Source: Tepidisphaera sp.
Lineage (GTDB): Bacteria > Planctomycetota > Phycisphaerae > Phycisphaerales > UBA1924
Direction: 5' to 3'
Assembly: GCA_016124375.1 (NCBI GenBank)
Contig: WGNV01000002.1
Coordinates: 372,001 to 436,000 of the forward strand
DNA: 64,000 bases
Under the pieces are notes generated by a model. That model saw nothing but the letters and a program-made list of their open reading frames with translations. It had not been told where the DNA came from and searched no databases. This document shows positions 1 to 64,000 of the stretch, one piece after another; the stretch's first letter is position 1; each line of letters begins with the position of its first letter. The position numbers were made by a program, and so were the translations under genes.

Positions 1-563
1 AAGCTCGGCACGTCGTTGCCCACTTCGCGCTGGTTCACGATCGACTTCTTGTGATAGTGGTAGTACTCGATCGGGTCTTCCATCGTCACGATGTGCCGGT
101 CCATCGTGGTGTTGATGTAGTCGATCATGGTCGCCAGCGTCGTCGTCTTGCCCGAACCCGTCGGTCCGGTAACCAAGAACAAGCCACGGGGACGGCGGAT
201 CAGGTCTTTGCACACATCGGGCAGACCGATCTGCTCGAAGGTCAGGATTCGGCTCGGAATCTGGCGGCAGACGATGGCGAGATCGCCACGCTGGCGGAAG
301 ACCGACACACGGAAGCGGGCGGCGGTGCCGTAGGCGAAGCCGAAGTCGGTGCCGCCTTCTTCCTGCAGTTCCTGCTGGTTGCGTTCCGGGGTGATCGCCT
401 TCATGAGCGACACCATGTCGTCGGAGTCCAGGACCTTGGTCTGGAGGCTGCGGAGGCCGCCATGGAGGCGAAGGGTGGGCGGGCGGCCGACGGTGAGGTG
501 AAGGTCGCTGGCGCCGTTCTTCACCACCGTATCGAGCAAGCGGTCGATCTGCATCGTGGACAT
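1..563 (-). CDS. pilT: Type IV pilus retraction ATPase PilT (partial, runs off the left edge)
   Basis: Reverse translation from ATG at 563 reads MSTMQIDRLLDTVVKNGASDLHLTVGRPP...GLFLVTGPTGSGKTTTLATMIDYINTTMDRHIVTMEDPIEYYHYHKKSIVNQREVG; Walker A and ASP box as in PilT. Confidence 0.9.
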   Translation of the reverse strand, partial: MSTMQIDRLLDTVVKNGASDLHLTVGRPPTLRLHGGLRSLQTKVLDSDDMVSLMKAITPERNQQELQEEGGTDFGFAYGTAARFRVSVFRQRGDLAIVCRQIPSRILTFEQIGLPDVCKDLIRRPRGLFLVTGPTGSGKTTTLATMIDYINTTMDRHIVTMEDPIEYYHYHKKSIVNQREVGNDVPS

Positions 564-651
564 GAAGGCTCTCCGTCAGTGGCGGCGGGCTTGGTGCCGG
601 CCGCGTGGGGGGTTTGTCGTCCTGCGTGTCTCGGGGACTGTTTTGCGGGGC

Positions 652-2406
652 TTACTCCGAACTCTTGGTGGCGGTTTCGACGTCCACCTGGGTGCTGCTG
701 GCGATCTCGTTGGCGGTGGTGACGCCCCCGAGCACCTTGAGCTTTCCGTCCTGCACCAGGGTGCGCATGCCGCTGGCGATGGCCGCCTGCCGGATCTCGG
801 AGATCGGCGCGAGGTTGAAGGCCAGCTCGCGGATGCGGGTGTTCATGAGCATCATTTCGAAGATCGCCTTGCGACCCCGGAAACCGATGTTCAGGCAGTG
901 CCCGCAGCCGACCGGGCGCATCGCCTTGCCCAAGGCTTCTTCCTTGGTGATGCCGGTGAGCATGAGGTACTTGGGGTCCAGGTCCTGCTCTTCGGCGAGC
1001 TTCTTGCATTCCTTGCAGAGGACGCGGATGAGTCGCTGGGCCATGATGGCCTGGATGGAGCTGGCGACCAGGAAGGGCTTGACGCCGATGTCGATGAGGC
1101 GGGTGATGGCGCTGGGGGCGTCGTTGGTGTGCAGGGTGCTGAAGACGAGGTGGCCGGTGAGAGCCGCCTGCACGGCGATTTCGGCGACTTCCTTATCGCG
1201 GATTTCGCCCACCAGGATGATGTTGGGGGCCTGACGCAGCATCGAGCGGAGGATCGAGGTGAACGACAGGCCGATGTGCTCGCGCACCTGGCACTGGTTG
1301 ATTCCCTCGAAGTTGTATTCGACCGGGTCCTCGGCGGTGATGATCTTCTTGTCGGGGCGGTTCAGGACGTCCAGTGCTGAGTACAGCGTGGTGGTCTTGC
1401 CCGAGCCGGTGGGGCCCGTGACCAGGAAGATGCCGTTGGGTCGGCGGATGACCTTGTTGAAGATCGCCAGGTTGTCCTGCTCGAAGCCGAGATTCACCAG
1501 GCCGATGCGGACGCTGTCGGGGCGGAGCACACGCAGCACGATCGATTCGCCGTGGTATGTGGGACAGGCCGACACGCGGAAGTCGATGTTGACCTCATCC
1601 ACGAGCAGCTTGATGCGCCCGTCCTGCGGGACGCGCTTCTCGGCGATGTTCACGCCCGACATCAGCTTGAAGCGGCTGAGCACAGCGTTCTGCATGCGCT
1701 TGGGCAGGTTGTCGCGCTCGATGCACACGCCGTCGATCCGGTAGCGCAGGCGCACGCGGTCGGCCATGGGCTCGATGTGAATATCGCTGGCCCGGGATCG
1801 CACCGCCTCGGCGATGATGCGGTTGCAGAGCTTGACGATCGGGGCATCGTCGTCGGAGACGTCGATCGACTTATCCAGCGAGCGGTCGACCGATTTATCG
1901 ACGGACTTGTCGACCGACTTGTCGATCGACGAGGTGACCAGCGATTCGTTCTGGGCGAACTTGCGGGCGGTGCCCGCGGCGGCGGCTTCGAGGTATTTGC
2001 GAATCTGCCCGCGCGAGGCGAGCCGCTGATCGAGCTCGACGTTGAGCCGGAAGCGCAACATGTCGAACAGCTCGAGGTCCATGGGGTCGTGAATGACAAC
2101 CGACAGGCGGTTGCCGTTCTTGGCCATGGGGAGGATCTGGTGCTTCTTGACCAGATCATCGGGGATGAGCTTGAGGTCGATCTTGTCGGTCGCGCCGGGG
2201 GCGGAGAGGTCGACGTACTCCATGCCGTACTGGTTGGCCAGGGCCTTGGCGACCTGTTCTTCTTTGACGAAGCCGGCTTCGACCAGGATTTCGCCCAGGC
2301 GCTTGCCCGAGCCCTTGGACATGGCCACGGCCTTGTCCACCCTGTCCGGGGTCAGCATGCCCCAGCCGACGAGAATTTCACCGAGTTTCTTGCGGGATCG
2401 AGCCAT
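652..2406 (-). CDS. pilB: Type IV pilus / type II secretion assembly ATPase, PilB/GspE family
   Basis: GPTGSGKTTTLYSALDVLNRPDKKIITAEDPVEYNFEGINQCQVREHIGLSFTSILRSMLRQAPNIILVGEIRD; N-terminal LGEILV repeats; CxxC pairs (CKECKK, CGHC) near the C-terminus. Confidence 0.93.
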   Translation of the reverse strand: MARSRKKLGEILVGWGMLTPDRVDKAVAMSKGSGKRLGEILVEAGFVKEEQVAKALANQYGMEYVDLSAPGATDKIDLKLIPDDLVKKHQILPMAKNGNRLSVVIHDPMDLELFDMLRFRLNVELDQRLASRGQIRKYLEAAAAGTARKFAQNESLVTSSIDKSVDKSVDKSVDRSLDKSIDVSDDDAPIVKLCNRIIAEAVRSRASDIHIEPMADRVRLRYRIDGVCIERDNLPKRMQNAVLSRFKLMSGVNIAEKRVPQDGRIKLLVDEVNIDFRVSACPTYHGESIVLRVLRPDSVRIGLVNLGFEQDNLAIFNKVIRRPNGIFLVTGPTGSGKTTTLYSALDVLNRPDKKIITAEDPVEYNFEGINQCQVREHIGLSFTSILRSMLRQAPNIILVGEIRDKEVAEIAVQAALTGHLVFSTLHTNDAPSAITRLIDIGVKPFLVASSIQAIMAQRLIRVLCKECKKLAEEQDLDPKYLMLTGITKEEALGKAMRPVGCGHCLNIGFRGRKAIFEMMLMNTRIRELAFNLAPISEIRQAAIASGMRTLVQDGKLKVLGGVTTANEIASSTQVDVETATKSSE

Positions 2407-2692
2407 AATTCTCTTTCACAAGATCGCCTACCGAGCACAGACCGACGACAGCGGCACATCGGCGAAGGCCGTCGTACCCCTGTCCAGAGAAACCGCATCC
2501 AACTTCACGACCGACGGGGATGAAGCCCCGCCCACGCGAGTAGGCCGCCCGCGCGGCTCCCCGGACCGGCGTCGGAGGGGTATGGTACCCGAAACCCGAA
2601 CGATGGGTAGCCTTGGGGGAGAGAGAATCGCCCGTCCGGGGGTCTCTGGGCGGGGGTTGTCGGTGTCCAACCAGGTGGAAGGTGTTTTTTTC

Positions 2693-3367
2693 ATGACCGT
2701 CAGGCACATGCTCATCACCGCCGGCCCGACCCACGAGCCGATTGATTCGGTGCGGTTTTTGGGGAATCGCTCTTCGGGCCGCATGGGGTCGGCATTGGCG
2801 ACAGCCGCGGCTGAGCGAGGCTGGCGAGTCACGCTGCTCATGGGTCCGGCGGCGATCGTTCCCTCTCATACGAATGTCGAGGTGGTTCGGTTCCGTACAT
2901 GTGCCGACCTGCAGGGGTTGCTGAGAAAGCACGTGCCAGAGGCGAGCGTGCTGGTGATGGCCGCGGCTGTGGCGGACTACCGACCCAAGGTGGATCCCGC
3001 GTTCTTCGGTGGCAAGTTCAGGCGCAAGAGCGAAAAGCTGGTGCTGGAGCTCGAGCCGACGCCTGATCTGCTGGCGGAGGTCGCGGCGACCCGTCGTCCG
3101 GAGCAACTGATGGTCGGGTTTGCGCTGGAGCCCCGCGAGGAGCTGGAGGCCAGCGCCCGGGCCAAGTTGGAGCGTAAGAAGGTGGACATGGTGGTTGGTA
3201 ATCCGCTGGAAACCATGGACAGCGAGACGGTCGAGGCGATGGTGCTGTACAAGGACGGGCACATCGAGCGGCCAGAGGGGGTCATGCCCAAGGCCGCGTT
3301 TGCGCCCTGGCTGCTGCAGCGGATCGAGGGGCTGATGGGGGCACCTCGCATCGCGAGCCGCGGATAA
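2693..3367 (+). CDS. coaB: Phosphopantothenate--cysteine ligase-like (CoaB domain only)
   Basis: MLITAGPTHEPIDSVRFLGNRSSGRMGSALATAAAERGWRVTLLMGP...AAAVADYRP; start placed at ATG 2693 inside the longer ORF 2093..3367. Confidence 0.85.
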   Translation: MTVRHMLITAGPTHEPIDSVRFLGNRSSGRMGSALATAAAERGWRVTLLMGPAAIVPSHTNVEVVRFRTCADLQGLLRKHVPEASVLVMAAAVADYRPKVDPAFFGGKFRRKSEKLVLELEPTPDLLAEVAATRRPEQLMVGFALEPREELEASARAKLERKKVDMVVGNPLETMDSETVEAMVLYKDGHIERPEGVMPKAAFAPWLLQRIEGLMGAPRIASRG

Positions 3368-3510
3368 GGGGCGGACGCCCGGCAGCAGGGCAAAAGTCCC
3401 GCCGGGGTTATCACACCCTGGCGTCACGCCGGCTACTGGGGGCACATCCAAACTCCGGGGGTTCCGAAGGCGTAAAGTAGAGTGCAAGGAAGCAAGCAAG
3501 GAGACCACGC

Positions 3511-3870
3511 ATGAACACTGACACGGCTCCCGCCACCGGCGGCGTGATTTTGTCCGAGACCGCGGCCAAGGAAATCCAGAAGATCATCAAGGAGCAGGAG
3601 CTCGACGCTGAAAAGGTCCGCCTGCGGGTGGGCGTGAAGGGCGGCGGGTGCTCCGGCTTTTCGTACCTGCTCGATCTGACCGAGACGCAGAAGGACACCG
3701 ACGAGGTGTTCGAGCGCCACGGGATCAAGATCATCTGCGACCCCAAGAGCCTGCTGTACCTGGATGGCGTCACCATCGATTTCAAGGATGAGTTGATGCA
3801 GCGCGGGTTTGTGTTCAACAACCCCAATGCAACGTCGTCGTGCGGTTGCGGCAGCAGCTTCAGCGTGTGA
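3511..3870 (+). CDS. Iron-sulfur cluster assembly protein, HesB/IscA/ErpA family
   Basis: ILSETAAKEIQKIIKEQ...LRVGVKGGGCSGFSYLLDL...NPNATSSCGCGSSFSV; conserved Cys pattern. Confidence 0.92.
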   Translation: MNTDTAPATGGVILSETAAKEIQKIIKEQELDAEKVRLRVGVKGGGCSGFSYLLDLTETQKDTDEVFERHGIKIICDPKSLLYLDGVTIDFKDELMQRGFVFNNPNATSSCGCGSSFSV

Positions 3871-4102
3871 GATAAAGGCACTGGGGACCAGGCACTGGGC
3901 ACCAGGGTCTGAGCTTCGTACCCGCTGGTGGCTGGCTGGGGCTTCAACGGGTTCCGACTCAGGATTGCCGGATCGGGAACGCTGGCGCCCTTGAGGTTGG
4001 GATGCCGCGCGTATAACCTTTCCCGGACCCGCTGGGGGCGGGCCTTTGGAGGCGTAGGCTCGTTCGAGTGCCGCGCCGGGTTTGTCAGGCAGGATTGCCG
4101 AT

Positions 4103-4585
4103 ATGAGCCAGGCGCCGACACCGACCGAGACCGCCCGTGGCTACTCGCCGCCAAGCGTCACGCAGTTCAGCGTCTTTCTCACCAACAAGGTCGGCAAGCT
4201 CTTCGACCTCGTCGAGGCGTTCGAAGGGGCGACGTGCAGCATTTGTGCGCTCTCGGTGCACGAGGCGAGCGATCACGCGGTGGTGCGGATCATCACCAAC
4301 AACGCGCGGGCCGCGGCTGAGATATTGACCCGCGAGAAGCTGCCGTTCAGCAGTCGCGATGTGCTGGTGGTGGAGTTGTCGGGCAACCACTCGCTGTCGA
4401 GCATGTGCCTGTGCCTGCTGTCGGCGGAACTGTCGATCCACTTTGCGTATCCGCTGATGCTGCCCCAGACCAACAACCCGACCATCGCCTTGGCGGTGGA
4501 CGACCTGACGCTGGCGGGGCAGATCCTGAGGCGGAAAGAGTTCCGCCTGCTGGGCGAGGCCGAGTTGCCCGGCAACAAGCACTGA
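4103..4585 (+). CDS. ACT-domain-like regulatory protein
   Basis: SVFLTNKVGKLFDLVEAFEGATCSICALSVHEASDHAVVRIITNN; ACT-like pattern; ATG at 4103 is the likely start. Confidence 0.65.
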   Translation: MSQAPTPTETARGYSPPSVTQFSVFLTNKVGKLFDLVEAFEGATCSICALSVHEASDHAVVRIITNNARAAAEILTREKLPFSSRDVLVVELSGNHSLSSMCLCLLSAELSIHFAYPLMLPQTNNPTIALAVDDLTLAGQILRRKEFRLLGEAELPGNKH

Positions 4586-4607
4586 GCGGGATGGGTCGCG
4601 GCGAAGG

Positions 4608-5162
4608 CTACACCGGAATCGGGTCGGCCCCGGGCTTGAACGTTCGCACGTTCAGGCTCAGGCGCTGGTTGGCTATGGTGAGTTCGCTGGTGTCGTTGAA
4701 GAGGCCGAACGATTCGACGCGTTCCAGGTACTCAAAGCCCGCGGAGCCGAGGAAGTTGGCGAGGATGTCGAGGCTGTAGCCGACCTTGTGGTAGTCCCAC
4801 GGGTCGGTCTGGCCGCCGTAGATCATCCGCATGACGTAAAAGCGCTGGCCCGAATCAAGGGCGGGGTCGAGAAACAGGCGGGCGAGGGCCTCCAGGTCGG
4901 GCACGGCGATGAGGAACGCGCCGCCCGGCTTGAGCACGCGATGGGCCTCCTTGAAGGCCTTGAGCACCTCGGTCATGTAGTCGAGGTGTTCGTAGATGTG
5001 CGAGCCGTAGATCGCGTCGGCGCTGTTGGCGGGGAAGGCGGAGAGGTCGGTGGCCGAACCGATGTAGTCGACGCCCGGGAGCTGCTTGATGTTGACGATC
5101 TTCCACCCGGGCTTGATGGTCTCGCCCCCGATGTGCAGGCGGAGGGGTTGGGGGTGACTCAT
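4608..5162 (-). CDS. Predicted SAM-dependent methyltransferase (Methyltransf_11-like)
   Basis: LHIGGETIKPGWKIVNIKQLPGVDYIGSATDLSAFPANSADAIYGSHIYEHLDYMTEVLKAFKEAHRVLKPGGAFLIAVPDLEAL. Confidence 0.75.
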   Translation of the reverse strand: MSHPQPLRLHIGGETIKPGWKIVNIKQLPGVDYIGSATDLSAFPANSADAIYGSHIYEHLDYMTEVLKAFKEAHRVLKPGGAFLIAVPDLEALARLFLDPALDSGQRFYVMRMIYGGQTDPWDYHKVGYSLDILANFLGSAGFEYLERVESFGLFNDTSELTIANQRLSLNVRTFKPGADPIPV

Positions 5163-5234
5163 GGCCGGGCTCCGGATGAGAAGAGGCCCTCTCTTACGGT
5201 CGGGCGAGTGACCGGCCGCGGGTGGCCGATGGCC

Positions 5235-6212
5235 TTAGTGAACGCCCTGAGCCGCCAGCCAGCGTTCGGCGTCGAGGGCCGCCTGGCACCCCATGCCGGC
5301 GGCGGTGATCGCCTGGCGATACTCAGCATCGGCCACATCGCCCGCGGCGAAGACGCCCGGGATGTTGGTCGTGCTCTTACGGCACTTGAGGGCGACGTAG
5401 CCGGTGTCGAGCAGTTCGATGCCGCTGTCTTTCAGGAACTTGGTGGCCGGGGTATGGCCGATGGCGATGAAGAGCCCGGTGACGGCGAGGTTGCTGCGGG
5501 CCTTGGTGATGGTGTCTTCCAGCACCACGCCCTCGCATTTTTCGCCCCCCAGGACATCGACCACGGTCTTGTTCCAGTGGACCTTCACGTTGGGGCGCGA
5601 CAGCAGACGTTCCTGCATGATCTTGCTGGCGCGGAAGCTGTCGCGCCGGTGGATCATGTGGACGGTGCCGGCGAACTTGGTGAGGTACGCGGCTTCTTCC
5701 ATCGCGGTATCGCCACCCCCCACCACCGCGACCTCAGCCCCGCGGAACATGGGCAGGGCCCCATCGCACACGGCGCAGGCGGAGACGCCCCCGCCGCTGC
5801 TGGCGAGGCGCATTTCGTTGGGCAGGCCCAGCCAGTTGGCGACGGCGCCGGTAGCGATGATGACGCTGTGGGCGCGGATGGTCGGGCCTTCGCCCGGGTG
5901 GAGCGTGAAGGGCGTGGTGGAGAAATCGCAGCGGACGATGTCGTCCTCGATGACGCGGGTCTTGAAGCGTTCGGCCTGCGACCGGAAGAGGGCCATCATC
6001 TCGGGGCCTTGGACGCCGTGGGGGAAGCCGGGGAAGTTCTCGACCTCGGTGGTGAGCATGAGCTGGCCCCCGGGCAGCACGGGGCCGGGGTCTTGCTTGG
6101 GCACACCCACGTAGACGACGGGGTCGAGGTTGGCCCGGGCGGCGTAGATAGCCGCGGTCCAGCCGGCGGGGCCCGAGCCGATGATCACGACCTTGTTGAC
6201 GCCCTTGTCCAT
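5235..6212 (-). CDS. trxB: Thioredoxin reductase
   Basis: VVIIGSGPAGWTAAIYAARANL, CAVCDGA redox motif, VAVVGGGDTAMEEAAYLTKFA, GVFAAGDVAD. Confidence 0.93.
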   Translation of the reverse strand: MDKGVNKVVIIGSGPAGWTAAIYAARANLDPVVYVGVPKQDPGPVLPGGQLMLTTEVENFPGFPHGVQGPEMMALFRSQAERFKTRVIEDDIVRCDFSTTPFTLHPGEGPTIRAHSVIIATGAVANWLGLPNEMRLASSGGGVSACAVCDGALPMFRGAEVAVVGGGDTAMEEAAYLTKFAGTVHMIHRRDSFRASKIMQERLLSRPNVKVHWNKTVVDVLGGEKCEGVVLEDTITKARSNLAVTGLFIAIGHTPATKFLKDSGIELLDTGYVALKCRKSTTNIPGVFAAGDVADAEYRQAITAAGMGCQAALDAERWLAAQGVH

Positions 6213-6312
6213 CAGCGCGAATGCCTCCCCAGGTGTTTGCGACCTCTCGCGTTACTCAAGCTTAGATGCGTCGCGGGGCATCCCGTCACCGGCTGATGCC
6301 CTGCGACGGGTG

Positions 6313-7917
6313 TCACTTCAGTTGTCCCTGATCGAGCAGGTGCTGACGGTAGAGGCTGATCATCGGGGGCCAGAGCAGGTAGTCAGCCCCGTCGGCCTTG
6401 GCGGCGGTGTTCTGGGCACGCCTGGCGAAATCCTTCTGGTTGTTGGAGCCCCATGAGTAGAGAATGAACGTCTCGTCGCGGAATGTACGGGCGAAGGCGT
6501 TGCGGGCGTCTGCAGGCACGATATCGATCCGCGCCGGCTCGCCCTGGCCATCGGCACCCTTCTGGGTGTCGCGGACGGGCACGAAGTACTCCAGGGGCGG
6601 GCGGGCGCCGCGGGCGCGATTCGGATTGAACGGATCAGCGTCGAGGTACTCCATCCAGCGCGGGCGGATCGCCTGGATCTGCGGCGCGAAGTTCTTGTAT
6701 GCGAGCTTGTAGCCGATCAGCGACAGCGCCTCGCGCGTGCCCGCGGCCTCGACTCGCATGATCTGGCGGGCGTCGAACAGCTCCGACTCATTCCAGACGC
6801 AGGCGTTGACCGCGGCCATCGTGGATCGCTCGCTGCCGAACTGCGAATAGACCGTCGGCAGCTGGTTGCGGGGTTCGAGGGGGTCGATGATCCAGCGGCT
6901 GGACCAGTCGTCGTAAAAGCCTTCGAGCTTGGCCTTGTTGTCGGCGGCCGAGGCCTGAGAGCCAGCGACGGATTTCCAGCGGGCGGCCTCGGAGAAGAGG
7001 CGAAGCGGATGGTCGGTCGCGCCCAGGCGCGCGAGGGTGGAGGCGAAGATGCGCTCGTCGGGCTTGCCCTGACGATCAAAGACGCGGGCGATGATCTGCT
7101 CGCCCGCGATACGGTCCGCCTGGGGGAAGCCGATGCGGGAGATATCGAGGAAGCCGGTGCGTTCGTCGAGGCGCTTGACTTCTTCGATGATGGCGTCGTT
7201 GGAGAGGCCTCCGTCGGTCGCGAGCGAGGCGACATAGGCGACATCGCGAGCTCGCTCGAGAAGCTGGGAGGCGTGCTCCATGCCCCACAGAGATTCCTTG
7301 GCGAACTGCCGGTCGCACATCTGCCGCGCGAAGAAGACGGCGTGGATGAGAAGATCGATGGCGTCGTTGGGCTTGCCCTGGGCGGCCAGACGCGTCGCCT
7401 CCACGTTCACCAGCCACATCATCCGATCGAGGGCGGGGATGTACAGGAACTGGGCAGCGGCGAGCGTGGCGGGGTCGCCCAGCTCGGTGTACAGCTTCGC
7501 TCGAACCAGTTCGGGCGGGATGTCGTCGGCCCCGTAGGGCTGGCCGAAGGCGAAGGCGTCGTGCCAGTCGCCGTCCTTGGTGACGGCCTGGAGAGCCTTG
7601 ATCACAGCCTGCTGGTTGGGAGCGCTGGCCCAGTCGGCGAGTTCTTTGAATGTGGCGCTGGAGGCGGGCGTGATGGCGGCGGTCTCGAGCGTCGCCAGGG
7701 CCCGCGGGGGAGTGTCCATCTTGGCCAACGCGGGCAGCAGCACCAGGTCCGACCGGTGATTGGGCGCGATGTCGGCGTAGAGCCGATTGGCGCGGGAAAT
7801 GAAGTCATCGGCCTTGGATGGGCGCGCGGGAGCCTCCAGGGCCTCGCAGCGGGGCGCGATGAGGGGACAGAAACACCACAGGCCGAGCACGGCCGCCAGG
7901 GGTCGTAGAAATGCCAT
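6313..7917 (-). CDS. Hypothetical secreted protein
   Basis: Long ORF; likely start MAFLRPLAAVLGLWCFCPLIAP (signal-peptide-like) at 7917; no recognised domain. Confidence 0.65.
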   Translation of the reverse strand: MAFLRPLAAVLGLWCFCPLIAPRCEALEAPARPSKADDFISRANRLYADIAPNHRSDLVLLPALAKMDTPPRALATLETAAITPASSATFKELADWASAPNQQAVIKALQAVTKDGDWHDAFAFGQPYGADDIPPELVRAKLYTELGDPATLAAAQFLYIPALDRMMWLVNVEATRLAAQGKPNDAIDLLIHAVFFARQMCDRQFAKESLWGMEHASQLLERARDVAYVASLATDGGLSNDAIIEEVKRLDERTGFLDISRIGFPQADRIAGEQIIARVFDRQGKPDERIFASTLARLGATDHPLRLFSEAARWKSVAGSQASAADNKAKLEGFYDDWSSRWIIDPLEPRNQLPTVYSQFGSERSTMAAVNACVWNESELFDARQIMRVEAAGTREALSLIGYKLAYKNFAPQIQAIRPRWMEYLDADPFNPNRARGARPPLEYFVPVRDTQKGADGQGEPARIDIVPADARNAFARTFRDETFILYSWGSNNQKDFARRAQNTAAKADGADYLLWPPMISLYRQHLLDQGQLK

Positions 7918-7976
7918 GGGCCGATGGTAGCCGATGCGGCCCTCGCCTGCCCGAGTGACCAGGCGGCGAAGGGCGC

Positions 7977-8013
7977 AAAAGACAAGGGCCGCCGGAGATT
8001 CCGACGGCCCTTG
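7977..8013 (-). terminator. Rho-independent-like terminator downstream of the sigma factor gene
   Basis: Inverted repeat CAAGGGCCG (7983-7991) / CGGCCCTTG (8005-8013); on the minus strand followed by TCTTTTG. Confidence 0.6.
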
Positions 8014-8062
8014 CAAGAGAGCGCACACATGCCGGGGCGCTGGCCCCGGAGGAAAGGAAGGA

Positions 8063-9109
8063 TCAGTCCTCGTCATCCAGGCGTTGCACGCCCTTGAGGA
8101 CGGTGGGTGAGATGCCGCCGGGAAGAGACGAGGGGTTGTCGCTCGCCTGTGCCTCGGAGGCGTCGGCCGACTCATCGATTCGAACCTTGGCGGCGGTCAT
8201 CTGTTCGTTCAGGCGGGTCAAGACCTCGTCCACGATCTGACGCACCCGTTCGCGGCTCAGGTTGAGCGTGTCGGAGATCTGCTTCAGGGTCAGGGGCTCG
8301 GCGCCGTCCAACCCGAAACGCATCCGCAGCACGCGGGCCTCGCGATCGTCGATCTTGTCGAGCAGTCGCTTGAGGGTGTCCAGCTCCTCATCGCGCAGGT
8401 AGCTTTCTTCCGGCGAGGCGCCATTCTGGTCGACCACCGCGTTCAGCGTGTTAATCTCGCTGCCGTCGATCTGGGAGACCACCTTGGGCTGCTGCTGGGT
8501 CTGGAAGGCCTTGACGGCGCGGCGGATGATCCGAACCTTCCGCAGGGGCAGGTCCATCGCCTTGGCGAGGTCTTGCATGGAAGGGCTGTGGCCCATCTCC
8601 GCTTCCAGGCGGCGATACGCGATCTTCCACTTGGCGATCAGTTCAACCATGTACGCCGGGACGTGCACCGGGCGGCCGACGTTCATCAGCGCCCGCTTCA
8701 TGGCCTGCTTGATCCACCAGGAGGCGTAGGTGCTGAACCGGGCGCCCTGGGCGGGGTCGAACCCTTCGACCGCCCGCAGGAGGCCGATGTTTCCTTCTTC
8801 GATGAGGTCGGACATGGAGAGCCCGCGGCCGTTGTACTGCCGGGCAATGGCCACCACCAGGCGCAGATTGGCCCGGATCATGCGTTCGCGCGAGGCCGGG
8901 CAGTTATCGTTGATAATCCGCCAGGCGAGCATCTTTTCATCTTCGTGGGAGAGGAGCTCGGCGGTCTCGCTGATTTCACGCAGATACAGCGTCAGGTCCG
9001 ACTGGACCCCGCCGCGTGAACGTACCGTTCCTGAACTCGACGTAGAACGAACTTGACTCACGTCTCCACCCTTCCCGGCGAGAACCGCCGAACCACTTGC
9101 GTCCCTCAA
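8063..9109 (-). CDS. RNA polymerase sigma-70 family factor (RpoD/SigA-like)
   Basis: LRLVVAIARQYNGRGLSMSDLIEEGNIGLLRAVEGFDPAQGARFSTYASWWIKQAMKRAL (regions 2.1-2.4); LTLKQISDTLNLSRERVRQIVDEVL (region 4.2). Confidence 0.95.
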   Translation of the reverse strand: MRDASGSAVLAGKGGDVSQVRSTSSSGTVRSRGGVQSDLTLYLREISETAELLSHEDEKMLAWRIINDNCPASRERMIRANLRLVVAIARQYNGRGLSMSDLIEEGNIGLLRAVEGFDPAQGARFSTYASWWIKQAMKRALMNVGRPVHVPAYMVELIAKWKIAYRRLEAEMGHSPSMQDLAKAMDLPLRKVRIIRRAVKAFQTQQQPKVVSQIDGSEINTLNAVVDQNGASPEESYLRDEELDTLKRLLDKIDDREARVLRMRFGLDGAEPLTLKQISDTLNLSRERVRQIVDEVLTRLNEQMTAAKVRIDESADASEAQASDNPSSLPGGISPTVLKGVQRLDDED

Positions 9110-9303
9110 GGACGAACGCCGTGGCTTCCCCAGGAACCTATCCGTTCACTCCGGCCCTGGTGTTCCATCGACTTTGGGGGTGGGGGCCATGAGGCCCCGT
9201 CTCTCTGCAACCCTCCACACTTGAATGTGTCACAGAATCCGCAAAATACCAGGAAAGTTCGGAAAAAATCTTCTGATCCCACCTATCTTGCTTCAAATTC
9301 TCG

Positions 9304-9333
9304 GTTTACGCTGGTCTTGCCCGATCCCTATAA
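9304..9333 (+). promoter_or_regulatory. Possible sigma-70 promoter (TTTACG-N18-TATAAC)
   Basis: Lies in a locally AT-richer intergenic segment 34 bp upstream of ATG 9367. Confidence 0.35.
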
Positions 9334-9366
9334 CCTTGTTTTAGCCCGACTGACACCAAACAGACC

Positions 9367-10146
9367 ATGAATCCCGACATCTCCGCCATCCTATCCGCGT
9401 GGCCCTTTGAGCCTGGACAGTTGACATGTCGAATGTTTACCGGACTTGACGGGGAGGCCCGCATTCAAGTTCGGCTGGATCTCGGACTCTTGCAGATGCA
9501 CGCGGATGGTCGCCCAGACGGGGAACGTCCGTTCGGCTTCGGCTCGTACCTCGAGTACTTCGAAGACCAGTTGGAGTCGGTCGCGGACCAGAAGCCGCTG
9601 GGGGCGGAGATCGACGACGACAGCGAGCCTCTGAAGACGGCGCTGACGCCTGAGGACTGCCGCGTGCTGCGGGATGAGGCGGAGATGTTCTACCGGCGGT
9701 ATGTGGCGCTGCTGGTGCTGGAAGAGTTTGACCGGGTGGTGCGCGACACGACCCGCAACCTGCGGGTGCTGGACCTGTGCCAGAAGTTCGCGCAGAGCGA
9801 CGACGATCGCGTGGCCCTCGAGCAGTATCGCCCGTACATCCTGATGGTGCGCACGCGGGCGCTGGCCAGCCAGGCGCTGAAGGACAACGAGCCAAAGGCG
9901 GCGGTGCACGCGCTGGACGATGGCCTGGAGCAGATGAAGCGCCACTTTGCGGAGCACGGGGGGCCCCAGGCGTTTGAGAACTCGAACGAAGCCGCGGTGT
10001 TGCGGAACATGCGCGAGGCGCTCGTGCCCAAGCTGCCCATCAGCCAACGCAGTGAACTCAAGGCGCGGCTGGCGAAGGCGATTGCTGACGAAAACTACGA
10101 ACTGGCGGCGATCCTTCGCGATGAACTGAAGCAACTGAAGGATTGA
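9367..10146 (+). CDS. UvrB/UvrC-motif-containing protein
   Basis: C-terminal SELKARLAKAIADENYELAAILRDELKQLKD matches the UVR motif. Confidence 0.75.
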   Translation: MNPDISAILSAWPFEPGQLTCRMFTGLDGEARIQVRLDLGLLQMHADGRPDGERPFGFGSYLEYFEDQLESVADQKPLGAEIDDDSEPLKTALTPEDCRVLRDEAEMFYRRYVALLVLEEFDRVVRDTTRNLRVLDLCQKFAQSDDDRVALEQYRPYILMVRTRALASQALKDNEPKAAVHALDDGLEQMKRHFAEHGGPQAFENSNEAAVLRNMREALVPKLPISQRSELKARLAKAIADENYELAAILRDELKQLKD

Positions 10147-10329
10147 CAATCCGGCCTGCACCAGCACCGATCCCGCTTCGCACTGAAACTTTCGGAAGCC
10201 GTCTCCCTACAAAGACCATCAGTTGGTAAGGAGATCTGGCTCATCGAAGAAGTCTGGATTCAACCGCTGTCCAAGAGTTGGTGGCTGCCGCCAAAGCGGC
10301 TGCCGGGCCTCATCACGCTTCGCGGGCTG

Positions 10330-11241
10330 TTGGTGCCGGAACTGAACGGGCACACGTTCCCATGGCTGCGCATCAGGCTCAACGCCTACACGGGCAGCCA
10401 GAGCACTGGCCTGGGATTGGTTGACGATCAGGGCAGGCCAGTTTGCTGGAACGATCGTCAGGTGATGGTGCGGCCGCGGAACTCACCGAAGTGGTATTCG
10501 ACGGCGTGGCGGATGAAGAAGCGGGCATATGTGCGCGCTTTTCGCGACGGCACGCTCGATGTCACGGTTGATCGCCGCAAAATGCACTGGACTTCGTGGA
10601 TCCTCGGCAACCTGGGATTCGTGGTGCTGGGGCTGCTGCCGTTCATTCTGCTCGTTCGCGGCGACTTTCCGACATTCATCGTGTGCGAAGCGGGCGTGTG
10701 GGGGGCCTACTTCGCGCTCTCGACGCTGGGTTGGGTCACCGGACGCCGCAGACGCTCCACGCTGTGCACCAGCATGCGCCTCACCTCGGAGCGGATCGAA
10801 TGGACACCGGCCCGGGGCGATTCCCAATCTCGGCTGTGGAGCCAGACCTCTCGCAAAGAACTCGATCGACTCGCCATCTACGGCGGCGCGGACGGGTGGG
10901 TGGCATTCGCTGGCTGCCTTGACGCGGCGTTCGGCCGGCCCAAGGAGCTTGCCCGAGAGCCGAGGTCGAAAGTTCTGCTGCACCTGGCGACGCTCACGGT
11001 GTGGCCGTTGGTTTGGGTGCTTGGTCCCGTGCTGCTCGCGGCGTGGCTCTTCAACCCCTCGTTGATGGCCGTGTTCTCTGAAATGGGAGGTCGTGGACTC
11101 CTGGGTATCGCGATGTTCAGCATCATGATTCCGGTTTTGGCGGGCTTCTGCTTTGTACTCAACCCCGTCGACCGCTGGGAAAAGCGTCGAATCCGGCAGA
11201 AGCATCGCGAACGGCGCCGGGCCCGCAGGGCGATCGCGTAG
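10330..11241 (+). CDS. Hypothetical membrane protein (start uncertain)
   Basis: Hydrophobic segments LGNLGFVVLGLLPFILLV and LLGIAMFSIMIPVLAGFCFVL; the frame stays open upstream to 10147. Confidence 0.6.
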   Translation: MVPELNGHTFPWLRIRLNAYTGSQSTGLGLVDDQGRPVCWNDRQVMVRPRNSPKWYSTAWRMKKRAYVRAFRDGTLDVTVDRRKMHWTSWILGNLGFVVLGLLPFILLVRGDFPTFIVCEAGVWGAYFALSTLGWVTGRRRRSTLCTSMRLTSERIEWTPARGDSQSRLWSQTSRKELDRLAIYGGADGWVAFAGCLDAAFGRPKELAREPRSKVLLHLATLTVWPLVWVLGPVLLAAWLFNPSLMAVFSEMGGRGLLGIAMFSIMIPVLAGFCFVLNPVDRWEKRRIRQKHRERRRARRAIA

Positions 11242-11313
11242 CCCCACGATGCGTGTCGGCTCTCGTGCGCAGCCGGACGTCCTTACTCCGCTGGCGCGGT
11301 ACGCTTCCCCCGC

Positions 11314-12693
11314 ATGGATGCATTCCACGGACAACGCGTCACGGTGATGGGGCTTGGTCGCTTCGGCGGGGGCGTGGGCGTCACGCGCTGGCTGGCGGCA
11401 CGCGGAGCGAAGGTGCTCGTGACCGACATTGAGCCCGCGGGCAAGCTGCAGGCCTCGATCGAGGCCATACAGCCCTTAGTCGACGCCGGGCAGGTGACGC
11501 TGCGCCTGGGCGAGCATCGTGTGGAGGACTTCACTGGGTGCGACGTGGTGGTGGCGAACCCCGCGGTGCCGCGGCCTTGGGAGAATGTGTATTTGCAAGC
11601 CGCGGAGAAGGCGGGGGCGAAGATCACCACCGAGATCGGGCTGTCGGTGTCGCGGCTGGACCCTTCGCGCCTGGTGTGCATCACCGGCAGCGCGGGCAAG
11701 AGCACGACCTCGGCGCTGATCGCGCACATCCTCCAGCGTGCGGGCGAGCGCGTGAGGCTCGGGGGGAATATCGGCGGGTCGCTGCTGGAGACGGGGAGTG
11801 CGGAGGAAGCGGAAGGGCGGGTAGGCACAGGCGGGACGCCTGTGCCACGAGGTGGGGAAGGGAAAACAGCGAGCCCGTGGACGGTGCTGGAACTGTCGAG
11901 TTTTCAGTTGTACTGGCTCGGGCGCGAGATGGGCGGGCCCAAGCCCCGGGTCGCGTGCGTCACCAACATCGCGGACAATCATCTGGATTGGCACGTGACG
12001 TTTGAGCATTACGTGCAGAGCAAGCAGGTGATTTTGGCGGGTCAGGCGCTGGGCTCGCACGCGGTGCTGGGCGAGAACGTGCGCGAGTGGGCGACGGCGC
12101 CGGGCGTGACGCGGCGGGTCATCGCGGCGGATGCGAAGGTTGGCACGCTCGCGATCCCGGGCAGTCACAACCAGCGGAACGCGGCCATGGCGTGTGCGGC
12201 GGTTGCGGCGCTGGGCGTGTCGGGGCTCAGTGAGTCGAAAGCGGCGGCGCTGGCGGCTGACTACCCCGGCCTCCCCCACCGCCTGCAACTGGTCGCCCGA
12301 GTGCGGGGCGTGGCGTGCTACAACGACAGCAAGGCGACGACGCCCGAGGCCACACTGCTGGCGGTGCGGGCCCTGCACGAGAGCGGCGTGCGCGTGCATC
12401 TCATCGCAGGGGGCTACGACAAGCACGCGGATCTGTCGTCCGTGGCGGCGCTCGCGCGCGAGGGCGTGAGGCTGTACACGATAGGGGCGACCGGGCCGGT
12501 GATCGCCGCGAGCGCGGGGGGCAAGGCCACCGAGTGCGGCACGCTGGAGGTGGCGGTGCGGGCGGCGGTGAACGCCGCGCGCGAGGGCGAGGCGCTGCTG
12601 CTCAGCCCGGCGTGCGCGTCGTGGGATCAGTTCAGCAACTACGAGGAGCGGGGCGAGCAATTCGCGGCACTCGTGCGGGGGCACGGCGCATGA
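11314..12693 (+). CDS. murD: UDP-N-acetylmuramoylalanine--D-glutamate ligase
   Basis: VTVMGLGRFGGGVGVTRWL, CITGSAGKSTTSALIAHIL, VLELSSFQL, NIADNHLDWH, YNDSKATTPEAT. Confidence 0.93.
   Translation: MDAFHGQRVTVMGLGRFGGGVGVTRWLAARGAKVLVTDIEPAGKLQASIEAIQPLVDAGQVTLRLGEHRVEDFTGCDVVVANPAVPRPWENVYLQAAEKAGAKITTEIGLSVSRLDPSRLVCITGSAGKSTTSALIAHILQRAGERVRLGGNIGGSLLETGSAEEAEGRVGTGGTPVPRGGEGKTASPWTVLELSSFQLYWLGREMGGPKPRVACVTNIADNHLDWHVTFEHYVQSKQVILAGQALGSHAVLGENVREWATAPGVTRRVIAADAKVGTLAIPGSHNQRNAAMACAAVAALGVSGLSESKAAALAADYPGLPHRLQLVARVRGVACYNDSKATTPEATLLAVRALHESGVRVHLIAGGYDKHADLSSVAALAREGVRLYTIGATGPVIAASAGGKATECGTLEVAVRAAVNAAREGEALLLSPACASWDQFSNYEERGEQFAALVRGHGA
11824..11846. repeat. Perfect palindrome GGCACAGGCG-GGA-CGCCTGTGCC inside murD
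   Basis: 10-bp stems, 3-nt loop; the 25-mer ACAGGCGGGACGCCTGTGCCACGAG recurs identically at 12819-12843. Confidence 0.9.
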
Positions 12694-13538
12694 ACGGACC
12701 AAGATGGATGATCGCGGCGTGGGCGCTGGCGGCGAGCGCGGGGGTGCTGGTCGTTGCGGGGTGCGCGAGCGAGAAGCCGCCGGCTGTTACGAAGAACGCA
12801 GAAGTAGAAAGGAAAGGAACAGGCGGGACGCCTGTGCCACGAGCACGGGTGGAAGAAGAGATGCAGGCGCACCACTCGGAGAGTGGTGCCACCCAAGAAG
12901 CCGCGCCGGTCAACCTGCGGGAAGTCTTCCCGCACGTACAGCTCGATGCCAAGGCGGGCGTTATCGAGCTCGACGCGACGGTGTCGATCGAAGCGCACGA
13001 TCCGAAGCATCCCGACGTGTACCTCGAAACGCTGGTGTGCATTCCCGACAGCAAGGAGTACGAGTCGCTGCTCGTGACGAAGGCCAAGCCGAGTCACGTG
13101 CACGCGGCGTTGCTGCTGCTCGGGCTCAGCCCCGGGCAGCCGGGTGCCTGGGTGTGGGAGGGGGAGCACGTGCGGGGTGTGGCGCCCAGAGGCCCGGGGC
13201 TGCGGGTGCGGTTCGTCGTCGGCGGGAAGGAGTTCGCGCCGGGCGCGTGGGTGCGCGACCGAAAGACGGGAACGCTGATGGCAGATTCGCCCGGGGGCGA
13301 TTCATTCGTGTTCGCGGGTTCGATCATGACCGGCGCCGCCGGACGCGAGCATTACAAGGCCGACGTTGAAGGGTGCCTGGTCGGCCTGACCACGTTCGGT
13401 TCAGAGACGATCGCCTGGACGCAGATGTCCAACCCCGAGTCGGCGGCCGAGGAGCCCCACTGGGTGGCAGACCCCTCGATGCCCAACTTCGGCGACCCGG
13501 TGATCGTGCGGATATCTCGCCCGGGCGCGGGGGAATAG
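12690..13538 (+). CDS. Hypothetical lipoprotein, YdjY-domain-like
   Basis: Start ATG 12690 overlaps the murD stop; MNGPRWMIAAWALAASAGVLVVAGCASEKPP lipobox; VQLDAKAGVIELDATV...YLETLVCIPDSKEYESLLVTKAKPSHVHAALLLLG. Confidence 0.75.
   Translation: MNGPRWMIAAWALAASAGVLVVAGCASEKPPAVTKNAEVERKGTGGTPVPRARVEEEMQAHHSESGATQEAAPVNLREVFPHVQLDAKAGVIELDATVSIEAHDPKHPDVYLETLVCIPDSKEYESLLVTKAKPSHVHAALLLLGLSPGQPGAWVWEGEHVRGVAPRGPGLRVRFVVGGKEFAPGAWVRDRKTGTLMADSPGGDSFVFAGSIMTGAAGREHYKADVEGCLVGLTTFGSETIAWTQMSNPESAAEEPHWVADPSMPNFGDPVIVRISRPGAGE
12819..12843. repeat. Second copy of the ACAGGCGGGACGCCTGTGCCACGAG palindromic repeat
   Basis: Identical 25-mer to the murD copy. Confidence 0.9.
12869..12889. repeat. Second palindrome family GCACCACTC-GGA-GAGTGGTGC
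   Basis: Perfect 9-bp stems with a GGA loop, 26 bp after the first palindrome in the same gene. Confidence 0.85.
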
Positions 13539-13543
13539 GGCGA

Positions 13544-15010
13544 TCACTCTTGGGTGCGCAGTTCCAGCTCGCGAGGGGTCTTGTTGTCGTCGCCCGGCAC
13601 GATGACCCCGACCCGCACGACCCGCCCGGTGAACAGGCCCCCATTCACCAGCTTGCGTGCGGCGTCGGTCGCGTCGGTGACGGGCTGACCGCCGACACTG
13701 ACGAGCTGCTGCCCGGCGGCGAGCCCCGCGATCGACGCCCCGGTATTGGGCACGGCAAACGCGACCATGGCCTTCATGTCGTTCTCGTCTCGCAACACCA
13801 GCCCGAACCCACTGCTGACCGCTTGCAGATACTGATCATCGACGATCTCGCGTGGCAGCGCTTCGAGCGTCGCGTCGAAGGTCTGCGGCGCACCATCGCG
13901 GAAGACCTTGAGCGACACTTTGGCGCCGGCCCGCTTGGAGGCGATGAGGGCACGAAGCGTCTCGCCGCTGGTGACTTGCTGATCGTCGATCGCCGCGATG
14001 ATGTCGCCGGCCTGCAGCCCGGCCTTCTCCGCCGGCCCGCCCGAGGTCACGTCTCCGATGCGCACGCCCGGCGGCTGCCCCGCGCCGGTGGGCACACCCT
14101 CGCGGCCCGCGAAGCGAATGCCCAGGTACCCGCTCTCGATCGGCCCGCCCTCGATGAGCTGCGGCACGCGATCCTCGATGATCCCCAGCGGAATGGCGAA
14201 GGAGATGCCCGCTGACTGGCCCTGCGACGAGCCCTGCGTGTTCTCGGCGGTCGCGATCGCAACGACCATGCCCACCAGTCGCCCGTGGATGTCGACCAGC
14301 GGTCCGCCGGAGTTGCCCGGGTTGACTGCCGCGTCGGTCTGGATGAAGTTCGAAAATCCGGCGAAGCCCATGGCGGTGCGGGCGGTGCGCCCGAGCCCCG
14401 AGACGATGCCCTGAGACATGCTGAACTTGAACTCGAACGGAGAGCCAAACGCGAAGACGCGATCGCCCTTGGCGACGCGCTGACCGGTCGCGCGGCGGAT
14501 CGGGATCAGCGGCACATCTGGGTCGACGTGGATCACCGCGACATCGGTCGCGGGATCGAGCCCGACCAGCGAGGCGTGCAGCACGCGGCCATCTGAAAAC
14601 TGGGCGAGGATGGTCTTGGCGCCCGCGACGACGTGGGCGTTGGTGACGATGTGCCCCTGGTCGTCGTAGACCCAGCCCGAGCCGCTGGCGGAGCGGAAGG
14701 GCGCGTCGTGTCCGAGGTCGCCGACAACCGCGAGGTGCACCACGCTGGGCTCGGTGGACAGGGCCACCGCTCGAACCGCCTTGTTGAGACGATCCAGAAT
14801 GTCGTCAGAATCCAGGGTTTGCTGGGCAAGCCGCACGTTGGCGCGGGTCTCTTCCACGCTCAGGCGGCGAACCGCCTGCGGCGCGACCACGAGCACCAGC
14901 GCCACGCACAGGAGCACCACAAAGGCCGGGCCGAACGACACGATTCGTCGCATGGATCGCTCGCACCTTCCCGCCGCACGTCTCGCGACTCTCTCCTCGC
15001 CACGGGCCAC
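13544..15010 (-). CDS. HtrA/DegP-like trypsin-family serine protease with PDZ domains
   Basis: GSGWVYDDQGHIVTNAHVV, TDVAVIHVD, QTDAAVNPGNSGGPLVDIHGRLVGM; PDZ segments. Confidence 0.93.
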   Translation of the reverse strand: MARGEERVARRAAGRCERSMRRIVSFGPAFVVLLCVALVLVVAPQAVRRLSVEETRANVRLAQQTLDSDDILDRLNKAVRAVALSTEPSVVHLAVVGDLGHDAPFRSASGSGWVYDDQGHIVTNAHVVAGAKTILAQFSDGRVLHASLVGLDPATDVAVIHVDPDVPLIPIRRATGQRVAKGDRVFAFGSPFEFKFSMSQGIVSGLGRTARTAMGFAGFSNFIQTDAAVNPGNSGGPLVDIHGRLVGMVVAIATAENTQGSSQGQSAGISFAIPLGIIEDRVPQLIEGGPIESGYLGIRFAGREGVPTGAGQPPGVRIGDVTSGGPAEKAGLQAGDIIAAIDDQQVTSGETLRALIASKRAGAKVSLKVFRDGAPQTFDATLEALPREIVDDQYLQAVSSGFGLVLRDENDMKAMVAFAVPNTGASIAGLAAGQQLVSVGGQPVTDATDAARKLVNGGLFTGRVVRVGVIVPGDDNKTPRELELRTQE

Positions 15011-15047
15011 GCACCCGTCCGAAGGATTCCTCCCTGAGCACCACCCT

Positions 15048-15923
15048 CTATCGGCTCTCTCCGATTCGCGGGTGAGAAGGTTTCGGTTCGGGGGGCGAGA
15101 GAGATTCCGTCGCCGCGTCGAGCATTTTGTACCGCTGCCCGCCGATCCGTCGCTCCGCCACCCGCTTCACCCACTCTGCTCCTGCTTGGCGGATAGCCTC
15201 GCCCAGTTTCGCCACGGGCTCGGCAAATCGGGGGGCAACGTCCGACATCCCCACCAGATCCTGAAGCACCAGCACCTGTCCGTGACAGTCGGTGCCCGCC
15301 CCGATGCCGATCAGTGGCACGGTCGTTGCCGCCATGATGTCCCGGGTCACCTCGTCCGGCACCGCCTCCACGAGCAGCATCACCGCCCCCGCCGCCTCGA
15401 GGGCGACGGCGTCATCCACCACGCGTTTGGCCTGGGCGCGGGTGCGCCCGGCGCTTGAATAGCCGCCCGTCATTGCTACCGATTGGGGCTTGCTGCCCAC
15501 GTGTCCGCACACCGGGATGCCCGCCCGGGCCAACTGCCTGACGAGCGGCGCGAAGGACGCGTCAAGCTCGAGCTTGACGATGTCGGCGAGGCCTTCGGTG
15601 AGATATCGCCCGGCATTGCGGATCGCTTCGGCCTCGTTGACTTGATAGCTCATGAACGGCATGTCGCCCATGATGACCGTGTTCGGGGCGCCACGCTTCA
15701 CGCCCGCCGTCAGCGCCAGCGACACTTCCAGGGGCATGTCGATGGTGCGGCTGAACCCAAGGGTCATCTCTGCCGCCGTGTCGCCGACCAGCAGCACATG
15801 GACACCCGCCCGCTCCAGCCAGCGGGCGGTGGTGGCGTCATAACACGTGAGGCACGCGAAAGGCTCACCCGACGCCGCCATACGGCGAAGCGTGCGAATC
15901 GTCACCGGCTCGCGAGTGGTCAT
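15048..15923 (-). CDS. panB: 3-methyl-2-oxobutanoate hydroxymethyltransferase
   Basis: CLTCYDATTARWLERAGVHVLLVGDTAAEMTLGF...VIMGDMPFMSYQ...GHVGSKPQSV. Confidence 0.93.
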   Translation of the reverse strand: MTTREPVTIRTLRRMAASGEPFACLTCYDATTARWLERAGVHVLLVGDTAAEMTLGFSRTIDMPLEVSLALTAGVKRGAPNTVIMGDMPFMSYQVNEAEAIRNAGRYLTEGLADIVKLELDASFAPLVRQLARAGIPVCGHVGSKPQSVAMTGGYSSAGRTRAQAKRVVDDAVALEAAGAVMLLVEAVPDEVTRDIMAATTVPLIGIGAGTDCHGQVLVLQDLVGMSDVAPRFAEPVAKLGEAIRQAGAEWVKRVAERRIGGQRYKMLDAATESLSPPEPKPSHPRIGESR

Positions 15924-16095
15924 AGGGAGAGCGTATGGATGGGTTCGAGACGGAGGCGAGGGCCGAGAAAAACGCTACCGATCCGTCGGGGCCTGGTCCT
16001 TTCCGCCCTTGCCCGCCCGCGACCTTCGTCTTTGGGGAACTCTGGAACTTCAGAGCTTCGGCGCTCCGGAACTGTGCTTTTCGCGGCGTTTCTCT

Positions 16096-16893
16096 TTACT
16101 TCGCCGGCTGCGTGGCCGCCATCATTCCCGCATTGCTCGCCCACCAGTGCACCTGCACCAGCAGCCAGAGCAGGATGGCGATGCCCGCGTGCGCCCCCGC
16201 CAAGATCTGCATCTGCCTCTGGGGCAGGCGGAAAAGTGTCCAAGCGACCAGGTAGTACGACAGCGCCGCAAAGACGGACATCACCGCGCCGTTGAAACCC
16301 TGCAGCGTGTCGAAATGAAGGCTCAACACGAGCATGAAGCTCGCGACCGCGATGAACATTCGTCCCGCGGCCACCTCGATCCGCCCGGTCGGCCGATTTT
16401 CCGCGTATGCGAGAATCGCTACCGCCCCGACGCCCGTCACCGTGTGAAAAAGGGTGAGGTACGTCGCGGAGACCGCCGCCGCGAACTTGCCTGCCGGTGC
16501 ATTGATCACCGACACGACGATCGCCGCCAGCGTCACGACGCCCCCGATGATCGCGAGCGTCTTGGGCGAAACCTTGCCGTCTTTGACCACCGGCGGCCCC
16601 TGCTCGCGGACCGCCGGCTCGCCTGCCGCGGTGTCGTCGGCGGTCGCCGCCCCCCCTTTGAGCGCCCGCTCCACCTCTGGGTCGTGCGTCAGATCGGCGT
16701 CGTCATCGACGTCGTCGAGCAACGGCGGCGCTCCGAGATCGGGCTTGCCGGCGGGCATCTTGGGATACTTGCTGGGAGCCGCGGGCTCGGCGGGCGCAAG
16801 TGGGATGACATCGTGCTCATCCGGGGCTTGGGGAGGCTGCCCAGCGTCGGCCGAGTTGGGTTCCTTGCGTGTGTTGGCTCCGTCATCGGGCAT
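16096..16893 (-). CDS. Hypothetical multi-pass membrane protein with a Pro/Ala/Asp-rich N-terminus
   Basis: TM-like segments TLAIIGGVVTLAAIVVSVI, LFHTVTGVGAVAILAYA, AGIAILLWLLVQVHWWA. Confidence 0.65.
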   Translation of the reverse strand: MPDDGANTRKEPNSADAGQPPQAPDEHDVIPLAPAEPAAPSKYPKMPAGKPDLGAPPLLDDVDDDADLTHDPEVERALKGGAATADDTAAGEPAVREQGPPVVKDGKVSPKTLAIIGGVVTLAAIVVSVINAPAGKFAAAVSATYLTLFHTVTGVGAVAILAYAENRPTGRIEVAAGRMFIAVASFMLVLSLHFDTLQGFNGAVMSVFAALSYYLVAWTLFRLPQRQMQILAGAHAGIAILLWLLVQVHWWASNAGMMAATQPAK

Positions 16894-16905
16894 CGTGTTC
16901 TCCCA

Positions 16906-16996
16906 GACGCCGGAACTGGGGCGCTGCGAAGTTCCGGAAGGCTCCCATCATGCTCTCGGGACTTGCCCGCACCTTCGCAGGCGCAGGCCTGGGGTC
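16906..16996. repeat. Diverged copy of the composite double-hairpin (REPIN-like) element
   Basis: Left half GACGCCGGAACTGGGGCGCTGCGAAGTTCCGG; right half matches the element's second half at about 23/30 positions by hand. Confidence 0.6.
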
Positions 16997-17042
16997 AGGA
17001 TGATGGCTCCCGTCCTTTGTTCCGCCCCGGCACGCACAGCTT

Positions 17043-18341
17043 TCATCTCCCTCGCACGTTCGCCAGCCCGCCCTTGAGAAAATACTCCATCAGATCGTGT
17101 CCGGGATTGATGACCAGGTCGCTTTCGGCCGCCGCAGCCTCGGTGAAGGGGCGCTGCACCACGCTCCTCACCCAGGCCCCGGCCATGAGGAAGGGCACTG
17201 GCGTTGCGTCGTGCTTGCGGGTGCTGCAGAGCGTGAAGTGGTCGGGCATCACGAGCAGCCGCCAGCCGCCAGCCTTGGGGTCTTTTTCTGGGTCGCCGTG
17301 CTCTTCGAGCGCTGCCGCCACCGGGGCGACGATGTGCTTGTCGATCGCCTCCAGCGAGGCGACCTTGGTTTTCCAGTCGCCCTGGTGCGACATCTCGTCC
17401 GGCGCTTCGACATGGCAGCAGACTACGTCGAAACGCTCGATCGCATCGACCGTCGCTCGGCCCTGTGCGGCGTAGTCGGTGTCGTGGTAACTGGTCAGCC
17501 CCGGCACCGCCAGACGCTCCCACCCTATGTACGACGCGATGCCCGCCAGCAGATCCACCGAAGTGATCATCGCGCCCCGCAGACCGAAGCGTTGCTTGAA
17601 CGCCGGCACCTCGGGTTTGGTGCCCTGACCCCAGAGCCAGGCCATCGTCGCAGGACGCAGGCCCTGCTCGCGGCGGGCCAGGTTCACCTCGTGCCCGGGC
17701 AGGAAGTCCGCCGAGAGCGCCATGAGTCGGCGCAGTGCCGCGGCTTCGAGCTCGCTCCCCTGGGGCAGGTGCTCAGCCCAGGGCTCGCGGGGGATCGCGT
17801 GGGGAGGCGTCGTCGCCACATCCGCGTACCGCCGCCCGGAGGAATCCACCAGGATGTTTCGGTAACTCACCCCGGGGGTAACGCTGACGCCCCGCATGAG
17901 GTCGGGCTCTTTCTTCTGCCACATGGCGACCAGATCACGCACCAACAGCCGCGCTTCGGCGTCGCTGATGGCCCCCGCCGAGTGGTCGAGCATCAAGCCT
18001 TCGTCTTCCGTGCCTGGCTGGCCGGTCGTCACCAGGTTCAGGCGGAAGATCCAGTCCTTGGGCCCCAGGCTCAGCCCCAAGGCCGCGGCCTCCAGGGGGG
18101 CTCGCCCGGTGTGGTACTTCTCGGGTGAGTACCCGAGCAGCGACATCGAGCAGACGTCCGAGCCGGCTTCGAAGCCCGGGGGCGTGGTGACCGCGGCTCC
18201 CACGCGGCCAATCGCCGCCAGCCGGGCCAGGTGCGGCATCGCCGCCGCCTCGAAGGGCGTGCGGTCGCCCAGCTCATCGATCGGCAAGTCCGCGGCTCCA
18301 TCCGGGATGATGATGACGTACTTCACGCGAGGAGAGTACAC
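17043..18341 (-). CDS. apgM: 2,3-bisphosphoglycerate-independent phosphoglycerate mutase, ApgM type
   Basis: VKYVIIIPDGAADLPIDELGDRTPFEAAAMPHLARLA...GSDVCSMSLLGYSPEKYHTGRAPLEAAALG. Confidence 0.88.
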   Translation of the reverse strand: MYSPRVKYVIIIPDGAADLPIDELGDRTPFEAAAMPHLARLAAIGRVGAAVTTPPGFEAGSDVCSMSLLGYSPEKYHTGRAPLEAAALGLSLGPKDWIFRLNLVTTGQPGTEDEGLMLDHSAGAISDAEARLLVRDLVAMWQKKEPDLMRGVSVTPGVSYRNILVDSSGRRYADVATTPPHAIPREPWAEHLPQGSELEAAALRRLMALSADFLPGHEVNLARREQGLRPATMAWLWGQGTKPEVPAFKQRFGLRGAMITSVDLLAGIASYIGWERLAVPGLTSYHDTDYAAQGRATVDAIERFDVVCCHVEAPDEMSHQGDWKTKVASLEAIDKHIVAPVAAALEEHGDPEKDPKAGGWRLLVMPDHFTLCSTRKHDATPVPFLMAGAWVRSVVQRPFTEAAAAESDLVINPGHDLMEYFLKGGLANVRGR

Positions 18342-18388
18342 GGGAGGGCGCGAGGGAGTTTGTCAGGCCGCGTGGGCGGGCCGGCACT

Positions 18389-18469
18389 CGGCATTCGGCA
18401 TTCGCTGAAGATGTGCAGACCCGAATGCTTGGCCTTCAACGAATGCCGAATCACGAATGCCGAATGCCG
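18389..18469. repeat. Inverted repeat built from CGAATGCCGAATGCCG units
   Basis: CGGCATTCGGCATTCG (18389-18404) is the exact reverse complement of CGAATGCCGAATGCCG (18454-18469); related copy at 26694-26725. Confidence 0.85.
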
Positions 18470-18579
18470 ATTCTCGCCGTCCGCCCCCAACCTTCACCAC
18501 CCCTACGCTCGACTTCGTTCACTCCGATTTAGCAATTTGGCAATTTAGCCCTTTAGAGATTTTCCCTGAGGAGCCTCCC

Positions 18580-19605
18580 GTGTCCTTCGATCCCGACGCA
18601 GCCGCCGCACCCGGCACCGGCATCTTCGGCCTCCCCCACTCGCGCGACGACAGCCGCGTGGTGCTCATCCCCGTGCCTTTTGACGCGACCACGTCATACC
18701 GGCGCGGCACCTGCGACGGGCCCAACGCGATCCTGCACGCCTCCATGCAGGTCGATCTGTACGACCGCCGCTTCGGCCGCATCTACGAGCGGGGCATCCA
18801 CATGCTGCCCGAGCCCGAGCGCATCCGCGAACTCTCCGACGACGCGGGCGTGCTGGCCGCGGACATCATCGCCCAGGGGGGCATCCCCGAAGGCGGGCCC
18901 ACGGACGGCGCCACGGCGAACGCCCTGCGGGTCATCAACGCCGCATGCGAAGAAGTCAACGCATATGTCGAGCGCGAGGTGCGTGCGCTGGCTTCCCAGG
19001 GCAAGATTCCCGGCGTCATCGGAGGCGAGCACAGCACGCCCTTCGGCGCTATCGCGGCGCTCGCAGACATTCACCGGGATATCGGCATCCTGCACGTCGA
19101 CGCCCACATGGATCTGCGCGACGCCTTCGAGGGCTTCACCTGGTCGCACGCGTCGATCATGCACAACGTGCTGCGCCGCGTGCCGGGCGTGAAGAAACTC
19201 ATCCAGGTGGGCATCCGCGACTTTGGCGAACGAGAGATGCAGCTGGCCGACGAATCGGGTTCGCGGGTCAAGGTCCACTACGACGACGCGCTTTCCGACG
19301 CCATCATGCAGGGCGAGATCTGGCAGGACCTGTGCCGCGACATCGTCGCCGAACTCCCGAGCAAGGTCTACGTCAGTTTCGACATCGACGCGCTGGATCC
19401 GTCACTATGCCCGCACACGGGCACGCCGGTGCCCGGTGGCCTGTCGTTCCAGCACGCGGTGAAACTCCTTGAAGCCCTCAAGGTCAGTGGCAAGGAGATT
19501 ATCGGATTTGATCTGGTCGAGGTCGCGCCCGGCCCCGAAGACGGTCCGGAGTGGGACGCCAACGTGGGGGCCCGCATCCTCTACAAGCTCTGCGGCCTCT
19601 GCTGA
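18580..19605 (+). CDS. Agmatinase/arginase (ureohydrolase) family protein
   Basis: GVIGGEHSTPFGAI, ILHVDAHMDLRDAFEGFTWSHASIMHNV, VYVSFDIDALDPSLCPHTGTPVPGGLSF; GTG start at 18580. Confidence 0.9.
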   Translation: MSFDPDAAAAPGTGIFGLPHSRDDSRVVLIPVPFDATTSYRRGTCDGPNAILHASMQVDLYDRRFGRIYERGIHMLPEPERIRELSDDAGVLAADIIAQGGIPEGGPTDGATANALRVINAACEEVNAYVEREVRALASQGKIPGVIGGEHSTPFGAIAALADIHRDIGILHVDAHMDLRDAFEGFTWSHASIMHNVLRRVPGVKKLIQVGIRDFGEREMQLADESGSRVKVHYDDALSDAIMQGEIWQDLCRDIVAELPSKVYVSFDIDALDPSLCPHTGTPVPGGLSFQHAVKLLEALKVSGKEIIGFDLVEVAPGPEDGPEWDANVGARILYKLCGLC

Positions 19606-19703
19606 CGCGGCGCCGAAAACGCCTTCAACTTCCGGCGCATCCTCAGGATCGCCATCGACCAGTCGGCGATCGTGGCGGCTGTTGGCTTGTCGGGGCCCGC
19701 CGC

Positions 19704-20363
19704 CTAGGCGATCAACTTCATGCCGAACTCGATCATTTCGACCGACAGCCGCCCGGCCCACTCGTAGATGATCGCCCCGCCGTACCAGAACAGTGCCCAG
19801 GTCGCCACGATTCCGATCGCTCCGCCCCGCTCTCCCTGCCAGATTCGGTCATAGGCCGGCCAGAGGTCGCGTAGCGCGTGCCATCCATCCAGCGGCGGCA
19901 CCGGTATCAGGTTAAACAAGACCCCCACCATGTTCACTTCGAGGCCCGCGGAAAACACGTCCCACATCGCGTCCGAAACGCTGAGCATCAGTGGCAGACG
20001 CCCCGACTTCACAAGCACAAGAACGATCACGCAGAACATCGCCAGCAGCAGGTTCATTCCCGGCCCCGCCAGCGCCACCCTGGTTTCGTCGTATCGCCGC
20101 ATGTAGTTCCGGGGCTGGGTGGGCATCAATCCCCACGTAAACCCGAAAAGTCCGAACGTGATCCACGCCATGGGCCATGGGATGTGCACGAACGGGTTCG
20201 CCGTCATGTGCCCGGTAAGCTTTGGAATGTCATCGCCGCAACTGATCGCCGTCCAGCCGTGCGCCAGCTCGTGCAGGGTGATCGAAACGATCACCCACGC
20301 GACCCACGAGCACGCAAACAGCGGCCCATCCGAATCCCAAAACTCGCTGAACCACCAGTTCAT
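19704..20363 (-). CDS. Site-2 protease family (M50) membrane metalloprotease
   Basis: VIVSITLHELAHGWTAISCGDDIP (HExxH), FNLIPVPPLDGWHAL (NPxPxxDG-like). Confidence 0.85.
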   Translation of the reverse strand: MNWWFSEFWDSDGPLFACSWVAWVIVSITLHELAHGWTAISCGDDIPKLTGHMTANPFVHIPWPMAWITFGLFGFTWGLMPTQPRNYMRRYDETRVALAGPGMNLLLAMFCVIVLVLVKSGRLPLMLSVSDAMWDVFSAGLEVNMVGVLFNLIPVPPLDGWHALRDLWPAYDRIWQGERGGAIGIVATWALFWYGGAIIYEWAGRLSVEMIEFGMKLIA

Positions 20364-20533
20364 GACATGAGCATACCGAGCTTCGGGGTCACGAAGGCCG
20401 CCCCCGCGATTCCTGCAGACTTTGGCGCTCCACCCGCGACTTTCCACTTCGACGTTCGCGGCGCCACACCCTCCACGACTGCCAATCCTTCAACTTCGTG
20501 ACCTGCACCCGGAGCCCTTCGCGATCGTCGAGA

Positions 20534-21469
20534 TCACTCGATCGCGAACATCGCGTCCACGAACGCCGCGGGGTCGAAGGGCTGCACGTCGTCGGGCGTT
20601 TCGCCCACGCCCACGAACTTCACGGGAATGCTGGTCACTTCGCGCACCGCGATGACGATGCCGCCCTTGGCAGTTCCATCCAACTTCGAGAGAAAAATCC
20701 CGGTCACGCCCGCCGCCTTGCCGAACTCCTCGGCTTGGCGCAGCGCGTTCTGCCCGCTGGTGGCGTCCAGCACCAGCAGGACCTCGTGCGGCGCGCCGGG
20801 GATCTGCTTGCCCGCGATCGACACGATCTTGGTCAGTTGCCGCATCAGCGGGTCCTGCGTCTGCAAGCGCCCGGCGGTGTCCAAGATCAGCACATCCACG
20901 CCCCGCGCCTTGGCCGCGGCACACGCGTCGAACGCCACCGCCGCCGGATCGCCGCCCTGCTGCCCCTTCACCACCTCGACGCCAAGCCGTGAGCCCCAGG
21001 TCTCAAGCTGCGCCACCGCCCCCGCTCGGAACGTATCGCACGCGCCCAGGAGTACCTTCTTCCCTTGTGCTTGCAGCATGCGGCAGAGCTTGGCGATGCT
21101 TGTCGTCTTGCCGACGCCATTCACCCCGGTCATCACGATCACCAGGGGCTTGGTTTCCGCCGTCTTGAGCCCGCGCTCGCCCTCGGGCCACATCGCGCGG
21201 ATCTCTCGCTTGAGATACTCCAGCACTTCGTCGCCGGTCTTGATCTTGCCGTCGCGGAAGTCGGCGCGAATGCCTTCGATCAGGCGTGTGGTCGTCTTGA
21301 CGCCGACGTCGGCCTGCAGCAGTTTGCTCTCCAGTTCCTGAATGAGCTCTTCATCCAGCCGTCGCCCGGCCAGCAGATTGCGCAGGCCCTTGACGCCCCC
21401 CACCAGCGTCTCGCGGGTCTTTTCCAGGCCTTTTTTCAGGCCCGCCAGGATGTTCTTGAAGAACGCCAT
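20534..21469 (-). CDS. ftsY: Signal recognition particle receptor FtsY
   Basis: VMTGVNGVGKTTSIAKLCRMLQAQGKKVLLGACDTFRAGAVAQLETW...DTAGRLQTQDPLMRQL...LSKLDGTAKGGIVIAV. Confidence 0.96.
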   Translation of the reverse strand: MAFFKNILAGLKKGLEKTRETLVGGVKGLRNLLAGRRLDEELIQELESKLLQADVGVKTTTRLIEGIRADFRDGKIKTGDEVLEYLKREIRAMWPEGERGLKTAETKPLVIVMTGVNGVGKTTSIAKLCRMLQAQGKKVLLGACDTFRAGAVAQLETWGSRLGVEVVKGQQGGDPAAVAFDACAAAKARGVDVLILDTAGRLQTQDPLMRQLTKIVSIAGKQIPGAPHEVLLVLDATSGQNALRQAEEFGKAAGVTGIFLSKLDGTAKGGIVIAVREVTSIPVKFVGVGETPDDVQPFDPAAFVDAMFAIE

Positions 21470-21481
21470 GGGGTTGCTCGC

Positions 21482-22036
21482 CTACGCGGCTCCCCCGTCG
21501 CTTCCGCCCCGCCCCTCGCGGTTCAGCACGCGATCCAGGAGCCCGTTGATGAACGCGGGCGACTTCTCCGTGCTGTAGTGCTTGGCCAGTTCCACAGCCT
21601 CGTTCACCACTACCCGCCCCGGGGTCTGCTTCAGCGCGAGTTCATGATGCGCGAGGCGCAGAATCGCCCGGTCCACCGCCGCCAATCGGTGCGTGGGCCA
21701 CTCCGGCGCCAGCGTCACGAACTCCTTGTCCGCCGCGTCCTTTCCTTCGAACGCCCCGCGCACGATCTCCCCGATCCGCTCCGCCGCCAGCGGCCCCAGC
21801 CCGTCCACCCGGGTGAGTGCCTCGCGCATTGACGCATCGTCGGCCAGCTTGTCGGCGTCGCGCAGGTACAACAACTGGAATGCCAGCCGCCGCGCCGCCA
21901 TCTGGAACGCCAGTTCGCGCTCCGCGGGTGTCAGCACTTCGAGTTCTGCGTCGGTCAGCGGCTCGCCACTATCTTCCCCATCCGCCATCTGCAGCATGCG
22001 CGAAAATGCGAGCCCGCGAAGTTCATCCGTAGTCAT
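21482..22036 (-). CDS. nusB: Transcription antitermination factor NusB
   Basis: ARRLAFQLLYLRDADK...DRAILRLAHHELALKQTPGRVVVNEAVELAKHYSTEKSPAFINGLLDRVL. Confidence 0.9.
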   Translation of the reverse strand: MTTDELRGLAFSRMLQMADGEDSGEPLTDAELEVLTPAERELAFQMAARRLAFQLLYLRDADKLADDASMREALTRVDGLGPLAAERIGEIVRGAFEGKDAADKEFVTLAPEWPTHRLAAVDRAILRLAHHELALKQTPGRVVVNEAVELAKHYSTEKSPAFINGLLDRVLNREGRGGSDGGAA

Positions 22037-22542
22037 CGTTGCCCCGCCTTGTCCGGCCGCAGCGTGAGCGCCGGCTTGGGCCCGCCGTTGATCGCCCCGA
22101 TCGTCGCCAGCGTATCGAGCAGTGCCGCCATCGCTTCCTCGCCCTTGTTGCCGTGCGCGCCCCCCGCCCGGTCCATCGCCTGGGCAGGCGTGTCCACCGT
22201 TAGAACGCCAAACGCCGCGGGCACGCCCGTGTAGATTCCCACCAGCATCAGCCCGTCGGCGACCGCCTGCGAGATGTACTTGTCGTGGCTCGTCTCGCCC
22301 TTGATCACGCACCCGAGCGCCACGACGCCGTCGAACCGCTCCGACTCAGCCGCGGCCTGCGCGATCACCGGAAGTTCATACGCCCCGGGCGCTTCGAACA
22401 CGTGCAGCCCGGCTTCGCTGCCGCGGCGCCTGGCATACTCGCGCTTCGCCCCGTCGAGCATCGGGCCGGTCACGCTCGCGTTATAGCGGCTCACGATAAT
22501 CGCGATCTCGCCCGCCGGTCTCACATTGGAACTCTTGGCCAT
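22033..22542 (-). CDS. ribH: 6,7-dimethyl-8-ribityllumazine synthase
   Basis: IAIIVSRYNASVTGPMLDGA, FEAPGAYELPVIAQAAAE, GVVALGCVIKGETSHDKYIS; 4-bp overlap with nusB. Confidence 0.95.
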   Translation of the reverse strand: MAKSSNVRPAGEIAIIVSRYNASVTGPMLDGAKREYARRRGSEAGLHVFEAPGAYELPVIAQAAAESERFDGVVALGCVIKGETSHDKYISQAVADGLMLVGIYTGVPAAFGVLTVDTPAQAMDRAGGAHGNKGEEAMAALLDTLATIGAINGGPKPALTLRPDKAGQR

Positions 22543-22585
22543 GAGGCCGATGGTAGAACCCGCGCGGGTTGACTTCTCTTTCCGG

Positions 22586-22665
22586 GACGCCGGAACTGAG
22601 GCTTTGCGAAGTTCCGGGTAAGGTTGGCGCCCGATCCGGACGTTCGAAGACTCACGTCCGGCGTC
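22586..22665. repeat. 80-bp composite double-hairpin (REPIN-like) element, copy B
   Basis: GACGCCGGAACTGAGGCTTTGCGAAGTTCCGGGT - 16 nt - CCGGACGTTCGAAGACTCACGTCCGGCGTC; terminal inverted repeats GACGCCGGA/TCCGGCGTC. Confidence 0.9.
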
Positions 22666-22680
22666 AGAAGAACGCCCTGC

Positions 22681-23538
22681 CTACACCAGTTTCAACGCGA
22701 AGAACACCGCAGTAAACGCCAGGTCCGCCATCACGATTGCCACCACGCATTGCACCACGGTGTTGGTGGTCGCGAGCCCGACGCCCGCCGCCCCGCCCTT
22801 CACCCGCAGCCCATTGATGCACGCGATCACGCCGATCAAGAGCCCGAACACCGTGCCCTTGCTGACGCCCGTCCAGAAATCCACCAGCTTCGCCTGCGCC
22901 AGCATATTGGTCCAGAACGTGTTCCCGGGCACGTCGAGGGCCGCCATGGCGATCCACATCGCCGCGGCGATCGCCACGATGTCCGCAATCACCGCCAGCA
23001 CCGTCATGCTGACAATCGACGCGATCACCCGGGGCACCACCAGAAACCGCACCGGGTCCAGCGCCAGTGATTCCAGCGCCTCGATTTCTTCGCTGACCAC
23101 CATCGTGCCGATCTCGGCCGCGATCGACGCGCCCGCGAAGCCCGTGAGCACGATCGCCCCGATCAGCGGCCCAAGCTCCCGCAGCACCGCCACCGACACG
23201 ATGTTCGCCACCTTGTCCTTCTGCCCGAAATCATCCAGGGGCGGGGCCATCTGCAAAGCGAGGATCAGCCCCACGCACCCCGACACCAGCGAAACAATGA
23301 ACACGCTCCGCACGCCGATGCGCACCATCTGCGTGATGATCGCGGGGCGGCCGACGCGCACCTTGCGGTTGTGCACCGAGCGCAGCACCCACCCCGCCGC
23401 GCCCAGCAGCAAAAACCAACTCGCCCCGATCAAATCCAGCGTGTTGAGAAGCCTCGCGCCTAGAAACGCCAGCCCGCGCAAGGGCAGCGTCAGCACCCGT
23501 CGAATCGGGCTCTGATTAACCGGCGCGGCTTCAGGCAC
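22681..23538 (-). CDS. mlaE: MlaE-family ABC transporter permease
   Basis: Hydrophobic MlaE/YrbE pattern: LTGFAGASIAAEIGTMVVSEEIEALESLALDPVRFLVVPRVIAS. Confidence 0.9.
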   Translation of the reverse strand: MPEAAPVNQSPIRRVLTLPLRGLAFLGARLLNTLDLIGASWFLLLGAAGWVLRSVHNRKVRVGRPAIITQMVRIGVRSVFIVSLVSGCVGLILALQMAPPLDDFGQKDKVANIVSVAVLRELGPLIGAIVLTGFAGASIAAEIGTMVVSEEIEALESLALDPVRFLVVPRVIASIVSMTVLAVIADIVAIAAAMWIAMAALDVPGNTFWTNMLAQAKLVDFWTGVSKGTVFGLLIGVIACINGLRVKGGAAGVGLATTNTVVQCVVAIVMADLAFTAVFFALKLV

Positions 23539-23584
23539 AGCGTGCTCCGTCTATTCGACCCGCCCAAGGCGAAACGCTCACGCC

Positions 23585-23935
23585 TCAGGCCACCAGCGCC
23601 CCCGCCAAATCGGGCGTCATCTTGAACACCTTGTGCAACTGCGCGATCTCGAACACGCCCCGCACCCGGTCGTTCATCCCGCACAGCACCAGCGGCACGC
23701 CCGACTTCTTGCTGATCTGCAGCGCCTCCACGAGCGTCGCCACCCCGGGCGTGCCCATGTACCCGACCTTGCTGAGATCCACGATCAGCCGCTTGGGCCG
23801 CTTGTCGTAGGCCTCGCGAATGGCATTACGAAACGCCGGCGCTTCGTGATAGCCGATCTCGCCTTCGGGAGACAGCGTCACCGCCCCGCCTTCCAGGGAC
23901 GCCAGCGTCACGATGATGGGCACTCGATCCGGCAT
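23585..23935 (-). CDS. STAS-domain protein (anti-sigma antagonist or MlaB-like)
   Basis: PKRLIVDLSKVGYMGTPGVATLVEALQISKKSGVPLVLCGMNDRVRGVFEIAQLHKVF; start codon uncertain. Confidence 0.85.
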   Translation of the reverse strand: MPDRVPIIVTLASLEGGAVTLSPEGEIGYHEAPAFRNAIREAYDKRPKRLIVDLSKVGYMGTPGVATLVEALQISKKSGVPLVLCGMNDRVRGVFEIAQLHKVFKMTPDLAGALVA

Positions 23936-23988
23936 CTCAACACATCTCCCCACGTCTGACTCGCGCCTCGCACGCGCGAAATTTGTTC

Positions 23989-24450
23989 CTAGGCGCTCTT
24001 CGCGCTCCGCGCCGCCCGTCCGTTGGTCCACTTCACCAGCGTAAGGCGCATCCCGACGCCCTGCCGCTGCTCGTACTTCACTTCGTCCATCACTTCGCGG
24101 ATGATGTGCACGCCCAGCCCGCCGGGCCGAATGTCCGACAGGTCCCGCCCTTTGATGCACGAGGGATCCACTTGTCGCGCCTCATCCTCGATCACGATCC
24201 GGATGCCCGAGCCCAGCACCGCATCATCGCCCAGGGGCGTCAGGCTCATCCAGATCTTCCCGTCGGGCCGCTCGCCGTACCCATGCTTTATCACGTTCGC
24301 CAGAGCCTCGTCCGCCGCCATCGCCACCTGCCCCGCGGCCTTGTCCTGAAACCCCAACTGCCGCGCGGCGTGCAGCACCAGCTCCCGGATACACCCAAGG
24401 TACCGCGGGTCGCTCACCATCTCGATTCGCACAGGCGGGGACTCAATCAT
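23989..24450 (-). CDS. RsbW/SpoIIAB-like HATPase anti-sigma regulatory factor
   Basis: QVAMAADEALANVIKHGYGERPDGKI (N box), DLSDIRPGGLGVHIIREVMDEVKYE (G box). Confidence 0.88.
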   Translation of the reverse strand: MIESPPVRIEMVSDPRYLGCIRELVLHAARQLGFQDKAAGQVAMAADEALANVIKHGYGERPDGKIWMSLTPLGDDAVLGSGIRIVIEDEARQVDPSCIKGRDLSDIRPGGLGVHIIREVMDEVKYEQRQGVGMRLTLVKWTNGRAARSAKSA

Positions 24451-24827
24451 GCCGGTGGTGTTCCTGCTTTGGCGGGCACTGACGCGGGCTCCCCTCCCCC
24501 GTCACCTTCCACAAACGCCTTCCAACGCGCAACCGCCTTCATTCTGTTCTGCTCATCATCGGACGAATCGTACCCTAGGCGTTGCCCGGTAATCACTTCC
24601 AGCGCCTCAATCGCCAACAGCCGCGTCGCCGGGTCATCACTCTGCAGCATCCGCACCAAGTCAGGCACTGCCGCTCGGTCTTTGTTCGCGGCCGCCCTCA
24701 CGATCGCATCGTTCCGCGCCGCCGGCTCGGGAGAGTTGAAATCAGGCCGAATCGTCGGCCCGCACGCGGCGAGCCCAACCGTCAGCAACCCCGCCACCCC
24801 CATCAACTTCGACAACACTCCGCGCAT
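24447..24827 (-). CDS. HEAT-repeat-like lipoprotein
   Basis: MRGVLSKLMGVAGLLTVGLAACG lipobox; AVPDLVRMLQSDDPATRLLAIEALEVITG; 4-bp overlap with the HATPase gene. Confidence 0.7.
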   Translation of the reverse strand: MRGVLSKLMGVAGLLTVGLAACGPTIRPDFNSPEPAARNDAIVRAAANKDRAAVPDLVRMLQSDDPATRLLAIEALEVITGQRLGYDSSDDEQNRMKAVARWKAFVEGDGGGEPASVPAKAGTPPA

Positions 24828-24923
24828 GCGACAGAGTGTACCGCCAACTCTTCCCGCCGCACACTCGACCCGAAGCCCCGCGCCCCGTAACGTCATCCCT
24901 TTCCGTTCCGGAGGACGCGACCC

Positions 24924-26492
24924 ATGTCCCAGCCGCTCACCTCGGGCGAGATCGTCCCGATCATCGACTTCGGGGGCCAGACCGCCCAACTCATCGCCCG
25001 CCGCGTGCGCGACGCCGGCGTCTTTTCGCTGCTCGTCTCGCCTTCGATCACCCCCAAAGAACTCGCCGCGCTCAAACCCCGCGGCATCATCCTCTCGGGC
25101 GGGCCCAGCAGCGTCTACGACCCCGGCGCCCCCACTCTCGATCCCGCCATCTTCGACATGGGCCTGCCCATCCTCGGCATCTGCTACGGCATGCAACTGG
25201 CCTGCCACCTGCTCGGAGGCAAGGTCGACAAAGCCAACCATCGCGAGTTCGGCCGTGCTCAACTCTCCATCTCCCACGCCTCCTCGCGCCTGCTGCGGGG
25301 CGTGCCCGATCACACCACCGTCTGGATGTCCCACGGCGACCAAGTTCAAGACCCCGGGGGCCTCTTCTCTCCCCTGGCTAGCACCCCCACCTGCCCCAAC
25401 GCCGTCGTCGAGATGAACCCCTCGACCGGCCGCACCTTCTTCGGCGTGCAGTTCCACCCGGAGGTCACCCACACGCCCCACGGCTCGGATGTCATCCGGA
25501 ACTTCCTCTACGACATTTGCAAGTGCGAGGGTCACTGGCGCATGACCGACTTCGCCGACGCCGCCGTCAGGCGCGTGCGCGAGCAGGTCGGCTCCGCCCA
25601 CGTGATCTGCGGCCTTTCCGGCGGCGTCGATTCCGCCGTCGTCGCCGCACTCCTCCACAAAGCCCTGGGTCCCCAGCTCCACTGCGTGTTCGTCGATACG
25701 GGCTTGCTCCGCCGCGGCGAACGCCAACTCGTCGAAACCACCTTCCGCGATCACTTCCGCATCGATCTCCGCGTCGCCGACAGCGAGGCCGACTTCCTCG
25801 CCGATCTCGCGGGCGTCACCGACCCGCAGGACAAACGCAAGCGCATCGGCAAGCGCTTCATCGACGTCTTCAAGGCCGCCGCCAAGAGCATCCCCAACGC
25901 CACCATGCTCGCCCAGGGCACGCTCTACCCCGACGTCATCGAGTCGGGCCATGGCCACAGCGGCCAGGCCGCGGGCATCAAGCTGCACCATAACGTCGGG
26001 GGCCTGCCCGCCGACCTGGGCTTCACGCTCGTCGAACCCCTGCGCGACCTCTTCAAAGACGAAGTCCGCAAGCTCGGCAGCGTGCTGGGCCTGCCCGACC
26101 AGATCGTCTGGCGCCACCCCTTCCCCGGCCCGGGCCTGGCGGTGCGCGTGCTGGGCGAAGTGACCAAACCCAAGCTCGACCTGCTGCGCCACGCCGACGA
26201 AATCCTGCTCGAAGAAATTGTCGGTGCCGACCTGTACCGCAAGACCAGCCAGGTCTTTGCCGTGCTGCTGCCCGTGCGCAGCGTGGGCGTGATGGGCGAC
26301 GGGCGCACCTACGAAAGCACGATCGCGATTCGAGCCGTCGAGACCGAAGACTTCATGAGCGCCGACTGGAGCCGCATCCCTTACGACGTGCTGGCGAGAA
26401 TCTCCTCCCGCATCATCAACGAAGTGCGAGGCGTCAACCGCGTCGTCTACGACATCTCCAGCAAGCCGCCCGCGACGATCGAGTGGGAGTGA
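24924..26492 (+). CDS. guaA: GMP synthase (glutamine-hydrolysing)
   Basis: [63 protein letters not shown]-terminal PPATIEWE. Confidence 0.97.
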
Positions 26493-26498
26493 GCCGGG

Positions 26499-26527
26499 TG
26501 CCGGTGGGACAGGCGTCTCGCAGCCTG
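26499..26527. repeat. Degenerate copy of the GTGG.ACAGGCGTC..GCCTG interspersed repeat
   Basis: Segment containing GGTGGGACAGGCGTCTCGCAGCCTGG downstream of guaA resembles the murD palindrome family but is imperfect. Confidence 0.4.
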
Positions 26528-26546
26528 GTAGAAATCCTCTGCCTTG

Positions 26547-26626
26547 GACGCCGGACCTGAGTCTTCGAAGGTCCGGGTCGAACATCCGCAACACCCGGAA
26601 CTTCGCAAAGCCTCAGTTCCGGCGTC
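26547..26626. repeat. 80-bp composite double-hairpin (REPIN-like) element, copy C (opposite orientation to copy B)
   Basis: Reverse complement has the same first 34 nt as copy B, a different 16-nt spacer, and the same last 30 nt except one compensatory G-C/C-G stem pair. Confidence 0.9.
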
Positions 26627-26693
26627 AATCGCCCGGGTATCTGAAAGCCCGCGTCGTGCCTGTTCGCGCCCCACTCGCAGTCTTCCCTCTTCC

Positions 26694-26725
26694 AACGAAT
26701 GCCGAATGCCGAATCACGAATGCCG
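26694..26725. repeat. AACGAATGCCGAATGCCGAATCACGAATGCCG repeat
   Basis: Same units as the repeat at 18439-18470 in a different order. Confidence 0.8.
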
Positions 26726-26735
26726 CCCGTCTAAC

Positions 26736-26760
26736 AAAAACCCCCGGCTCGCGCCGGGGG
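26736..26760 (-). terminator. Rho-independent terminator of the prolyl oligopeptidase gene
   Basis: CCCCCGGC-TCGC-GCCGGGGG (26741-26760); on the minus strand followed by TTTTTGTT. Confidence 0.85.
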
Positions 26761-26789
26761 CTCGTTCAACTTCGCTCTAAACACCCCGC

Positions 26790-29030
26790 TCAGTTCCCCT
26801 GCGGCACATACTGCAACATCCCAAGCTGCCGCATCAGGAACATCCGCTCATCCACCACATCGCGCAGGCGCAGGTTCAGGGGCTTGCCCTGGCCGTGCCC
26901 GGCTTCCCGATCCACCCACAGCAGAATCGGCTTCTGGTTCTGGTCGCTCGCGTCCGCCGCCCGCAGCGCCGCCGCGAACTTGCGGGCGTGCCCCGGGTGC
27001 ACGCGGCTGTCGTTCTCACCCGCCGTCAGGTACACCGCCGGATACTTGGTGCCGGGCTTCACGTTCTGGTAGGGCGAGTACTTGATGAGCCAGTTGAAGT
27101 CGGCCGCGTTCGCCGGATCGCCGTACTCGGGCACCCAGTAGCGGGCCATCAGGAAGTTCTGATAGCGGATCATGTCCAGCAGCGGCACCGCCACGATCGC
27201 CGCGCTGAACAATTCCGGCCGCTGCGTCACCAGCGTGCCCGTCAGCAAGCCACCGTTCGAGCCCCCGCGGATCGCCAGTCGCTCCGGCCGCGTGTATCCC
27301 TCGTGCTCCAGGTACTCCGCCGCCGCGGCGAAGTCGTCGAACACATTCTGCTTCTTGTCGAGCATGCCCGACGTGTGCCAGTTCTCGCCATACTCGCCGC
27401 CGCCGCGAAGGTTCGCGATGGCGTACACCCCGCCCCAGTCCAGCCACTGGAAGAGAGTGGCGCTGAAGCCGGGGGTCATCGGAATGTTGAACCCGCCGTA
27501 CCCGTACAGAATCGTCGGGTTGTCGCCGTTGAGGTTCAAACCCTTCTTGTGCACGATGAACATGCTGACCTTGGTGCCGTCCTTGGAGGTGTACCACACC
27601 TGCTTGACGACCGCCGAGTCGGGGTTCACGGGCACATCGGGCCGCTCCCACAGTTCGGGCTCGGCGTCAGGGCTGGCCAGGTCCACACGGAAGATCGAGG
27701 GGGGATAGTTGAAACTGCTGAAGGACAGGTACGCCTCGCTCCGGTCTTTTTCGGTCGAGAGCCCGGCGGTGCCGATGCCCGGCAGACGCAGCGTGCCCTT
27801 GGGCGCGCCGGTCAAATCAAACAGGTCAATCTGCGTCGAAGCGTTGACCATGTACGTGACGGCGACGCGGCCCCCGGCGATCGACACGCCCTGGATCACC
27901 GCGTCCTTGCGTTCCGGCACGATGGTCTTCCACGTCGATTCATCGCCGTTGTTCTTGCCGTGCAGGTCGATCGCGACCACCCGGCCGTTGGGCGAGTTGT
28001 ACGTGGTCTGCATGTACGCCACGTCGTCGACGACTTCGGCGATGCCGCTGCTGGCCTGCTTGCCGGTGAGGCTGAAATCCTCGTAGAGCGTGCCGGTCTT
28101 GCGCCAGTCGTCAAAGTTGATCACCCACAGGTCGTTGCTGGCGGTGCCGGTGGCGTACGACAGAATGAACCACTTGCCCGTCTTGTCCAGCCCGCCGTCG
28201 GGGCCCCAGGTGGTCGCCAGCTTGGCGTCTTCTTCGGGGGTGTATTGGCGGAAGATCAGCTTGTCATTGGCCGGGTCCTGCCCCATCACGTGAAACTTGA
28301 GCTGCCCCGAATACGGGTTCTTGATGTCACTGAGGTTGTGATACACAAAGCCCGACGAATCGGGCAGCCAGGTCGGCGCCTCGGTCTTGCCGGGGATCTC
28401 AAGGGGCAATGTCTGCCCGGTGTCCACGTTCATCAAGTGCAGCACGGAGTTCTCGTCGCCCGCGCGATACGTGCCGTACGCGACCAGCTTGCCGTCGTGG
28501 CTGGGGCTGATCCACGAGATCGTGGTCAGGCCGCTGGCGTCGAGCTTGGCGGGGTCGAGCAGCTCGTGGGGCTGGCCCTTGTAGCCGTCCCTGTAAAAGT
28601 ACACGGGCTGGTTCTGCGTGCCCTCTCGCTTGGAGTAGAAGTATCGGTCGGCGTACATCCCCGGGGCCGACACCGAGCCCACTTCCATGAGCGGGCGGAT
28701 TTCCGCTTCGATCTTGTCCCGGCCGGGCAGGTTGTCCAGCCAAGCGCGGGTATAGGCGTTCTGGGCGTCGGTCCACTTGGCTACCTCGTCATCGACCTTG
28801 CCCATGTGGTCCGGGTCCGCGTTGTCACCCTCCAGCCAGCGGTAGTTGTCGGTGAGGGTGACGCCGTGGATCGTCTCGGTGACCGGGTCGATCTTGGTTT
28901 CGGGGGGCGAATCGGGCACCGCGGCCGGCTTGGGCAGTATGCTCACGGGCGGGAGGTTCCGTTGAGACTGACAGGCGCCGAGGATGAGGATGGTGCCCGA
29001 GATCGCCGCCAGTACGACCGAGTTGTGCAT
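26790..29030 (-). CDS. Prolyl oligopeptidase (S9A) family, exported
   Basis: TLTDNYRWLEGDNAD, RLAIRGGSNGGLLTGTLVTQRPELFSAAIVAVPLLDMIRY; signal/lipobox-like N-terminus ILILGACQSQ. Confidence 0.92.
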   Translation of the reverse strand: MHNSVVLAAISGTILILGACQSQRNLPPVSILPKPAAVPDSPPETKIDPVTETIHGVTLTDNYRWLEGDNADPDHMGKVDDEVAKWTDAQNAYTRAWLDNLPGRDKIEAEIRPLMEVGSVSAPGMYADRYFYSKREGTQNQPVYFYRDGYKGQPHELLDPAKLDASGLTTISWISPSHDGKLVAYGTYRAGDENSVLHLMNVDTGQTLPLEIPGKTEAPTWLPDSSGFVYHNLSDIKNPYSGQLKFHVMGQDPANDKLIFRQYTPEEDAKLATTWGPDGGLDKTGKWFILSYATGTASNDLWVINFDDWRKTGTLYEDFSLTGKQASSGIAEVVDDVAYMQTTYNSPNGRVVAIDLHGKNNGDESTWKTIVPERKDAVIQGVSIAGGRVAVTYMVNASTQIDLFDLTGAPKGTLRLPGIGTAGLSTEKDRSEAYLSFSSFNYPPSIFRVDLASPDAEPELWERPDVPVNPDSAVVKQVWYTSKDGTKVSMFIVHKKGLNLNGDNPTILYGYGGFNIPMTPGFSATLFQWLDWGGVYAIANLRGGGEYGENWHTSGMLDKKQNVFDDFAAAAEYLEHEGYTRPERLAIRGGSNGGLLTGTLVTQRPELFSAAIVAVPLLDMIRYQNFLMARYWVPEYGDPANAADFNWLIKYSPYQNVKPGTKYPAVYLTAGENDSRVHPGHARKFAAALRAADASDQNQKPILLWVDREAGHGQGKPLNLRLRDVVDERMFLMRQLGMLQYVPQGN

Positions 29031-29205
29031 TTGGAATCTCCCTGAGAAACAACGCCCGCAAGAGGCCGAGAATAACCCCCCACCCCTGAGGCGAGCGGCA
29101 TTGTTGGAGGACCACCGACGGATTTCCCGGGTTCGACCCCTTGGAACACCTGTTTTCCGGATTTGCAATCAGCCTCCCCTGGGGGGACATAATTACGCGT
29201 CAGCC

Positions 29206-29829
29206 ATGAGACCGGACGGCAAAAGCGTCGGGACGGGCGAGTCTCGTACGGCGCGGGCGCAGATGTCGCCCGCGCTCTACGCGCAGGAGTATCAGCGCGC
29301 GCGTCCGGCGCTCAGTCTTCTCGCCTTCGCCAGCGTCGGCGATCGGCACCTTGCGGAGGATCTCGTGCAGGAAGCCGCACTGACGGGGTTCAGGCAGCTC
29401 GATCGCTTCGAACCCGGCACCTCGCTCCTGGCGTGGCTGAGCCAGATCGTGCGAAACCTGGCCAGCAACCTCGTGCGCACCAAGGCACGCCGGAAAACAA
29501 CCCCCGCCGGGCCGGAGCTTTTTGAATCCCAACCCACGAGCGTGGCCGAACCCAATGCGTCGCCAGTTCTTCAAAACGGCGACCTGTCCATCGAACAGCG
29601 CGACTTTGACGACCACCTGACGCGCGAACTGCTCGGCCTGGACACGGTGCAGCGGGCGTGCCTTCTGCTGCGGGTCGTGGGAGAACTGCCCTACGACCAG
29701 ATCTCCGTCATCGTCGGCGTTCCGGAAGGCACTGCCATGAGCCACGTGCATCGGGGCAAGCGGGTCCTTCGAGAACGCCTCACGATGACGCCCAACACCC
29801 ACAAGCCAAAGGAAGGTGTGACCACGTGA
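29206..29829 (+). CDS. ECF-type sigma-70 family RNA polymerase sigma factor
   Basis: HLAEDLVQEAALTGFRQLDRFEPGTSLLAWLSQIVRNLASNLVRTKARR; LPYDQISVIVGVPEGTAMSHVHRGKRVLRE. Confidence 0.88.
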   Translation: MRPDGKSVGTGESRTARAQMSPALYAQEYQRARPALSLLAFASVGDRHLAEDLVQEAALTGFRQLDRFEPGTSLLAWLSQIVRNLASNLVRTKARRKTTPAGPELFESQPTSVAEPNASPVLQNGDLSIEQRDFDDHLTRELLGLDTVQRACLLLRVVGELPYDQISVIVGVPEGTAMSHVHRGKRVLRERLTMTPNTHKPKEGVTT

Positions 29830-30575
29830 CCGGACCGACGGACCCAACACCCGAAGCACTCAGCGCCGATCAACTCGCGCTCGAACGCTACCTGGACGGC
29901 GACATGCCCGCGCAGGAGCGAGAAGGCTTCGAGTCCGTGCTCGCGTCGCGTCCGGAACTCGGGCGGCAGGTGGAACTTCAGCAGAAGATCGATCTTCGCC
30001 TGCGCGCCTTGTTCACGCCCGACATCGTCGCGCCGGACCTGCAGCTGCCGCTGTCGGTGCCGCGCCGGTCGCATCGGCGATTGATCACGCTCGCCGCGGC
30101 CGCCCTGGTGCTGCTGGCGGTCGTGGTGTTCCAATGGTGGAGCTCGGGTTCGCAGGGCAACGGCGCGCTGACGCCGGCCGCGGTGTATGCCCGGGAACTG
30201 AAGTCGGGCTTTGTGCCCAAGGAAGTCTGCACCGACGACCCCGCGTTCAAAGCCTGGGTCTCGCGGCGATACGGCCAGGGGCTATCCATGCCCGAGCCGC
30301 CCGCAGGGCTCACGCTGGTCGGGTGGGACTACGCCGACGTCATCTCTCCCTACTCGGGCGTGCTGCTGGCGAAGTTCGAGGGTCGCGAGGTGCTGGTGAT
30401 CATCGATCGCGCCGGGCTTGAGCACGAGGCCTTCGCCACGGGCAAGCACCACGGGCTTTACGTGCACCGGGACGTCATCGGCTCCCTCGTGGCGTACGAA
30501 GTCTCGCCTCTGCCGGAGGCGAAGATCCTGCCTGCCCTCCACGGCACGCCCTGCGAGCACAAGCACGCGAAGTAG
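29826..30575 (+). CDS. Putative transmembrane anti-sigma factor
   Basis: GTG start overlaps the sigma stop by 4 bp; ALERYLDGDMPAQEREGFESVLASRPELGRQVELQ then one TM segment LITLAAAALVLLAVVVFQWW. Confidence 0.8.
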   Translation: MTGPTDPTPEALSADQLALERYLDGDMPAQEREGFESVLASRPELGRQVELQQKIDLRLRALFTPDIVAPDLQLPLSVPRRSHRRLITLAAAALVLLAVVVFQWWSSGSQGNGALTPAAVYARELKSGFVPKEVCTDDPAFKAWVSRRYGQGLSMPEPPAGLTLVGWDYADVISPYSGVLLAKFEGREVLVIIDRAGLEHEAFATGKHHGLYVHRDVIGSLVAYEVSPLPEAKILPALHGTPCEHKHAK

Positions 30576-30580
30576 GCTGG

Positions 30581-31543
<963 letters not shown>

Positions 31544-31574
31544 CGGCACAGACTGGTTCTCCGGGGCGCACGGG

Positions 31575-34193
31575 TCACTGTGGGCCGGGGGCTTGATTGG
31601 GTTCGGATGGGCTCTGCTCGGGGGCGGTCGTGTCAGGGTGGCTTGATTCGTCTTTGGAGGCATCCTCGCTGGAGGACGTCGCTTCGGTCTCGCCGGGGTA
31701 GCCGGGAGGGTTGGCGGGCAGGGGGTAGACCCAGCGCACCAGCGTGTGCCCGAGGGTCTTGATTTCCTTGCCGTCCACGGTCAGCGGCACCGGGGAAGGG
31801 CCTTCGCCGTTCTCGTCGCCCAGGAAACCGATGATGATGACGCAAGGCTGAGTAAGCCAGCGGCTGAGATCGTACCCGTGGGTGCAGAGTCGCTGGGCGG
31901 CGGGCGAAGTAGTGGTGGAGCCGGATTCCGCGTTTACCGAGTCGGTGGGCTTGAGGTATCCAATCAAGGTCATGGCCCGCAGGCGATCTTCGAAGGAGCG
32001 GGTGTATTCGCCTGTGTCGTCGTTTGAAAAGCTGTTGCCGACCGAGCCCGGCGTAAGGTAGTTGAGCCAGGGGACGAGCTTGCGGGCATCGGCCCGGGTG
32101 AGGGGCGCCGTGAGCACGCTCATGTCGAGCGGTGTGCCGGGTGCCCATTCGGTCATGTCGAAGGCCTCGCCGTCGACCATGGGCAAGTTGTCGATATCAC
32201 CCCGGCGGCCGCGAAGAGGCTTGAGCGTCGACTGCCCCTTGACGACGATGACCTTGACCTGTCGAAGCGTGCCGGGCAGTTTGTGAATGAGGATTCCGTT
32301 GATAAGGGGCTTGCCGGAGGTGCCGCCGCCCGAGGGGTCGAATGAGAGCACACCCGGCGCGCCGTCCTGCCCCTGGGGGATGGGCATGCTCCAGCGCGGG
32401 CCGCCGGACCAGTCGAGCTGGACTTGCTTGACCGTGGCGCGGGTGGGGACGCTGATGGAGCCGGGATCGCGGGTGTCGATGAGGTAGCCGCGGGCGTCGG
32501 GGAAGCCCGCCCAGGAGGAGACCTCGTCAACCGGGGGCTCCCAGGGAGAGATGGCGGCGGAGCCGGAATCGGGAGCGATGGAGAGCCTGGCGTCGCCGTA
32601 GGAGGGGATGAGCACGCTGGCGAACATCCGGGCTCGCTCGCGGGCCTGGCCAAAGACGTGATCGAGTATGGTGACGTGACGGGCCTCGATGCGTTGCGGG
32701 CGGAGCAGCGTTGCCCCGCCCCAGGCAACGGCGGTGAAGACGCCGGTGGCGCCCAGGAAGGCGACCCAGGCGTGGCGCTGCCAGGTGCGGGCCTTGAGTG
32801 CGAAAAAGCCCGCCGGGCCGGCGATCGCCCAGTAAAGCACGAAGACGACGAGGGCGGCGAGCAGGCCCAAAGCGGTGCGACCGCTCTGGTTGATGAGTTC
32901 GCCCAGACCACGGTCGACGAACCAGGGGCCGCGTGAGGCCTGCAGGCCGTTGTTCCCGCCGGCCTTTGCCGGGCGAATCAGCCAGCCCCTGCGACCCAGC
33001 ACGCGATGCCAGAAAACGTCGGCGTCAACAGCATCGGCCTGGGCGAAGTTGTTCGCGTTGAGGTCGATGCCGATGAAGGTGACGGCGCCCGCGCCGATCG
33101 TCCGGCGGACCACGACACACTGCCCGTCGGGCCCATTGAGGATCGGCGCGGCCTCGTCGACCGTGGCGTCGGACGCGGGCTTGAAGACGTGGATCGTGCC
33201 GGTCTTGGGAAAGAGGGGCCTGGGTGTGCCGATGAGGAGCGGGCGGTAGGCATCGAGCGAGACATTCTCTCGAAGGCCGACGCTTACGCGGGGCATGATG
33301 TCGATGAGGTCGTTGAGCTTGTCGTTGGTCCAGTTCTGTCCCACGGCGGGCAGGACCACGATGAGGTGTCCACCCCGCTGCACCCACTCGCGAACCGCCT
33401 GCGCCTTGTCGCCCCGGAGTTCGCCCGGTTCGCCCTGGGCCCAAACGATCGCGTCGAACTGCTCCAGGCCCATCCATCGGTCGGGCATGTCCGGCCCGGT
33501 CAGCCCGTTGATGAGCACGGTGTTTTCATGCATGAAGGGGTGCCACATCTGGTTGCTGATGCCGGAGGTGTTCTGAGCGAGACCGTTGTAGGGCTGAAGC
33601 CCCAGGACGCGCTGCCCGACGACGCCGATGAACCCCTGCGTGGCGCCTTCCACGGAGTTGGCGTTGGGATCGAGCACGGCACGGGCGAGAAGGGCGCCGG
33701 GGCGGTAGCCGCGTCCCCCATCGGGCGCGACGCCACCTTCGAGGGCTTCGGAGACCGAGGCGGTGAGATCCTTGCCCGGGGTGTAGTTGAAAGGCAGTCG
33801 CAGGTACATCCAAACTGACTGTGCAACACCGGGGTTCAGCGTGACTTCACGCTGCTGGATGGGCCGGTCGCCGTCGGCGTCGGTGCTGGTGATCCGCACC
33901 AGCACATCGCGGGGTTTGGACGAGGTGTCGGTGAGCACCAGACGGATGCCGATCCATTCACCCCGCCTCGAAGAGTTGCCAACGCCGAAACGATCGCATT
34001 CGAGTTTGACCTCGGCGTCCGGTAAGTCGGAGATGACGCCCTTCCCGGGCTCCATCGCGCCGGCCTGGGGGGTTTGAACGCAAAACCCCAAAAAGAACAG
34101 CAAAAGCGCCAGCAAGGGCGCGAAGGGGCGGGGTGAAACCAGAAGCACGCGATTCCCGGACAAACCCATGACACTCATATTACTGGTACTCAA
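31575..34193 (-). CDS. Large exported membrane-anchored protein of unknown function
   Basis: 872-aa ORF; N-terminal hydrophobic segment, GATase-like/GldG-like middle (WAQGEPGELRGDKAQAVREWVQRGGHLIVVLP), internal TM segments. Confidence 0.7.
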   Translation of the reverse strand: MSTSNMSVMGLSGNRVLLVSPRPFAPLLALLLFFLGFCVQTPQAGAMEPGKGVISDLPDAEVKLECDRFGVGNSSRRGEWIGIRLVLTDTSSKPRDVLVRITSTDADGDRPIQQREVTLNPGVAQSVWMYLRLPFNYTPGKDLTASVSEALEGGVAPDGGRGYRPGALLARAVLDPNANSVEGATQGFIGVVGQRVLGLQPYNGLAQNTSGISNQMWHPFMHENTVLINGLTGPDMPDRWMGLEQFDAIVWAQGEPGELRGDKAQAVREWVQRGGHLIVVLPAVGQNWTNDKLNDLIDIMPRVSVGLRENVSLDAYRPLLIGTPRPLFPKTGTIHVFKPASDATVDEAAPILNGPDGQCVVVRRTIGAGAVTFIGIDLNANNFAQADAVDADVFWHRVLGRRGWLIRPAKAGGNNGLQASRGPWFVDRGLGELINQSGRTALGLLAALVVFVLYWAIAGPAGFFALKARTWQRHAWVAFLGATGVFTAVAWGGATLLRPQRIEARHVTILDHVFGQARERARMFASVLIPSYGDARLSIAPDSGSAAISPWEPPVDEVSSWAGFPDARGYLIDTRDPGSISVPTRATVKQVQLDWSGGPRWSMPIPQGQDGAPGVLSFDPSGGGTSGKPLINGILIHKLPGTLRQVKVIVVKGQSTLKPLRGRRGDIDNLPMVDGEAFDMTEWAPGTPLDMSVLTAPLTRADARKLVPWLNYLTPGSVGNSFSNDDTGEYTRSFEDRLRAMTLIGYLKPTDSVNAESGSTTTSPAAQRLCTHGYDLSRWLTQPCVIIIGFLGDENGEGPSPVPLTVDGKEIKTLGHTLVRWVYPLPANPPGYPGETEATSSSEDASKDESSHPDTTAPEQSPSEPNQAPGPQ

Positions 34194-34201
34194 GCCTGAG
34201 G

Positions 34202-34459
34202 GTGCGGGAGTCGATTGGGAATTCCATGAATGGCCTCTCGGGTCAGTTTCTTACGGTGCTTGCGATCGTTGGCGGGCTGGGGGTACTGGGGATATTGCAC
34301 GTTATGGCCACGGCCATCCGGCACGATACCGAACTCCATGACCTGAAGTTGCGGGTGCACACCTTGCGCCGCGAGCAGATGGAACGCCTGAAGAAGCTGG
34401 CCGAGATGGGTCCGCTGACCGCCACCGGCAGCCGCGGCCACGGGAAGAAGGCCGCCTGA
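34202..34459 (+). CDS. Small membrane-anchored hypothetical protein
   Basis: MNGLSGQFLTVLAIVGGLGVLGILHVMATAIRHDTELHDLKLRVHTLRREQMERLKKLAEMG: TM helix then coiled-coil-like region; start may be ATG 34226. Confidence 0.5.
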   Translation: MRESIGNSMNGLSGQFLTVLAIVGGLGVLGILHVMATAIRHDTELHDLKLRVHTLRREQMERLKKLAEMGPLTATGSRGHGKKAA

Positions 34460-34481
34460 TCGCTCAACGGACCTTGGGACA

Positions 34482-35765
34482 CTACTTCAGCGGCTCGGGC
34501 GCGTCGCGATCGACGATCTGCACCTTGGCCCCCTCGGGCGGCTGTCTGGTGACGTTCAGGGCCACACGGTCCCCGACGCTCAACCCTCCCTTGATCTCCA
34601 GCGTCGGGCCCAGATCGCGATCGATCTCCAGGGCCACGTAGTGAATCGTCGAATCTGAGCGGACAACACCGGCCGCGGGCTTGCCGTCGCGGATCAGCAT
34701 CGCTTCTGCCGGCAGCACGACCAGCCCATCCAGACGCGGGACTTCGAAAGTGCACCGGGCGAACATCCCCGGGAGCAGCAGGTGGTCCTTGTTTTCGACC
34801 TGGACCTGCACCAGCCTGGTTCGGGTGGTCGAGTTGATGGCGGCAGCGGCACGCGCAACCTGCCCCGTGATGCGACGCCCGGCAAGCTCGGGCACGTCGA
34901 GGGTCGCGTGCTGCCCGGGCTGGATCGCCAGGGCCAGGGATTGTGGCACCTCGACGTACACGTTGAGCGTGTCGCGGTCGCTGATGCTGAACAAGGGGCG
35001 GTTGGTGTCGGTCTTGTCGGCGATGATCAGGGCGCCGACGTCGTAGTTGCGCTGGGTGATTTCGCCGGCGAAGGGGGCCTCGATCGTGGCAAACGCCTTC
35101 CGGGCCTGCAGCTGCTGGAGGTTCACCTGCGAGGCGTCGAGCGAAGAGGCGGCGGCGTTGCGGGCGGCCTCCTGAGACGCGACCTTGGCGCGAGCGTCGT
35201 CAAGGGCCTGCGCGGTCACAGCGCCGGGCGAGTCCACGCTTTCCAATCGCTTCAGCGAGATCTTGGCCAGTTCAAGGTCGGAATCCGCCTGAGCGAGGCG
35301 CGCCCGGGCCAAGCCGATGTCCGCCTGCGCCGAGGCGATCTGCTTGTCGAGCACCGGGGTGTCGATCAGCGCGAGCACCTGCCCCGAATCGACGTGATCA
35401 CCGATGTCGGCGTGGCGCTCGCGCAGGTAGCCGCCTTCGCGGGCGTAGACCGCCGTTTCCTGCAGCGCCTCGATCCGGGCAGGCAGGGTGAACTCGATGG
35501 ATTTCGAAGCGGCTTCGACCTGCTTGACCACCACACGCGGAAGCTGGCTGAGGCGGGTCTGGGTGTCGCGCTCCAAGGCCGCCCGAGCGGCAGCAGCGGG
35601 CAGCACGCCAAAGACGATCACGCACGCCGCGGTGATGCACAGCGTCAGCGCCAGCGACAGCGGGACGCCGATTCGGGCGGCGCGGCTCAGCGCCGGCATC
35701 GTTGCTTCGGCCGCGGAAGCCTGGTCCGGCATCGAATCGCTGGTCGTGGAGTGGTCGGTGTTCAT
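34482..35765 (-). CDS. RND efflux periplasmic adaptor (membrane fusion protein)
   Basis: LPARIEALQETAVYAREGGYLRERHADIGDHVDSGQVLALIDTPVLDKQIASAQADIGLARARLAQADSDL; ATIEAPFAGEITQRNYDVGALI. Confidence 0.92.
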   Translation of the reverse strand: MNTDHSTTSDSMPDQASAAEATMPALSRAARIGVPLSLALTLCITAACVIVFGVLPAAAARAALERDTQTRLSQLPRVVVKQVEAASKSIEFTLPARIEALQETAVYAREGGYLRERHADIGDHVDSGQVLALIDTPVLDKQIASAQADIGLARARLAQADSDLELAKISLKRLESVDSPGAVTAQALDDARAKVASQEAARNAAASSLDASQVNLQQLQARKAFATIEAPFAGEITQRNYDVGALIIADKTDTNRPLFSISDRDTLNVYVEVPQSLALAIQPGQHATLDVPELAGRRITGQVARAAAAINSTTRTRLVQVQVENKDHLLLPGMFARCTFEVPRLDGLVVLPAEAMLIRDGKPAAGVVRSDSTIHYVALEIDRDLGPTLEIKGGLSVGDRVALNVTRQPPEGAKVQIVDRDAPEPLK

Positions 35766-38700
35766 GCGGAGGCAAGCTCCTTGTCGAGATCATCGTGCGC
35801 CACGGGCAGGCGCCGGCGCAGCAGGCTGTAGGAAACCGGCACGATCAGCAAGGTGGCGAGGGTTGCGACCAGCAGCCCGCCGATCACGGCACGCCCCAGC
35901 GGAGCGTTCTGCTCGCCCCCTTCGCCCAGGCCCAGGGCCATGGGCACCATGCCGATGATCATGGCCGCGGCGGTCATCAGAACGGGGCGGAGCCTGGTTC
36001 GCCCGGCGATCCAAGCGGCCCGCACGGCGGTGTCGCCGGTCTGGCGCCGGTGGTCGTTGGCGAAGGTAACGAGCAAAATGGAGTTAGACGTCGCGACGCC
36101 GACGCACATGATCGAGCCCATGAGCGAGGGGACGTTGAGCGTGGTGTGGCTCAGCAGAAGCATGGCGACCACGCCCGCCAGCGCCCCGGGCAGGGCGGTG
36201 ATGATGATGAACGGATCGGTCCAGCTCTGGAAGTTGACGACCATGAGGAAGTAGGCGAGGAGCACGGCGCCGACAAGGCCCGCCGCCAGCCCCGCGAAGC
36301 TGTCTCGCATCGAGAGATACTGGCCCCGGACGATGATGGTGGTGTTCTTGGGGAGATTCTTGCGGACGTCCGCGATGACGCGATCCACGTCGCGCCCGAC
36401 TCGCCCCAGGTCGCTCCCCTCGGCAGACACGAGCACGTCAGTCACCGACTGGATGTTGTAGTGGCCGATGGCGACCGGCGACTGGGTGCGCCCGGTCGTC
36501 GCGACCCCCTCGATGAGCTGGCCGCCGCTGCCCGAGCCGGAGTTGACGGGCGTCACGCGCAGGTCTTCGAGATCACCCACGCGATACTGGGGCGTCTGGA
36601 CGTTGATGAGATAGTTGACGCCGTTCTTTGGGTTCAGCCAGTAGTTGGGGGAGGCGGTGCCGGTGCCGCTGAGGGAGGTGAGCACGCTCGAGGCGACGTC
36701 GCGCTGGGTCAGGCCGGCTTGAAGGGCGCGGGTGCGATCGATGTCGACGCTGATCTCAGGGGAGGAGGCGACCTGCTGGGTGTGCACGTCCGCCGCTCCC
36801 GGAATACGTTCGATGCGTTCGATGAGCTTCTGCGCGATTTCCTGGTTGGTGGCCTTGTTGGGGCCGGTCACCTGGATGTCGATGGGGGCGGCAAGCCCGA
36901 AGTTCAGGATCTGAGAGACGATGTCGGGGCTCTGGAAGAAGCACTCCAACTCGGGGTAGCGTTCGCTGAGTCTGGCGCGGATGGCTTTGACGTAGTCGAA
37001 GGTGTTGCCCACGCGGCCGGGCGTGAGCGAGATGAGGATCTCACCATCGGCCGCGGAGACGGTGGAGGAATCAGAGAAGGCGAGATTGACGCCGCCCGAG
37101 GGGAGACCGATGTTGTCGATGATGGTGCCGAGATCGGAAGGCGGGATGATCTGGCGGATTTCATCTTCGACACCCAGGAAGTACTGCTCGCTGGACTCGA
37201 TGCGCGTGCCAGAGGGGCAGCGGACGTGAAGCCGGATCTGGCCGGCGTCGACGGTCGGAAAGAAATCCTGCCCCAGTTGCGAGGCCCCGAGGCCGCCCAG
37301 CGCGATGAGGACGCCAAAGCCGAGCACGGTCAGCCCCCGGTTGCCCAGGACCCAGGCGAGCACGAGGGCATAGGCATCGCGAAATCGTTCGAAGCCGGCG
37401 TTGAACAGGCTGTGGACGGCCCAGATCGGGCCTGAGCCGTGCGCATGTTCTCCGCCGTGGGCGTAGAGAGACGCCTCGGGCGCGAGCAAGTATCGGGCCA
37501 TGGTGGGCACCAGCGTGCGGGAGAGGATGTAGCTGGCGAGCATGGCGAAAATGACGGCCAGGGCGAGGGGGACAAAGAGAAACTTGGCGGCCCCGGAGAT
37601 GAAGAAGACGGGCAGAAAGACGATGCAGATGACCAGCGTGCTGACGAAGGCGGGCACGGCGATCTGCTGGGCACCGTCGAGAATGGCCTTGAGGATGGGC
37701 TTGCGCTGGGACAGGTTGCGATGGATGTTCTCGATCTCGACGGTCGCGTCGTCGACCAGCACGCCAACGGCCAGACCAAGGCCGCCCAGGGTCATGGTGT
37801 TGATGGTGTGCCCCACGGCCGCGAGACAGATGAGCGAGGCGATCATCGCCAGCGGGATCGAGATGGCGATGATGACGGTGGATCGCCAGGAACCCAGGAA
37901 CAGGAGAATCATGAGCGCGGTGAGCCCGCCGGCGATGGCGGCTTCCTTAAGAACGCCACCGATGGCGGCCCGTACGAAGATCGATTGATCAAGCAGAAGT
38001 TTGACATCGACGCCAGGGGGGATGGTGTTGAGGATGTTGGGGATCGCCGCCTTGACGCGATCCACGATGTCGAGGGTGGAGTAGCCGGTGCTCTTGAGGA
38101 TGGTGAGAAGCGCAGAGCGGGCGCCGTCCACGTGGACCATGGAGGTCTGGGGTGCGAAGCCGTCGCGCACGTTGGCGACGTCGCGGATGAAAATGGTCGC
38201 GTCGCCGGTCTGACGCACCGGCAGATCGTTGAGGTCGGCAAGCACGCCGGGGCTGGAGTTGGTGCGGACGGTGTACTCGGTGTCGCCGAACTTGGCGCTG
38301 CCCGCAGGGAGGATGACGTTCTGCAGGTTAAGGGTCTGCGAGATATCGGCAGGCGAGAGCCCTCGGGCGGTGAGCTTGTCGGGATCCAGGTCCACCACCA
38401 CCTGCCGGGCCTTGCCCCCATACGGGAGCGGGACCTGTGCGCCCTGCACCGTCGCGAGCCCTCGCCGGATGAAGTTCAGGCCCAGGTCGTACAGCTCCTG
38501 CTCGCTAAGGGTCTTGGACCCCATGGCGGCCTGGAGAATCGGAACGTTGGACGCCGAGTAGCGGATGACCAGCGGAGGGGTGGAGCCGGGGGGCAGGATT
38601 CTCAGAATGGTCTGGTTGATGGCGGAGATCTGGGCGACGGCGGCCTCGATCTTGGTGCCGGGCTGAAAGTAGACGCGGATCACTGCCACGCCGTTGAGGG

Positions 38701-38953
38701 AGGTGCTCTCGATGTGCTCGATGCCGTTGACCGTGGTGGTCATGGCACGCTCGGATATGGTGAGGATGCGCCCTTCCATCTCGGTGGGCGAGATGCCACC
38801 ATAAGACCAGATGACGCTGACGACCGGGATATCGATTTCGGGAAAGATGTCGACCGGCGTGCGCCGGATGGTGACGACGCCGAGCAACACCAGCACCATG
38901 GCCGCGACCACGAAGGTGTAGGGCCGACGCAGCGCCAAGCGCACAATCCACAT
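35762..38953 (-). CDS. RND efflux inner-membrane permease (AcrB/MdtB superfamily)
   Basis: RPYTFVVAAMVLVLLGVVTIRRTPVDIFPEIDIPVVSVIWSYGGISPTEMEGRI; GLAVGVLVDDATVEIENIHRNL; 4-bp overlap with the adaptor gene. Confidence 0.95.
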   Translation of the reverse strand: MWIVRLALRRPYTFVVAAMVLVLLGVVTIRRTPVDIFPEIDIPVVSVIWSYGGISPTEMEGRILTISERAMTTTVNGIEHIESTSLNGVAVIRVYFQPGTKIEAAVAQISAINQTILRILPPGSTPPLVIRYSASNVPILQAAMGSKTLSEQELYDLGLNFIRRGLATVQGAQVPLPYGGKARQVVVDLDPDKLTARGLSPADISQTLNLQNVILPAGSAKFGDTEYTVRTNSSPGVLADLNDLPVRQTGDATIFIRDVANVRDGFAPQTSMVHVDGARSALLTILKSTGYSTLDIVDRVKAAIPNILNTIPPGVDVKLLLDQSIFVRAAIGGVLKEAAIAGGLTALMILLFLGSWRSTVIIAISIPLAMIASLICLAAVGHTINTMTLGGLGLAVGVLVDDATVEIENIHRNLSQRKPILKAILDGAQQIAVPAFVSTLVICIVFLPVFFISGAAKFLFVPLALAVIFAMLASYILSRTLVPTMARYLLAPEASLYAHGGEHAHGSGPIWAVHSLFNAGFERFRDAYALVLAWVLGNRGLTVLGFGVLIALGGLGASQLGQDFFPTVDAGQIRLHVRCPSGTRIESSEQYFLGVEDEIRQIIPPSDLGTIIDNIGLPSGGVNLAFSDSSTVSAADGEILISLTPGRVGNTFDYVKAIRARLSERYPELECFFQSPDIVSQILNFGLAAPIDIQVTGPNKATNQEIAQKLIERIERIPGAADVHTQQVASSPEISVDIDRTRALQAGLTQRDVASSVLTSLSGTGTASPNYWLNPKNGVNYLINVQTPQYRVGDLEDLRVTPVNSGSGSGGQLIEGVATTGRTQSPVAIGHYNIQSVTDVLVSAEGSDLGRVGRDVDRVIADVRKNLPKNTTIIVRGQYLSMRDSFAGLAAGLVGAVLLAYFLMVVNFQSWTDPFIIITALPGALAGVVAMLLLSHTTLNVPSLMGSIMCVGVATSNSILLVTFANDHRRQTGDTAVRAAWIAGRTRLRPVLMTAAAMIIGMVPMALGLGEGGEQNAPLGRAVIGGLLVATLATLLIVPVSYSLLRRRLPVAHDDLDKELASA

Positions 38954-39182
38954 CGCTCGAAGCTCCAGCCGCGAACGGGCGGCAATCAGCGGATGGTCCG
39001 GAAACTTGCCAAAGCAGACTTCAAACGCCTATTTGGTTCGCAATCGAACTATCTTCAGATGCTAGTCGGCTCGCCCATTGAATCAAGTTTGTTCTTGTTT
39101 TGGACGGGTACCGTCAAACGCTCCCTGCCGTAGTCTCGGATGCCGTTCGCAAGCGTTGCGCAACGAATCCCAAAGGTTGGTC

Positions 39183-39308
39183 ATGAAGTGTGAAGGCACC
39201 AATCGGCGAGTTTCCAGGACACCCGCTCGGGCGTGGTTGGCGTTGGCTGGGGGCGTGGCCGCGGGGTACGCGATGCTCGCGGCGCTGTACTTCGTGTTCG
39301 TGCGTTAG
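39183..39308 (+). CDS. Putative 41-aa single-TM small protein
   Basis: MKCEGTNRRVSRTPARAWLALAGGVAAGYAMLAALYFVFVR; AAAGG upstream of ATG. Confidence 0.35.
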   Translation: MKCEGTNRRVSRTPARAWLALAGGVAAGYAMLAALYFVFVR

Positions 39309-39349
39309 CGTTCTGGCAGGGAACGCAGGTGGCGAGTGCGGGCGGGCGG

Positions 39350-40327
39350 CTAGTCCCGATATTCGTGGTGGCAAGCGACGCAGTTGGCGCTCAGAGAGGT
39401 CATTCTCGCGTCGAGCACGCCTGCGTTCGCGTCGGGAAGGTTGAGATCGTCCTCCAGGGCCTGCGATTCGCGGGCCGCGAGTTCGGCGTGCTGCCAGAAG
39501 CCCGACGGCTTGGCGGCAAAGAAGGGGATGTCGTGCAGCGTGCGAAAGTGGTCCGCCAGTTGGGCGGCCTCTGAGACCGGCACGAGGTCGGGATGGCCTG
39601 CGGGCGTTTTCCACCCCGCCTTCTGAATCTCTTTCAGATGATCGAAGGTCTGATCAACCTGCACCATGCGCTGCACGGCGCTGCCGGTGTGCCAACGGGA
39701 AGGGAACTCGTTTGATGCTCCATCCAACTCGGCCTTGGAGGCGGCCTTTGCGACTTGAACGCAGGCGAACAGGCCGGTGTATGCCGGCGCCGTGCCCGAG
39801 ATGTGCATCTTGGCGAGCGCGGCTTGGGGTGAGAGGTCGCCGAGCGTAACGGCGGTCGCGCCGGCCGCGGCAGCGCTGCGATGCTTCCCGTGATGGCAGT
39901 GAATGTAGATCGGGCCGGGCAAATCGCGCACAGCGCGGGCGATCTCGAGCGTTCGTTTCTCATCCATCCCGTCGTAACCGATCGGCAGGTGGACATATCG
40001 CAGCCCGTGACGCTGGGCGGCTTCGACATCGGGCAGCATCCCGTCTACCGAGATGACGGTGCGGATTCCAAGACGCTCAAGCGTCTGAAAGCCGGTGTCG
40101 CCCTCGGGCAGTCCGCCGCTGTAGAGGCCAGGGGCATACGCCACCACGTTGGGCAGACCAGGGTAGTTGGTGACGCGGGTATCACTGAGGGCAGGAAGCG
40201 AGAGGGTCGCGCTAGCGGCAACGCCGTCGGAAGCGCCGCGGGCCGGAGCGGAGTCGGCGCAGCCAGCCCCGAAGAGCAAGGCCAGCACGCCTGTCGCGCA
40301 AACGGTTCGCAAAGCGACGTTCTTCAT
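39350..40327 (-). CDS. Exported dual-specificity-like phosphatase fused to a C-terminal CxxCH (cytochrome c'-like) domain
   Basis: Lipobox-like LLFGAGCAD; PIYIHCHHGKHRSAAAAGATAV (HCx5R); C-terminal MTSLSANCVACHHEYRD (CxxCH). Confidence 0.8.
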   Translation of the reverse strand: MKNVALRTVCATGVLALLFGAGCADSAPARGASDGVAASATLSLPALSDTRVTNYPGLPNVVAYAPGLYSGGLPEGDTGFQTLERLGIRTVISVDGMLPDVEAAQRHGLRYVHLPIGYDGMDEKRTLEIARAVRDLPGPIYIHCHHGKHRSAAAAGATAVTLGDLSPQAALAKMHISGTAPAYTGLFACVQVAKAASKAELDGASNEFPSRWHTGSAVQRMVQVDQTFDHLKEIQKAGWKTPAGHPDLVPVSEAAQLADHFRTLHDIPFFAAKPSGFWQHAELAARESQALEDDLNLPDANAGVLDARMTSLSANCVACHHEYRD

Positions 40328-40432
40328 CCGGATATCTCGATCGCGACACGTCATCAGGTTGCTGTCTTGGGCTGCGATTTTAGGGGTTGCGTCTCGGGCA
40401 TCTGAACGGGCCTTTCCAGCGTAACATTGTTC

Positions 40433-41089
40433 GTGAACGAAGCTCCGAAGTTTCAGCCTGCTCAATCGCCCAGCGAGGCATCGCGCCCTCGTGCGGCGGT
40501 CGATGATGCGAACCCGCCGCACGGGGCCGCTTCGCCGCTTGATTCCACCGCGGGGCAGGATGCGCTGCGCTCCCTTCTGCGCGCCCACGGCATATTTCGG
40601 CGGGTGTTCGATCCGCACCTGGCTCGCTTCGGTCTTACCGGCTGCCAGTGGGGAGTGTTGCGGGCTCTCGCTCGTCACGAGGCGAGAGGCATGCCCCCGA
40701 TGCGGATGAACGAGTTGGGAGCCGCGACCTTCGTGCAGCCCCCAAGCATGAGCGCGACGCTGACCCGCATGGAGCGGCAGGGCCTGATCGAGCGGCACCC
40801 CGATCCGACCGACTCTCGCTCGCGACTGGTGTTGCTCACCCCCAAGGCACGCGAGGCCATGGCGCGGGTGCTGACGGTGCACGGGGCGTGGATCGATCGG
40901 GTGACATCAGGCTTGACGTCGACCGAGTGCGAAAAGCTGCACGAGCTGCTGACACGCCTGGCGGATCACATCGAAACGGTCGACGTCGTGCGACTGAGCG
41001 AAGATTCAACGGCCGATACAGACGCCGAAGGCACCGAGGGAGAAGCCGGGTGCGAAGGGTGCGAACCACCTTCGGCCCCCCACGCATGA
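40433..41089 (+). CDS. MarR family transcriptional regulator
   Basis: LTGCQWGVLRALARHEARGMPPMRMNELGAATFVQPPSMSATLTRMERQGLIERHPDPTDSRSRLVLLTPKAREAM. Confidence 0.9.
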   Translation: MNEAPKFQPAQSPSEASRPRAAVDDANPPHGAASPLDSTAGQDALRSLLRAHGIFRRVFDPHLARFGLTGCQWGVLRALARHEARGMPPMRMNELGAATFVQPPSMSATLTRMERQGLIERHPDPTDSRSRLVLLTPKAREAMARVLTVHGAWIDRVTSGLTSTECEKLHELLTRLADHIETVDVVRLSEDSTADTDAEGTEGEAGCEGCEPPSAPHA

Positions 41090-42468
41090 CGCGATTCATT
41101 GTGTTTCTGATCATCGTGTGCGCCTGCGCGGGCGGGACGTATGCCGGCTGGAAGTGGTACACATCGCGCGAACAGCCCAAGGCGATGTCCTATCGCGTGG
41201 CCAAGGCACGAGTGGCCGACATCATTTCAACGATCGGCGCGACCGGCACCGTGGTGCCGGAGGATGTCGTGGACGTCGGAGCCCAGATCAACGGCCCGAT
41301 CGCGACGTTCGGCAAGGACGTGAACGGCAAGGAAGTGGATTACCGGTCAGAAGTCGACGAGGGCATGGTGCTCGCGAAAATCGACGACACGATCTACGCA
41401 GCCCAGGTCGCGTCCGACGAGGCCTCACTGGCGCAGGCCGAGGCGCAGGAACAGCTGGCACAGGCAAACAAGCAGGCGGCCGAGGCGAAGCTGGATCAGG
41501 CCCGTCGCGACTGGGAGCGGGCACAGAAACTGACCGAGACGCGGGCGCTGGCGCAGGCGGATTATGACGCCGCCAAGAGCATGTTCGAGCAGTCGCAGGC
41601 CGGAGTGGCGCAAGCCCAGGCGTCGATCGAGTCCGCGAAGGCGAGCATCCAGATCGCGAAGGCGGCGCTGATGCGCTCCAAGCGAAACCTTTTCTACTGC
41701 ACCATCACCTCTCCCGTGAAGGGGGTGATCATCGATCGGAAGGTCGAGATCGGTCAGACGGTCGTTTCGAGTCTCAACGCGCCGAGCCTGTTCCTGATCG
41801 CCAAGGACCTGGCGCGGATGCAGGTGCTGGTGCAGGTGAATGAGGCCGACATCGGTCACGTGCAGCCGGGTGAACCGGTGACGTTTACCGTCGATGCGTT
41901 CCCGGGCGAGACCTTTGCGGGCGAAGTTCGCAAGGTGCGCCTCAACGCCACGATGACGCAGAACGTCGTGACGTACACCGTCGAGATCGTCACCGACAAC
42001 TCGAACCTGCGCCTGCTGCCATATCTCACGGCCAACGTGCAGTTCATCATCGACAAGCGCGAGCAGGTGCTGGCGGTGCCCAACTCGGCGCTGAGATTTA
42101 CACCCTCGGGGACAGAGGCCGCCTCGGCCGATCCCGGCGACGTGGGCGCAGCCCCGGCCAGCGGACGAGGGCGGGGCGCCAGCCCCGGCGCCCCCAAGGA
42201 GGGCGGCAAGAGCTCGCGGGGCAAGCCCGCGGGCGATGCCGGCGACACGACCAAGGCGGGCGTTGTATGGGTGATGGACGCGGGTGCCCCGCGCCGCGTC
42301 GAAGTACGCATCGGCCTCTCCGACGGCACGCTGACGGAGATCAAGAGCGACGCCATCCATGATGGAGACGAGGTCATCACGGGCGAAGCGGCGCCGTCTT
42401 CGGCCCGGGGCGGAGCCGCCGCGAGCACCAACCCGTTTGCCCCGAGTTTCGGGCGGGGAAGGCGCTAG
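41086..42468 (+). CDS. macA: MacA-like efflux periplasmic adaptor
   Basis: YRVAKARVADIISTIGATGTVVPEDVVDVGAQINGPI...VKGVIIDRKVEIGQTVVSSLNAPSLFLIAKDL; 4-bp overlap with the MarR gene. Confidence 0.88.
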   Translation: MTRFIVFLIIVCACAGGTYAGWKWYTSREQPKAMSYRVAKARVADIISTIGATGTVVPEDVVDVGAQINGPIATFGKDVNGKEVDYRSEVDEGMVLAKIDDTIYAAQVASDEASLAQAEAQEQLAQANKQAAEAKLDQARRDWERAQKLTETRALAQADYDAAKSMFEQSQAGVAQAQASIESAKASIQIAKAALMRSKRNLFYCTITSPVKGVIIDRKVEIGQTVVSSLNAPSLFLIAKDLARMQVLVQVNEADIGHVQPGEPVTFTVDAFPGETFAGEVRKVRLNATMTQNVVTYTVEIVTDNSNLRLLPYLTANVQFIIDKREQVLAVPNSALRFTPSGTEAASADPGDVGAAPASGRGRGASPGAPKEGGKSSRGKPAGDAGDTTKAGVVWVMDAGAPRRVEVRIGLSDGTLTEIKSDAIHDGDEVITGEAAPSSARGGAAASTNPFAPSFGRGRR

Positions 42469-42510
42469 CAGGCCGGCGCTCGGCGCCCTCACCCACGGAA
42501 GCGCGAAGCC

Positions 42511-43290
42511 TTGACCGACGCACTCATCAAACTCCGCGACATCCGGCGCACGTTTCACCTGGGGGAGATCGATCTGCAGGTGCTTCGGGGCATTTCGCTG
42601 GACATCAATCGCGGCGAACTGGTGTCGCTGACCGGCCCATCGGGCTCGGGCAAGTCGACGCTGATGAACATCCTGGGATGCCTCGACCGTCCGACCAGCG
42701 GCGAGTACTGGCTGGACGGCGTCGAGACGAGCGGGCTGAGCAACGACCGGCGGGCGATGATCCGGAACCAGAAGATCGGCTTCGTGTTTCAGAGCTTCAA
42801 TCTGCTCCCCCGCACCAGCGCGCTCGAGCAGGTGATGATGCCGCTGGCGTATACCGCCAGCGGGCTGAGCGAGCGCGAGGCCAAGAAGCGGGCGGTGGCG
42901 CTTCTCGATCGCGTCGGCCTGGCCCAGCGTCTGGACCACACCCCGGCGCAGCTTTCGGGCGGGCAGCAGCAGCGCATCGCCATCGCCCGGGCGCTGATCA
43001 ATCATCCGCCGGTGCTCTTTGCCGACGAGCCCACGGGCAACCTCGACAGCAAGACCACCAACGAGATCCTGGCGATGTTCCAGGCGCTCAACGCCGATGA
43101 GGGGATCACCATCGTCATCGTCACGCACGATCCGTTCGTCGCGTCGCACACCAAGCGCAACGTGCACCTCATCGACGGACTGATCGATTCGGACACGCCC
43201 AATGAGCGGATGGCGCGCCTGACGGCGGGCGAGGCCGCGCAGCGGGCGCCCGCGAGCATGAGCCCGTCTGCGACCGGAGCAACGCCATGA
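42511..43290 (+). CDS. MacB-like ABC transporter ATP-binding protein
   Basis: LTGPSGSGKSTLMNILGCLDRPTSGEYWLDG...AQLSGGQQQRIAIARALINHPPVLFADEPTGNLDSKT. Confidence 0.95.
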   Translation: MTDALIKLRDIRRTFHLGEIDLQVLRGISLDINRGELVSLTGPSGSGKSTLMNILGCLDRPTSGEYWLDGVETSGLSNDRRAMIRNQKIGFVFQSFNLLPRTSALEQVMMPLAYTASGLSEREAKKRAVALLDRVGLAQRLDHTPAQLSGGQQQRIAIARALINHPPVLFADEPTGNLDSKTTNEILAMFQALNADEGITIVIVTHDPFVASHTKRNVHLIDGLIDSDTPNERMARLTAGEAAQRAPASMSPSATGATP

Positions 43291-44660
43291 CGCTGACCAA
43301 GACCTTTGCGACCTCGCTCAAGGCGCTGACGCGGAACATCACCCGCAGTGCGCTGACGGTGCTGGGGATCGTCATCGGGATCGCGGCGGTCATCGCGATG
43401 ATGGAGATCGGCAAGGGCTCGTCGTCGAGCATCTCCAAGACCATCTCGAGCATGGGCGCGAACAACCTGCTGCTCTTCCCGGGCACCGCGGCCAGCGGCG
43501 GGGTGAGCTTCGGCGCTGGCAGCAGCCTGACCATGACCGCGGAGGACTGCGAGGCGATCTTGCGTGACTGCCCGGCCGTCGCACACGCCGCCCCGCTGGT
43601 GCGCGCCCGCGTGCAGGTGATCTACCAGGACAAGAACTGGGTGCCCAATCAGATCGCCGGCACCACGCCGGAGTACCTGGCGGCTCGTGACTGGCTTCCC
43701 CTCGCCGAGGGGGAGGTTTTCTCAGAGGGTGAGGTCCGCAACTCGTCGCGCGTGTGCCTCGTCGGCCAGACCATCGTGCGTGAGCTGTTCGGCGGCAAGA
43801 GCCCGGTGGGGGCCGAGATTCGCCTGCAGGGCGTGGGGTTTCGGGTGCTGGGCGTGCTGACTTCGAAGGGCGCGAACGCCTTCGGCCAGGATCAGGACGA
43901 TGTGGTCGTCGCGCCGTGGACGACCATCAAGTATCGGGTGAATGGATCGGGCGGCTCGGGCGGGTCGTCCGGCTCCTCGGGCTCTTCGGGCGGATCCGCG
44001 TCGGGGGGTTCATCGAGCGGGTCGGTGTATCCCGGGGCTGCAAGCGTGTTTCCGCCTCCGAATACGACCGGGGGTCAGGCGGCGATGCCGGTGCGTTTTG
44101 CAAATGTCGACCAGATCTACTGCTCGGCGGTGGGGCCGGACCAGATCCAGCCGGCAATCCGGCAGATCACGCAACTGCTTCGCGAGCGTCACCGGCTCCG
44201 AGAGGGCGAACCGGATGATTTTTCAATCCGCGACATGACGGAGATGGCCAAGGCATTGTCGGGCTCGACGAGCACAATGACCAACCTGCTGCTGGCGGTG
44301 GCGCTGATCTCGCTGGTCGTCGGGGGCGTGGGGATCATGAACATCATGCTGGTGTCGGTGACGGAGCGCACGCGGGAGATCGGCTTGCGGATGGCCGTGG
44401 GGGCTCGAGCTCGCGACATCCTGACGCAGTTTCTGATGGAGGCGACGCTGCTTTGCCTGATCGGGGGCATCACCGGGCTCGCGCTCGGGCGCGGAGCCGC
44501 GATGATGGTCAAGGAGTTCCTGCACTGGCCCGTCGAAGCGTCGGTGGAGGCAGTGGTTGCGTCGATTTTCGTGTCCGCCAGCGTGGGCATGGTTTTTGGT
44601 TTCTACCCGGCCTGGAAGGCCTCGCGCCTGGATCCCATCGAGGCCCTTCGCTATGAGTGA
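43287..44660 (+). CDS. MacB-like ABC transporter permease
   Basis: LTRNITRSALTVLGIVIGIAAVIAMMEIGKGSSSSI; VVGGVGIMNIMLVSVTERTREIGLRMAVGARARDILTQFLMEA. Confidence 0.93.
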   Translation: MTLTKTFATSLKALTRNITRSALTVLGIVIGIAAVIAMMEIGKGSSSSISKTISSMGANNLLLFPGTAASGGVSFGAGSSLTMTAEDCEAILRDCPAVAHAAPLVRARVQVIYQDKNWVPNQIAGTTPEYLAARDWLPLAEGEVFSEGEVRNSSRVCLVGQTIVRELFGGKSPVGAEIRLQGVGFRVLGVLTSKGANAFGQDQDDVVVAPWTTIKYRVNGSGGSGGSSGSSGSSGGSASGGSSSGSVYPGAASVFPPPNTTGGQAAMPVRFANVDQIYCSAVGPDQIQPAIRQITQLLRERHRLREGEPDDFSIRDMTEMAKALSGSTSTMTNLLLAVALISLVVGGVGIMNIMLVSVTERTREIGLRMAVGARARDILTQFLMEATLLCLIGGITGLALGRGAAMMVKEFLHWPVEASVEAVVASIFVSASVGMVFGFYPAWKASRLDPIEALRYE

Positions 44661-46188
44661 ACGTTCAACGGCGGTCCGGTACGCACGCACACTTGGCAGC
44701 GTCGGAGCGATGGCGATGATCGGCGCGTTGCTCAGTGCCTGCACGCTCGGCCCCGACTACGCGCGCCCACAGACCCCGACCCCCGGTCAGTTTCACGAGG
44801 TCGAGGCGGGGGCAGCGCTGCCGGCCGGCGCGAGCGGAGTCACCTCCTCACCCGCGGATGTCGCGAAGTGGTGGACGGCGCTGGGAGACAACCAGCTTTC
44901 CTCGCTCATCGAGCGTGCGCTGGCGAACAACTTCGATGTCGCGCAGGCGGAAGCCCGGATCCGGCAGGCGCGCGCGAGCCGGGAGATCACCGCCGCGGGG
45001 CTGCTGCCGCATCTGAACTTTCAGGGCTCGGCGAGCCGCAGCCGCAGCTCGTCCGGGCGCGGGCTGCAGCGCCGGGCCTCGACTGGCAACTTCTTTCGAG
45101 AGGGGTTTGACGCGTCGTGGGAGCTGGACGTGTTCGGGGGGATCCGGCGCAACGTCGAAGCGGGCGACGCAACGATTCAGGCCCGGGTCGAAGACCGCAA
45201 CGACGTCTGGGTATCGCTCGCGGCCGAGGTCGCGACCAACTATGCCGAACTGCGTGGAGCCCAGGAGCAACTGGAAATCGCCAGGCGAAACCTGAAGGCA
45301 CAGCAGGAAACGCTGGACGTCACCAGCCAGCGACTGGCCGCCGGGTATGTGAGCGCCCTGGACGAGGCCAACGCCCGCTCGCAGGTCGCGACCACCACCT
45401 CGCAGATTCCAACCTACGAAGCAACGGTGCGGGCCAACGCCTACGCCATCGGCGTGCTGCTGGGCGAGCAACCCGAGTCGCTCGTTCCCGAACTGGAATC
45501 GTCCCGACCGCTGCCGACAGTGCCCGCCACCATCGCGGTGGGACTCCCCTCGGAGTTGCTTGAGCGGCGCCCGGACATACGGCGTGCGGCCAGCGACGTG
45601 CACGCAGCGACCGCTCGCATCGGGGCGGCTACCGCGGATTTGTTCCCGAAGTTCTCGCTTGTCGGCTCGCTCGGCACCCAGGGCACCGAGTTCGGCCAAC
45701 TGGGCACCATCGCGGACAGGTACTGGTCGTTCGGGCCCTCGATCAGTTGGCCCGTCTTCCAGGGTGGGCAGATCACGGCGAACATCGAGTTGCAGAAGGC
45801 GGCGGCCGAGGAATCCGTCGCGGCGTACAAGGGTGTGGTGCTCACGGCGCTGCGCGACGTCGAGACATCGCTCTCCAACTTCTCGCGCGAGCAGGTGCGC
45901 CAGGCGGCGCTGGTCGAGGCGGTGGCCGCCAACCGCCAGGCCGTGGACTACTCGCTCCAGCTCTACACGGGCGGCAAGACCGATTTTCTGAACGTGCTCA
46001 ACGCCCAGCGCCAGCTTCTGGGCTCCGAGGCCAGCCTCTCGCAGAGCCGCACGGCGGTGATGACCGACCTGATCTCGCTGTACAAGGCCCTGGGAGGAGG
46101 CTGGGCTCCCCCGGAGCAGCAGCCCGATGCGTTCAAAAGCATCGAGAGCCCGGCGTCCGCCGGGCCCTCGGGGAATGCAGGCATGTGA
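44653..46188 (+). CDS. Outer-membrane efflux lipoprotein (NodT/OprM family)
   Basis: ALLSACTLGPDYARPQTPTPGQF; WWTALGDNQLSSLIERALANNFDVAQAEARIRQARA; ELLERRPDIRRAASDVHAATARIGAATADLFPKFSL. Confidence 0.94.
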   Translation: MSERSTAVRYARTLGSVGAMAMIGALLSACTLGPDYARPQTPTPGQFHEVEAGAALPAGASGVTSSPADVAKWWTALGDNQLSSLIERALANNFDVAQAEARIRQARASREITAAGLLPHLNFQGSASRSRSSSGRGLQRRASTGNFFREGFDASWELDVFGGIRRNVEAGDATIQARVEDRNDVWVSLAAEVATNYAELRGAQEQLEIARRNLKAQQETLDVTSQRLAAGYVSALDEANARSQVATTTSQIPTYEATVRANAYAIGVLLGEQPESLVPELESSRPLPTVPATIAVGLPSELLERRPDIRRAASDVHAATARIGAATADLFPKFSLVGSLGTQGTEFGQLGTIADRYWSFGPSISWPVFQGGQITANIELQKAAAEESVAAYKGVVLTALRDVETSLSNFSREQVRQAALVEAVAANRQAVDYSLQLYTGGKTDFLNVLNAQRQLLGSEASLSQSRTAVMTDLISLYKALGGGWAPPEQQPDAFKSIESPASAGPSGNAGM

Positions 46189-46221
46189 GACATCCGTGTC
46201 TGTCAGAAATCGTGCGTGAGC

Positions 46222-46614
46222 TCAGGCGGTGAGGTCAACGCTCGCCGCGGCCGCCGACGCGCTGGGCGTCGCCGCCGAGGTGGGGTGATCGTCGCCATCG
46301 CCGTCGTTGGTGTGCCCGCCGCCCTGGTGCTGCGCGCGGATGGCGTCCTGGAGTTTCTGGGGATCCACGCCGTTCTTCTGCAGGATCGAATCGATCGTGC
46401 TCTTGACGGCCTGGCGGCTGCTCGCCCCGCCGCTGGCGCGGGCGGACTTGAGGGCATCGTCGATCTGCTTCTGAATGTCCGCGGCCTTCTTGTCGTCCAC
46501 GCCGAGCGACTTCAGCGCATTGGTGAACTCCTGCCGGCGATGAGCGCGATGATTCTGCTGGGTGCCCGACGCGGCGGCGATCGGCGAAGAACTGGTCCCG
46601 GAAATCGATGACAT
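46222..46614 (-). CDS. Hypothetical low-complexity Ala/Ser/Gln-rich protein
   Basis: MSSISGTSSSPIAAASGTQQNHRAHRRQEFTNALKSLGVDDKKAADIQKQIDDALKSARASGG... Confidence 0.5.
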   Translation of the reverse strand: MSSISGTSSSPIAAASGTQQNHRAHRRQEFTNALKSLGVDDKKAADIQKQIDDALKSARASGGASSRQAVKSTIDSILQKNGVDPQKLQDAIRAQHQGGGHTNDGDGDDHPTSAATPSASAAAASVDLTA

Positions 46615-46800
46615 GCCTTGTCTCCTGTTCTGACGGACGCGGTCGGCTCGTCGCAACCATGCGATGGTCGCCGCGTTCAACTCATCGGCGCGCAAACCCG
46701 CCCGCACTTGCGTTTGCGGACCCGAATAACGCGTGCGTAAGACGCTGCCCCCGAGGCGGGTGGAGATTCACATCGATATGCAGCAAACCCCGGGCATTTC

Positions 46801-49422
46801 TTAGTATCTGGAGGCGATCCCGGCCTCGATGGGCCGAGCAATGTATTGGCACATCCGCGCCAACGCGTAGACGCCCAGTACGGTCATGGGCGCGTAAAAC
46901 GGCTCGATGTACCGCGATTCGCCCCCGTACGCCAGGTAGCAATAGGCCAGAATCGTCAGCGCACAGACGCCCCACACCACCAGCAGCGGGCGGTTCCACT
47001 CCCGCAGCGCGATGAGCCCGCCAGCCAGGAACGACACGCCGAGCACCATCCGCACGTAGTCGAAACCCAGAAACATCGCGTGAAACAGCTTGGCGTTTGG
47101 TGAAGTCTTCAGGTAGCTCACGTCCCGCCGCGTGCGCTCGTAAACGCGCTGCAGCGCTTCAGGCTGCCGCGCATGCAGCGAGTGCCTCTGCGGCCCCACC
47201 TCCCAGTTCATGTCTCCGAGCGCGTCGATGTTCTGCCCGAAAAGGTGCGAACCCCAGTAGCTCGTGCTCGCAAAGGGCGATCGCCCCAGCCTCGCTGTCT
47301 GGTGCACGAACCCCGTCCACATGTGCCAGAGCACCCGGGGCCCCGCCCGCGCCCGGCTCTCGGCCGACACGATCGCGCAGCGAGCATCCTGTCGGCTCCA
47401 AGCATCGCCCCCGGGAACATCCGCCAGGCCTGACGCGTTGTTCACCCGTTCGGCCAGCGGAAAGGGGTCCTTGGTCGAGTTGGCCAGCGTTCGCGCTGAC
47501 TCGTATTCCGCGGCGTCGAACACACGGGTCTGGTTAATGTCCGCCAGACCGGCAATGTACGTGAACGCAAAGTCCGCGAAGCCGGCGCCGATGAACACAG
47601 CGGGGCGTCCGTACTGCGCCCGCACGTGCAACGCCCAGGGACCGACGACCACTCCAGACGAAAGCAGGGCGACCGCCGCCAGCGCCGCCACCCGCTTGAG
47701 AGGCGCCGCGCCCAGCAGGGCGAACACGATGGCCGGGGGCGTGGCAACCACCAGCAACTGGGCGTTTCCCCGGATCAAGGGCGAGAACCCCGCCACCAGC
47801 CCGAGCGCCAGCGACCAACCCAGCAGCGCCCACGACGGGGCCGAACTTCGGCGGGCCGCGATCACGAGCCTCACCAGCAGCCACATCCACAGCACCACCG
47901 CGAAGGTGAGCGTGCCCTCAGACATGATGTGGCGTTCCCAGATCAGCCCGGGGGGATCGAGCCCGACCAGCAGCATCGCGATCAGCGCCGCCCCGCGCGG
48001 CATGAACCGCCGCGCCACGTCGTAGCACATCACCGCGATCAGCACTCCCCCTGCCGACTGCGCGAGCGCCATCGCTTCCTCAGGACGCGAAAACACCGCG
48101 ATGAATGGCACGAGCAGGAACGACACGCCAGGCAGGCGATACGCCCCCAGGTGGGCAAACGACCCGCTGATGTGATCCCACCAAGACTCTGAGGGCCCCA
48201 GGGGCATCGACAGTTTTTGCCACATCACCTGCCCGTTCACGACATAGTCCACACTGTCGGGCAAGTAGATGACCGGCGCCCACATCGCGACCCAGAGGTG
48301 AACTGCCGAGATCATCGCGAGCGCAAACCAGAAACCTCCGCCAAACGGCCGCCCAGCCCGCACCGCCAGCACCTGTTCACCTCGCCATCGATGAAACGCC
48401 ACGCGTGCCCGTCGCAGCATCCACCCGCACCCGGGAATGGCAACCCGGAACACGAAGAGCCAGACCAGCGCCGATCCCGCGGCGACGATGCCAACGCCCA
48501 ACAGGTGTACCGGGATGGTCGTCTTGATCGGTTGCGTCAGGCGCCGTTCAAGCTCATCGCGCCGGCTCCACTCAAATGTTCGGTCAGGAAGCGAAAGGCC
48601 GAAGAGCCGCGTGTGGAGCACGAGGGGCGATACCTCCGCCTCGTCGCCGGGGCTTCCCTTTCGAAGCCTGACATCCGCGATGGGCAAGGCAGGCAGCGTC
48701 GCCCGCAAGGTCAGCGTTTCACCGGCCACGTCCACGCCGCGCCGTCGAAGCGGCACTTTGAGCGGTTCCCACTTTGCCGCGTGCGTGTTGGCCCGGGTCG
48801 CATCGCCTCCGAAGGTGAGTTCGATGTCGCCCCCGTGAACCGTCTTCTCAGTCTCAACGCCGATTCCCACCCGCGCCGCCTCCGCGGGGATCGGGATCCG
48901 TATGCGCCCTGCGCTTGAGCAGAACACGCCGCCCCCATCGCCCACGCCCGGGATCCACGCTCCTTCGAAAACCCATCCTTGAGCCCGCAGCGGCGCAGGG
49001 TCTCGCCCCCACTGCGCCAGCGCTGCCTTCAGGTCAGCACGCGAGACCGACCACGCAGAGCCCGCCGTCACCTGGTAAAGGTGAAATCCGAACTGCTGCC
49101 GCCCGGGATCGGAGCAGACGCCGCTGAGGCGAATCTCGAGCGCATCCGGCCGATCCGAAAGTTCACCCAGATCGACCCATCGCCCGTTCCACGCCCCGCC
49201 CCCCCACTCCTGCCAGTCGATCCGCCAGAGGTCCTTCGACGTCGCGTTGGGCGTCAGTTTTACCTCGAGCGATCGCGTCCACACGAAGGGCTTGATTGCC
49301 AGCCACGCCGCGGGCGAAGCCACCACCAGCAGCGCCAGCAGCAACAGCCGCACGCGTCGGGTCAGCACTCGGTCCATCAGCGGCTCAACCGGGGGCAAAC
49401 TCTCAAACTCGGAAACACTCAC
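46801..49422 (-). CDS. Large integral membrane protein, ArnT/PMT-like glycosyltransferase candidate
   Basis: Many TM segments; YLPDSVDYVVNGQVMW...PGVSFLLVPFIAVFSRPEEAMALAQSAGGVL...RHIMSEGTLTFAVVLWMWLL. Confidence 0.65.
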   Translation of the reverse strand: MSVSEFESLPPVEPLMDRVLTRRVRLLLLALLVVASPAAWLAIKPFVWTRSLEVKLTPNATSKDLWRIDWQEWGGGAWNGRWVDLGELSDRPDALEIRLSGVCSDPGRQQFGFHLYQVTAGSAWSVSRADLKAALAQWGRDPAPLRAQGWVFEGAWIPGVGDGGGVFCSSAGRIRIPIPAEAARVGIGVETEKTVHGGDIELTFGGDATRANTHAAKWEPLKVPLRRRGVDVAGETLTLRATLPALPIADVRLRKGSPGDEAEVSPLVLHTRLFGLSLPDRTFEWSRRDELERRLTQPIKTTIPVHLLGVGIVAAGSALVWLFVFRVAIPGCGWMLRRARVAFHRWRGEQVLAVRAGRPFGGGFWFALAMISAVHLWVAMWAPVIYLPDSVDYVVNGQVMWQKLSMPLGPSESWWDHISGSFAHLGAYRLPGVSFLLVPFIAVFSRPEEAMALAQSAGGVLIAVMCYDVARRFMPRGAALIAMLLVGLDPPGLIWERHIMSEGTLTFAVVLWMWLLVRLVIAARRSSAPSWALLGWSLALGLVAGFSPLIRGNAQLLVVATPPAIVFALLGAAPLKRVAALAAVALLSSGVVVGPWALHVRAQYGRPAVFIGAGFADFAFTYIAGLADINQTRVFDAAEYESARTLANSTKDPFPLAERVNNASGLADVPGGDAWSRQDARCAIVSAESRARAGPRVLWHMWTGFVHQTARLGRSPFASTSYWGSHLFGQNIDALGDMNWEVGPQRHSLHARQPEALQRVYERTRRDVSYLKTSPNAKLFHAMFLGFDYVRMVLGVSFLAGGLIALREWNRPLLVVWGVCALTILAYCYLAYGGESRYIEPFYAPMTVLGVYALARMCQYIARPIEAGIASRY

Positions 49423-50330
49423 CTTGTCGCCTCGTCTCTTTTGGTTTCAGTAGACAATAAGTCATTCAGACTCTGGCCCGCGTCACGCACCTGCAGGCCC
49501 AATCTTTCCAGGCTAAGCCGGCTGTCCACCCGCTCAAGACTCCTCAAGCCCAGCAAATTCTCCGACGACACGGGCAGCCTGAGGCCCAGCGCCTCCGCCG
49601 CCCGGAGCATGAGCAGCACCGGCGCAAACGGCAAGGGCACGATGCGGACCGGCCGCCCGAGCCGCCTGCCCATCTCGCGGAACAGGTCGCGCATCTCCAG
49701 GCCCCGGTGCTCACAGACCACCAGCGTGCCCGTGAGATCCATCTCGATCGCCCGCGCGAACGCCGCCGTCAGGTCGTCGATGTGCACCGTCTGGATCACC
49801 TGCCGCCCGCCCCCGAACATCGGCGCCAGGCCGGTCGATCGCACAGTCTTGAGCATCCGCACGAACAGACCTGCCTTCGAATCGAGGATCAATCCGGGGC
49901 GCACGATCAGATCCCGCGACGGATCAAGTTCCTGCTCCAGCATGTACTTGCTCTGTCCATAAAACCCCTGCGCCCGCGGATGCGCCGACGTCGTCGACAC
50001 AAACACAAATCGATGTACCCCCGCTTCCCGCGCCAACTCCAGCACTCGGCGCGATCCTCGCAAGTTCACCTGCTCATCCGCCGCGCGGCTCGTGCTCCTC
50101 ATCGAGTACGCCGCGTGGATCACCACCCTCGCGCCGGCGAACGCGCCCGCGTCGATTCTCTCGGGCAGATCGCACGCGTGCACGCTCACGCCCGGGTGAT
50201 TGAACTTTGCCCCCGCATCGCGGCACAACGCACGCACATGCCAACCGTCCCTCGCAAACACCCCGCACAGCGCCCGCCCCAAAAGGCCCGTGGCGCCGGT
50301 AATCACCATGATGCCCCGGGTGCCGCTCAT
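49419..50330 (-). CDS. NAD-dependent epimerase/dehydratase family protein
   Basis: IMVITGATGLLGRALCGVFARDGWHVRALCRD...FVSTTSAHPRAQGFYGQSKYMLE. Confidence 0.88.
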   Translation of the reverse strand: MSGTRGIMVITGATGLLGRALCGVFARDGWHVRALCRDAGAKFNHPGVSVHACDLPERIDAGAFAGARVVIHAAYSMRSTSRAADEQVNLRGSRRVLELAREAGVHRFVFVSTTSAHPRAQGFYGQSKYMLEQELDPSRDLIVRPGLILDSKAGLFVRMLKTVRSTGLAPMFGGGRQVIQTVHIDDLTAAFARAIEMDLTGTLVVCEHRGLEMRDLFREMGRRLGRPVRIVPLPFAPVLLMLRAAEALGLRLPVSSENLLGLRSLERVDSRLSLERLGLQVRDAGQSLNDLLSTETKRDEATR

Positions 50331-51970
50331 GCCCCTCCGCCGATCTCGCCCGCCAGCAGCGTGCCCACGCGATGCGCGTTGGCCATCATCGAAAACGTCA
50401 CACCCTTGGCCGGCAGCCTTGCAAACACCGCGCTGTCCGCCACCCTCACGCGCGGGTGCCCGCTCAACCGACACTCCCCGTCGCACTCCATCTCCCCAGG
50501 CGACGCCCGCATCGGCAGCGGCCCGGCGTAGTGAATGCTCGCCCCTGGCCCCAGCCTCACGGCGCGGCTGTGCAGCGTGTAGCAACCGAGCCGCCGGAAC
50601 AGCCCCAGCACCTCCCGCTCCGTGCGATGCTGCCGCTGCGTCTCCTCTTTCGTCGCCTCGTACCGAATCCGCAGACGATCCCGCGGCACGCCTGCCTCCG
50701 TCACCCCCTCGTCCGCCTCCAAGCTCACCCACTTCTCCGCCGATGGCTCATCCGCGTGGTGCACCGCCAGCACCGACATCGCGGGCGTGAGCGCCTGAAA
50801 GATCCGGCGCGAGTTCGCCAGCGCCAGCGGCACCTCCTTGAGCAACTTGAACAGCAGCAGCGACCGATACGAATAGCACTGCAACTGCACCGGCTCCGCC
50901 TCCGCCCCCGCGCCCCCGGGCCGATAGAACCCGGTGATCTGCGTAAGGCTGTGCCGCCGGTCGCTCGATTCCTTCCCCAGCACCCGGGTGTTGAGCATCG
51001 GAAAATAAGGCGAGTGATTGCTCACCAGCGGGCGGCGGACCCCCAGCTTCCCCAGGCTCCTCAGCACGATGCGGGTGGTTCCCAGCGCCCCAGCCGCCAG
51101 CACCAGGTGCGCCGCCTCGAAGCGCTCACCCCGCCCCGTCGCCAGATCGACCGCCTGCACAACGACGCCCGAAGCGTGCGATTCAAACCGCGTCGCCAGG
51201 CGCCCGGTCACGCTCTCGAAACTCGCAGCTTCCAGCAGCTCTCGCAGCGTGTAGCGCGGGCGATACACGCTCTCCCCGTGATCCGACCAGAAGTCCATGT
51301 CGTGGTACGGTTGCGGCCCGCGCCGCCGGTGCTCGCGCGAGCACGCCGCCAGCCGCGCGTGCCCCAGCGCCAGCCCCGCCCGCTTCATCTCCTCCCGCCG
51401 CGACAGGTACGCCTCAAAGACCGCCCTTGAAGGCGTGTCCATCTCCAGAGGAGGCATCATGCTCGGAGAGTCGTGCAGGTGCGCCGACAGATCATCCCCC
51501 GCCTGCCCGCTCACCCCGATCAGCTCCGCCACCCCGTCGTAGTGGGGCTTCATCTCCTCCAGCGTCACCGGCAGCCCCGCGAGATCTTCACTCGCCCAGG
51601 GCGACACCGCCGCCCCCCAGGCGCTCGCCAGTCCGCCCTGCGCCACGCTCTCGAGCCCGACGAACCCCGGCGCATCCCGAGGCAGCAGGCGGGGCGCGTC
51701 CGCCGCCACATACGCCCGGGGCGGGCTGATCTGGGCCCCGACCCGCACCTTTCCGTCGGGCACGCCTTCGAATCGCTCACCCAGAAAATAAAGGTGCTGG
51801 TTGGCGTCCGACCGGCGCAGCTTCGACCATGGCTCCGCGGGGATCATCGCCCCGGCCCCCTGGTCCGTCACGCCAACGTCGATCATCGTCACCCGCAGCC
51901 CGCGCTGGACCAGTGGCCACGCCGCGCACACCCCCGCCGCCCCCGAGCCGATGACGATCACATCGCTCAT
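50327..51970 (-). CDS. GMC-family FAD-dependent oxidoreductase
   Basis: VIVIGSGAAGVCAAWPLVQRGLRVTMIDVG...HLVLAAGALGTTRIVLRSL...VRVADSAVFARLPAKGVTFSMMANAHRVGTLLAGEI. Confidence 0.85.
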   Translation of the reverse strand: MSDVIVIGSGAAGVCAAWPLVQRGLRVTMIDVGVTDQGAGAMIPAEPWSKLRRSDANQHLYFLGERFEGVPDGKVRVGAQISPPRAYVAADAPRLLPRDAPGFVGLESVAQGGLASAWGAAVSPWASEDLAGLPVTLEEMKPHYDGVAELIGVSGQAGDDLSAHLHDSPSMMPPLEMDTPSRAVFEAYLSRREEMKRAGLALGHARLAACSREHRRRGPQPYHDMDFWSDHGESVYRPRYTLRELLEAASFESVTGRLATRFESHASGVVVQAVDLATGRGERFEAAHLVLAAGALGTTRIVLRSLGKLGVRRPLVSNHSPYFPMLNTRVLGKESSDRRHSLTQITGFYRPGGAGAEAEPVQLQCYSYRSLLLFKLLKEVPLALANSRRIFQALTPAMSVLAVHHADEPSAEKWVSLEADEGVTEAGVPRDRLRIRYEATKEETQRQHRTEREVLGLFRRLGCYTLHSRAVRLGPGASIHYAGPLPMRASPGEMECDGECRLSGHPRVRVADSAVFARLPAKGVTFSMMANAHRVGTLLAGEIGGGA

Positions 51971-52404
51971 GCCCGCGCTTCCCGCGGGGCGCTCGCCAGC
52001 AGCAGCATGCCCATGGCCAGGTTCACCACCGCCGCCACACCCTCCACCACGCACACCGCGATCACGCTCCCCACCCCGCGGCGTTGAGGCATGTAGTCGT
52101 CGGTGTGGGCGGTAGACGCCTCCAGAATCGCGGACAAAAGCACCAGACGTCGCCGCAGCGCCCACCCGGGATGCCGCAGCGCGCACGCCGCGTCCAGGGG
52201 CCCGATCGTCCAAGGCCACCTGATCGCCATGCCCAGCGCCCATGCGTCGCCGGCGTCGCACGGGTTCGCGTTCAGCACCGAGATCGCACGCAGGTAGCGC
52301 TCGCACAGCGCGGGCGACGCCTCCCGCCCCACCAGATAGCGCGAAAATACTTCTGCCTCACGCAGCCCGGCGGTCGTCGTCGCGCTGGACGTGGGAGCGG
52401 TCAT
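51967..52404 (-). CDS. Hypothetical protein, possible GMC companion
   Basis: 145-aa ORF, 4-bp overlap with the GMC gene, C-terminal hydrophobic segment. Confidence 0.65.
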   Translation of the reverse strand: MTAPTSSATTTAGLREAEVFSRYLVGREASPALCERYLRAISVLNANPCDAGDAWALGMAIRWPWTIGPLDAACALRHPGWALRRRLVLLSAILEASTAHTDDYMPQRRGVGSVIAVCVVEGVAAVVNLAMGMLLLASAPREARA

Positions 52405-52504
52405 ACCGGGGTCGTCTGCCCTTCCGTGAGCGTGTCGATTTCGTCAGCCATGCCAAGCCGCACCAGCCAGCCGACCCGCCGAGCCGCCCCACCCAGGTCG
52501 CCCG

Positions 52505-53749
52505 TCAGATCTTCCGCCGATACTTGATGCTGAACATGCTCATCACAAAGCTCATCAGCACCGTCTGCGCTCCAAGCGCCACCAGAGTGCTGCCGATGAT
52601 CATGTACCGCAGCGTCACGCTCGGGTCGTGGATCGGCCCCAGCCCGCCCCGCGCCCACTGCACCGTCGGCACGCCCAGCAGCAGCAGCCCCGCCAGCAGG
52701 CCCAGCCCGCCCGCGATGAGCCCACGCTCCAGCGTGAAGATGCCGTGCGCCTTCTCCAGCACTTCCGGCACCGGCCCGACCTCTTCCGCCAGCGTGTACA
52801 GCCGCATCGCCGCCGCCGTCACCGCGAACTGATATCCGACCACCAGCATCAGGCTCGCGGCCACCAGCGTGTGCAGATCCAGCCCGACGCCCGAGATCGT
52901 CACCGGCCCCGCCGCCACCAGCGCCATCAGCACCAGGCCCAGCACCGCCAGCGTCAGCCCCGGCACCAGCAGCGTCCACCTCGGGCTCATCACCAGCATG
53001 AACCGCAGGTGCCGCCAGCCGTCGCGCCAACTCCGAAGATGGGGCGGCCTGCCCCGCTGATCCTTGTGCAGCGTGATCGGCACCTCCGCGAACTTCATCC
53101 CCTTCAACTGGCTCTTGATCACCAGCTCGCTGGCGAACTCCATCCCCAGCGTGCGGATGTCCATCCGCTGAAACGCTTCCTTGCTGAACGCCCGCAGCCC
53201 GCAGTGAAAATCCCCCACCGGGCAGCCGAACAGAAACTTCCCGATGAAGCTCAGCACCGGGTTGCCCAGGTACCGGTGCAAAGGCGGCATCGCCCCCGGA
53301 TCAATCCCGCCCTGGAAGCGATTGCCCATCACGATGTCCGCCCCTTCGCGGAGGCGAGTCACAAACTTCATCCCTTCCCCGAAGTCGTACGACATGTCGC
53401 TGTCGCCCATGATGACGTACTTGCCGCGGGCCGCGACGATTCCGCCCGCCAGCGCGCTGCCATACCCCTTCACCTTGATGTCTACGACCCTCGCCCCCAG
53501 CGACCGGGCGATCTCCTGCGAGCCGTCGGTCGATCCGTTATCCGCGATGACGACCTCCGCCGAAAGGTTGTTCTGCGTGATGCAGGCCTGCGCCGCCTTG
53601 ATGCACCCTGCCAGGCTGTTCGCCTCGTTGAGGCAGGGCATCAGAAACGTCACCTCGCATTCGCCCAACTCCGACCCCATCGGATGGGTATCCACGATCG
53701 GCATCGTGGGCGACAACGCGGCTCGCTCAGCGACGGGCGTTTGGCTCAT
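52505..53749 (-). CDS. Family 2 glycosyltransferase with C-terminal membrane region
   Basis: VTFLMPCLNEANSLAGCIKAAQACITQNNLSAEVVIADNGSTDGSQEIARSLGARVVDI...YVIMGDSDMSYDF. Confidence 0.92.
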   Translation of the reverse strand: MSQTPVAERAALSPTMPIVDTHPMGSELGECEVTFLMPCLNEANSLAGCIKAAQACITQNNLSAEVVIADNGSTDGSQEIARSLGARVVDIKVKGYGSALAGGIVAARGKYVIMGDSDMSYDFGEGMKFVTRLREGADIVMGNRFQGGIDPGAMPPLHRYLGNPVLSFIGKFLFGCPVGDFHCGLRAFSKEAFQRMDIRTLGMEFASELVIKSQLKGMKFAEVPITLHKDQRGRPPHLRSWRDGWRHLRFMLVMSPRWTLLVPGLTLAVLGLVLMALVAAGPVTISGVGLDLHTLVAASLMLVVGYQFAVTAAAMRLYTLAEEVGPVPEVLEKAHGIFTLERGLIAGGLGLLAGLLLLGVPTVQWARGGLGPIHDPSVTLRYMIIGSTLVALGAQTVLMSFVMSMFSIKYRRKI

Positions 53750-53794
53750 GTTCGTTCGTCTCCAATCCCCGGGCCAGCGCGGCTCTCAGGACCA

Positions 53795-55153
53795 TCATTC
53801 TTGCGCCCTCCCGCCCCCAAGCAACCCAGAGTGTCCCGACAACTTCACCCCAACCACGATGTGATTCACATTCGTCCCCGTCGGCCCAGTCTTCACCAGC
53901 CCCCCCACTCGCCCCAACGCCGCGTGACTGTCGTGGTCGCGCAGCGCCTCCTCCGCGTGACACCCGGCCTGGGCCAACTCCATCTGCGTCCGGCTCGACA
54001 CCTCCGCCCCCGCCGCGTCCGTCGGCCCATCTACTCCATCGGTCGAGAACGCCATGGCGTGGCACCCGTCAAAACCCGCGCTGTGCGCAGCCCACGCCAG
54101 CGCCAGCTCCTGGCTCGGGCCTCCCTTACCCCCCGCCCCCCGCGCCTCCACCACCCATTCGCCCCCCACCACCCACGCCCGATCCCCCTCCCCCGCCCCA
54201 TCGCGGCTCATGTCGTGCGCCAGTGAGATGCCCACCTCCGCCGCCGCCCCCTCCACCCGCCGCCTGGTCTGCACCACCTTCACCCCCGCGCTCTCCAGCG
54301 CCGCGCACGCCGCATCCACCGCGGCATCATTCCCCGCCACCACCTCGTGCTCGATGCGCCCCGCCCCCACCTCGCGCGCGTGCTTGGGCGTCTCGGGCAC
54401 GTCCCCCCTCGCGCCGGCCTCCAGGTGCCGCGTGATCGACGCCGACACATCCCTCAGCCCATAGCGTGTCAGCGTCTCCAGCGCCTCGCGGTACGTACTT
54501 TGGTCCGGCGCGAACGGCCCCGACGCGATCACATCCAACCGGTCCCCAATCACATCCGACAACACGTACACCCTTGCCGAGCACGCACACCCCTGTCCCA
54601 GCCGCCCGCCTTTGAGCTGCTCGACATGCTTGCGCACCGCGTTGAGTTCCCGAATGTCCGCCCCGCTGGCCTGCAGCGCCTTCGTGAGCGCCACCAGTTC
54701 CTCCAGCGGCACACCCTCCACCGGCAGCGTCAAGTACGCCGAGCCCCCGCCGCTGACGCACGACACCAGCGTCTCGGTCGCGGGGATCTGCGCCACCCAC
54801 GCCGCTACCCGCTTTGCCGCTTCCACATTCCGCGCCGTCGGCAACGGATGGTCGCATCCGAACAGCTCGAACCCGTCGCCCCCATCCCCTTTCAGCTCCA
54901 GCACCTCGGGCGCGCCCGTCATCGCGTGCGGGCACAGCACCAGGGTCCGCTTCGGGGGCGACCCGTCCGCGTTCAAGCCATCCATCGCCCCCCGCCCCAT
55001 CGCAAGCGCGGCCTTGCCCACGCACAGCAGGTGCGACGGCGTCACCACCGGCCGCCAGGCCCGCGACACCGCCTGCCGCGGGTCCGCGGCTTCCAGCACC
55101 GCCCGCCTCACCTCCTCAAACAACTTCGCAACTTCATCCTCGCCACGCACCAT
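53795..55153 (-). CDS. Glycerate 2-kinase, DUF4147/MOFRL family
   Basis: LCVGKAALAMGRGAMDGL...LVSCVSGGGSAYLTLPVEGVPLEELVALTKALQASGADIRELNAVRKHVEQLKGGRLGQ. Confidence 0.88.
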   Translation of the reverse strand: MVRGEDEVAKLFEEVRRAVLEAADPRQAVSRAWRPVVTPSHLLCVGKAALAMGRGAMDGLNADGSPPKRTLVLCPHAMTGAPEVLELKGDGGDGFELFGCDHPLPTARNVEAAKRVAAWVAQIPATETLVSCVSGGGSAYLTLPVEGVPLEELVALTKALQASGADIRELNAVRKHVEQLKGGRLGQGCACSARVYVLSDVIGDRLDVIASGPFAPDQSTYREALETLTRYGLRDVSASITRHLEAGARGDVPETPKHAREVGAGRIEHEVVAGNDAAVDAACAALESAGVKVVQTRRRVEGAAAEVGISLAHDMSRDGAGEGDRAWVVGGEWVVEARGAGGKGGPSQELALAWAAHSAGFDGCHAMAFSTDGVDGPTDAAGAEVSSRTQMELAQAGCHAEEALRDHDSHAALGRVGGLVKTGPTGTNVNHIVVGVKLSGHSGLLGGGRAQE

Positions 55154-55249
55154 GCCGCCCAGTATCCGTCATCCCATCCACACCCGCAATCGCACGCCCA
55201 TTCTCCAAACAAGATCTGGTAACATCTCCCGACACTCGGAGCACCACCC

Positions 55250-55576
55250 ATGAGCCAGTTTCCTCCCAACGTCACCCGCGACCCCTCGCCCTACAGCAAC
55301 CTCCGCCCCCATCGCGGCACCCTCATTCTCGTCTTCGGCATCCTCGGCCTGGTCATGTGTTTCGCGTTCGGCGTCGCCGCGTGGATCATGGGCAGCAGCG
55401 ACCTGCGCGAGATGAACGCCGGCAGCATGGACCCCTCGGGGCGCGAGATGACCAACGCCGGCAAGATCCTCGGCATCATCTCGGTTTGCCTGCAGGGGCT
55501 CGGCCTCCTCATCGCCATCGCAGTTTTCGCGATGGGCATCATCGGCGCCGCCGCCGCCGCGGGCAGCCACCCCTGA
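55250..55576 (+). CDS. DUF4190-like small membrane protein
   Basis: GTLILVFGILGLVMCFAFGVAAWIMGSSDLREMNAGSMDPSGREMTNAGKILGIISVCLQ. Confidence 0.75.
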   Translation: MSQFPPNVTRDPSPYSNLRPHRGTLILVFGILGLVMCFAFGVAAWIMGSSDLREMNAGSMDPSGREMTNAGKILGIISVCLQGLGLLIAIAVFAMGIIGAAAAAGSHP

Positions 55577-55583
55577 CCTGCGC

Positions 55584-56039
55584 TCACACGCCCGGCGCAT
55601 CCAGATCCACCACCATCACCCGGTGCGGGCCAAGCCCGGGGGGCGTGAACTCCTCGCTCACCACCCTCAGCCCATACCGCTCATAAAACCCCAGCACGGG
55701 CGTGCGGGCGTTGCACCACAACAGCCCGCCGCCGCTGTCTCGCGCGTGCGACAGGCACGCGTCCAGAATCAGCCCCCCCAGCCCGCACCCTCGCCCCGCG
55801 TCCGCCGTCGCCATGCCGCGCAGTTGCCATTGCCGCCGCGCGGCTTCGAACATCGCGTTCGCCTTCAAGTACACCGACGCCACCCCGAGCAGTTCCTCAC
55901 CCACGAACCCGCCGAAGTGCGCCGTCGTCTCGTCGAAATCACCCGGGAAGTTCATCTCCGCCACAGTCTGTTGTGGCCGCAAGATCCGCTGCCGCAGCGC
56001 CCACGTCCGCTCCGCCTCGACCCGCCTCACCGACAGCAT
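55584..56039 (-). CDS. GNAT family N-acetyltransferase
   Basis: QLRGMATADAGRGCGLGGLILDACLSHARDSGGGLLWCNARTPVLGFYERYGLRVVSEEF. Confidence 0.88.
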   Translation of the reverse strand: MLSVRRVEAERTWALRQRILRPQQTVAEMNFPGDFDETTAHFGGFVGEELLGVASVYLKANAMFEAARRQWQLRGMATADAGRGCGLGGLILDACLSHARDSGGGLLWCNARTPVLGFYERYGLRVVSEEFTPPGLGPHRVMVVDLDAPGV

Positions 56040-56080
56040 CGCGCCCCCGCTCTCTCGCCCAGGCGTCGCTCGACCACTTC

Positions 56081-57133
56081 CTATTCCCCGACCGCGGCAC
56101 TAAACGCCCGGATCGCCGCATCGATTCCGTCCTGATTCACGTCCAGGTGCGTCACCGCGCGGATCCGATGCTCGCCGGTTGCCAGCACCAGCACGCCCTG
56201 CGCCGCCACCCGCTCGCACAGCGCCGCCGCGCTCAGGCGCAGCGTGGGCGACACGTCGAAGTACACGATGTTCGTCTCCACCCCGTGGGCAGCCTGCTCC
56301 GGATCGATCGTCAAACCCTTGATCTTGCCTAGCCCCGCCGCCAGGCGCCGGGCGTGCTCATGATCCTGCGCCAGCCGCGACACATGGTGCTCCATCGCAA
56401 ATCGTGCGGCCGCCGCCAGCAGCCCGCTCTGTCGCATCCCGCCCCCGAACATCTTTCGGAACCGCCGCGCCCGCCGGATCGTCTCGCCATCCCCCGCCAG
56501 CGCCGACCCCACCGGCGCCCCCAGCCCCTTCGAGAAGCAGCACGACACCGTGTCAAACAGCGCCCCGTAGCGCGACATCGCCACCCCGCTCGCGACGTGC
56601 GCGTTCCACAGCCGCGCCCCATCGAGGTGCAGCCTCAGCCCGCGCGACCGCGCCGCGTGCGAAAGCTCCTCCAGCACCCCGATCGGCCACACCGCCCCGC
56701 CCCCGCGGTTCTGCGTGTTCTCCGCCACCACCAGTTTCGTCACGGGAAAGTGATCGTTCACCGAGCGGACCGCCTGCAGCGCATCCTGCGGCGCAAACAT
56801 CCCCCTCGCTCCCCGTAGCACCCGCACCAGGCACCCTGAGAGCGCCGCCGGCGCCCCGCCCTCGTACAGCACGATGTGGCTGTCCTCGTGCGCGATGATC
56901 TCATCGCCCGGCTCGGTCTGCGCCCGGATCGCCGTCTGGTTTGCCATCGTTCCGCTGGGCATGAAGCACGCCGCGGGCTTGCCCATGAGGGCCGCGAACC
57001 GCTCCTCCAGGTCTCGCACCGTCGGGTCATCCCCCAGCACGTCGTCGCCCAGCGGGGCGGCCATCATCGCCTCGCGCATCGAGGGCGTGGGCCGGGTCAC
57101 CGTGTCGCTCCGCAGATCAACAACCTGTGTCAT
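56081..57133 (-). CDS. ltaE: Low-specificity threonine aldolase family
   Basis: [80 protein letters not shown]. Confidence 0.93.
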
Positions 57134-57184
57134 GCCCGGACGATAGCGAGCCTGCCCAGCCGGCAGGACGCCAGCCAACGTGCC

Positions 57185-58861
57185 TCAGGGCGACCCCCGC
57201 ATCAGCCGCCGCATCCGACGCATCATCTCATCCTGGCGCTTCTGCATATCCCGAAAGATCGGGTCGTTCATGCCTCCGAACGGATCCTGATAGCGCTCCA
57301 CCGGCACATCCGGGATCACGATCTCATCGTTGTAGTACTTCTTCTGATCGCTATTGCCCAGCGCCACCGTCGCGCGTGGCCGGAGGATGATGTCCGCCGT
57401 CGAAGCGTCAAATCCCGGCGCCTTTCCGCTCACCGTTTTGTCGTCCCCGCCGCTCGAGGTCGACCTGACCTGCCGCCCGTTGATGATGATCATCGGCGAA
57501 AAGCTGCTTCGGATGTTCGTGCCAGTCGGCTTGGACTTGTCCGGCTCGCTGCTCAGCTCGCCGATCTTCCACTCCCGCGTGCCGCTCCTCAGGATCACAT
57601 CGCACGCCAGGGGCACGTTCAAGTCCTTCACGTCCTGCAGCGGGAACGACACTTCCGCCCTGGTCTGCGATCCATCTCCCCCGTCCGGCTCTGCGATGAT
57701 CGCCCCGGGGCGCAATCTCTTGGCAAACTGCTTGGTCAGTTCCGCATCCGGCGCGACCGCTTCCACCAGCTCGTCCACCGGCGCGATCGTCACCTTGGTC
57801 TTCAGCGTCAGGGGCGTCCCCTGCCCGCCGGGCGCCGGAAATCCAAACGCCACCCGCCCCGTATTCACATCGCGTTCCAAATCCAACTCGATCGTGTGCT
57901 CGCCGGGCGAGAGATCCCCGGGCAGCGACACCACCGCGTCCACCCCCTGCGTGCCCGCGCCGAACACGTTCAGCGGCACCCTCGACCCCGCCGCATTCAC
58001 CTGCCCCAGCAGCCCCGAGTCACCGTCGCCTCCATCCGGCTGCACCGGTACGCCGTTGATCGTCATTTGAATCATCCCACGCCCCGACCACCCGCCCAGC
58101 AAGCCCCCCGCGCTCTCCCCGGGCTTGGCCTCCACCTTCTTCCCATCCACCTTCGCCCCCACCAGCGTCAGCGTGTGAACAAACAAATCCCCCGAGCCCA
58201 CCCGGGCCTGATCCAGCGCGATCGTCACCGGCAGCCTCGTCCCCGCCGCCGTCTTCGCCCGCGTTTCGAGCTTCAGCAGCGCCGAGTTCTCCTCAAACCG
58301 CTCGTCCGCGGCCTTCGCCAGCGTGCCGTCAAGTTTGGCGTTGCCGATGAAGTTCCCCCACGCCTCCGACCACGGCGCCGCCGCATCCGCCTGCATCGCC
58401 AGCGCCGTCTCGATCGCGCGGCTGTACTGCGACGCGCTCAAGCCCTTCTTCTGGGCCCGCCGCGTCAGCTCGTCCGCGATCTTCCCGGCGCTGGCGGGCG
58501 TCCCGTGCTTGGCCTCCCACAGCAGCACACCCACAGGCATGTACGCGTTCACATCCGCGCCGGTGAGCGCCGCATACCCAACCACGCCGAGCGGGGCCAG
58601 GGGCATCATCGCCAGCACCACCCCGGTCACCACCATCGCCGGGTACCGCCGGCGCACGCCGATGCGGATCGAGTTATCCCGCTTCAGCCCCGCCCCGCAC
58701 TCCGGACACGTCACCGACTCCGGATACACGCCCTCCAAATCAAACCCGCACTGACGGCACACCGGGTGGTCGTTCAGCCGCCGCCCGCGCCGCCCCGCCC
58801 AGATGAGCAGCAGCCCGCCCACCAACGCAACACCCAAAATGGCCAGAAAAATCGGAGGCAT
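57185..58861 (-). CDS. Hypothetical membrane protein with N-terminal zinc-ribbon-like CxxC pairs
   Basis: CRQCGFDLEGVYPESVTCPECGAGL followed by a TM segment; 558 aa. Confidence 0.65.
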   Translation of the reverse strand: MPPIFLAILGVALVGGLLLIWAGRRGRRLNDHPVCRQCGFDLEGVYPESVTCPECGAGLKRDNSIRIGVRRRYPAMVVTGVVLAMMPLAPLGVVGYAALTGADVNAYMPVGVLLWEAKHGTPASAGKIADELTRRAQKKGLSASQYSRAIETALAMQADAAAPWSEAWGNFIGNAKLDGTLAKAADERFEENSALLKLETRAKTAAGTRLPVTIALDQARVGSGDLFVHTLTLVGAKVDGKKVEAKPGESAGGLLGGWSGRGMIQMTINGVPVQPDGGDGDSGLLGQVNAAGSRVPLNVFGAGTQGVDAVVSLPGDLSPGEHTIELDLERDVNTGRVAFGFPAPGGQGTPLTLKTKVTIAPVDELVEAVAPDAELTKQFAKRLRPGAIIAEPDGGDGSQTRAEVSFPLQDVKDLNVPLACDVILRSGTREWKIGELSSEPDKSKPTGTNIRSSFSPMIIINGRQVRSTSSGGDDKTVSGKAPGFDASTADIILRPRATVALGNSDQKKYYNDEIVIPDVPVERYQDPFGGMNDPIFRDMQKRQDEMMRRMRRLMRGSP

Positions 58862-59116
58862 GGTGTTTCAGAATAGCGCCGCCGCGCGCGAGCCCCGCCC
58901 GCGGCTTCCGTTCTCACGCCCTCATCCCTGCATCCAGATGCGCCCCGCGCCCGGTTCCGTCACGCGGAAGTTCGCTCCCGAACACCCGCCCGGGAATCTC
59001 CCCCACGCTGCCATTTTGACCCCCGCGGCACCCACGCCCTTCCGCCCTGACAGCCTCACACGCCCTCACGGCCCAACGCCCGTGCCCCCCCTCGCTGGCA
59101 CGCCACTTGTTTCCCT

Positions 59117-59160
59117 CCCTACGCACGCGGCTCCACGCCCCCGAACACGTGTTCGTAGGG
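59117..59160. promoter_or_regulatory. Nested inverted repeat upstream of the Hsp20 gene
   Basis: CCCTACG (59117-59123) / CGTAGGG (59154-59160) flank the 14-bp palindrome CGAACACGTGTTCG (59142-59155), overlapping it by 2 bp. Confidence 0.45.
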
Positions 59161-59232
59161 CTTTTCAGGCGTTATGAGCCGTCGACAAGCACCGAGCGTC
59201 ACATGCGAAACAACTGCACAGGAGGATCACCG

Positions 59233-59676
59233 ATGAGCATCATGCACAACACCGGCGGCCGCGTTCAAGGCATCCCCATGGCGGCCGTGCTCGACCGCTT
59301 CTTCCAGGACCCCTTCTTCGCCGACACGCCCAACTTCATCAGCCGCGTCGAAGAAGGCTCGCTGCCGCTCGACGTCTCCGAAGACGACCGCAGCGTCATC
59401 GTGCGTGCCTCGCTGCCGGGCTTCAAGCGCGAGGATGTCACCATCGAAGTGCACGAGGGAGTGCTGACCATCAAGGCCCAGCACCGCGAAGAGCGTGAGC
59501 AGAACGGCGAGCGCTACTACCGCAAGGAACGCCGCGAATCTTCCATGAGCCGCCGCGTCGCCCTGCCCAGCACCGTCGCAGAGCACCAGGCCGAGGCCAC
59601 GCTCGCCGACGGCGTCCTCACGCTGCGCCTCCCCAAGAACGAAAAGGCACAACCCCGCAAGATCGCCATCAACTAA
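59233..59676 (+). CDS. Hsp20/alpha-crystallin small heat shock protein
   Basis: LPLDVSEDDRSVIVRASLPGFKREDVTIEVHEGVLTIKAQHREEREQNGERYYRKERRESSMSRRVALP; GGAGG upstream. Confidence 0.95.
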   Translation: MSIMHNTGGRVQGIPMAAVLDRFFQDPFFADTPNFISRVEEGSLPLDVSEDDRSVIVRASLPGFKREDVTIEVHEGVLTIKAQHREEREQNGERYYRKERRESSMSRRVALPSTVAEHQAEATLADGVLTLRLPKNEKAQPRKIAIN

Positions 59677-59682
59677 CCGGGT

Positions 59683-59720
59683 GGCCCCTCTCTCCGAGAG
59701 GGGCCTCTTCCTTTTCTTCG
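59683..59720 (+). terminator. Rho-independent terminator after the Hsp20 gene
   Basis: GGCCCCTCTC-TCC-GAGAGGGGCC (59683-59705) followed by TCTTCCTTTTCTTC. Confidence 0.8.
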
Positions 59721-59721
59721 G

Positions 59722-60606
59722 TCACCTCGTCGGCGTCAGGCTCGGCATCGTCGACACGCCGTCGGGCTTGTCGCCCAGCAGCGTGCGTTCCAGCAGCGTG
59801 TGGTCCTTGCGGTCGGTGATCGGCCCCTCGGCGTCACCCCTCAGGAACTGCCGGATCAGCCGATCCTGCACGCTGCGCCCCGCCGCCTCGTCGTGCGAGA
59901 GCTTGCGAAGTTCGTCGTACCACTCCCGCGTCTCGACCTTGATCATCCGTCCCTTGTCCAGCATCGCCATCCGGTCGGCGATCGTAAAAGCACTGTCCAT
60001 CTCGTGCGTCACCACCACGCTGGTCACGCCCAGTTTCCGCGTCAAGTCGAGAATCAACTGGTCGATCTGCGCGCTCGTCACCGGGTCCAGCCCCGCGCTG
60101 GGCTCGTCGTAAAACAAAATCTCCGGGTCCAGCGCCAGCGCCCTGGCCAGCCCCGCCCGCTTCTTCATACCCCCCGAGATCTGCGCCGGGTACTTGTCCG
60201 CGTGCTCCAGCAGCCCCACCAGTTCGAGCTTGATCTTCACCTGGATATCGATGATGTTCGCGTCCAGGTCCGTGTGCTCGCGGATCGGCAGGGCGACATT
60301 CTCATACAGCGTCATCGAGTTGAACAGCGCCCCGGACTGGAACAGGATCCCAAACCTCGTCCGCACCGAGTCCATCGCCTCTTCGCCCATCGAGCAGATC
60401 GACTTTCCGAAAAGCTGAATGTCCCCCGCCTCGGGCGCGAATGACCCGATGATCAGCCGCAGCAGCGTGCTCTTGCCCGAGCCCGAGCCGCCCATGATGA
60501 TCATGGTCTCGCCCCGCTTCACCTGCAGGTTGATCCCGTCCAACACCGCCCGCCCGTCAAACCGCTTCACGACGTCCGTGCACGAGATCACGATGTCCTC
60601 GGCCAT
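59722..60606 (-). CDS. MlaF-like ABC transporter ATP-binding protein
   Basis: MIIMGGSGSGKSTLLRLIIGSFAPEAGDIQLFGKSI...YPAQISGGMKKRAGLARALALDPEILFYDEPSAGLDPVTSAQID. Confidence 0.9.
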   Translation of the reverse strand: MAEDIVISCTDVVKRFDGRAVLDGINLQVKRGETMIIMGGSGSGKSTLLRLIIGSFAPEAGDIQLFGKSICSMGEEAMDSVRTRFGILFQSGALFNSMTLYENVALPIREHTDLDANIIDIQVKIKLELVGLLEHADKYPAQISGGMKKRAGLARALALDPEILFYDEPSAGLDPVTSAQIDQLILDLTRKLGVTSVVVTHEMDSAFTIADRMAMLDKGRMIKVETREWYDELRKLSHDEAAGRSVQDRLIRQFLRGDAEGPITDRKDHTLLERTLLGDKPDGVSTMPSLTPTR

Positions 60607-60683
60607 GCCAGTCCTTCCCGCATTCCGCTCTTCGCGTTCCGCCCGAATCCCTCACACTTTACCTCTTCCCCCTGCGTCCTGCG

Positions 60684-62297
60684 TCAGTGCACCGCCCCGG
60701 GGTCTTCCGGCGCCGGCGCCGCCTTGCCGACGCTGTCACACGTCTTGACCCCGCCCCGCATCAGGTTGTCCAATCGCTCACCCTCCAGGGTCTTGTCCTT
60801 GTTGTTCCAGATCGCCACCACCACAAACCACCGCCCGTCATCGCGTCGCATCATGAGCGCCGCCGCCGCCACACCCGGCTCCGCACCCCAGGCCCCATAC
60901 GCTCGGGGCCACCTCGATGCATCCAGTTCAATCCCCACCCCCGCCGCAAGCCCGTCCAGGAGGTGCTCGCAGCCGGGCCGCTCGCTCAGCGTCTTCAGGT
61001 GCGCCATCGTCGCCGCCAGCGTCTCGGGCAGCGCGAAGTACCCAACCTTGTCCAGCAGCCGGGGTTCCGTCCAATCCTCCAGCTTCGCCCACTGCGGCTC
61101 AAGCCCCGCGATTTCACCCCCCGCCTCCAGCTTCGCCCGCTTCTGCTCAGGTAGGTCGGTCACAAAATCCGTCACCAGCGCGTCCCGATCCGTCAGCTTG
61201 AGCGCGAACATCTCCCGCGGCGACAGCAGCGGCAACCTCGCCCCGGCGGTGCGGGGCGTGTCCCTCTCCACCACCTTCTCAACTTCCTCCCGCCCCACCA
61301 GCCGAAAAACGTGCTCCATCGCCGTCGTGTCCGCGCTGGCGCACATCCGCCGCACCATTTCTCCCAGCGCCAGCGTCTGGCCCGCTTCCATCCCGCTGGT
61401 CTCGCCACCCGGGATGCACTTGTACTCGTCCTTCACCGTCACAGGCTGATCCCACGCGAGCGCTCTGCCCGCCACGCGCGATCCGACCGCGTCCAGCAGC
61501 CACAACCTCATCAGCCCGGCGATCGCACCATCTTCCGCCCGCCCAAACTCGTAAATCACCCTCAGGATCCGCCGGCTCGGATCCGGAGCGACTTCATCCT
61601 CCGTCGCAGGCGTGGCGTCGCCGCTCTTTGCCGGTGCCCCTCCGGCCGCACCTTCCCGGGCCTGCTCCTCCCCGGGCTTGTTGGCCCCGCCATCGGTTCC
61701 CACGATCTCATACGCCCCGAACAGCACGCTGCCCCCGACGTCCGACTCCACCTCGTCCGGCGCCTCCGCCCCCTTCCCGACTGACGAGAACCCCGCGGGA
61801 TTGAAATACAAACCCGCGATCTTCTTCGTCTGGTCATGCAGCGACAGAAACACGATGAAAAATCGCCGGGTGTTCTCACCCTTCAGCGTCCCCGAGAGCG
61901 CCAGGCGGTTCAGGTCCTCCTCTTCCACCCGCACGAGTTCCACCTTCGCACCACCAAACGTTTTTTCCCGCAGCGTCGTCAAGACCTCCCGGATCTTCTC
62001 GACCGGGTAGATCTGCAGGTACCGGGGGGTGAAGTGCGACGCGATGTCCCCCGGGTCCGCCCCGTTGATCACCCCAAGCACCCACGCCAGCTCCCGCCCC
62101 GCATCGCTGTCCGGAGGCTCCACGGGCGTCGCATCCGCGCCATCCTCACCATCACCGCCTTCGGGCGGGCTCACCGGCGCCGGCCGGTCCTGGTGTCGGG
62201 CCGGCGCATCCTGCCCAAGGGCCGCGCCCCCAATCATGCTGACCGCCAGCCACCCGAGAAGGACGAGCCGCCACGCCGCACCCATCGCCGCTTTCAT
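60684..62297 (-). CDS. Exported ORF12/LpqF-like protein with degenerate serine beta-lactamase-fold domain
   Basis: DIASHFTPRYLQIYPVEKIREVLTTL (NTF2-like N-domain); ALGEMVRRMCASADTTAMEHVFRLVG and LDGLAAGVGIELDASRWPRAYGAWG resemble beta-lactamase segments. Confidence 0.7.
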   Translation of the reverse strand: MKAAMGAAWRLVLLGWLAVSMIGGAALGQDAPARHQDRPAPVSPPEGGDGEDGADATPVEPPDSDAGRELAWVLGVINGADPGDIASHFTPRYLQIYPVEKIREVLTTLREKTFGGAKVELVRVEEEDLNRLALSGTLKGENTRRFFIVFLSLHDQTKKIAGLYFNPAGFSSVGKGAEAPDEVESDVGGSVLFGAYEIVGTDGGANKPGEEQAREGAAGGAPAKSGDATPATEDEVAPDPSRRILRVIYEFGRAEDGAIAGLMRLWLLDAVGSRVAGRALAWDQPVTVKDEYKCIPGGETSGMEAGQTLALGEMVRRMCASADTTAMEHVFRLVGREEVEKVVERDTPRTAGARLPLLSPREMFALKLTDRDALVTDFVTDLPEQKRAKLEAGGEIAGLEPQWAKLEDWTEPRLLDKVGYFALPETLAATMAHLKTLSERPGCEHLLDGLAAGVGIELDASRWPRAYGAWGAEPGVAAAALMMRRDDGRWFVVVAIWNNKDKTLEGERLDNLMRGGVKTCDSVGKAAPAPEDPGAVH

Positions 62298-62363
62298 GGC
62301 CTGTCCTTCCCGTGGCTTGGCCACGCGTGAATTTCCCTCGGCCCCGACATAACGTTACGTCCG

Positions 62364-63722
62364 ATGATCAAGCAAGTTGCAGTCACCGGCCTCGGCGTCG
62401 TCACCCCATACGGTGTCGGCATCGACGCCCTCTGGTCCGGCCTCACCTCCGGCCTCTCCACCCTCGGCCCCTGCACCCGCCTTGATCTCTCGGGTTTCCC
62501 CTGCCGCCTGGCAGGCGAGATCAAAGACTTCTCTGCCAAAGACCACGTCCCCAAGCACTACCGCAAGGCCGTCAAGGTCATGGCCCGCGACACCGAGATG
62601 GCCGTCGCCGCCGCCAAGGCCGCCGTTGAAGACGCCCGCCTCTTCACCCGCGCCCACGCCGACACCCAGCCCACGCCCACCTACCCCGCCGATCGCACCG
62701 GCTGTCACATCGGCGCTGGCCTCATCGCCGCCGAGACCCTCGAGCTCACCCAGGCCCTCGCCACCGCCACCGCCCCCTCTGGCGAGTTCAGCCTGAAGGA
62801 CTGGGGCACCATCGACGCCCCCGGCGGCATGAACAACCTCCAACCCCTCTGGCTCCTCAAGTACCTCCCCAACATGCTCGCCTGCCACGTCTCCATCATC
62901 CACGGAGCCGAGGGCGCCTCCAACACCATCACCTGCGGCGAGGCCTCCGGCCTCCTCTGCCTCGGCGAAAGCCGTCGCGTCATCGAACGCGGCGAATGCG
63001 ACCTCTGCTTCTCCGGCAGCGCCGAATCCAAGCTCTGCCACATGGGCGTCCTCCGCGCCGCCCTCGCCGGGCGCCTCGCCGATACCTCCGGCCTCGCTTC
63101 CGGCCCCGACGCCGTCAGACCCTTCGACCCCGCCTCCCGTGGCACCCTCGTCGGCGAAGGTGGCGGCATCACCATCCTTGAAGAACTCACCCACGCCAAG
63201 TCCCGCAACGCCACCATCTACGCGCACCTCACCGGCTTCGGTGCCGCCCACAGCGTCCCCGCCCCAATCCCCCCCGCCTCCGGGGCCGCAGCCCCAGATG
63301 GTTCGCACGCGAACCTTGGCCTCGCCCGGGCCATCCGTTCTGCCCTGGCCGATGCCAAGCTCCAGCCTGCGGACATCGACCTGATCGTCACCCAGGGCAC
63401 AGGCGTGCCCATGCTCGACAGCGCCGAACTCGCCGCCTTGCAGCAGGTGTTCGCCGGCTCGCTCCAAAAAATCCCGCTCTTTTCGCTCGCCCCCTTCATG
63501 GGCGACCTCGCCGCCGGGCAGGGGGGCGTTCAGGTCGCGGTCGCCGCCCTTGCGCTTCACCGCCAAACCCTTCCCCCGCAACTCCACGGGGGTGCTCCCA
63601 CGCCAAGCGCAAATGTCCGCGCCCGCCCGGCCACGCCCGCCCGCCTGCGAAACGTGCTCATACAATCCGGCTCCCTCACGGGCCAGAACGCCGCCATGAT
63701 CCTGAGCGCCGCAACCGCCTGA
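62364..63722 (+). CDS. Beta-ketoacyl-ACP synthase (FabF) homologue, possibly chain-length-factor-like
   Basis: QVAVTGLGVVTPYGVGIDALWSGL...RPFDPASRGTLVGEGGGITILEEL; catalytic positions altered (see findings). Confidence 0.85.
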   Translation: MIKQVAVTGLGVVTPYGVGIDALWSGLTSGLSTLGPCTRLDLSGFPCRLAGEIKDFSAKDHVPKHYRKAVKVMARDTEMAVAAAKAAVEDARLFTRAHADTQPTPTYPADRTGCHIGAGLIAAETLELTQALATATAPSGEFSLKDWGTIDAPGGMNNLQPLWLLKYLPNMLACHVSIIHGAEGASNTITCGEASGLLCLGESRRVIERGECDLCFSGSAESKLCHMGVLRAALAGRLADTSGLASGPDAVRPFDPASRGTLVGEGGGITILEELTHAKSRNATIYAHLTGFGAAHSVPAPIPPASGAAAPDGSHANLGLARAIRSALADAKLQPADIDLIVTQGTGVPMLDSAELAALQQVFAGSLQKIPLFSLAPFMGDLAAGQGGVQVAVAALALHRQTLPPQLHGGAPTPSANVRARPATPARLRNVLIQSGSLTGQNAAMILSAATA

Positions 63723-64000
63723 CAAAAAAAACTTCGACTTCGACGCGCCGGGCGGATTTCGGCATCCAACACTCACGCGGCACTCGAACCGATTGGTCCG
63801 GCAGACCGCAACACCTCATTCACCCCACGCACCCCACCCAACAGCCGAGCACACACTCACCCACCGCCGACCAACGCTTTCCAGGCCCGCCGCATTCCGC
63901 GGCCCCCTCACAAACCCGCACCCCACACCCCATCTTCCTCACGAAGCCGCGCACCCGCCGCGAACACGTCCCCGCGAACACCAATCCGTTTCACACAGTT

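Follow-up and report, generated by a model that had tools for sequence, protein, structure and literature searches.

The 80-bp element at positions 26547-26626 of the window, here called copy C, is highly likely to be a REPIN, a miniature mobile element that is non-autonomous and consists of a pair of REP hairpins in inverted orientation, each with its GACG head on the outside. The window is the whole 64,000-nucleotide stretch analysed (G000:C1:372001-436000; GC 66%), and the genome, G000, is a 3.11-Mb draft in 16 contigs that is 76% complete. Our reading follows from a dispersed and mostly intergenic family with a strict anatomy, a RAYT gene (a divergent HUH/Y1 tyrosine transposase) bordered by the hairpins of the family, the pairing of such genes with hairpins in relatives, the conserved HUH and tyrosine residues, the fold, the lineage-specific presence and the lack of a target-site duplication. 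The RAYT of the same genome very probably copies the element.

Anatomy and distribution of the hairpin family

Comparison of the reverse complement of copy C with copy B (22586-22665) confirms that the first 34 nt are identical and that the last 30 nt contain only two differences, which together make up a single base pair of the stem (CCGGACGT/ACGTCCGG in copy B, CCGGACCT/AGGTCCGG in copy C). The spacers, described in the original prediction as completely different, are mostly so, but 6-7 of the 16 letters still coincide. The resemblance between the two copies is far beyond chance.

Copy C begins with hairpin alpha on the forward strand (26547..26578; G000:C1:398547-398578:+), which consists of a GACG head, the stem CCGGACCT/AGGTCCGG enclosing the 10-nt loop GAGTCTTCGA, and a GT tail. 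An unconserved spacer of 14 nt between the two tails (26579..26592) separates it from the inverted hairpin beta on the reverse strand (26593..26626; G000:C1:398593-398626:-), where a GACG head and a GT tail flank the stem CCGGAACT/AGTTCCGG and the 12-nt loop GAGGCTTTGCGA. In copy B, beta lies on the forward strand (22586..22619; G000:C1:394586-394619:+) and alpha, with the compensatory variant of the stem, on the reverse strand (22634..22665; G000:C1:394634-394665:-). Copy A is a single beta hairpin on the forward strand (16906..16939; G000:C1:388906-388939:+) whose partner looks decayed. Each of these hairpins is matched by R1, a model of the single hairpin with which the genome was searched.

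The R1 search located 106 hairpin monomers at 69 sites, comprising 37 two-hairpin dimers and 32 single-monomer sites; the copy C 80-mer itself has 47 matches in the genome by BLAST. From 5' to 3', a monomer is composed of GACG, an 8-bp stem CCGGANNT, a GAG...CGA loop, the opposite arm and GT. The unpaired GACG head 5' of the stem is present in 102 of the 106 monomers, the loop starts with GAG and ends with CGA in 94, and the GT tail is found in 93. Loops are 10, 11 or 12 nt long, with 13 nt in two monomers. All 37 dimers have their GACG heads outward, and in 24 of them one loop is 10 nt and the other 12 nt long, the tails usually being 14 nt apart (the modal spacing), exactly as in copy C. Using a simple home-made ORF predictor, which missed the RAYT gene, we placed 61 of the 69 sites between genes: 36 between tandem, 16 between convergent and nine between divergent genes.

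A second palindromic repeat, ACAGGCGGGACGCCTGTSCCAC, occurs in the window at 11826-11844 and 12818-12836. Allowing at most one mismatch, it has 59 copies in the genome, compared with one for the reversed control.

Matched stem changes and the RNA alternative

The fixed length, unconserved spacer and paired changes in the stem originally noted in copies B and C hold far more widely, across the 106 monomers. The inner stem dinucleotide occurs in nine types (CC, GG, GA, AC, AG, CA, CG, TC and TG), each with its complement in the opposite arm. It is matched in 94% of cases compared with 28% when the 3' arms are shuffled and 45% (maximum 56%) when they are shuffled within loop-length classes. The same stems are found in different loop classes, which implies that changes on both sides have originated, or been exchanged, on several occasions. 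An apparent avoidance of identical stems within dimers (two observed, eight expected) was set aside, as it is confounded by loop class.

Selection on structure, as proposed from the first copies, is a reasonable interpretation of these changes, but covariation alone cannot distinguish selection on DNA from selection on RNA, or selection from hairpin-templated repair. In the latter process, quasipalindrome correction during replication changes both sides of a stem in one step and would produce matched changes without any selection on structure. In its favour, intermediates with mismatched arms are scarce: 97.5% of stem positions form Watson-Crick pairs. Taken as the whole explanation it is nevertheless doubtful, as it leaves the constant head, the GAG/CGA loop and the linkage to the RAYT gene unexplained, and these need recognition; it may act together with the REPIN mechanism.

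The original prediction had instead looked to the RNA, with the transcribed hairpins serving as bidirectional terminators or as blocks to 3' exonucleases and the covariation reflecting selection on that RNA. The predicted fold of the copy C 80-mer is indeed strong (z = -7.3 as RNA, -7.6 as DNA), 52 of the 61 intergenic sites (the 36 tandem and 16 convergent ones, by the same ORF predictor) have a gene 3' end on at least one side, and REPs in other systems are known to have taken on functions of this kind. The surroundings of copy C do not bear this out. The GMP synthase gene (24924..26492, forward strand; Pfam GMP_synt_C and GATase) ends with its stop codon 54 bp before copy C, and a prolyl oligopeptidase-like gene (26790..29168, reverse strand; Pfam Peptidase_S9) converges on it from the other side. 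There is no T-run or U-tract on either flank of copy C. The peptidase gene has a terminator-like hairpin and T-run of its own, recognized in the sequence at about 26741-26768 (reverse strand), which is shared by five of six relatives without the copy C element. A terminator scan found none, but it also missed this clear hairpin and T-run, probably because its Ts were taken up in wobble pairs. The window gave no Rfam match at the gathering score. Furthermore, the element is lineage-specific, the nearly constant unpaired 5' GACG is not needed for RNA stability alone, and hairpins of this kind border the RAYT gene, whose product processes hairpins. A primary RNA function is therefore improbable; some sites may have gained an RNA role later, but nothing requires one and copy C shows none. 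In our view, the matched stem changes are best explained by the DNA-level life cycle of a REPIN and not by an RNA device.

The gap that separates copy C from the next gene also holds one of two clusters of CGAATGCCGAAT(CA)CGAATGCCG repeats (window 18382-18469 and 26696-26725). There are five overlapping matches, and shuffled sequences give none.

The RAYT gene, its hairpins and signs of mobility

The RAYT gene lies outside the window on the reverse strand of another contig (G000:C16:20391-20936), and its product shares 42% identity (E 1.2e-30) with a 175-aa Y1_Tnp protein of G052, a relative from another family. Three R1 matches surround the gene within about 130 bp: one REP is located about 40 bp upstream (C16:20977-21009), and a REP dimer downstream (C16:20360-20392 and 20304-20336) has its nearer REP overlapping the stop codon. 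The locus with its bordering REPs is a REPtron. It is the only close RAYT homologue in G000, and it is bordered by the family's own hairpins. The hairpins that border the G052 gene share the core but have the head CAAG.

Alignment of 14 RAYT homologues indicates that His98 and His100 of the HUH motif, Trp134 and Tyr155 are invariant, and equivalents of the HUH residues, Trp134 and Tyr155 are found among 70 homologues. The protein from G000 has no Y1_Tnp match in Pfam and scores 15.1 bits against the NCBIfam RAYT model NF047646, for which the cut-off is 80 bits. A structure was predicted from the 70-row alignment for the homologue L187, not for the G000 protein, with a pLDDT of 93.8. The best PDB match of this model in Foldseek is 4ER8 (E 1.6e-4), with moderate TM-scores of 0.51-0.52, and VIA gave Z values of 12-13 to IS200/IS605 transposases and 11.3 to 4ER8. 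As judged from this predicted model, the family is shown to have the RAYT/IS200 fold.

Other candidate drivers were considered and rejected. Two ordinary IS200-like transposases of G000 (L031 and L033; Pfam Y1_Tnp) have no such REP within 1.5 kb. A class 3-like HUH gene (G000:C8:2307-2771) is interrupted by a TGA codon, is probably a remnant and has no such REP beside it. Two copies of the second palindromic repeat, ACAGGCGGGACGCCTGTSCCAC (C8:180 and C8:5184), lie within about 2.5 kb of this disrupted gene.

A scan of named genomes yielded 80 loci with RAYT homologues, nearly all from Planctomycetota and many from Phycisphaerales. The host of the element is probably close to Phycisphaerales, to judge from near-identical RAYT records in genomes of its family. 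Matching hairpins on both sides were found at 36 of 79 testable loci, compared with one of 293 shifted control positions at the same loci; the other 43 did not pass this strict both-sides test. In G015 and G019 the RAYT gene is likewise flanked on both sides by R1 matches. Hairpins of the GAG...CGA type lie beside 28 RAYT genes, with heads GACG, CACG, AACG, CAAG and similar and with varied stems; the combinations of head and stem seen by RAYT clade include GACG-CCGGANNT, CACG-CCGAGGCT and CAAG-CCGGACCT. On the protein tree the G000 RAYT falls within a well supported clade of 17, and the 12 labelled members of this clade all have heads ending in ACG. Head type is clustered on the tree, with eight changes compared with 15.7 after shuffling (0 of 500 shuffles). 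One genome of the same family, G017 (94% complete), has 80 GACG-type REPs, 13 of which tie at the top model score, and no recognizable RAYT; these REPs may be orphans left by loss of the RAYT, or the gene may fall in an assembly gap. This genome counts against the REPIN reading, as do the 43 loci that failed the both-sides test, the moderate TM-scores of the homologue model and the low scores of the G000 protein in the curated models.

Based on these comparisons, we consider it somewhat probable that Planctomycetota harbour a RAYT-REP superfamily apart from the GTAG systems with a code of its own: an NA[C/A]G head, a loop base rich in GA (GAG...CGA) and an inner stem that is free to vary. If so, heads and stems differ from one transposase clade to another and provide natural transposase-hairpin pairs for deciphering the recognition of single-stranded DNA. 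Other RAYT branches (L199, L213, L220, L222, L229, L231, L239, L249, L260 and others) have quite different bordering hairpins, for example AAAGCCCAGGGAA-AGCT, CCCGCAGCC and CACCGGGGC, each clade with its own type.

Copies B and C are both absent at the orthologous places in genus relatives (six other genomes). Copy B lies between an MlaE permease gene (22681..23538, reverse strand) and a lumazine synthase gene (22033..22542, reverse strand), both assigned by Pfam. The genus orthologues of the permease gene have no element downstream, and in G003, G006, G002 and G004 the gene pair is preserved but the space between the two genes holds no element. None of the six relatives has an element downstream of the peptidase gene at site C; there the neighbour across the gap also differs, so that site B is the cleaner empty site. 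The empty sites in relatives point to movement, and we infer that the RAYT mobilizes the REPIN. A target-site duplication of at least 3 bp was found in none of the 37 dimers, and T precedes the head (position -1) in 51% of cases compared with a background of 17%. Both observations are as would be expected for single-strand Y1 chemistry, and the E. coli RAYT cleaves at CT (PMC8266576).

Size (80 bp), inverted ends and dispersal would also suit a MITE of an ordinary DDE-transposase insertion sequence, with the outer GACGCCGG as terminal inverted repeats. This origin is very improbable given the lack of duplications, and each end is itself a hairpin that occurs alone at the single-monomer sites and borders an HUH gene.

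The location of the hairpins around the gene for a hairpin-processing transposase suggests that a REPIN is recognized as single-stranded DNA. The RAYT would bind a hairpin exposed in this form at a replication fork or in a cruciform, reading the 4-nt head and the GA-rich loop base. It would cleave beside the head, after a pyrimidine-T, and by cutting and joining at the heads of a dimer would paste the unit into a new single-stranded site. Paired stem changes are to be expected if only intact hairpins are recognized: a change would last only with both arms matching, either because unpaired hairpins are not mobilized or because one arm templates the repair of the other.

Comparison with known REP systems

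The family is structurally a REPIN/RAYT system, and it is covered neither by the GTAG and CGTC REP families nor by the Pfam and NCBIfam RAYT models. Among the texts searched, none joined Phycisphaer- names, palindromic repeats and a transposase. The covarying 80-bp repeat can be explained without an unknown RNA, and a RAYT family is added to which Pfam gives a weak score or none and which falls far below the cut-off of the NCBIfam model. The case also carries a caution, in that compensatory change in short bacterial repeats can signal recognition of DNA hairpins by a transposase and not an RNA function.

Like the REPINs of Pseudomonas and E. coli (Bertels and Rainey 2011, PMC3116915), the element consists of an inverted pair of REP hairpins with a variable spacer, present in many intergenic copies alongside one REP-bordered RAYT. 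It differs from them in having a GACG and not a GTAG head, in the GAG/CGA loop base and in a RAYT that scores below the curated model cut-off. The cognate REPs of RAYT/TnpA_REP proteins have GTAG or GTGG heads, whereas those found here are GACG, CACG, CAAG and AACG. The HUH and tyrosine catalytic core is shared with E. coli TnpA_REP (4ER8, a RAYT bound to a REP hairpin), but sequence identity is about 12-16%, the head and hairpin are different and the present proteins have their own N-terminal motif, WLPGDPRGFR..HR.HSSGDYK.

Like the present family, the class 3 HuH-Y proteins of Planctomycetes (Quentin et al. 2018, PMC6006769), which are about 178 aa long, have atypical hairpins on their borders, each with a foot of 4 nt. 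The class 3 features are NHVH, YV[VI]xEQ and the foot CnGA, compared here with THVH/xHxH (T, S or other residues, mostly not N, before HxH), a YIxxH-like tyrosine motif and the foot NA[C/A]G.

Stems of 8-9 bp that begin with AT, loops of 4-5 nt and CCA tails characterize the CGTC-tagged REPs (Di Nocera et al. 2013, PMC3733652), and the survey that described them named Planctomycetes among the REP host phyla. The present family resembles them in its outer ends (GACG...CGTC) and in its heterodimers, which predominate in some CGTC families. In contrast, its stems start with CC, its loops are 10-13 nt long, its tails are GT and it has an adjacent RAYT. The 2013 survey found no dedicated transposase for CGTC REPs; with the RAYT described here, a CGTC/GACG-ended REP family gains one.
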